A stretch of DNA of 64,000 bases from Strigops habroptila. Lineage: Eukaryota; Chordata; Aves; Psittaciformes; Psittacidae. The notes beneath the pieces were generated by a model that worked only from the letters and a program-made list of their open reading frames with translations, was not told the origin of the DNA and made no database searches. Positions 1 to 64,000 of this stretch are shown piece by piece. The translations under genes and the position numbers were made by a program. Positions within the stretch are counted from its first letter, which is position 1. Each line of letters begins with the position of its first letter. The stretch covers positions 10,400,707 to 10,464,706 of the forward strand of contig NC_044291.2 of the NCBI RefSeq assembly GCF_004027225.2, written 5' to 3'.

Positions 1-81
1 GGTCCCGGTACACCCCCGGGACGGGCTCACCCCGCGCCGCCCCCCGCCCCACAGGGCCGCTCCCGGTGCCGCGGTACGTAC

Positions 82-280
82 CAGGCCGAGGGGGCCGATC
101 TTGGGGGCCAGGGCGGAGGTGGCGCCCACCTCCCCGCCGGTGCAGCGCAGGTACACTGCGGACACAGCGAGGCGCGTCAGCCGCGCTCCGCCGGGCCCGG
201 CCCGCTCCGCACCCCATCCGCCCCTCCGCCGCACGGCACGCACCGACTTTGATCTCGTTGGGGTCGAACTTGGGCGGCAT
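82..280 (-). CDS. RPL12: RPL12 (ribosomal protein L12, uL11), first two coding exons, partial
   Basis: Large-subunit ribosomal protein of the stalk-base/GTPase-associated centre. Reading the minus strand, exon 1 is 280 down to 244 (37 nt; begins [12 protein letters not shown]) and ends at a GTGCGT donor. Exon 2 is 155 down to 82 (74 nt), preceded by CCGCAG and followed by GTACGT. Joined in frame they give 37 residues, including [20 protein letters not shown], which matches the near-invariant N-terminus of vertebrate RPL12. The intron between them is only 88 nt. The rest of the gene lies to the left of the window; 1-81 is the start of intron 2. The start codon is the only ATG giving this N-terminus. 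The gene is divergent from LRSAM1, as in human. Identity is close to certain. Confidence 0.97.
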
Positions 281-358
281 GGCGGCGAGCGGCGGCGAGC
301 GGCGGCGGATGGGCGCGGATGGAGGCAGATAGAAACGGCCGCGGCCCGATGGGGTGGC

Positions 359-394
359 GGAAGGGCTGGAGGCCCTGCGCGGGCACCAGATATA
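359..394 (-). promoter_or_regulatory. RPL12: RPL12 core promoter: TATA-like box and TOP-type start
   Basis: On the minus strand a TATATC box (394-389) lies about 29 nt upstream of a CCCTTCCG pyrimidine run (365-358). Ribosomal protein genes typically start at a C within a 5' terminal oligopyrimidine tract, often with an A/T-rich element at about -25 to -30, and this spacing fits. It predicts a 5' UTR of about 85 nt and TOP-type translational control by mTORC1/LARP1. No transcript evidence is available. Confidence 0.55.
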
Positions 395-404
395 CCCGCC
401 GAGA

Positions 405-414
405 TCTCGCGAGA
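405..414. promoter_or_regulatory. TCTCGCGAGA palindromic promoter element
   Basis: Perfect 10-bp palindrome TCTCGCGAGA. This element is enriched in vertebrate CpG-island and bidirectional promoters and has been linked to Kaiso/ZBTB33 and related factors. It lies about 40 nt upstream of the proposed RPL12 start and about 130 nt upstream of the LRSAM1 first exon, so it could serve both genes. Confidence 0.65.
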
Positions 415-525
415 GTTCGAGGCTCCGGGGCGGGCAGCCTGGCCGCTTGGGGGCGCACGAGCACAGCGCGACTCCTGTGTTTGGAGTGAGGCGCTCTGGC
501 CGCTTTTCTCTATGGGCTCCGTGGT

Positions 526-535
526 GTCATGTGAC
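526..535 (+). promoter_or_regulatory. M-box-like GTCATGTGAC element
   Basis: GTCATGTGAC contains TCATGTGA, the M-box form bound by MiT/TFE factors (MITF, TFE3, TFEB); USF can bind similar sites. It is immediately upstream of the probable LRSAM1 first exon. Function here is inferred from the motif alone. Confidence 0.4.
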
Positions 536-568
536 CGCGGCGGTGTGGCATCATGGCGGCGGGCAGCG
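536..568 (+). other. LRSAM1: Probable LRSAM1 first (5' UTR) exon end, with YY1-like site
   Basis: ATGGCGGC at 553-560 resembles the YY1 core often found just downstream of a start site, and GCAGCG at 563-568 is followed by a consensus GTGAGC donor at 569. I read this as the 3' end of a non-coding first exon whose intron runs to the exon holding the LRSAM1 start codon (acceptor uncertain: AG at 3336, 3342 or further upstream). The ATG at 553 would be out of the main reading frame context and is probably not used. The exon's left edge is unknown. Confidence 0.5.
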
Positions 569-2150
569 GTGAGCGGGGCCGGGCGATGGGGGGGGCGGCA
601 CCGGGGGCTCGGTCCGTGCGGGGCTCCGGTACCTGCGGGGTTCGGTCCATGCGGGACCTGGCGGGGCCGGGCTGCGGCGGCTTCTGCCTCGCCCGAGCGT
701 CCGCGGCTCCGTGCGGGCTCCTCAGGCTGCACCCGGCTGCTCTGAGGGGCGGGCACGGGGCACCCGCTGCTGCTGCCTCCGCAGGGGCGGGCGGCGCTCT
801 GGGAGCCGGCGCTGCCCCGGCTCGTCGCTGCTGCCCGCGCCGGTGGCGGGGCCTCAGGCACAGCCCGGCTCCGTTCTGGCTGATAAAAGAGTAAAAGAAG
901 AGGAGGACGGAGGAGGAGCCTTTGGAAGCTGCGCGGAGCCGGGGAGGGGGACACTGCAGGGCAGCCCTAGAGAGAAGAAGAAGAGAATAGTGACAAAAAG
1001 GGAAAGACAAAAAGGCTGAGAGGCAGAGCTGGAGCTGGTGGAGAGGAGATTTGTTTCAGGCATTGCCAGGGGAGGTCTGTGGCGGGATCAGGCGGAGCCT
1101 GGTTATGACAGGGGTGGTTCAACTGGTGCAGCAGCTCCAGCACAAAGAGCAAACGTGCTGTGGGAGAGGAAGCTACAAAGCTGCGGTTCGTTTCTGTCTC
1201 CTCCCTGAGCCTTGTTTCTGTGCATGTCGGGCTGCAGGGCTCGGTAACCTTCCTGTCAGTGAGCCGGACCCGCACCTTGGGAGATGGCTGGGGGCAGCTC
1301 TGTCCTTCATGACCAAGCAGCACTGCCGCAGGAGCCCCGCTTGGCTCCAGATGCTGGCTCTCACAGCTCCATTGCTGTGCTCCTGAGCATGCTGCCCAGA
1401 GAAAATAAACTCTCTGTTCTCGCCCAGATGGTTCAAGTCTCCCTCTATTGGGCTCACTGTTACACTTCTGCTCTTCTCTCATCTTATTCCAGGCTTATCC
1501 CCAGCTGACTCTTTCTGCGTTGCTGGTTTTTGCCCCCTGCTCTCATGCAGCCTCAGGTCAGCCCCTTTTTCTCCTTAATTTTATTGCTCAAGCTGGTCCC
1601 CACCTCTCTTTTCCCAGCATCCCAACTGGTACCCATGTACTTACCAGCTGGTGTCCCCATTTCTTGTCCAGCCTTAGCTTTCCGCCCTTTCCTCAAAACC
1701 TGTCAACAAACTCCCTTTTTCTCCCCTACTGCACCAGAGTCCCCTTCCAGAGCTGACAGGTTTCTGCCACCCCTTCACCCACCTGCAGTCCTGATGCCAG
1801 CAGGCATCTTGCTGCCATCCACTCTTCCCTCTCTGCTTCAATTTCTCTTCCCTTTACCCTTGCATCAGCTGCTGTCATTGCAACCACTCAGGTTGAATTA
1901 ACAGAAAAACATTCTCCAGCTCCCAGTCCTCTAGTGACCCTGAAAAACTGAGCTACTGTTCTGGGGAAGGTCTGGCTGCCCTGTAAACACATATGTCAGT
2001 CTGACCTGCAGACACAGTGTGGGCAAAGCTCCTGGCTGCCTGGGAGGGCAGAGAGCACGTCCCAGCACGTGGCTGGGCAGCAGCGATCGGCTCTGGTTTG
2101 TAGTCAGAGTATTTCTGAAGTTAGATTCTTTTAGCTTTGCAGGCAGTTTT

Positions 2151-2428
2151 TCATAGAGTCACAGACTGGTTTGTGTTGGAAGGGACCCTAAAGCTCATCC
2201 ACTTCCAACCCCTGCCACAGGCAGGGACACCTTCCACTAGAGCAGGTTGCTCCAAGCCCCTGTGTCCAACCTGGCCTTGAACACTGCCAGGGATGGGGCA
2301 GCCACAGCTTCTCTGGGCACCCTGTGCCAGCGCCTCAGCACCCTCACAGGGAAGAGCTTCTGCCTCAGAGCTCATCTCAATCTCCCCTCTGGCAGGTTAA
2401 AGCCATTCCCCTTGTCCTGTCCCTACAG
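2151..2428 (-). mobile_element. CR1 LINE fragment (3' end)
   Basis: In the minus orientation this reads from GTAGGGACAGGACAAGGGGA through the family's conserved 3' segment to the CTATGA-type terminus. It is 5'-truncated, as is usual for CR1. It lies in the LRSAM1 5' intron. Confidence 0.9.
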
Positions 2429-3004
2429 GTCAAGAGTGTTACGCTACAGGAAATTGATTTGGCTTTATAAACCTGACTAAAGTTGTTATAAAATGACTTT
2501 AAGCTATGAGGGGTTTAAGCAGAATCTTTTCATCTCACCATGTTACTAAACTGGAGAAAGTTTTCCTGTGTGAGACTCTTGCTGCCTGGAAAGCAAATGA
2601 ACCAAGTGTTCTGTTAACTTGGGACAACCCCTAAAGCTGAGAAGCAAAGTTTAGCTCTGGTACCCCCCTTTTCAGTGCCATCCCTGGGAGAAGCTGGGAT
2701 GGGTGGATGTGCCAGAAGAGACTCTGCTGCACATCAGGTCCCTTGCAAAAGTTACCCACAGTTGAACTACACTGTGGTCCTGTTTATCCCCCCCTGCCCT
2801 GGAAGGGGAAGCATCTTTGCTGCTCTCAGGATCAGGAGTTTTTCACATTTCTAGTCTAACTTTATTCTAGAAGATTTTACAATTGTTTATTATTTGCCAG
2901 AATTGACTTTGGATTTAAGTAGTTTGGGTTTTGTCCTTGGTGCTTGATCTTGATACAGCTTTTTTAGTTGCTGTCCTAGAGTGGACCCTGTGTTTTGCTG
3001 ATCA

Positions 3005-3100
3005 CTCAGTAGCCTTTCTCTGTACACGCTCCAGCTTGACTTCGTTGATCTTGAGCAGGGGTGACCAAGACAATCAGCCCACCTCAGACACAGCAGTGCT
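3005..3100 (-). mobile_element. Old, diverged CR1 fragment
   Basis: AGTAGCCTTTCTCTGTACAC followed by GCTCCAGCTTGAC resembles the antisense of the CR1 segment that reads CTGGAGCGTGTCC in younger copies. Highly diverged; boundaries approximate. Confidence 0.45.
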
Positions 3101-3354
3101 TTTGCAGCTCATGTTAACACCTCTACCACGGAGAATGCTGAGACCTGCCTGTTTGATCAAGCCAGAGAAGGGGCTTAAACAAAGACAGTTGCTGAGACAC
3201 TGATGTTTGTATTTTTCCCTTCCCCCCACCCCCATTTATTAGAGCACAGTTGTGTAGCCCGGGTTCCCCAGCAGACACGTACTCCAGGAGCCCTCTGCCG
3301 TTCTGTATGCTGATGGTTTGTGCCACTGAGGCACAGCTGTAGCCCAAACTGAAG

Positions 3355-24869
<21,515 letters not shown>

Positions 24870-25728
24870 GGGCAGGGCGGAGGAGGACGAGGCTGCCCAG
24901 CACCTCCACTGCCACCTCTGCTCGGGGTGATGCAACTCTGCTGCTCCATGTCAGTATGAGCATGACCATGACCAGCACTGCCCTCTCCATGCATGGCCGG
25001 GGCTGGCTGCGGCTGCACGCAGGAGCCTCGGCATCCCCCGCGTTCCCTGATGGTTGCTCAGCCTCCTCCTTGGGTTCCTTCTTCACCTGCGTCCCCTCCT
25101 CCTGCCTGCCCCTGCCCGCCCAGCGTCCTCTCGCCTGGGACCGCTGGGGGATGGAACTGGGTGCCCCTGTGGCCCCTCCTCGCTGGTGGATGTATTTGCC
25201 TTCAGAGATGCCCCTCGCTCAGCAGGGTCACAGTTAGTGCCAGCTCTGAAGCCACCATCACCCTGCAGCTCCCCGCTGTGGCCGGGCACTGCATCGAGCA
25301 TGGTGCCTGGAGGGGGTGAATCTCCTGTGAGAGATGCTGACAGTGCCTGTGGCATGGCAGAGCTCTGGGGCTTTGCTCTGGTGACCCACAGGAGGGCGTC
25401 AGGGGCTGCAAGTGTCAGGGCAGCGTAAGGAGCTCCCTGTCCCCTAATTCAAGCTCCAGGACCCGAGGGCCCTGCTCTGCCCAGAGGAGCCCAGTGGGAT
25501 CCCACATCCAAAAAACGTGCTGGGAGCAGGAGCGTGAGTCCAGAGCGAGGGGTGAGGGGCTGGGGCTGTGCTCGGCACAGCGCCGGGTGCCTCCCTGCAC
25601 TGGTGGTACGTAGGTCTCCATCAGCATTAATAACAATCCCAAAGCATCTTCCATCTCTTGACCCTGAAGTATGAGATGCAGCGATATCCGGGTCCCACCG
25701 CAGCCCTTCCCCAGGAGAAGCTATTAAA
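24870..25728 (+). terminator. LRSAM1: LRSAM1 3' UTR with ATTAAA poly(A) signal
   Basis: No AATAAA is seen downstream of the stop codon before the next repeat. ATTAAA at 25723-25728, followed by a GT-rich stretch (GGTTTCTGCTGGTGCTTGTT), is the best cleavage signal, giving a 3' UTR of about 0.87 kb. Confidence 0.5.
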
Positions 25729-25887
25729 GAGCAGCTGGTTTCTGCTGGTGCTTGTTTCCTGCCTGTTTCCTTCTGGAGGGGAGGATGCTTGAAAGCCAGG
25801 GGCTGCAGAGCAGCGGTAGAGCTGCCATGTGTGCGGCTCCTTTCCGACGTCAAACTGGGACAAATCTGAGGATGTTTAGATACTAAG

Positions 25888-26111
25888 AGAAAATCTTTCC
25901 CTGTGAGGGTGCTGAGGCGCTGGCACAGGGTGCCCAGAGAAGCTGTGGCTGCCCCATCCCTGGCAGTGTTCAAGGCCAGGTTGGACACAGGGGCTTGGAG
26001 CAACCTGCTCTAGTGGAAGGTGTCCCTGCCTTGTCCCCTGTCCCTGGCAGGGAGTTGGAACTGGGTGAGCTGTAAGGTCCCTTCCAACACAAACCATTCT
26101 ATGGTTCTATG
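25888..26111 (+). mobile_element. CR1 LINE 3' fragment
   Basis: Runs from CTTTCCCTGTGAGGGTGCTG to CCATTCTATGGTTCTATGA. Complete 3' terminus, strongly 5'-truncated. It sits just downstream of the proposed LRSAM1 poly(A) site. Confidence 0.9.
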
Positions 26112-27077
26112 ATCTTGGACTTCTGTGAGGGTGTTGCTTACTGCAGAGCAGCCCCGGGGAGTGGGAACCTCCACTGGGGTCACCTCATGATGCATCCCTG
26201 CACCCCAGGGACCACAGTGGGAGTCCCACGTGTCCAGCTGGAGAAGGAGGAGACACCCTGGAGCTCCTGCTGCCCCAGGCCTGCTGCCAACTGCCCCACC
26301 CCTCCATCTATTCATCCATCCCACCCCATCCCATCCCATCCCACAACTGAGCAGTGGCAGGGACTTTGACACTGCCAATTGCCTTCATGCCCTGGGCAGT
26401 GCTGGGGATGCAGTGGGTGCCAGGAGCCTAGGGCAAGGTCTGCTCCTGCCTGTAAATAAGTGCCAGCATTTCCTGGAGCTGCCCTTTGTCCCCCGAGCCC
26501 CATGGAGCTGCGTACAGGGACACCACACCACCATCATCACCTGGGGACAGGCAGCTTGTCCCCACTGAGTGCTTTCCTGTGTCACCCCAGCCTGAGACCG
26601 GGGGGGGATAAGTAATAATGAATCCCCTTCACCCACATGTGACCTCAGGCAGCGCCAGGGCTGCGGCCGCCCTTCGCTCAGCACAACCTCTGGGTGCCAT
26701 CGGCGCGTCCCCTCTTGCCAAGCTGACCTTGGTGCAGGTGACACCCCGGGTCTGGTGTGAAATGCATGCACGGGAAGGGGGGGAGGCTGTTGTCCCCCAT
26801 TGGTGAGCTCGTCCTAAACTAAAATCACAATAATAAACCGCACACGTGCTGTGCCTGGGAAATACTAAAACACCAGAACGAGTTTGTGAAGGGGCAGGGG
26901 AAGGAAAGGCAGGTTTTGGGGGCAGCAGCTCTCCTGGGCGGTGGAGGAGGAGCGTCCCGCTCCGGCGCCCACCGGCACCCAGGGGCCAGACTGAAGTTCA
27001 GCGTGGGGCGGCCCCGCTCACCCCGCAACACCTCCCACCTTCAAAAGCACCAGCACCGCGCTGGGTCCCGCAGCGCC
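26112..27077. other. LRSAM1-to-RING-gene intergenic spacer
   Basis: No coding exon recognised. It holds a short (CCCAT)n run and, toward its right end, the GC-rich upstream region of the RING gene. An AATAAA at 26832-26837 has no obvious gene to end. Confidence 0.5.
26314..26343. repeat. (CCCAT)n simple repeat
   Basis: Short imperfect tandem array of CCCAT/CCATC units. Confidence 0.75.
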
Positions 27078-27611
27078 ATGGCCGTGGGGCTGGAGGCCGG
27101 CGGGGAGTGCGGGATCTGCTACGAGGCGTACCGTGGCGCCGGGGGGGGCCGTGCCCCGCAGGAGCTGCCGTGCCGCCACTCGCTGTGCCTGAGCTGCCTG
27201 CGCAAGCTGCTCAACCGCGCCGCTGCCGTCGCCTTCATCAGCTGCCCCTTCTGCAGGACTGTGGCGCTGGTGCCCGAGGGGCCTCCCGGCGCGATGCCGG
27301 CCCTGGGGACCCTGCCTGGGGACGAGGAGGAGGGAGGCGGCGGCGCCCCCCCGGCCCGCCCGGCGCCGGCGCGCCCCGTGGCGGTGGAGGTGGCGTGCGC
27401 GGCCCATGGCCCCGTCTTCGCGGTGAGCGGGACGGTTTCCCCCTGCGGCCCCGAGGGTTCGGGCGGCTTCGTGCTGGGGCTGCCGGGGCGAGGGCTGCTG
27501 CTGGACACGCAGCCCCCCCCCGCCTCCATGGAGAACCTGCGCCTCGGCTTCGCCGCCGGCATCCTCGTCCTCATCGTCTGCACCTTCTTCCTGCTCGTCT
27601 TCCTCAAGTAG
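27078..27611 (+). CDS. Single-exon, tail-anchored C3HC4 RING-finger protein (RNF183/RNF223/RNF225-type)
   Basis: Predicted membrane E3 ubiquitin ligase of 177 residues with no intron. The N-terminal RING has C11, C14, C32, H34, C37, C40, C56 and C59 (ECGICYEAY, LPCRHSLCLSCL, FISCPFCR). A Gly/Pro/Ala-rich linker follows, then a hydrophobic C-terminal segment (about 157-176, ending FFLLVFLK), giving a tail-anchor topology with the RING in the cytosol. The start at 27078 is chosen for its strong Kozak context (GCGCCATGG) and position just before the RING; the same frame is open upstream to 26886 but that part is low-complexity and GC-driven. RNF183, RNF186, RNF152, RNF223 and RNF225 share this plan. 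RNF183 lies near FKBP15 and SLC31A1 in human, but I cannot assign orthology, so no symbol is given. The sequence is very GC-rich. Confidence 0.82.
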   Translation: MAVGLEAGGECGICYEAYRGAGGGRAPQELPCRHSLCLSCLRKLLNRAAAVAFISCPFCRTVALVPEGPPGAMPALGTLPGDEEEGGGGAPPARPAPARPVAVEVACAAHGPVFAVSGTVSPCGPEGSGGFVLGLPGRGLLLDTQPPPASMENLRLGFAAGILVLIVCTFFLLVFLK

Positions 27612-28085
27612 GTCTGGACGGGCAGAGCGGCCCCCGCAGCCGCCCCCAGGGCAGCCAGGATGGACCCAGTGGCGGCGCAGGGATGTCTCCGGCCATGGAA
27701 GGCTCAGCACGCCCCGGGTCCGCGGGCCGCAGGACGCTCGGCTGCGCCGCACAAGCCCCGGCATCACACTCCTTAAAAATTAACTTACTGCAGCGGTTGG
27801 CTTCACCCGGGTCTGTCCGTGCTCACGGGGTGTTCCCAACGGTCCCAGCTCGGCGGGAGTCCCAGCGTGGGGCCATGGACACTCCCAGAGGCTGGACAAT
27901 CCCCCCGCCTGCGCCTCAGTTCATCTCGGGCAGCGAGGACGGGGTGACAGGGCACGGGTCCCACAGCGCTGCTCTGGAACTGGTCACGGGCAGTTTAAAA
28001 GCCCTTTCCTCTGGGAAGAGCCTGGCATGGTGCACGCAGCAGGACAAGGGAAGGGCACGGCCCTGGGGTGATGTGAAACATTAAA
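27612..28085 (+). terminator. RING gene 3' UTR with ATTAAA signal
   Basis: The first good signal after the TAG stop is ATTAAA at 28080-28085, giving a 3' UTR of about 0.47 kb. The remaining 28086-28299 shows no recognised feature. Confidence 0.45.
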
Positions 28086-28299
28086 CAGACGTGGGCCCAG
28101 CGCCTTCTCCTGTTGCTTTTCTGGCCATCCGAGGCAGGGGAGAGTCTTGCACTGAGAACAAGGCAGCAGCTTCGCTCTCCGCAGGCAGGGTAGGGGCTGG
28201 TGTGATAAGCAGGACCCAGGAAGGGAGAGAGGGGTCTCCTCACCCCCCAGCCGTGGGGGGAAGCAGGTATTGAGCCCTGAGCCTACCCAGCACATCCCA

Positions 28300-28982
28300 A
28301 CACTTGGGAGCATTGGGTGAGGAGAAGCTCCCCATGACCCGAATTCAGTGTGCGCTTGAGCCCAGAACCCCTCCGTGTGCTGGGCTGCACCCCCAGAGCG
28401 TGAGCAGCAGGTCAGGGAGGGGATCCTGCCCCTCTGCTGTGCTCTGGGGGGACCCCCCCTGCAGTCCTGATCCAGCTCTGGGGCAACAGCACAAGAGGGA
28501 CGTGGAGCTGCTGGAGCGAGGCCAGAGGAGGCCACGGAGCTGCTGCAAGGGCTGGAGCAGCTCTGCTCTGGAGCCAGGCTGAGAGAGCTGGGCTGGGGCA
28601 GCCTGGACAAGAGAAGGCTCCTGAAGGGGAGACCTTAGAGCAGCCCCAGTGCCTAAAGGGGCTCCAGGAAACCTGGAGAGGGGCTTTGGACAAGGGCCTG
28701 TAGGGACAGGACAAGGGGAATGGCTTTAACCTGCCAGAGGGGAGATTGAGATGAGCTCTTAGGCAGAAGTTCTTCCCTGTGAGGGTGCTGAGGCGCTGGC
28801 ACAGGGTGCCCAGAGAAGCTGTGGCTGCCCCATCCCTGGCAGTGTTCAAGGCCAGGTTGGACACAGGGGCTTGGAGCAACCTGCTCTAGTGGAAGGTGTC
28901 CCTGCCCGTGGCATGGGGTTAAAACTGGAGGAGCTTTAAGGTTCCTTCCAACACAAACATTTCTATGGTTCTGTGATTCTAT
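28300..28982 (+). mobile_element. Longest plus-strand CR1 LINE fragment
   Basis: About 680 nt. It starts upstream of GAGGAGAAGCTCCCCATGAC, continues through GCACAAGAGGGACGTGGAGC and the common 3' segment, and ends TTCTATGGTTCTGTGATTCT. It includes the end of the reverse-transcriptase ORF region, now without a usable frame. Its upstream half matches the minus-strand copy at 45367-45960. Confidence 0.85.
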
Positions 28983-29415
28983 AAATATGTCCTACAAGGG
29001 ACAAGTTTCAAATTTTAACGTGCTCCCAACCCCTAGTCACGGCAGAGCTGTGAGGAGCCAGGACAGCGCCTGAGTGGGCCCCTCCTGGCTCCACACAACC
29101 AGCTCAGGAGAGAGCAAAACCCCTGTGAGATGCTTGAGGTCCCTCTCTTCTGCGGCCTGAAGAGAACCAGGCAAGTATGGATTGATCATGATCATTGTTG
29201 GTACTTCAGCTTTTCACACCAACACCGTACAATGTCACACCAGGACCTTCTCACCTTTCACAGGAGAGAGGTTCAAGAACAAGCACGGAAGGGTTTCCTC
29301 TATCAAATTATTCCTCATGTGGCGCAGACTTAAGTCAGTTTTCAAGCGCCTGGAGCCAGATGAAGCCAGACTGAAGTAAAGCCCAGGCAAGCAAAAAAAC
29401 CAGGTTTAATTGCAC
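28983..29415. other. Intergenic stretch, nothing recognised
   Basis: Unique sequence between a CR1 copy and the distal FKBP15 poly(A) signal. No exon, RNA gene or repeat is recognised. Confidence 0.4.
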
Positions 29416-30964
29416 TTTATTTTTCAGGAAGTGAAACGCAAATCCCTCAGGATGTCTAACTGGAACAGGAAACAAGAAGTGGAATTGCTTAGTATTGGCT
29501 ACAACCTCCACTAGGACACTGCCCCCTCCAAGGGGGCCAGAGGCCACAGCCGGGTGTCCCCCCTCAGCCCAGCCCAAGGCAGGGGACCCCATCACACTCA
29601 GCACTGAATAACCAGGTTGTGCCTTGACTTCTGGTGTGGCTTCCCAGGGGACCCCCAGCTGAGGTCACCCTGTGAGGTACCCAACCTGCTGCCACGCAGA
29701 CCTCCTCCCACAGCCTTTGGTCTCTTCCCCTTTTAGCTGCTCTGAGGGTGCAGCACAGGGACCTGCCGCATTCCCAAGACAGGGCAGTTATGAGGACACA
29801 GCCCAAATGCATTCAAAGATGATAAAAGGCAGTTTTAAACTAAACTGTAGTAGGATTACTTGAAGCGCTTCCGTTTTATTAAGGAAAGGGAGTTACTTGT
29901 TTTAAAGACACAAAGACCTGCTCATAGTTTTAACTGTGTTAGTACCAATGAGCGTGAAAGTGCTAGGAGGAACCCGACATGGTGGCCCTGCTGTCTGTGC
30001 TCTCTGCCTTCCCCTCTTGGTCCACTTAGACTGAACAGTTACACCCCAAGCCCTCAGCAGAACCCTGGAGGTCAGGTCTGAACTCGTGCTGTGATCATCA
30101 CATGTCAAAGAGCAGCAGAGAAAAAGGCACAGGAGAGGGGCCTGGCCACCCGCAGGGACTCCTCTCTTTGCACAAGCAGCACGTTACACACCCACAGTGC
30201 TGCCTCCACTGCCAGTGGAACACAAGGCAACAAACCCCAAAACCTCACCTCTGGATGCAAACAGTGATCTGAGCCTCAGGGTCCTCCATAAAACACAGCT
30301 GGGGATTTGGCTTCTTAAAACAGCAAGTAGTAGATGCTACATCTGTGCTTGGAGCATTGGTGTAACCCACCACACTGCTAATGGTGGTCCCTGTCCCTGC
30401 CTAGAGCTGTGGGTCTGAGCCCCATGTGCCACAGCACTGAATGTGACAGCAATGGGGTCTCTCAGTTGAATCTCCCACCACACAGTGCTCACAGATGGTG
30501 ATGGGATGCTGTAGAGTCCCTGGGAACTAAGAGAAATATTTCCAGGAGATCTTGACTGGGGACACAGACAAGACTTTAGTCTGCTTCTTTTAAAAAGTAG
30601 TTACTACTACAGGTCCTGCCAGACTTGGTTTTCTGAAGCACTTTACAAAGTTGATATTTGCATCAGGTTTCAGATTAATGAACCAACTGTTCACAGAAGG
30701 AGAACAATACAAACGTGCAGAGACTGGCTGGTTCCTTCAGCTCATCCCAACCTCTGCTCATGTCTGTCAGGTCAGAGTGATGGGTCTGAGTGCCTGCGGG
30801 TGCTAAAGAGCCACTTGCCCTCAGGCCCCATCAGCCTGCAGTACCAGAGCCTGGGAAGTCCCTGGTTGTTCACAACTGTCCCACGTATGCAGCTCATTAA
30901 GTGCTCAGTGCAGAGAAAGAGGCCATGCTCAGAGGAGAGGGCTCTCAGGCTCACCAGCACATCT
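29416..30964 (-). terminator. FKBP15: FKBP15 3' UTR with two candidate poly(A) signals
   Basis: On the minus strand, AATAAA occurs at 29880-29875 (about 1.1 kb after the stop codon) and again at 29421-29416 (about 1.5 kb). Either or both could end FKBP15 transcripts. No other gene is seen in this interval. Confidence 0.55.
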
Positions 30965-31039
30965 TCATCCCAACCAGTCCAGATCATCGTCATCATCATC
31001 ACCAAAGAGTGGAGCTGGAGGGGGACGCCCCTTCATGCT
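30965..31039 (-). other. FKBP15: FKBP15 terminal exon, acidic-aromatic tail
   Basis: Encodes [20 protein letters not shown] then DWLG and a TGA stop (30967-30965). The LF-G-acidic-W/L pattern resembles the LFa-type motifs of FAM21 in the WASH complex and is kept between this bird and human. Confidence 0.85.
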
Positions 31040-34000
31040 CTAGAAGTCAAACCAGAGGGAAACTTGTCAGTCTTAACAGCTTCCCAGTAGTAACTGCTAA
31101 ACAGTTCTGGCTCTGAACCCTCAGTCGGCTTTAAGGACATGGTACAAAGAAGCTTCATTACTGAAGCTTTTGCATTTCTCACATGGTGTCTTACTATTGC
31201 AGGAGAGATGCTCTCAGGCTAACAAGGATACAAGACATTAAAACCTTTCCCTTAACCTGGGAGGTCTCACTAACTTCATGCCAGCAAGAGCTGGTCATTA
31301 CCCACACAACTCCTCCAAGCTCACCAATCAACCAACCCAGATACTCTTGATTTAGACAGAGGACATAGGGGAAGCGCTGAGCTCTGCTGCAGGAGCCTGT
31401 CAGACCCCACTGCCACAGGGAGGATTTCACAGACAAGCTCCAGGTTCAACCTGAACCAGTTCAGTAGGAGCAGAAAGATACAAATACACACCACTTCCTC
31501 CTCATCCTCCTCTTCAGAGGGAACTCGAGGCTTCAGTGGTTTCTGAGATGCTGTTTCAAAGAAGTTGTCATCCTCAAAGAGGCTGGAAGAAGATACAGAA
31601 TGAACAGTTCACTTGCAGATAAAAGGATCTTGGGTTTACAAGTTCTATTAATTAATGAGGGAAGAGCTTTCTTGCTGAGGCAAGCTCAAGCACACACCAT
31701 TCACCAGGGCAGATGATACTGGGACCTGGCAGCATCAAAACCAGCTTCAGCCCCGCCACGTGTGCCACCCTGCAGCAGAGCAGCTGTACCAGCCTCCCTG
31801 CCTGCTGCTCTACCAGACCAAGCTGACCAGCAGTAAAGTGGGACTGTGGCTACTCCAGGAGTCACATCTTACCTGGAATCTTTCTGCTTGGGGCTGGAGT
31901 CCAGTTCCTGCTGTCCTGGGGTTTCTCTGCTGACAGCTGAGCTCAGCTCTGCTGTGCTGGATGCCAAAGGTGGCTCCTTCTCGGAGGTGGCTCCATCCAA
32001 TGGGTCTGTGCAGTTCCCTCCCTCACCATTTAAGGGAGGAGGCTCTAAACCTGCCACAGGCTCCTCTGCCTTCTGCTCCACAGCTGGCTTTCCTGGAAGC
32101 TCTGCCACATCCACTTCTGGCCTGGCCTCTAGAACAGAGGGTTCTGCAACTTCTGCCTGCAAAGATACTTTGGAGGGACTGCGTTCAGTCTCAGCTTTCC
32201 TGATGGGACTGCTCTCCTGTCTTTGCTCAGCTGGGACAAAATCCTCATCTCCCTCAGGAACAGGCTGTCCTGCAAGCACAGGCTCCTTATCAAGATCCAG
32301 GTGGGATTCAGCTGCAGAAGAGAGATGCTCCCCCTGGATCTTCTCCTCTTCTGCCACCCCACTGCTGTGTGCCACCGGCTCCTCCTCAGAATCTGTGGGC
32401 CTGGCAGACAGAGGAGCAGACTCATCCTCCTGGCCAGGCACCACAGAGCCTGTGGTTGCTTCCCCAGGATCAGCTGGGAACATGGCACTCTGTGCTGGGC
32501 TATGATGCACAAGCTTTTCATGGTCAGGCTTTGCTCCAGGTGATTCCTCCTGTCTCACTGCTCCTGGTCCAGATTCCTCCTTTTCACTGTCCTGATCTGG
32601 TTTCTCCTGCTGCCTGCTGAGTAGCTGCAGTGTTACAGTCTAAAAAATGAGAGAGAACACAGGTTATACCCTGAACATAAAACATCCCTGTATCTTCTAC
32701 TGCTGGGCTGCTTTGCCACCCACAGGTTTCTGCTTCAGAGTTATTTCAGCCCCACAACATAAATTTGTGGGTTTAGCCCAAGACTTGTTTTCTCTCACTG
32801 ATCACCTTGTGCCTCTTATCACTGTCATACCTTAATAGTGTTCATGACAACACCCAGAACTGTCCTGCCACTGTATGTCTCCTCCAGCTCAAATTCACCC
32901 CGTAGAGACTGGAACACCCCATTCATTATCTTCTTTACCTGGAAAAGAGCAAGACAGGAAACAAAGATACAATTCATTAACATGTGAAGCACTGGCCTCA
33001 TCATCAGATCCTTCTCCAGGTGAAGGAACAACAAATCCAAACACACACATGTGGTTTTCAAAGAATCCACCTTCCAAATCAGAAATTCCCCATAACAAAG
33101 CAGAATACATCATGTCATCTTAATTCAGAACCATTACACACACACCAAACCCATCCCTCCAGAACTGAGGCTGCGCAAACCCAAGGCAGACTGATACTTC
33201 TTAATTATTCGTTCAATTTTTAAATCTAAACCTCTAATCTCTTTAATCTACAAAATAAAATCAAGCAACAGTGGCAGCAGGAAGATCACATCCTTTCTTC
33301 TTCTACAGACCCTGCTACTAGAAACAAGTGCTTCTGTGGAGAAAATGACATTTTTCTTTCTTATCTCAAAGAGAAATCACTCAAGGTAAATAGATTTGCT
33401 TAGTAAGGAGAAATACTGGAACTGAAGCTCACTTCTTCTGTGAAGTCTGCAGGTGAAGATCCAGCCTGATCCCTCTCCAGGTCCCGGATGCGTTCTTCAT
33501 AGTGAGCCTTCAGGGCCACAATATCGGACTGCAAGGCTGAACACTGCCGAAGGGAAACAAAGTTAGAACAGCTCCCAGACACCACCACAGTGAACCTCAC
33601 CACAGGTGGGTTACCTGTAACCAGCTTCTTCGTGAGGGGTAAATTGCTGAGTGGAGTTTTAAGCAGAGAAGACTTGGCTGAAAGTAACAGCACCAAAATA
33701 AATACATCCAAACAAGCCAAAACCTTGGAGATCCCCAACTGTGTCAAGTAGGTCTTCAAATAACACCTATAATGGGCACAGCATTTCTGAGATCCCAGTG
33801 AAATGAGGGCCAGGTCTCATCACTGGACCTGTTCTGGTTTGCTGGAAGCAACATGAAGTTATTCCTTCACCTCTCATGTTCTGGAACTCATGTTATTCTG
33901 GACACAGGTAGCCCGAGGCTAGCGATTGCTGCACTCCAGTTCACATTCAGCTGCTGTGTTACTCCTTTTACCTTCTCTTTGATAGGCTCCAGTTGCTCCA

Positions 34001-37000
34001 AACGTTGCTGGAACTCCGACAATTTTTGCTCCTCTGCTTTTTTCGAGTGCTTTAGAGCTGCAAGCTGAAAGACAAGAACTAGAGCCCATCAGTTACAGCC
34101 CCCTTCAGTGTCACCCACCTTAAAACAGTTTCTGCTCAACCCAGAGAACAATGCAGATAAGGCAGAAGAGATTGTAGCTGTTGATGTCAGTCTCAGATTA
34201 AAGCATCTCAGCTCTCCTTTCAGAACTGCAGCAGTAAATTCACTGATCCACCAACCCAATGGAACAGACACAAGTACAAACACATCCCGTGGACAAACCA
34301 AATTCCATAACAGTCAAGAAGTTAAAGACAAGCCACACTTAGGTGGGAAAGGCTGGTTACAGTTACTGGTTATTTGGCATTACATTTCAGCCCTTTACCT
34401 TCTCTTCCAATTGGGACACCTGCTGCTGCAGGGAATCTCTCTGCTCACACACCTCCTGGTACTGTCTCATGTGCTGCTCCTTGGCTGAGGCCAGCGTACG
34501 CTCACATTTAGCTTCCCACTGGGATTCCAGCTCTGCCTGAATGAGTGACAGCTGCCCATCATGTAAGAGAGATAATTAGGAATGCAGACACACACAATGG
34601 TATTTGCACAAGTGGCTAAAAGCTTGAGGCTGGACAACATGGAACACCTCCGTGCAGACGGCAGCCCTGCAGCCGTCACCAGCGCCTGCCCACACCTCTC
34701 ACCTCAATTCCAGCCACAATCCCGCAGGCTGGCCTGAAGCTCTCACTCACATTTCAGATCTCTTGGCATGTTTCTTCTAAGCAGTCTCTCATCAGCAGTC
34801 CTGTATTTTTCTCTCTACTATTGAGCCCAGTTTGGTGCCTCTGCTTTCCTCAGTTTGACACTCTTTAACACAGACTACATCTGATGCTGCCTGCCAGCCT
34901 GCATCAATGCTGCAGCAAAACTCTGCAGCCGTATCAGTGGCTTGGGTTTCAAGTCAGAGAACAACTGGGACCTTACAGCCTTCCTGCCAACCCAAATCAG
35001 GCACTGCCTTAGAAAGACAGTATAAATCCTGAAGTCAGAAGCAGGGCCAACAAACACTAGCAAAGATATTTTAGAAAGACAACAAAGTGAACCCTGTGTT
35101 AAAGTCAACCCCTAAAATCAAGCTGGTAATGTTTTCATTCTTCCACTACCTGAGCATTTGCACAACTATTCCCTACCTGTAGGTTCCTACAAGGCTTCCA
35201 GACACTTGTTGAAGCTCCCCTGACTCCTCACCTGCTCTGCTGCTGCCTGGTCAGTCGAAGTCCGTGTCTTTTTCAGCAGCTGTCGAAGCTTGTCCAGCTC
35301 CTGCTGATAGGATCTGCGGATTTCTTCCATCTCCTCCTCTGCCTGAGCTCTCTCCGACAGGGATTTCTTCTTCCTCTCTGCAAGATTCTGTGATACAGAA
35401 CAGGACACAGAATAGGCCAGACTGCACCTAAGAAGCTTCTCTCCCTTGTGCAGAAAGAGCTGCTTTGAGCAGGGAATCTTATAACTTTAAAATCAAGCTG
35501 AGATTATTTTAAAGGTAAGAAAGTTGACATATTACTGGCCAAGATGTTAAAAAAGAAATCTAACAAAAAACCCACATATGCACAAAGGATGCACCAGCAC
35601 AGGTATCCTTCCTGCTGCTGAGTCAAGATTTACCCAACTTGCATATTTACACAGAGTCATAGCATGGTTAGGGCTGGAAGGGACCTTAAGATCATGATTC
35701 TATGATTCTAACATACAAGAATATTGAGTTAAATTTTAGCAAACTGAAACCCTGTGTCTCTGTGATGCTGGCACAGGACATACCCTTTCAAGGGTCTCCT
35801 TCTCCACTTTCAGGTCCGTCAGCTCTTCTTCCAGTGCTGAGATCTTCATGTCCAGCTGTTTGCGGCTCTGCTTCTCAGCTTTGAATCTGGTCTGAGTGTC
35901 CTCAGAGGCTTCTTGAAGCTCTGCAAAAATACACTTTACTGTGGGTTTCAGCACTACATATATTTCAGGTGAGCACATTTGGGGCTGAGGGGAAGGAACA
36001 GTCTCTTGCACAATGAGATCAACAACACAGCTTGCACCTGAATGGGGACTAGACTGACAAGGAGCAGCTTCTGTGAAATGGCAGTGCTTAAACCTCAGCT
36101 TTTCACTTTTCAACTACTGGAACATTTCAGTTCCTCTACAAGGTTTAGACAGTAATGCCAAGAGATTGCTTCTGCAAGAGGGATCCCGGTCATGGGATGA
36201 TTTTGTTCATTGATTCCTTTTAGTGCTAACAAGGATGCACATACTCTTCAGTGCATCAATATCCTCCTTCAATACCCTATGAGTGACCCTTGGGAAAGCA
36301 GGAATAGATACCCCAGAAGAAAGGAAAAGCCTATGACTTACAAAAGAGGAAAACCAATGACAAAGGAGCTCTGCTGGAGCAGGCACAGGAAGCCTCACCT
36401 GCTAACTGTGCTTGCAGCTTGTTGAGCTGCGTCTCGTGCCGCTCGGCCTCCTGCAGGGCAGCAGAGAGCTGCTTCCGCAGGTCCATCTCCTTCTTCTGGT
36501 GGGCAGTCAGCTCCAGCTGCAGCTGGGAAACCTGTGCTGTGGCAGCTGCCAGCTCCTCTGCAACTTTGGCCTGTACCACAAAATGGAGCAAGGGAGGAAA
36601 AAGGGATCTGTGAGTGTGAGGAGGCACCACAACTGTTCTCGCAGGAAGAGCTGACAAGGCACTGGAGACGTTATCAGGGAAGTGCTGATCCAGCACCTCA
36701 CAGACATCCCCAAACTGAAGATGTAACGATAAGGTTTTTTGCCATGTTACTGTGTTTGGCTGTAACCTGTCCACACTGACTAGGAAGTTGCACAGGGCCA
36801 CCACCTTATCACCACATCAAGTCAACTCAGCGAGCTTTCCCTGAAAAGCTTAAATTTGTTTTTAAGAGTAGCAGCAGTGCCTGGTGGCTCTGCCCAGAGT
36901 TTTCAGGCTATGACAACTTCTATTCAAGTACAAACCTGGGCTCCAACATCTAATTATCTTCAATAAGCTTACAAATGACTGAAAAGCCACACAAAACACA

Positions 37001-40000
37001 GGCTTGTTCCAGCCACAAGAGCACCTTCCCTTCAGAGCACTCAGCACATAGTCACCTTGAGGTGCACACACGGGCAGGGCTGGCATTCTGGAGCACAGAT
37101 CTCAAGGTAATTTGTTGACCTGGTTAGATTTAATATTGCTCAGAGTCAGTGACTCATGTAAAACCAGGCACTACCACAGCTTGTCAGACAACTTGTAAAC
37201 AATATGGTAGGAGAGGCTCAAGGCAAAGTCACGTTCCCAATCTTGTTGCACGACACACGAAATTCAGAGGATGCTCTGCAAAGATAGAACTACACCCAGC
37301 AGAAAACCTCACTTGCTGCAGGGAATACCCAAACAGCTTCTATATCTATGCCTACAGTCAGATTCCCAACAGGCTTTCACATTATTGTAACTGCTAAGTT
37401 CAGGAGCACTGGAGTTTCTCTCTGCTTTATTCCCATAAGAGAACTAGAGTGTTTCTCTTCAGGCTAGGACCACCACAAAGAAGATTTGTGAGCAAAATTG
37501 TTCCAACTCTGGTGTGGATGAATATGTGCTGACCTTGAGGCCTGGGATACCACACCATTGATTTTAAAGAGGAGGCAGCATTTCAACAGACACTTCCTAA
37601 ACCCAGATCTGCTTTCCTCTGATGTTTCCGTACATGTGTCTCTGCAGTTCAAGATGCTAACTCCTCGCATGCTAAAAACAAAACCCTGTGGCATATCTAA
37701 AGTGGTTTTTTAACACTTATCTTTGTCTTTAATGGCAAATAAAGAAAAAAAGGAAATCCTATGCCAGGAACTGTTACTAGACTTAAGTTTCTGCAGCAAA
37801 TGCTTCATATCTATACTAGCTCAGCTCCAGCCTCCAGCTTTCAGGTACCAAGAATCTTACGTGATCTGTATCTCCTCTGACAATTACATGATCACGTCCT
37901 ATTCCTCCCATGGGGGAGGTGAAACAAGCAGCAATGTGCCAAAGTTCTTTGCAAGGGCTCCCCAAGAAAGAAGGGGCCAGTGGCTATACTGCCAGCTAGA
38001 AAGCCCTCTTCCAAAGCCCTTTTCCAAATGGAAGATCCATGCTAATTCAAGATCTGAGGCAATTCTTTTGATGCCAATCAGCTTCTAGCTATGGAAGAGG
38101 AAGCTGGGCTGGCACTACCCAGGGCACAGTTATCTATGGCCTACACAGTCAGCAGACACACTGCCTCACCTGGTCCCAGCCCCGATCCACTGGCAGCATG
38201 TGCTGGGAAGAGAAAGCAGTGACAGGAAACAGGGAGAGTTAAGAACACAACTTGAAAGGCAGAGGTGTTAATCATCATCAGAAAAGCAAAATGCTTCATT
38301 GCAGGAGCCTAAGACATGCCAGAGAAGCCTTTAAATTATTCCAAGAACTGTAAAAGCTTTTACAGAAAAAGGTAGTGAAGCCTGGCCTAAAAAGAAAGAA
38401 GCTAAAGGCACATTACACTCTGCAGATGTAGGAGTAGTGGGTCCTACAGCACTTCCCTGCACTGGAGAGTGTGGGGTGTTACTGTCATTATGGGACACAA
38501 AGCCTTCACCTAAAGCTGCAATGTGCTCTGCCGGGGTTGAAGAGCTAACACTCAAAAGCAGGAAGCTACTAATACCTCTTCTCAGTGATCCTGGGCATAG
38601 ATGCCTGGCCTTTATCACAAAATAAATGGTGAGTCCCTATTTTTGATTAAAGAACAGATAAAATAGCTTAAAACTGTCTGCAACTGCAGTCACGGAGCAA
38701 GCTAGCTTAGATAAAAGGAAGAGGAAGGAATATCAGCCTTCACATTTACAGTCAATACTCTCACAAAAGCAGGGGAAATCACCCAGTGCAAGTCATCCCG
38801 GCTTTTCTGGTGCAGCCTGAAGCATGTAACAGTGTTCTCACCAGGCAGTGACTGCTGGATCAAGTGGAGGCCTATTGAAGATGAGGCCCAAAAGATTCCT
38901 GAAGATCATCTTCTACTTCCCAAAATATTTCCTCCCCAAGCTACTTACTGCACAAGGTGGATGTTGTGCTGACTGAAGGAATTTTAGTTAGTATTTCAAT
39001 CTGACTTATTCCTGGTCAGAATCTCTCACGCTCCCTACATATTACAGGTGTGCAGCCTGGGCTCTCAGTGTTAAAACACAGTCCTCCTTCACTGCCTGCT
39101 CACACCAGCACGCAGTTATCAGCCATGTGTTGGGCTGTTCTTTAGCACACTTTTTGGCATATTTTGGAAAGCTGCACTTTGTCATGGTTCTCATGCAGGG
39201 CAAGCATTTATCATCTCACATTTGGAGAAATGCACAACTCAGCAGGGGAGCATAGTGCAAGACTGAACTTGGTGTTATTTAAGAAGCCAGTGCTTGAGAA
39301 AGCATAGAAGACACCATGCAATTACTGACCCTGGGCTAAGCTGTCCTAAGTGGACACTACAGGATATGCAGCCATGCACAGTGCATTTAAGTGGTTTGAA
39401 AGCTATTTCCCAATAGCCCCTTTCACAAAAGCACAACACATTATTGGTAGAAACAAACAGCTCTTGATTAGTATTAAAAAAAAGTGCAAAAGTGCAATGA
39501 AGAAACTTTAGTAGGAAATAGTTTCTTACAGCTACATTCATTCTATATCAGTTAAATACAAAGCTCTGTGATACACAATTCCTCATATGTTGGTTATACA
39601 CCTACAAAGTTGACAATAAATCAGACACTTCCCCGTAAGGTATATGAATATGAAAGCTATGACAGCATAAAGATCCCCATTTATAGCCTCTTGTGCTGAC
39701 TTTGTCATGAAAGCCATGAGAACATTCAAAGTGTTTCTCAGAACAGCTTTCAAAACCTAAGTCCAGAACTTCATGTGTCTTGTAAGAGAACTGACTTAAG
39801 CCTTGACTAACAAGGCTTCAGCATGTTTTAGTGCCACCAGCAGCCCCCCTCCTGGCTGCAGCCAGAGGTTGACGGCTCTGCTCATTGTCACCATTACCTT
39901 CTCCTGCTCTGCATGCAACACTCTTGCCTGTGTGTTTTCAGTTGTTGTTTGCAGGGAATGGTTCCTCTGCTCCATTAGCAAGTTACTTTGCTCGACGTAT

Positions 40001-43000
40001 CTGTGAATGGGGGAAGACTGGATGAGCATTTATGTAAACACATGATGTGGAGCAAAAGACTCAGAGATAAAAGGTGGTATCTCAAATCAGTTATCTTCAC
40101 GAGAAGTCCCAGACCATTTTGCATGGTGGCCTGCACTAACAGCAGCCTGATCTCAAAAGGGTGGATTGGGTGTGCCTGGCACAGCAGTTTGGATCAGTTT
40201 GGATACCTGCTTTACCTCTCTAATGAGTCTAATGTTCCTACCACACAGTCAAGAGTTGTGATAACCTGATATCCACTGATATCTGCCATTTCCTTAAACA
40301 AGTTATTCTGCTTCTTTAACCAAATGGAACACACACCCAGTGGAAGTAGGGACACCACATCTACAATTTCTTCCACCTTGCTAAAAAGCTAGCAAAAGTA
40401 AAGTAACTCCCACAAGCAGAGCAAGTGTGCTCATGAAGTTTTCTTCCCTCCTTTTACACATCCCTGTTTATACAGTAACCCACAGTTTTGGATATACGCT
40501 CTGCAGAGAGAGGAGGAGGTGGGGGGAACCCCACACTTGTAATGCCTTAAAAAACATAATTAAATACATCAGAACATGTCTTTTTATCCTAAAGAGCACC
40601 CCTCCTGGTTATGCCTAACCAAGTGCAAGCTAGAAAATCTTTGCAAATGCAGAGGCTGGGCCCTCCCACTCCTTACCTCTGATTCCGCTCAATCAACTCG
40701 CTGATCTTCTCATTCTGCTCCTCAATCCGACTGCTCTTCTCAAATATCTCTTGCTTCAGCCTCTCATTCTCCTAAAGCACAGCCCAGCATGAATATTCAT
40801 CTTACTCAGACTTCCCTGCAGCTGTACCTAAACCTTTGTTTTGTACAGACACAGCACAGTGGTGACATATCACCTTCTGTGGTCACACCACTGGAAGGCG
40901 CCGTGCTGCATTTAGCAGGAATCCTGGCATGGGACAGTGGCTGCCAAACCACATTCTAGAGAATATTGTGTCTGGTTGACTTTTGCACCCACAAAACCCA
41001 GGATTGTAAGTCTGCTTCCTAGGAAAACTACAAAGCATAATACTAAATAGTGAAAACCAGAAGTAGGTGGTTCTTGTAACATGGTACTTCAGCTGTGAAA
41101 CTATTCTGCAGGATGCTGTGGGTTAAGTCCATAAAGGTTTAAGTAGAGGCTGAATTTCTCTCACATGAACCTTTTGCCAAGACCTATTAAATACCAATGC
41201 ATCAACTCTGCCTTGGAAAGTACCCAAACCACAAACTGCTGAGCAGAGCTTTTTTTAGGAGGGAGAGGGGTAGAAATCATTGTGCATCTCATGCTCTTAC
41301 CTAGGCAGCTGGTTTTGGCCATGCAAAAATAAAACACATGGGCAGATGGACATTTGGGCCAAGCTATCCCCATTAGGAGTAACAGTGGGCTGCAGTTCCT
41401 TATGGAACCAGTCAAATAAGGCTGGCCATACTCACCTGGATTATGCGTTGGATATTGCTCATGATCATGGAGGCTTCCATAGTAACAGAGGAGATACCAG
41501 GCAGGAGTGAGCTGTTACCAGCGTTTTGTTTCCTCAACTCCTCCACCTGTAGGGATAAGCCATTCTTAAACCAGAGGAAATGAATTTATGGGTGTTAGGT
41601 AAGAGTCAGACATCCACAAAAATCCATTTCACTGTTGCATTTCATCGGCTGTAGGGATATATGCTACTGTATCTACTGTGACACCTCCTGAAGGGCAGTG
41701 AGTATCTCCAAACACAATGCACCATATGATATTAAAGACAGAGACAACACCTTCCCCCAAGCCTAGGCTTAGGTTTTTCACAATAGCTGAATTGTTACTG
41801 CTTCAAGGTCTGGTAACATTGGAGTTTTCACTGTTCCTAACATCACTTACAGACTTAATACAGGCATTTAAACAGAGCCAACTCCTCAGACTACACCTGG
41901 AGAGCAGACAGCAGTACCATCACTAACAAGCCTGCCTGTGCCATACGTTACCTTGGCAGCCAGATGATCCATCTTATCTACCACTTTGCTAACAGCCATT
42001 CGGATTTCAGTGTTATGCTGCCGAGCTTCTGTCATCAAAAAGGAAGTAACATCCCCAGGAGCTTGAATGGAGAGAGATGTATAGTCACAAGGGGAAAATG
42101 CCTCCAGACAGACAGACCAAAAGCCATGCTTAGCAGTTTGAAGCCTGCCAGACAGGACAGCCACTCTCTTCCCAGAAACAAAAGGCACATGGTATCTGGA
42201 AAACTAATAATGTAGGTGTTTTCCAAATAACATGAACAGGCAGGTTTATGACTACAGGGAATTCTTGAGCCATGTGACAGCACTTAGGTCAACAAGAGGG
42301 AAGCCCCCAGACACACAAGAACAGTAGCTGTGTAAAGAGAACAGTCAAACAAAAGGCACAAAGGCTGACTTCTGAAACTCTGAAGTTCTTTAATACCTTA
42401 AGTCCTCCCTAGGTTGCTACGTCCTCACACTCAAAGGCCTCTATGTGTACACTTCAGTTCTTTCCCTGGCTGGTAAGAGAGCTGTTTACTATTACAGTTA
42501 TAAATATAACTGGAAGAACCATCTATAAAACACCTTTAGCAACATACAGCCCTGGGAGTACAGCTGGAAATTCCATCCCCTTTCACACTGCACAAAGTTC
42601 TTTAAGGGGGGAAAAAAAAAGATAGATATTTATTGGAAAATGTTTGCCCCTTTTTGATATTTAAGAAATAGGGATGTGTGGAACAGCACAGGGACTGTGG
42701 ACAAAGGCCTGTAGGGACAGGACAAGGGGAATGGCTTTAACCTGCCAGAGGGGAGATTGAGATGAGCTCTTAGGCAGAAGCTCTTCCCTGTGAGGGTGCT
42801 GAGGCGCTGGCACAGGGTGCCCAGAGAAGCTGTGGCTGCCCCATCCCTGGCAGTGTTCAAGGCCAGGTTGGACACAGGGGCTTGGAGCAACCTGCTCTAG
42901 TGGAAGGTGTCCCTGCCCGTGGCAGGGGGTTGGAACTGGAGGAGCTTTAAGGTCCCTTCCAACCCAAACCATCCTGACTCTATGACAGACAAAATGAATA

Positions 43001-46000
43001 CGTATGTTTGCTACCATTGTACCTACATCATCATTCTAAACAGTTTAGTGCAGGTATTACAACCTTCTGGAAAGCAAGAACTTTTTTAAACATACCTTGG
43101 TAAGGTGCAGGATACATCTGTCCTACAGGCTGGAGTTGAGAAGCAGATGCAGCAGTTTGGGGGTAAGCAAATGCCATTCCTGGATATGCCTTGCAGAACA
43201 CGTTCAATAGATTAGAATATGTTTTGGTATTTCCCCCTCCCCACACTTAAGTGAATTTTATGGGGTTTTTAAGCCCCAGGAGCAAGGATGATATGTGGAA
43301 GGAAAAAAGAACAGAATTAAGGAGCTGGAAGTCAAATGACACAATACTCATAGTAAAGGGGAAATAACAGTCACAGGTCTTTCAAGACTTAGATATGTGT
43401 TCAAGTTACCACAGCTCACTAAGTTTTCTTCACTGAATTTTAAGCAAAAACATGTTACCTTACATTTGGGAGAGGCAAATGCCAGCACATGAAGAGCTCA
43501 CTCTGGAGTTAGCCTAACTTGAACACAAGGCTCTTCCTAGGAGGGGCTTATAAAGTGCAACACAACTTGATTACAACTTCACTGTTCAGTGCTAAGGAGG
43601 AGCTAAACAGACTGAAGCACATATTACATGCTACAGCTATCTCCTACATACCAATTCACATTCTCAGGCAAGGGAAAACAAAAGATTACAATACAGCTTG
43701 GGCCAAGGTTCAAGAAGAATTCAGGATATCAGGGTCAAACTTGCAAAACATCTGAAGTGAATACATCCAAATCAGTGTCAGATTAAAGCTTCACTTTCAT
43801 GCAGAGTCTCTATTTCAGCAGAAACGCCTTTATCTTGTTACTTGCCAAACCTTCCTCATTTTCAACACAAGAAAAGTGCAAAGCCAAAACACTGCAAGGC
43901 CACATCAGTTTTGGGTTTGCTGTGGGGCTTGGGGGTTATTTTCGGGGTGGTGGTGGGTGTTACTATCACATAATGGTTTTATTCATTATCAAGTATTTTC
44001 TTCTTCTGTTTCAACTCTTTAAAAATAAACAGACTCTATGTAACATAAGCCACTGGTTTCCAAAAGCTCCAGAAAATAGGTTAAGTGGAAATAACCACAG
44101 AAAACAGACAGTAAAAAGCTTGGGTTTAGACTTTATAGAACTGTTTGCACGATAGCTTTGTAGTCAGTCTTTACTATCTGATGTGGAAAACACATTGTGT
44201 GTTTAAAGCTTCCTTGTTTAGCAGGCAGATTGCATCACCTCACAGCAGCACCACAAGCCTTTTAAAAGGCTTGTTCTTTCACTTGGATGAAAAACCATAA
44301 CCCACAAACACCTGGAGTGTGCAACTGAGCTCTCATGGAACACCAGACCAGGACTAAGAAAAGCTGCAACTAAAATTCTTCTATTTTCTGATTTACAAAT
44401 ACTTGGAAGTTTTTATTTTATTCACTACAAAAACAGACACTAAAAAAAAAGTCTGGTTAATTCTTGGTTCAACTTTAAGAAGCCATCAGCAAGCAGAAAA
44501 TTCACCCTTTTTGATTAAATTACAGGCATGTGATGGAAACCTGAGAATGTTGAAGAGTCACAAGAAGGAACCTGGGATTCTCATCTTCATCCTTGTCCCC
44601 AGCAATGGGGAAGTAAGACTTAGAGAAAGGAGAGGAGCACCAATATTCTCTTTGATTTCATTCTGGTACCTGAAAGCCCTGTGCTCCTGCAGGCAGAGCT
44701 GAATGGGGCTGGATCGTTGCAGGAATTAAAGCAGCAGAAGATACTGGAGGTGCAGAACCAGATGCCTGAGGTACTGAAAAGGAAGAAATAAATTCAGCAT
44801 GCCATAAAGTAGCTAGAAATAATTTAACTCACCCAGTGTGAAATGGCCAAAAAAACCCCAATTAAACAGACAAAAATTTAACAGAAGCCTGTCTGCAGCC
44901 TTGTGAAAATCAAATCCAGTCAAGCAAGTGATAAAAGGTAAAGAGTAATCTTTCACAGAGATTCCCACTTCTAGCTACATTTAGACAATCTCTTTTCATT
45001 CAAATAAAGGCAGCTCTGAAGTATACTGACACAAGATGTTACTCATGCTGACTCTGAAGACTGCTCGGCTGAGTAGCTGCTGACATTACTAGTCCCTCAC
45101 GGGAAGACAAGTCAAGCCCACCCCAGAGCTGTCAGCCTCTGATGTCCTTCACTCTTATTTCCATCCTTTTCAAACAATTTCTGTTCACTGGGAAAGGATG
45201 TGTAACAGTTTCATTTACAAATCACATAATATCCTAGAAATTTCAGTGCCATCCCTGCACACACAATGACAGAGCAGCCTATGCACCAATGTGTTCACAG
45301 ATCACAGTGATGACATACTCCAAGGACTTCGATCTTGTGCTTTAAGAATTAGTCTACCTATAGCAAGGATGGGGCAGCCACAGCTTCTCTGGGCACCCTG
45401 TGCCAGCGCCTCAGCACCCTCACAGGGAAGAATTTCTGCCTAAGAGCTCATCTCAATCTCCCCCTTGTCCTGTCCCTACAGGTCCTTGTCCAAAGCCCCG
45501 CTCCAGGTTTCCTGGAGCCCCTTTAGGCACTGGAGCTGCTCTAAGGTCTCCCCTTCAGGAGCCTTCTCTTCTCCAGGCTGCCCCAGCCCAGCTCTCTCAG
45601 CCTGGCTCCAGAGCAGAGCTGCTCCAGCCCTCGCAGCAGCTCCGTGGCCTCCTCTGGACTCGCTCCAGCAGCTCCACGTCCCTCTTGTGCTGTTGCCCCA
45701 GAGCTGGATCAGGACTGCGGGGGGGGTCTCCCCAGAGCAGAGCAGATGGGGAGAATGCCCTCCCTGACCTGCTGCTCATGCTCTGGGGGTGCAGCCCAGC
45801 ACACGGGGGGGTTCTGGGCTCAAGCACACACTGAAGCTGGGTCATGGGGAGCTTCTCCTCAATAACATCCCCAAGTCCTTCTCCTCAGGGCTGCTCCATC
45901 CCATCCCTGCCCAGCATGTATTTGTGCTTTCCTCGACCCAGTAACCTACCTATCAGTTCCTATTTCAGTTCCTAAAAGGAATCCTCTATTCCTACAATCC

Positions 46001-49000
46001 TCGTGCTTGAAGCCTGCAAGTAAGTGCAATTTTGCTATCCCAGTCCCAGCTCACCAGCACATTACCTTGTGTGGACACTGTGGGCAGTACTGCATGAGCT
46101 GGCTGTGCTGGTCTCATAGAAGATGAAGCCACTGGTTGTGCTGTCCCTCTGAGTGTATTTGGATCCTAAAAACATTTCTGCATGTTACAATGAGTGCTGA
46201 AGAACAAGCAAACAGTTTGAACCCAAGATCACTTCAGAGTAGGTGTTACCCAATTAACCCAACTGAACTGTCTAGTGGATTTGTTCAACCCTTTTGCCAC
46301 CAGAACAGGGTACACAGGGAGAGCTATCGCTACAGATTGCCCTTCAAGGGATTCACACAGGAGAGAAAGCATCAAAAAAGTCATACTTATTTAATGATGT
46401 ACCTCTATCTCCGAGTCACTGGAGTCCAGTTGACTACCTGCTGTCCCAGCCAGGAAAGGCAGCATGGGCTGTCCCATTTTAGCCATCCGAGAAATAAGCT
46501 TTGCCTTTGCTACATCTGGGTTCTAAAAGAAATGTTTGCAGTTACTCTCCCTTCGTCTCTCAGCCCAGACTTTTCAGACATTAGACACATCTGTCAGGAT
46601 TAGACTCTTCTAATTGCTTCTAATGCTCTTCGAGTTAATTCAGGCTCTTTCAATTTTTCAATAACTGTGTGAAATGCTAATTTTCAAGCACATGAGGTAG
46701 CACTGGGTTTATTCATCTGGCTTGCTTTATATACCCTCCTTCTGGATGTTATTGATGTTATTACATAGGAAGTCTATCCCTGCACAAAGCACAGCAACAG
46801 GATGAAAATATGAATTAAGCTGCTTAGCAGCTGGTTCTATACTGAGGCACTCGCAAGAAGTCTTCTTCCCATGTAGCTGTATAAAGTTATACCAAATGTC
46901 CCAGTTACTCTTTGTTATCCCTTTTATATTTGTCCATTTATCTGAAAAGACAACTAGCCTGTGATGATCCACATGGTCAAAGTAACTTTACATTGAAGAG
47001 TAGGAACTGAGACTGAGCTTCCTCATGTTCTGCTAATCCCTTCAAAAACAAGGCCCTAACCCGCTGTCAGTAAGGTGAACATTTGAGAGTCTTGCCTGCT
47101 TTATGTTCACTTTATCTTCAGCAATACAAATGCAAAGGTGAAACCAATCAAGCTTCCCTACTTAAGGGTTCATATTAGTTAGGAAAAAGCCAACACTTAC
47201 TGCTAGCTGCTCACTGATGGAGTTTGACTTGGCCCGAACAGCTGGCTCCCTGAAAAAAAGACAAGTGTATGTTGATACTAGAGATTAACCCAGATGAAAT
47301 TCAGGATCCAATATTCTGCATTTCTAAATACTGTCAAATACACCTCCCCCTAGGAAAACTATTTTCTTCTATCACGAGCATTTCTTTTAGCTTGCTTTGC
47401 AACAGTGCTTGCAGGTTTCAGAACATCCTTATGGACAAGTTCCATAGCTGTGGAACAGCTGATCACAGAAAGATGATTTTATGGATTGCTGCAACAACCA
47501 CATCCTGGTATAAACAATTTTAATCCAAGTCCAATAACAAACTACTTATGGCAACTAGAGCAGCACTTAAATTGAGCTCCCTAAAAAGGATGACTGACAC
47601 AGTTAAGAAACAAATGACAAAGTAAAATTTGCAATTAAACAAATGAGCCATTACCCAAGACCAGCTGATGACCATAGTGCCACCTGAGACAAGCAGGCTG
47701 TTGTAGCAGTAACCCATATGGCTTAACCAGGCCAGATCTCAGTAATGCTGTAGAAGAATGACTTAATCTGTGCCCATTTCAATCTCTTTCAATCTGAAAG
47801 TCAGCATTCCAGCAGCAAATTTCCTGCAAGCCTCATCAGCAAGCATTTCTCTGCCATGCTGACAGCACTAGGCTGGCACACAAAGGACCCACATCTGCCA
47901 AACAATGTGCTAATGCAGGGTTGTGCCATGTGTCTATGAGCACTGCCATCTTTTAATGCAGCTGCCTCTTACCCAGGCTTTGGAGGTACTGTAAATGGAG
48001 GCAGTAAACCAGTGTCTGCAGAGAAGCCATCTGAACTGGGGACGGGAGAAGGTGCAGGAGAATCCCGTGAGCTCACACTCTGTCCATCCGAACCAGAGCA
48101 TTCCTTTACCAGCTTCACCTTAAAAGCATGTAATAAAACAGAGGTTTTTCTGGGCTCCCCAAAAAAGTTTTCAGCAACTTCTTTATTTTTGATGACTACT
48201 CCTTTGTCAAGCTTATCCCCTTCAAGTAAGGGTTTATGACTGATTCAGAACTGGAGAAGCCGAGTCTTTGCATCCTCTCATTCCCCACTGAGTATTGTTT
48301 TCCCAAGTGACTCACAAATAAGACAATGAAAAGATCCCAAAACAGTTAGAACAGACATGTCTAAGTAAACAGCCCAGAGGGATTTTTGGGGGTTTTGGGT
48401 TTTCTTAATTAAAGATATATATCTTCCTGTGGTATTTGGTTTATAACAGTTTCTGAGCTGTAGTTCTCATACCAACAGCAGGTTTTCAGCCTGCAGACAA
48501 ATGCTACCACTCAAGAGCTGTAAAGTAGATGTAAAATAAACACTTGGCGGGAGACACTCACCCGCCTCACTTCCACCTCAAAAACTAAAGTGGAGTCTGG
48601 AGGGACCCGGCCAGCCACTCCCTGAGCTCCATATGCCCATGCTGGAGGGATGATGAGATACCTTCGGCCTCCTTTCTTCATCCCCATCATTCCTTCTTCC
48701 CAGCCCTTTGGTTTTCAGAAACACAACAGAACAGAAAGCAAACACTTTGGTCAGTGACATGACATTGTACTAATTAAGACAGCTTCAGGCACTGGCTATA
48801 GGAGATATCAAAACCCATATAGAGATCCTTGTAAAATCCTATTTGTTTTCAGTCTGCAGCACTAAACCTTTGTCTTACAATGAATCATAATGGGCAGTTG
48901 TAAATTGCAACACTGACTTCAGAATAAAGCAGCAGCTCCCAACATGTGGATAATGAAATCAAACACATGCAGCAATCTCTAGCATGAAGGTTGAAGGCTT

Positions 49001-52000
49001 CCAAATCTCTGCGTGGTTCCAGAAACCTGGTTCAAGTTTTAAATACCATAACTTAAAACAGCCATCACAGATCCCACTGATATCCTGGAGAACAGAGCTG
49101 CATGCTGTGCTGTGTGCACAAACTCTGCAGTTGCAGGAGCTTGCAGAGCACTCAGTGGTGACCTCTCAGCATTCAGGGAAAGAAAAGGACTTCATGTCCT
49201 TGAAAGACCACTTCTGAATCGCTGTGGTTAGATGTCCAAAGCGCCCACAGTAAACAGTTGTAGCAAAGGAGGTTTATAAGCCAGAGCAATACAAATGGTC
49301 AAATGGATGCCAGCATTTAACAGGATGACTAATGCACCCAGGCAACATTAATAAGAAGATGGACATTAATACAAATAGAGTAGGAAAATAGTATATCTTT
49401 AATAAAGGAAAATTTGTAACAGGTCATCTATGAATTACGTCGGTAATGGAAGTGACTTGAACAAGAGCATCTCTATGAAGGCAGGTCTGAGTGCTGAGGC
49501 GCTGGCACAGGGTGCCCAGAGAAGCTGTGGCTGCCCCATCCCTGGCAGTGTTCAAGGCCAGGTTGGACACAGGGGCTTGGAGCAACCTGCTCTAGTGGAA
49601 GGTGTCCCTGCCCATGGCAGGGGTTTGGAACTGGGTGAGCCTTAAGGTCCATTCCAACCCACAGAAGTCTGATTTTATAATTCTAATCATCTCTGATTCA
49701 CAACCTGATTTTACAGAGTAACATAAGGGAGTATCACACCACCTGGAGTGAAACATTATCACACAGTCAAAACCCCCACAATGTGACTTAAGAGGGTAAA
49801 ACCATTCCTAGTACTATGTTTTACTAGACCATCCTAAGAACTTGCCAGTTGTCTTCACCCTCCCATGCCCTTGGCCCAGGTGATGAGTCAGAGCTATCTG
49901 ATGCTCTGCTTTTAAGGCACAATCAGTGCAGAGGGTCTGAAGTTTTTCCCAAATTGAAGTTCTCCTTCAGAAATAGAACTCCCTGAGAACAAGGTAATGG
50001 ATTAAGTGACTTCCGGAAAAACAAAGACAACTGAAAAACCAGGCTCTTGAAAACAGGAAGGCTCTTTTTTACCAAACAGCACAACTTCTAACAGCACCAC
50101 TGAGAAGGAGACTGGGCTATATTGTGCAGGTTAAGAAGCAAATAAAGAATCCTGAACAAGATCTTCAGTAATTCAAAGCTCAGACTTCAGTTGTTATAAT
50201 GAAAGTGCCAGAAGTTCTACCTTGATGACCTTTCCAGATCCCAGCTTCAGGCGCAGCAGCTTGTCTTTGTTAACATTTGAGTCAAACACCTAGAGAGTTG
50301 AAGAACAAAGACACAGAATACATGGATTTCCCAACTGTTTCAAGACTCTGAACTCTACATATTTCATAAACTCTTACAGTCTCTTAAGCGCTATTTCCCA
50401 TTCTGTTACTTCCAAAATTAATTCCCAGATGTAAGACAGAGCATGGCTACAGCTTCTAGTGCAATTCAGTACAATTTCTTACAGTGAACAATAGCTGGAA
50501 ACTCAGATGTTACAACTGCTTTGAGCTTGATAGTCAGGACAGGATTGGGCTGAGTAGAACACCACACAACAGGCTTCTATCAAGTAGCAAACAACTGTCT
50601 AGTTTTATATATTAAACTACAACAGCAGCTGTTCATAATGTTTGCAATTAAATGTTTGCAAATTAAACTATGCAGCTGAACAACTCTTTCAGATTAGAAG
50701 TAGGCTCTGCTATGCACCATTGGTACATAAGAGTGAGGCATGCCAGGCAGGCCAAGAAAAACAAAAAATCCCCTAAAGATGAAAAACAGAAAGCCCTTTT
50801 TCATAGCAAAGAGATTCAGCTGCAGATGGATACAAATACAAACCCCTTTGCTTTGAATTTTGCCAGCAGAAGTGTTTTAAAAGTAATGCTTTGGAATGAC
50901 AAAGCATTTGTTTATTAGCAAAGTGGATTGGACACAGCTGTAGAGGATGTGAAAGCATTCTCATTCTTTTAATAGTTGGAAATATGCTTCATGGCAGACA
51001 AGGCCCTTCTTAACACTTCCTCGAGCTCCTTCCAGCAGAGCAGAGCTGGCTTCATTGTCTGTTCCCACCAGTTTCATAGGTACTCTCACACATTAATATT
51101 AATGAAATATTAATTTCACTTTCAATCACCTCCTCCTGAACAGTAAAGGCATCCCTTATAATTCTATAGGTAACACTTAGGACCTCACTTATGGTGCCAT
51201 AAGTAACTGACAAAATCCCTTTCCCATCAGCACCAATACTGTGCTTGATGTGGCAGGTTCCTTCCAGGGGCTGTCACACTCAGTGTTAGGAAGAAGCAGA
51301 AATGCCTTTACCTGTCCAAGCCCGTTGTTCTGGAACAGCCAACCCGTATAGGCAACCTCCAGAGAGTCTCCTCCTTCTGCTCCCTGCCCCTCTCCAAGAA
51401 GGAGGTCCTGGGAGAGGACTGAATCCAGCACAGGGGAGCTGTTGCATTTGGCAATGCACACCTGCAGAAGGAAAGTCTCTGGTCGTTAAAACACAGTGAT
51501 AAATTCCACTGTGACTCATTACAGATCTGATGCATTTCTTACTGTACTGATCAAGCCCAGGCTATAGATGGCCTTACAAAGCATTCCATGTTTCTTTGTG
51601 ATGAATTTTGCTGAGTAAATACCCTCTGCTCTACAGAGCCGTTGGTCTTACAGTACTTGAGAATCTGGATCAAAAATCCCCCCAGAAGTAACAGGCTCCC
51701 TGCCTCAGAGGCATGTGTCTAACACTAAAACTCCACCAGGCTCATGGCAGATCTGCCTCCATCAACAGCCACCCAGATACTCAAGGCTGAACTTGCAATG
51801 TAAAAGTACAACCAACTTGGAGCCTTTGAGCAATAAGGTGCTCTCAGAGATAGGTCTGAGTTGCCTGTTGCTCTAACAGGGTAGCAAATCCTGCCTCACA
51901 CACAGTAGTTACCTGCTTGCTGAAATCCATTGCGGCCTTTTCTGACTCAAACATGATGGACCAGTTTTGTCTCTGATCATCATAGAACGTACTGTAATTG

Positions 52001-55000
52001 TTGGGTTGGACCTGTGGGAAAGGAAATCAGCCTTATATTATACATTAAATGATGCATTCAACTGAAATAAATTAAAAAAATCCACATCCAAAAGCAGCTT
52101 AAAACAAGAGCTACTGAAATTAAGCAGAGGCAGAATCCTGCTGTGTTACTACCCAAGTTCTGAATGCACAGAATAGCTTTAATTGATGTGCTCATTATCT
52201 TGGAAGAATTATTATAACTCAAATACATGAGGAAATACTAAGTTCTTTAGAGATGCTGCAGCTTTCACAAGCTGGTGAAAGCTTTCACAAGCTTCTCTGA
52301 AGCTAGATCATATTATACATGCTTAGATTTTTAAGTAGAAGTAATCTGCTCTCCAAAAGTATTGATTATATTTAGGCTTCTACAATCAATTGGAGGAGTC
52401 ACTCCTTCCTTGATTCTAAAAATCCACGTCACCAGAAGCTGACTACAGAACCCAAAACACACTTCTAAAACCTGAAGAGCAAGCTGCCACCCTGGGCAGA
52501 AATCTGGACTGAAATTCTACCATTTCAGAGTAAAATTTTGTCTATCAAATGAAGATTTTTCGTGTCACCTGATGACAAGCTGAGAGCAGCAAATCAACAC
52601 ACCAATTCTCTGTGAAGCTGGCAGAAAACAGAACTTCCTGAGAGATCCCATTCTGGGACTTACAATGCTCCAAATTGTTCTTATCAGCAGGATAATGCTG
52701 AGCATCCCGTTTCTGAGAGAAAACATTTCCTTCTGCTTGCTCAGTTGCATTCACTCAGTCACTTAACTAAAAGTTATTAGCAAAAGGAGTTGTTCTGTTT
52801 CTATCCACTGTAGGACTGCAAAACTCAAAATACCTCCTCTATGATCTAGAGGTAATAATACACCTCCCACAGCAGATGAACTCACATTATGAAATCTACT
52901 GCTCTGCAAAAGGCAGATGTAACGATCCCTTGTGCAATATGGGGAGGAGGAGAACAGCGCTCCCAGTCACGAGGACACCTCTTGCTGTGTCAGATGCCTG
53001 ATCTCAAAGGCTGTAAACTTAAGACTTACGCATTTCAGAGTCAGCTTCTGTTTGCTGTGAATAACATAAACCCCTAAATGCTTTTCCAATCCACAGTCTT
53101 ACCGTGAGTACAAAGCCTGGATGGATCCTTGCAGTTGTGATCTGCTGCTGCTGACTGATGTAAAGGAGGAGCCTGTACTGGATTCCACAAGGAATTGGGC
53201 AGGGGAAAAGAACAAAAAGCAGGAACTCAAAACGTCTTCAATTCTCACATGCTTGATCAAATTCTGAGCCTAAGGCTACAGTGTTTATTTGTCAAATACA
53301 CCCAGCAGCAGCATTATCCACAGCAAAAATACTTAATGCAATTTTGTAACACCTCTTAAATCCCATTGAAAGTGTGCGAGCTATATTTAGCTACAGGAAT
53401 CAAGCAATTCAAACTAATTAGTTTGCAGTAAGCAAGATGCTTCAACTAATTCCACATTTGTCACAGTTACTGTGTAAAAGAATGGAGCACTAACCCTTCA
53501 ATACACAGAACACAATACATGCCATACAAGCGTAAGCCAGTGTAATAAATCAAGTAATACGCAGGAGTTTTCCAAGTGCTAAACAATGCAGATATAGCAT
53601 CATATTGACATATTTGGCTCTACCAAGGAAAAGTGCTTTTCTTCATGCACCTGCACTCAACACATCAAATTCTCTCAGGCACAAGTTGTAAAAGATCTTA
53701 CAAACTTGTTGGTAACAGAAAAGAAAGACATCACCAAGGCAAATGGCTTGAGCCCTAAGAAAGCCCAGGAGGGCCAGGAGGTGGAAGCAGCGTTGGAACC
53801 CAGACCTCCAGCATCAAAAGCAAAGACATTCCAGTGAGTTCAGAGAAACACTACCCCATACGAGCGTGCTCTCAACATGAAAACGTTGAAGGAGTGAAGT
53901 GTTCCTCACCTCTTTAGTGGCGTGGTTCCCCACTACAGCTGCTCCATACTTGCCTTGCTTCAAGTACTGCCCATTTGTACTGGAAGACAAGTGAGATATT
54001 CAGCTGCGGAACCATCCTTGCCTCACATTTCTCTCTACTGCTGCTGAGTTTTTCTCCTTTAGAGATCAAGTCTCTTATCCTCATGCCTCAAGCATCAGGC
54101 AGTCTTTCTTAGCTTACAAACATTACACCTCTCCTGCTTGCCCACAGATCACAGGAGCATACATTATGGAGCTTGAGTTGAAAACTGCTCTTTCCACAGC
54201 TCCAGGGCAAACGAGTTTTTCACACAACGGCAGTGTCAACTGGACAGAGGATTTTACTGCTGTCACTCTGTGCTCAGGCCTCAGTTCTCCACAAGGGAAC
54301 ATGAGACATAAGCACCTGACAGAGCTGCCTGGAACAGTGTGAATGTCAGGCTGATGCCCCAGGATGCAGTTCCCTGTAATGGCCAAATAAAAAACTTGCT
54401 ATTTATTTGACAACTGCATAACCCAGGACTGCAGCACAGTAACTGAACTTGGTTTTGTGCAGAAACTTGCATTGATTTGTAGCATTACTGCCATGCAGAT
54501 ACATGTCTATAACCACAGTCTCATCCCACTCATCCAAAAATATCTTCTCTCTATGATTAGGTCTTCATCTCCCAGAGATGCAGACTAACAGGTCATGCAA
54601 GAAACCACCGCTGCACTTACTATCGATAAGCGTGAACTGCGGTGGCCGCGAACACGGATGGATCTCCTGAAGCTGCTGGGGCCACAGGAGCCTTCTGGGC
54701 CGCTTGGCCTGCTGAGGAACCAAGAGCAGGGACAGCATCAGTGAGATAGAACAGCCACAATACCATGACACATTCCTTCCAAGATAAAGCAACTTCAGAA
54801 GATTAAAAAAACCCCAACAACAACGAGTGATGTTCTAAAGTCACCAAAGGGCATCGAGTAGCCACAGGTACTGGAGGATAATATCAAACAAGAAAACTAA
54901 AAGGATTATTTGCACTGCTGTTCATAGAATCAACCAGGTTGGAAAAGACCTTCAAGATCACCAAGTCCAACCATTCCCCAGCACTGCCAAGGCCACCACT

Positions 55001-57258
55001 AACCCATGGCACTGAGGGTCTCGGCTACACAGTGTGTGAACACTTGCAGGGACGGTGACTCCAGCACTGCCCTGGGCAGCCTGTTCCAATGCCTGAGCAC
55101 CCTCTGGGGAAGGAATTGTTCCTCAGCTCCATCTAAACCTGCCCTGGGGCAGCTTGAGGCCATTTCCTCTTGTCCCATCCCTTGTTCCTTGGGAGCAGAG
55201 ACCAGCCCCCTCCTGGCTCCATCCTCCTGTCAGGCAATTGGAGAGAGCGATAAGGTCTCCCCTGAGCCTTCTCTTCTCCAGACTAAACCCCCCAGGTCCC
55301 TCAGCCGTTCCGCATCACTCTTGTGCTCCAGGCCCTGCACCAGCTCCGGGGCCCTTCTCTGGCCCCGCTCCAGCACCTCAATGTCTCTCTTGTAGTGAGG
55401 GGCCCAGAACTGAGCACAGGATTCAAGTGTTCTTCACAAACAGCCACCAAGACACACGCTGCCAAGTTCTTTCCCCACGCCCAAGCCCACTTCCTCACCA
55501 GCTGCCGTTTGGCTCTTCTTAGGCTGCTTTGGTGCTGTGTACTGGAAGAATTCGTTTCCATGGCTTGAGACTGTTTGATCCAGACCAAAGAGAGAGGCCA
55601 ATCTGGCACTAGAAAGAGAAATAAACTACTTTACCTTATTTAACAGTGGCTTTATAGATAACAAACACCATTTATTCTAAGTTATATCAAATGTAAAGTG
55701 CTTGCCATCGCTTCAGAAATAAGCAAAGGGATGCACGTGAAGCAGCTCTATCCTAATTAGCCATTTCATTTTGAATAAGCAGAACTTTTAAACAAAGAGG
55801 CTGAAAGTAGTAGAACTGTGTTTCACTTCCTCAAAAGCTACTGTAATGAAGAAACAAGGACTGAAACTACACCAAAAAAAGAAGTCACTTTTAAAGCAAT
55901 GCCTGGGACTACCCTCGTATGGAACAACTGATGGTTCCACTACTGGAAAAACAATGTGACAATGGAGAAGCCACCATTCCACACGAGAAGTTTTCTTTTT
56001 GAAATGCCCAGGGAACATGTTCTCCATTAAGTTTTAAAAGAGCAGATGCTCTCCTGTCTGAGGGCAGAGGGTTTAATGCTGCAGGCAAGCAGGTTATTCT
56101 TACAAGACATGTTTGCAGTTTTACTGCTTTAAGCCTGTTTAAGCTCCTGGCCCTGCAGGACAAGTGAATAATTCAAACCAATCAACAATTCAACACTAAT
56201 TCAACACTGCCAGGGATGGGGCAGCCACAGCTTCTCTGGGCACCCTGTGCCAGCGCCTCAGCACCCTCACAGGGAAGAGCTTCTGCCTCAGAGCTCATCT
56301 CAATCTCCCCTCCGGCAGGTTAAAGCCATTCCCCTGGTCCTGTCCCTCCAGGCCCTTGTCCAAAGCCCCTCTCCAGGTTTCCTGGAGCCCCTTTAGGCAC
56401 TGGAGCTGCTCTAAGGTCTCCCCTTCAGGAGCCTTCTCTTCTCCAGGCTGACCCAGCCCAGCTCTCTCAGCCTGGCTCCAGAGCAGAGCTGCTCCAGCCC
56501 TCGCAGCATCTCCGTGGCCTCCTCTGGCCTCGCTCCAGCAGCTCCACGTCCCTCTTGGTTTTTAGAGGATAACTGTTTGCTAGAAGGAGAGGAGCAGCTC
56601 GCAGTGCTTGTCCGGAGCTCCTTGGGAGGGCAAGGAACGAGCACGGCTGGAAGCACAACTGCAGAGGAACCTTCCAAGGAGCAACAAGCCACACAGCACA
56701 GGAAACCCGAGTGTGCTGCTGAAAGGACCCCCACAGCCCGGGAGCTGCGGAGCGCGCCGCAGCCCCCCCTGCTTAACCCCCCGAACCCAGCACCCGCGGG
56801 CCCCCGCACCCCTGACGGGAAGGAGCCCGTTTCCCCCGCCCGTCCCCTCGTTACTGCAGGGGCGGCCGCCCCTTCTCCCCCGGGAGCAGCTCACTGTCCC
56901 TGGGCAAGGTGCTGAGCCCCCGGAGCCCCCCGGACCGCTTCGCTCCGGCACCCAGCACCTTGCCGGGGCCGGGCCCTCCCTGCGCCCGCACCGAGGCGGG
57001 ACGGGAGAGGCGGGCACAGACCTGACCCACACACGGACGGCTCCCGCCCCTCGCCTCGCCCCCACCGCCCGGAGCCAGCGGCAGGGCCCTGCCAGCAGCG
57101 GGGAGGGCTCCGCGGGGCCCCGCAGGCCGCGGGCCCGTTCGCCGGGGGGGCTCCACCGGCGGTGGAAGGGAGGTGGGGGGCAGCGCCGCGCCCGCCGCCG
57201 CTCACCCGCTGGCGGGGGACAGGAAATCCGCGTCATCCTCCTCTGTCGCCCCGAACAT
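30965..57258 (-). CDS. FKBP15: FKBP15 (WAFL), FK506-binding protein 15
   Basis: Actin- and WASH-complex-associated protein of early endosomes. Coding exons in transcript order: 57258-57206, 55608-55499, 54711 or 54708-54621, 53979-53910, 53177-53103, 52011-51913, 51461-51312, 50289-50221, 48705-48562, 48118-47973, 47249-47201, 46522-46403, 46165-46066, 44773-44670, 43189-43096, 42061-41952, 41546-41436, 40771-40677, 40000-39898, 36570-36399, 35920-35784, 35387-35232, 34551-34399, 34064-33972, 33543-33433, 32938-32831, 32639-31873, 31582-31492, 31039-30965. All junctions are GT-AG and phases agree, giving 1250 residues (human about 1219). The N-terminus [14 protein letters not shown]-like and C-terminus [11 protein letters not shown] match human. 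Domains: WH1-like about 72-165, FKBP about 190-286, Pro/Ala/Gln-rich linker to about 490, coiled coil about 495-905, variable acidic region 941-1197, acidic tail. Intact; one extra in-frame candidate exon is listed separately. Confidence 0.96.
31873..32639 (-). other. FKBP15: FKBP15 large variable acidic exon 27
   Basis: A single 767-nt exon encoding residues about 941-1197, rich in Glu, Pro, Ser and Ala (for example [34 protein letters not shown]). It is predicted disordered and shows little recognisable identity to the human sequence, although length and composition are similar. Confidence 0.85.
35652..35710 (-). mobile_element. Tiny CR1-like fragment
   Basis: TCATAGCATGGTTAGGGCTG followed by GAAGGGACCTTAAGATCATG and ATTCTATGATTCTA. 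Only about 59 nt with the family's 3'-end signature. FKBP15 intron 21. Confidence 0.65.
36571..39897 (-). other. FKBP15: FKBP15 intron 19, largest intron
   Basis: About 3.3 kb, free of recognisable CR1. Apart from the microexon candidate at 38170-38202 no feature is recognised. Confidence 0.5.
38170..38202 (-). other. FKBP15: Candidate in-frame 33-nt cassette microexon of FKBP15
   Basis: In the 3.3-kb intron between exons 19 and 20, the minus strand shows a strong pyrimidine tract and acceptor (CTGCTTTCTCTTCCCAG), then 33 nt without a stop, then a strong donor (CAG/GTGAGG). Both flanking exons are phase 0 and the 33 nt encode [11 protein letters not shown], so inclusion keeps the frame and inserts 11 residues between HAEQEK and AKVAEE. 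The insert contains Pro, Gly and Trp and would interrupt the coiled coil. It is absent from the human reference protein as I remember it. No transcript evidence is available here. Confidence 0.55.
42691..42984 (+). mobile_element. CR1 LINE 3' fragment
   Basis: From GGACAAAGGCCTGTAGGGAC to CCATCCTGACTCTATGA. Antisense to FKBP15, intron 15. Confidence 0.9.
45367..45960 (-). mobile_element. CR1 LINE fragment lacking its 3' end
   Basis: On the minus strand it carries the upstream part of the element (GAGAAGCTCCCCATGACCC, AAGAGGGACGTGGAGCTGCT) down to CCCCATCC and then stops abruptly, missing about 140 nt of the normal 3' terminus. It also lacks about 20 nt of the common internal segment (CTGCCAGAGG region). 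FKBP15 intron 13. Confidence 0.85.
48562..51461 (-). other. FKBP15: FKBP15 FKBP-type domain exons 7-9
   Basis: Residues about 190-286. Positions equivalent to FKBP12 pocket residues are Y203 (Y26), F217 and D218 (F36, D37), V236 and I237 (V55, I56), W240 (W59), Y263 (Y82) and F280 (F99). The FKBP12 H87 position is V268. The pocket is therefore largely preserved and prolyl isomerase or FK506 binding is possible but unproven. Confidence 0.88.
49491..49684 (+). mobile_element. CR1 LINE 3' fragment
   Basis: From GTGCTGAGGCGCTGGCACAG to a degenerate terminus (GATTTTATAATTCTAA). FKBP15 intron 8. Confidence 0.88.
51913..54711 (-). other. FKBP15: FKBP15 WH1-like domain exons 3-6
   Basis: About residues 72-165, including [39 protein letters not shown] and [15 protein letters not shown]. 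This WASP-homology-1/PH-like fold gave the protein its WAFL name (WASP and FKBP-like). The final helix with [10 protein letters not shown] is typical of WH1 domains, which bind proline-rich partners such as WIP. Confidence 0.85.
54922..55430 (-). mobile_element. CR1 LINE fragment of a different, older subfamily
   Basis: Begins TTCATAGAATCAACCAGGTT, with internal CCAGCACTGCCCTGGGCAGC and CTCAATGTCTCTCTTGTAGT. It differs consistently from the other copies, so a separate CR1 subfamily. About 510 nt, ending roughly 70 nt from the FKBP15 exon 2 donor. Confidence 0.88.
56203..56556 (-). mobile_element. CR1 LINE fragment lacking its 3' end
   Basis: Matches the young copies from ACACTGCCAGGGATGGGGCA to CAGCTCCACGTCCCTCTT; the terminal about 115 nt are missing. 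The left edge is a short direct repeat (ATTCAACACT twice). FKBP15 intron 1. Confidence 0.85.
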
Positions 57259-57290
57259 CGTCCCGGTCCCGGTCCCGGTCCCGGTCCCGC
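57206..57290 (-). other. FKBP15: FKBP15 first coding exon and hexanucleotide-repeat 5' UTR
   Basis: The start codon is at 57258-57256 and the exon ends at a GTGAG donor (57205). Immediately upstream of the ATG the 5' UTR holds about five GGGACC units (57289-57261), a GC-rich hexanucleotide array that may vary in length and affect translation. Confidence 0.8.
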
Positions 57291-57423
57291 CGCCACGGCC
57301 GCCGCCACCGCCCGGCGATGTCGTAAACGCGTTGCCCGACAGCGGCGCTTTCCGGCCGCAACGGGACAGGACCGGGGCGGGGAGAGGCTAGGGAGGAAGG
57401 CGGGAAGAGGAGGGGCAGCTACA

Positions 57424-57518
57424 GGGGGCGGAGCTTCAGCGGGTACGTCAGAGGGGGCGGGGCTTCAAGGGCCCGTCAGGGGGCGGGGCTTCAGTGGACA
57501 CGTCAGAGGGGGCGGGGC
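57424..57518 (+). promoter_or_regulatory. Tandem GC-box and CGTCA array
   Basis: Four GGGGGCGG boxes begin at 57424, 57453, 57479 and 57508 (spacing 29, 26, 29 nt). The first three are each followed by a GCTTCA block and a CGTCA half-site (57446-57450, 57474-57478, 57501-57505). GC boxes bind Sp1-family factors; CGTCA is a CRE/ATF half-site. The regular period shows an imperfect tandem duplication. Confidence 0.8.
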
Positions 57519-57548
57519 CGAGCAGGCGGTGCTCGTGGCGGTCGCGTG
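57519..57548 (+). other. SLC31A1: Candidate SLC31A1 non-coding first exon (3' end)
   Basis: GTCGCGTG followed by a consensus GTGAGT donor at 57549 could end a 5' UTR exon on the plus strand. Assignment to SLC31A1 (high-affinity copper importer CTR1) rests only on conserved head-to-head arrangement with FKBP15; human SLC31A1 also starts with a non-coding exon. No CTR1 coding sequence (His/Met-rich N-terminus, MxxxM helix) is found in the window. Confidence 0.45.
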
Positions 57549-58264
57549 GTGAGTGACGTGCCGGGGTCGGGGGGGTCTCGTTCCCGGGGCTCCCCGGCGC
57601 TCCCCGCGGTCGGGGGCCGCCTGCCCGGCCTCGCCGAAGCGCGGGGGTCAGGGCGGTGCGGCGGGAGGTGCCCCCGCGGCGGGGCCCGGGGCGCGGTGTC
57701 GCTGCAGGCCCGGCGCGGCGACCGGCAGCGGGTGTCCCCGAGGTGACAGCTCTCCCCGGGCAGCCCTCGCCCCGCCGGGGACCCGGGGGCACCGCGCGGT
57801 GTCTGGTGTGGCCGGGGGCGGCCTCACGGCGCTGCCCGCGGGCTTGGCGCGCTCCGCCCGGGCACACGGGCGCTGCCCCGCGCCGGGTTTGGCTCGCACG
57901 TTGAGTTCCGAGGGGCGGCAGGCGGTGTGGAGCACACACCTGATCCCCGCGCATCGGCAGAGTTCAGAGGTGTGTAACGCCTGAGCTGCCCCTCGTTAAG
58001 TAATTCTCCACCTTCGCTCAAGCCACCTTGTGGCTTGAGAAATTTACCTGTTCTGGTTGGTTTTGTCCTCCTGAAGAGCTGCTACCGCCCGGTGCTGTGT
58101 GGCACCCGCTGCCCTGGCTTCAGTGTCAGTGTTTCAGAACCAGCTGGTGGTGAAATGCAGCAAAACTGAACGCAGGGAGAGCGAAATAGCAGCGAAGGTT
58201 GAGTGGTTTGCTGCCTTTGGGGGTTCTCTGGCACTGCTTGGAAATTTGTAGTAATAATTACTCA

Positions 58265-58510
58265 CAGGACAAGGGCAATGGCTTTAACCTGCCAGAGGGG
58301 AGATTGAGAGGAGCTCTGAGGCAGAAGCTCTTCCCTGTGAGGGTGCTGAGGCGCTGGCACAGGGTGCCCAGAGAAGCTGTGGCTGCCCCATCCCTGGCAG
58401 TGTTCAAGGCCAGGTTGGACACAGGGGCTTGGAGCAACCTGCTCTAGTGGAAGGTGTCCCTGCCCGTGGCAGGGGTTGGAACTGGAGGAACTTTAAGGTC
58501 CCTTCCAACA
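58265..58510 (+). mobile_element. CR1 LINE fragment, 3' tail missing
   Basis: From CAGGACAAGGGCAATGGCTT to TTAAGGTCCCTTCCAACA; the ATTCTATG-type tail is absent. Confidence 0.88.
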
Positions 58511-58775
58511 TCCCCAGGCTGGGATGGTTGAGTCTGAGAATGAAGTTGCCAGCGCTGTGTTTGCAGCAGTTTGGGGGGATATTGCAATGAGAATCCAGCA
58601 CAATTGGGATATTGATGATTTCACTTGAGTAGGGGGAGTAGTAAGTAGCTTTTCTATTGCAGAATGTGTGATTGTGTTGGAATGAAACCTCCAGAAGTTC
58701 AGAAGCCTTGTTTCTGTTAAAAAAAAACCCCAAACCACCTCATGCACACAATAGTTATACAGTAATAGACACCTC

Positions 58776-58977
58776 AACATGAGGAAGAACTTTCCGTTGA
58801 GGGTGGCAGAGCCCTTGTACAGGCTTCCCAGGGGGGTTGTGGTCTCTGGAGACCTTCAAAACCCACTTGCTCCTGTGTAACTTGTTCTGGGTGCCTTTCC
58901 CTTGGCAGGAGTTGCACTGGATGATCTCCAGAAGCCCTTTCAACCGTAATGATGCTGGGATTCTGTGATATGATGTA
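58776..58977 (+). mobile_element. CR1 LINE 3' fragment, other subfamily
   Basis: AACATGAGGAAGAACTTTCC ... GTTGCACTGGATGATCTCCA ... CTTTCAACCGTAATGATGCT, ending GATTCTGTGATATGA. A typical alternative avian CR1 3' end, differing from the dominant copies here. Confidence 0.85.
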
Positions 58978-61592
58978 AATTCTGTATGGGAGCAGCTTGT
59001 TCTATCTTGATATGACAGGTAGACATGAACTTCAAATAGAATGTGGTTCCTGCCTTCCTCAGATGAAGAGATAGTTGCTTGCTTTGCCTCCTTCCATATT
59101 TCCATCAAGTGGGCAGTAGATAGATATCCTAAACAGTGAAGACGTGTGTGGCCAAGTCCTAGTGCTGCACTTGAGTTTAGGTTCTTTAGGTCCAGGTAAT
59201 GTTATGTCTGTACCCACCTTTTTCTCTTAGTACAAAGTTTAACTTGGAAAGCAGGGAAGGATTCCCATCCTGGGAGCAGTGTGTTAACCTGGGAACCCCA
59301 CGTGCTTTCCCACACTGGGGTTCAGCGCTGGCAAGTCGGGCTGTGGGTGAGGTAGGAGGGAGCAGGCAGGACATCCTGCAGCCATGGCCAGCATCCTAGC
59401 TAAGCCCGGCCTAAGCCACTTGCCTTTCTTAATTCCAGCTTTATTCACACCCCTCCTCTGCGCTGGAGTTTGCAGTGGCCTCATGGCTCCACATGAATTC
59501 CCAGTCATAGACCAATTTTTCCTGTTTGTGCTCAAATTCCAAGCTTTGGAATGCTTAATAGTGTGGCGTTTTGTCCAAAGGTGATTAAATGCTCTTCCAA
59601 GTGTTTATTAAATTCACTTTTAACCTGTTTGATCTTAACTTGCCTCTGCTTGAGCCTGAGGTAAATAAAGCTGCTGCAGTGCTTCTCATGAGTGATCTTC
59701 TAGTCAGGTTAGTGTGGAGTTCAATGATCCCGATTCATGGCATTTATGATGTAATATCTCCTGAGGCTTTCCTCAAGCTTTGGATTACACATCACCTTTT
59801 TCCCAACCTCCATGAAAAAGGGGGCCTTGGAATGTGTCAGTATTGCTGTTTAAATGCACGTTGGCTTCATAAGTGTGGTTGTGCTGGTGAAGCTGACACC
59901 ACACAGAATCAAAGCGGTGCTTTTGGCTCCCAACACCAGAACTGTTGCAGTAAGCAGGTTTGTCCTTCCACTCCCTCCCTCCAACCAAAAAAAAAAGAAT
60001 TGGAAGGAATAAAAGCAGCAGTTGAGGAGTTTCAGGCTCCCCCACAACTAAGGACTGGGAATTTTTTATTGCTGTTTTCCACTGAGAGCTTGCTGCTTGT
60101 TGGGAGTTACAAAGAATTACTTTAATTTCATATATCAGATTCTAATCTAGAGCAGCTTTTTAACTAGGCTGGGAATTAGAAGCATTTCTGCCAGTAGTGA
60201 GCAGGAATTAAATCAGCTTTCCAGGTCACTTTTGCATGTTTGCTGCTTTGTTTTAAAGGAGTATTCCCTGCCAAGTACTCTGAGTTGCAGTGGTGCAAGG
60301 ACAAAAAGGTTTGTGGTTTCTTCTTTTCTTCCTTTTTTAGACAGGAAGTTTGGGAGGATTCTGCTTTTACTTCCCCCTTTACAGTGTCACTTCAAGTTTT
60401 GGATTAGTGAGACCCTCTATATGCTTGAGGAGGGAGGGTGTTGGGAATGCTGATCTTTAACAGTCTTATCCTACAGAGGAGAAGATTGACCACATTCACG
60501 CAGAGAGTTTGGACTCAGGGCTCTAAGGAGCTTCCAGTTCTCTTGGTTTCCAATCAGACATTAGGTCAGAGAGAAGACAGAACTTTCTGCTCTTTGAACT
60601 AAACTGCAGTATTTTCTCCTTTCCTTTTTGCTGTCTGCATTTGCTGCAAAGACCCCTGTACCCAACAGGAAACTCCCTTCCCTGCAGACCTGCCCCTCCA
60701 CGCTTGGCTGAAGGTCACCTGAAAGGCAGCAGTAGCCACAGCAGCACTTGGTGAGGTTCAGCTGGAGCAGGCTGCTGCTGTGACCTTCTCCAAAGTCTGC
60801 CAGGAAGTCCCTGGGAGTCCTGGCAGCTTTTTCTTAGGGAAGGATGAAGAAGATTGAGTCCAGTTTGTTGCTTTTCTTTGGGAAATCCAATCTTGGTTAA
60901 TCCACTGCACTGTCTTTTGTTTCAGTCTGATTTTCTGGACATGTTCCAAATCAAATCCCAGGGCCTCCAGACCAGTGATTTCTTCAGTAACCTTTTCTCA
61001 GCTGAGAGCTGGAATCTGCTAATGCAGGGAATAATGGGACTAGTTATTGTAAATGAATTAAACTCCTATTTTGCTACTCTGGAAATTAACTTTCTAAAGC
61101 CTTTCATCTGTTGGTCCTGGAATTAGACTTCCCTGGTTTAGAAGCCAATCTGGAAGTGGGAGGCTGAGATGAAATACCTCCTTTTTGGCCTTCCTTCTCT
61201 GTTACTACAGACTTTAATGTCATCTTCTCATCATCGTTTTTCCCAACATCTTTTCTTCCCTGTGTCTCACCAGTTCATGCTTGCCAGGGCCCTGTTGATT
61301 CCTGCGCCTGCTGGCTGGAGCAACTGCTTTTCTTTTTGCTCTTTTCACCCTGCACATATATAATGTTAGAAAGTGCCACAGTTGTTGTTGTACCGCAGAT
61401 GTGAATGTCATAATCAGTTTAAAAAGTTGTACCTGTATATAATCTGTTCTGTATAACATATGTATAATCTATAACCTGTATATAATCTCTACTGTTTATC
61501 TAAATTAATATAGCAGACTGTGGCAGCTCTGCATCACAGGCCAAGATGTTGTAAGTGACTGAACATCTATTCTCACTGATGCTCAGCACTTC

Positions 61593-61923
61593 CAGTGCCT
61601 GAAGGGGGCTACAAGGATGCTGGAGAGGGACTCTTCGTCAGTGACTGGAGTGATAGGACAAGGGGTGATGGGTTTAAACTGAAACAGGGGAAGTTCAGGT
61701 TAGATACAAGGCAGAAGCTCTTCCCTGTGAGGGTGCTGAGGCGCTGGCACAGGGTGCCCAGAGAAGCTGTGGCTGCCCCATCCCTGGCAGTGTTCAAGGC
61801 CAGGTTGGACACAGGGGCTTGGAGCAACCTGCTCTAGTGGAAGGTGTCCCTGCCTGTGGCAGGGGGTTGGAACTGGATGAGCTTAAGGTCTTTTCCTACA
61901 CAAACTAGTCCGTGATTCTATGT
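61593..61923 (+). mobile_element. CR1 LINE 3' fragment with variant upstream segment
   Basis: Upstream part GAAGGGGGCTACAAGGATGC and GGGGTGATGGGTTTAAACTG differs from the other copies, whereas the part after CTTCCCTGTGAGGGTGCTGA is the common one. Ends CGTGATTCTATG. Confidence 0.88.
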
Positions 61924-64000
61924 ATCAAGCCTGAGAAGCTGGGAGAACACTAGCAAAAGGATATAACTATATGAACTGAACAATGAGTTCACTGAGGTCT
62001 CTCCTGAGACTTCATGAGACCTGCTTCACTTTAATGAAGTTCTTTTTTCCCACACATGCTCGTTGGTTATCAGGGATTCAAATCTCATTCCTCTGATGAA
62101 GGTACATGAGCTTGGAATATGAGCTTCGGGATATATTTAGCTGATCTTTTGGCTAACCTGGGTAAGAGAAATCTTAACATCTTGGCTTTTTTTTTCCTTC
62201 TTAAACACTTAAACACTTAATGAGTCTCTCCTGGGGGAAGGAGTGCAGGTGGTAAATTTGCTTTCAGGCTTTTTTTCACATTAGGGGGAATTTACTTGGA
62301 CCTGGGTTTGTAGGATAAAAAGTGCTTTCAGGCTACCTCCAAGCTGCAGAGCACTTCCTGAGCTGACAGGCTGCTGCTCTCCAGCCAGCGGCTGGGCTGC
62401 TCCTGTGGGAGCTGGGAAAGCAGCTGCTGGAAGGGTTTATGGTTCAGCCTACTCGTGGAGATGCTTGTCCCTGTGAACCAACCTGCTCCTTCTTGGACTG
62501 CTGTCAAATGGTGCATGTGCTCCATATGGGAATGTTGGAGCAGCTTGGTGCAGGCTGTGTGCCTGGGTGCAGCCCAGCAGCTCCCTGCAGTCCTGGCTGT
62601 GTTCTCCACATTGTGTCTGGACAGAGGCTGCACTGGGAGCCACTGGGAGCCAGGGATCCGATCCATCAGCTCTGTCTCAGTTAACTTTTCCTGCTCTGAA
62701 AGGCGCTATTCTGAAGAGATTTGTCAGCACGTTGTCACAGCTTGACTTGACTTGCATTTTCAAGCTTGCACCCTTTACTTGGGAAATAAAACCACTAACA
62801 GTCATGGAGCAGGCTCAAACCAGTGCTCCCAGCAGGCAGGTGATCACAGGTCATTCTCCTCCAGCCCTCGGGAAGTGGCAGCAGTGGCTGCTGCCAGTGC
62901 AGTGCTCAATGGGAGAGCTGTGAGATACCATGTGCACTTCCGATATGGCGAGACAAGCCTTGTACATCAAGGTGATAAGGGAAGCAGAAGTGCAAGCTCC
63001 AAAGGAACACACCCAGCCCTGGAGTACTGTGGCAGTGAAATGCCACTCACGGTGTGGGTCTGGGTTTCTCGGTCGCCTTTTTTATGCTTCCCTTGTTTGC
63101 CTGAGCTCCTGCTCTGATGGACTCAACAAGAGGCTGAGTCGCAAGTTCTGGGTTCTCTGCCAGGAGAGTTTTATACAAATAAAGGTGCCATCACCTTTAG
63201 TGCCCTTCATTACCTTGGGATAGGATGTTATCTCACAAGGGTGTGCTCAACCTTAATGTTTAAGGTGATGTCAGGTGAGGCTGAAGTATGCTGGAGGAGT
63301 ATGGTACAGGTACTGTCAAACTGAAGCCTGAACCGAAAGTGTGTACTTGGGACATAGACAGCGCCCTCGTGTTCCTGCTACAGGTTTGGTTGTACTTGTA
63401 AAGCCATTTTTATGCTGCTCTCTTCATAGGAGGCACAAACAGAGCAGTGTCTGTAGGATCTCCTGCTGTATGGATGGTAAAGCCTCATATATTTTATTCT
63501 GTTTTGCCTCTTTTGTAAGCAGTAGTTTATAGTAGTTTAAAACAGCTTTTGGCAGCAGCACAACTTCCCTTAATTAGCTGAATTCCCTCCAGTACATCAT
63601 GATAATAAGATCATGTGCACTGCTTTTATACTCTTGCTTTTGATCTTGCTTGAAACCACTGCCCCACAATGAGGACCCGTGCATCGCAGAGCACAGTACA
63701 GCCTTACTCCTTGCACTCCTTCTCTGTCACATTTTCTCCACCACAGCAGTTGCTGACGCCAGCTTTGGGATCAGGAGGTCAGGGAGTCAGCTGCCCTGAC
63801 AGGGCTTGTCGTGTACACGTTGAAGAATTCCTGCACAATCTGTGGTACATCACCTATTACTATCACCCATCACCTTTTCCTGGTTGCTGTTGTTGGTCTG
63901 CTGCCTGTCCCAGCCCCAGGAGAAGGGTCTGGGCACTTCTGCAGCCCATACACTGCAGCCTCTCCCTTCAGCAGCTCCAAGTGAAGGCATCGGCCACCAC

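Follow-up and report, generated by a model that had tools for sequence, protein, structure and literature searches.

An exon-like 33-nt element in a long FKBP15 intron of Strigops habroptila: intronic pseudoexon or cassette microexon?

The FKBP15 locus and its 33-nt element

The stretch of Strigops habroptila DNA analysed here (64,000 nucleotides, hereafter the window) carries on its minus strand the gene FKBP15, the coiled-coil exons of which match the Pfam family PF23649 (FKBP15). The protein is an endosomal, actin-linked scaffold. Two of these exons, both on the minus strand, frame the region of interest: the upstream one (39898..40000, RYVEQ...AEQEK) spans PF23649 positions 49-83 and ends in phase 0, and the downstream one (36399..36570, AKVAEEL...) spans positions 84-139 and begins in phase 0. 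Direct reading places between them, on the same strand, an intron of 3327 nt (36571..39897). A first-pass annotation of this DNA had taken it for the largest intron of the gene, which is likely, yet unproven since the exons around 46.4-42.1 kb could not all be placed. In the human protein, EK is presumably followed directly by AK at this junction, with nothing between them.

Inside this intron, at 38202-38170 on the minus strand, we read ...CTGTTTCCTGTCACTGCTTTCTCTTCCCAG/CACATGCTGCCAGTGGATCGGGGCTGGGACCAG/GTGAGG, with CTGCTTTCTCTTCCCAG as the acceptor sequence and CAG/GTGAGG as the donor. The candidate exon thus delimited has 33 nt, which is divisible by three and falls within the 3-51 nt range of microexons; it contains no stop, and its 11 codons are open when read on from the upstream exon, which leaves off in phase 0 at 39898. 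Since the exons on either side meet in phase 0, inclusion would keep the frame. The acceptor region (38203..38252, minus) consists of a polypyrimidine tract and CAG, and scores 11.7 against a consensus matrix; upstream, a branch-point-like match to yUnAy, TTAAC, sets its A at -37, and the nearest AG lies as far as -50, leaving an AG-free zone before the acceptor. The donor (38164..38172, minus) scores 11.3 of a maximum of 12.6. The GC content of the candidate, 67%, lies above the 44% that the intron averages, and only 1.8% of the 33-mers of the intron are this rich. The minus-strand acceptor, the 33-nt open frame, the donor and the phase-0 flanks, as the first-pass annotation had described them, are all borne out by direct reading, and the candidate is a well-formed exon-like element.

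Strength of the splice sites

Splice sites were scored with a consensus matrix rather than with MaxEntScan, and the identical matrix was applied to exons, controls and shuffles. The sum of the candidate's two sites, 23.0, exceeds that of all 18 FKBP15 exons scored (range 10.0 to 22.1), while individual exons among the 18 surpass it in acceptor alone or in donor alone. Pfam guided the choice of these exons in the coiled coil, and resemblance to human FKBP15 guided it elsewhere. The scoring leaves aside exon 1, which has no acceptor, the exons near 55.6, 54.7 and 53.2 kb and the last one near 31.0 kb, as well as exons around 48.7-48.0 and 46.4-42.1 kb and others with ends that could not be fixed. 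A home-made gene finder, which over-predicted (92 exons), served solely to propose exon ends. At 47249-47201 (minus) lies an FKBP15 exon that is itself of microexon size (49 nt), with a very strong acceptor (13.6), and which we take to be an ordinary exon of the gene.

On both strands of the window, a sum of at least 23 at a length of 3-51 nt is reached by one other pair, 14494-14538 (plus). Lowering the sum to at least 21 adds two pairs, both on the plus strand, 12871-12900 (30 nt) and 10565-10576 (12 nt). By their likeness to human LRSAM1, we take 14494-14538 (45 nt) and 12871-12900 to be true exons of that gene. The pair at 10565-10576 (acceptor 11.9, donor 10.3) makes a 12-nt microexon-like candidate in its own right, on what is presumably the sense strand of LRSAM1.

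How often chance assembles such an element

Shuffling the 3327-nt intron 6000 times at order 2 produced 61 pairs with a sum of at least 23 at 3-51 nt (pairs being counted, not shuffles); in 24 the length was divisible by three, and 12 of these had an open frame as well. When the whole window was shuffled, 60 times at each of three Markov orders, pairs of the same strength and length appeared at 0.017, 0.117 and 0.083 per 64-kb strand, of which the in-frame and open subset amounted, order by order, to 0, 0.033 and 0 per strand. A control of 400 kb of strand from the same genome (twenty 10-kb stretches, both strands) contained 0 pairs at a sum of at least 23 and 2 at 21 or more; with a GC content of 39% and 43% against 50% in the window, it may understate the local rate, the 44% of the intron itself being close. 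The argument of the first-pass annotation was that three independent requirements (strong acceptor, strong donor, and a length divisible by three without a stop) coincide within 33 nt. They do, but chance alone brings them together in about 0.2% of trials in this intron (12 pairs in 6000 shuffles). With a chance of about 0.2-1% in one intron, and many introns to draw from, such cases must be commoner over the gene or the genome, and the candidate, while unusual, stays within the reach of chance.

This arithmetic can be extended to the genome. With about 450 Mb of intron in sense orientation, an assumed figure, the mean in-frame rate of the window shuffles and the rate of the intron shuffles extrapolate, roughly, to about 70-270 chance cases per bird genome. 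PMC4317164 counts 1480 alternative microexons in human brain. Multiplying that number by a few per cent, which is our guess for the share having sites this strong, would leave perhaps a few tens of real alternative in-frame microexons of this strength per genome. It is this genome-wide arithmetic, and not direct evidence, that makes us lean towards a pseudoexon.

Strong pairs are also found antisense to FKBP15, where no exon of this gene can lie: one of 155 nt at 35814-35968 (plus), with a sum of 24.0, and three more above 21, all four longer than 51 nt. The pair at 35814-35968 may be a decoy or an exon of an unrecognised antisense transcript.

Consequences for the coiled coil

When the candidate is skipped, residues 1-122 of the joined exons align to positions 18-139 of PF23649 with 188 bits and without net gap at the junction; when it is included the score drops to 169.8 bits, a cost of 18 bits. 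At the level of the family profile, this shows that skipping is the norm, while inclusion at times would still be compatible with it. The heptad register, followed with a simple score of our own, runs constant over the skipped junction; with the element included, the register is shifted and that score falls to 1.4. By this simple measure, the earlier contention that inclusion breaks the coiled coil holds.

A protein search of the bird's own genome scored 12 candidates and gave three matches, which are the three genomic FKBP15 exons, so that among the matches reported no retrocopy reveals the spliced form. With the downstream exon alone as query, phmmer retrieved no solved structure at E <= 0.001.

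Pseudoexon or cassette microexon

We lean, with measured confidence, towards the candidate being an intronic pseudoexon, and in our reading this is likelier than a cassette microexon. Strong acceptor-like and donor-like sequences would have been paired by chance in a long FKBP15 intron, and the spliceosome would skip the result or include it merely as low-level noise. The sites, the open frame and the continuity of the profile over the skipped junction are observed; the lack of use we infer, and it could have several reasons. Without enhancers, 33 nt may be too little for exon definition; an acceptor that lies 184 nt upstream and is the stronger of the two may compete for the common donor; and the acceptor tract may base-pair with the donor. 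Counted against the pseudoexon are the scarcity of equal pairs (one other in the window, presumably a real LRSAM1 exon, and none in the 400-kb strand control), the AG-free zone, the branch-point match and the exon-like GC content.

The stem in which acceptor tract and donor can pair has a folding energy of -28 kcal/mol. It is no stabler than shuffled sequences (z 0.09 for the minus strand and -0.20 for the plus), which speaks against structural selection on it; about 11% of the 77-nt stretches of the window fold equally well, and a longer context folds otherwise. For these reasons, the stem adds little to the case for a pseudoexon.

The main rival is the cassette microexon that the first-pass annotation had proposed, which we regard as possible though doubtful. 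Tissue- or stage-specific inclusion would add 11 residues, with a Pro/Gly hinge breaking the heptad register, and this hinge may alter the dimer length or the partners of an endosomal and cytoskeletal protein. Its two sites, which together outscore those of any FKBP15 exon among the 18, speak for it, as do the open frame between phase-0 flanks and the rarity of the whole arrangement in the 6000 intron shuffles (just 12 pairs) and in the 400-kb control (0 pairs). So do the pyrimidine tract and a UGC at -16: UGC-type motifs are tied to SRRM4, and the candidate has one, the motif being too short to weigh much. That FKBP15 has another short exon, the 49-nt one described above, points in the same direction, and human FKBP15 has a cold-repressed alternative exon (PMC12446472). 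Against inclusion stand the PF23649 family profile, which does without the element, and the stronger competing acceptor at 38386.

Comparison with known classes of short exons is instructive. Like the 45-nt and 30-nt LRSAM1 microexons of the window, presumably constitutive, the candidate combines a strong acceptor with a strong donor; theirs presumably continue a conserved reading, whereas the candidate is absent from the PF23649 profile. With intronic pseudoexons it shares the nature of a short intronic stretch with good sites and a decoy-like acceptor nearby, and it differs from them in being in frame, open and endowed with sites unusually strong for its length in this window. With the human set of alternative microexons in PMC4317164 it has the following in common: 33 nt, a multiple of three, an open frame, phase-0 flanks, a pyrimidine-rich acceptor and a host gene tied to the cytoskeleton. 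There are differences too. According to the same paper, it is constitutive human microexons, not alternative ones, that have unusually strong sites, and the alternative ones show an enrichment of TGCATG downstream and a preference for disordered regions. The candidate has very strong sites, lies in a conserved coiled coil, and is free of TGCATG in the 200 nt flanking it on each side (GCATG occurs at +128 and -117 only), so that in site strength, TGCATG and disorder alike it departs from alternative microexons. It should be kept in mind that TGCATG, the downstream RBFOX motif, is enriched near alternative microexons and not required.

What stands of the earlier proposal, therefore, are its facts of sequence and the break of the coiled coil. 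Tissue-specific, regulated inclusion finds no support, given the missing TGCATG, the conserved coiled coil and the strong sites, and the element keeps the status of a candidate. A literature search gave no paper pairing FKBP15 with a microexon, and none on the candidate exon, as judged by titles and the opening of abstracts. If real, the element would be a frame-preserving switch that interrupts the coiled coil of a scaffold linked to endosomes and actin; if unused, it makes a useful example of how exon-like intronic sequence can appear. Under either reading, and barring RNA evidence, it is ordinary.

A competing acceptor upstream

The acceptor at 38386..38405 (minus), which shares the donor of the candidate, scores 13.2, the highest among the acceptor-like sites listed in the intron. 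Together they delimit an exon-like stretch of 217 nt (38386-38170) that shifts the frame and, read in phase 0, runs into a stop after 8 codons. No other minus-strand pair of 3-250 nt exceeds their sum of 24.5. One might thus imagine a poison cassette with two acceptors, in which the 217-nt form, of a typical exon size, would be the main product, its early stop marking the mRNA for decay, and the 33-nt form a by-product. The leading score, the leading pair sum and the phase-0 stop favour this view; the acceptor, however, has no yUnAy match within 60 nt and is preceded by an AG that ends 15 nt upstream, and comparably strong pairs are found antisense too. We consider it improbable.

Other uses of the sequence

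It would surprise us just as much if the sequence served as an alternative terminal exon or as a non-coding hairpin RNA. Should the donor go unused, the frame stops after 17 codons, and polyadenylation-like signals follow downstream in the intron (ATTAAA at 37733 and 37134, AATAAA at 37431), but the nearest of those listed is more than 400 nt away. As for a hairpin, the candidate can fold into one stem; against this stand the fold z-score of 0.09 and the Rfam search, which found no family at gathering score anywhere in the window, so that a known non-coding RNA is ruled out, and gave four weak matches in 37700-38700, all far under their gathering scores.

The origin of the sequence was considered separately. 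In a self-BLAST against the window, the intron and the candidate with 150-nt flanks matched only themselves, which speaks, as far as the window goes, against a repeat or transposon origin, and a repeat search found in the intron only short and weak repeats. Exon duplication is rejected as well, for the window holds no second copy of the candidate even when up to 3 mismatches are allowed. As was to be expected, nothing turned up in viral contigs searched with the downstream exon and with the 33-nt pattern, or in prokaryote contigs searched with the pattern.

Least probable of all is a conditional hinge in FKBP15, in which acceptor-donor pairing or a G-quadruplex at the donor would make inclusion, and with it the Pro/Gly break in the coiled coil, depend on temperature or on RNA-binding proteins. 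The cold-repressed alternative exon of human FKBP15 has G-quadruplexes near its splice sites (PMC12446472); the candidate need not be its counterpart, and the link is a lead only. Folding with G-quadruplexes allowed chose none at the candidate. The sequence is G-rich across the donor, where the best 25-nt G4Hunter value is 1.28 (start 38188), above the threshold of 1 used for cold-repressed exons in PMC12446472, although the two scores may be computed differently. Within the intron, 3.5% of the 100-nt spans reach 1.28 and 13.8% exceed 1.
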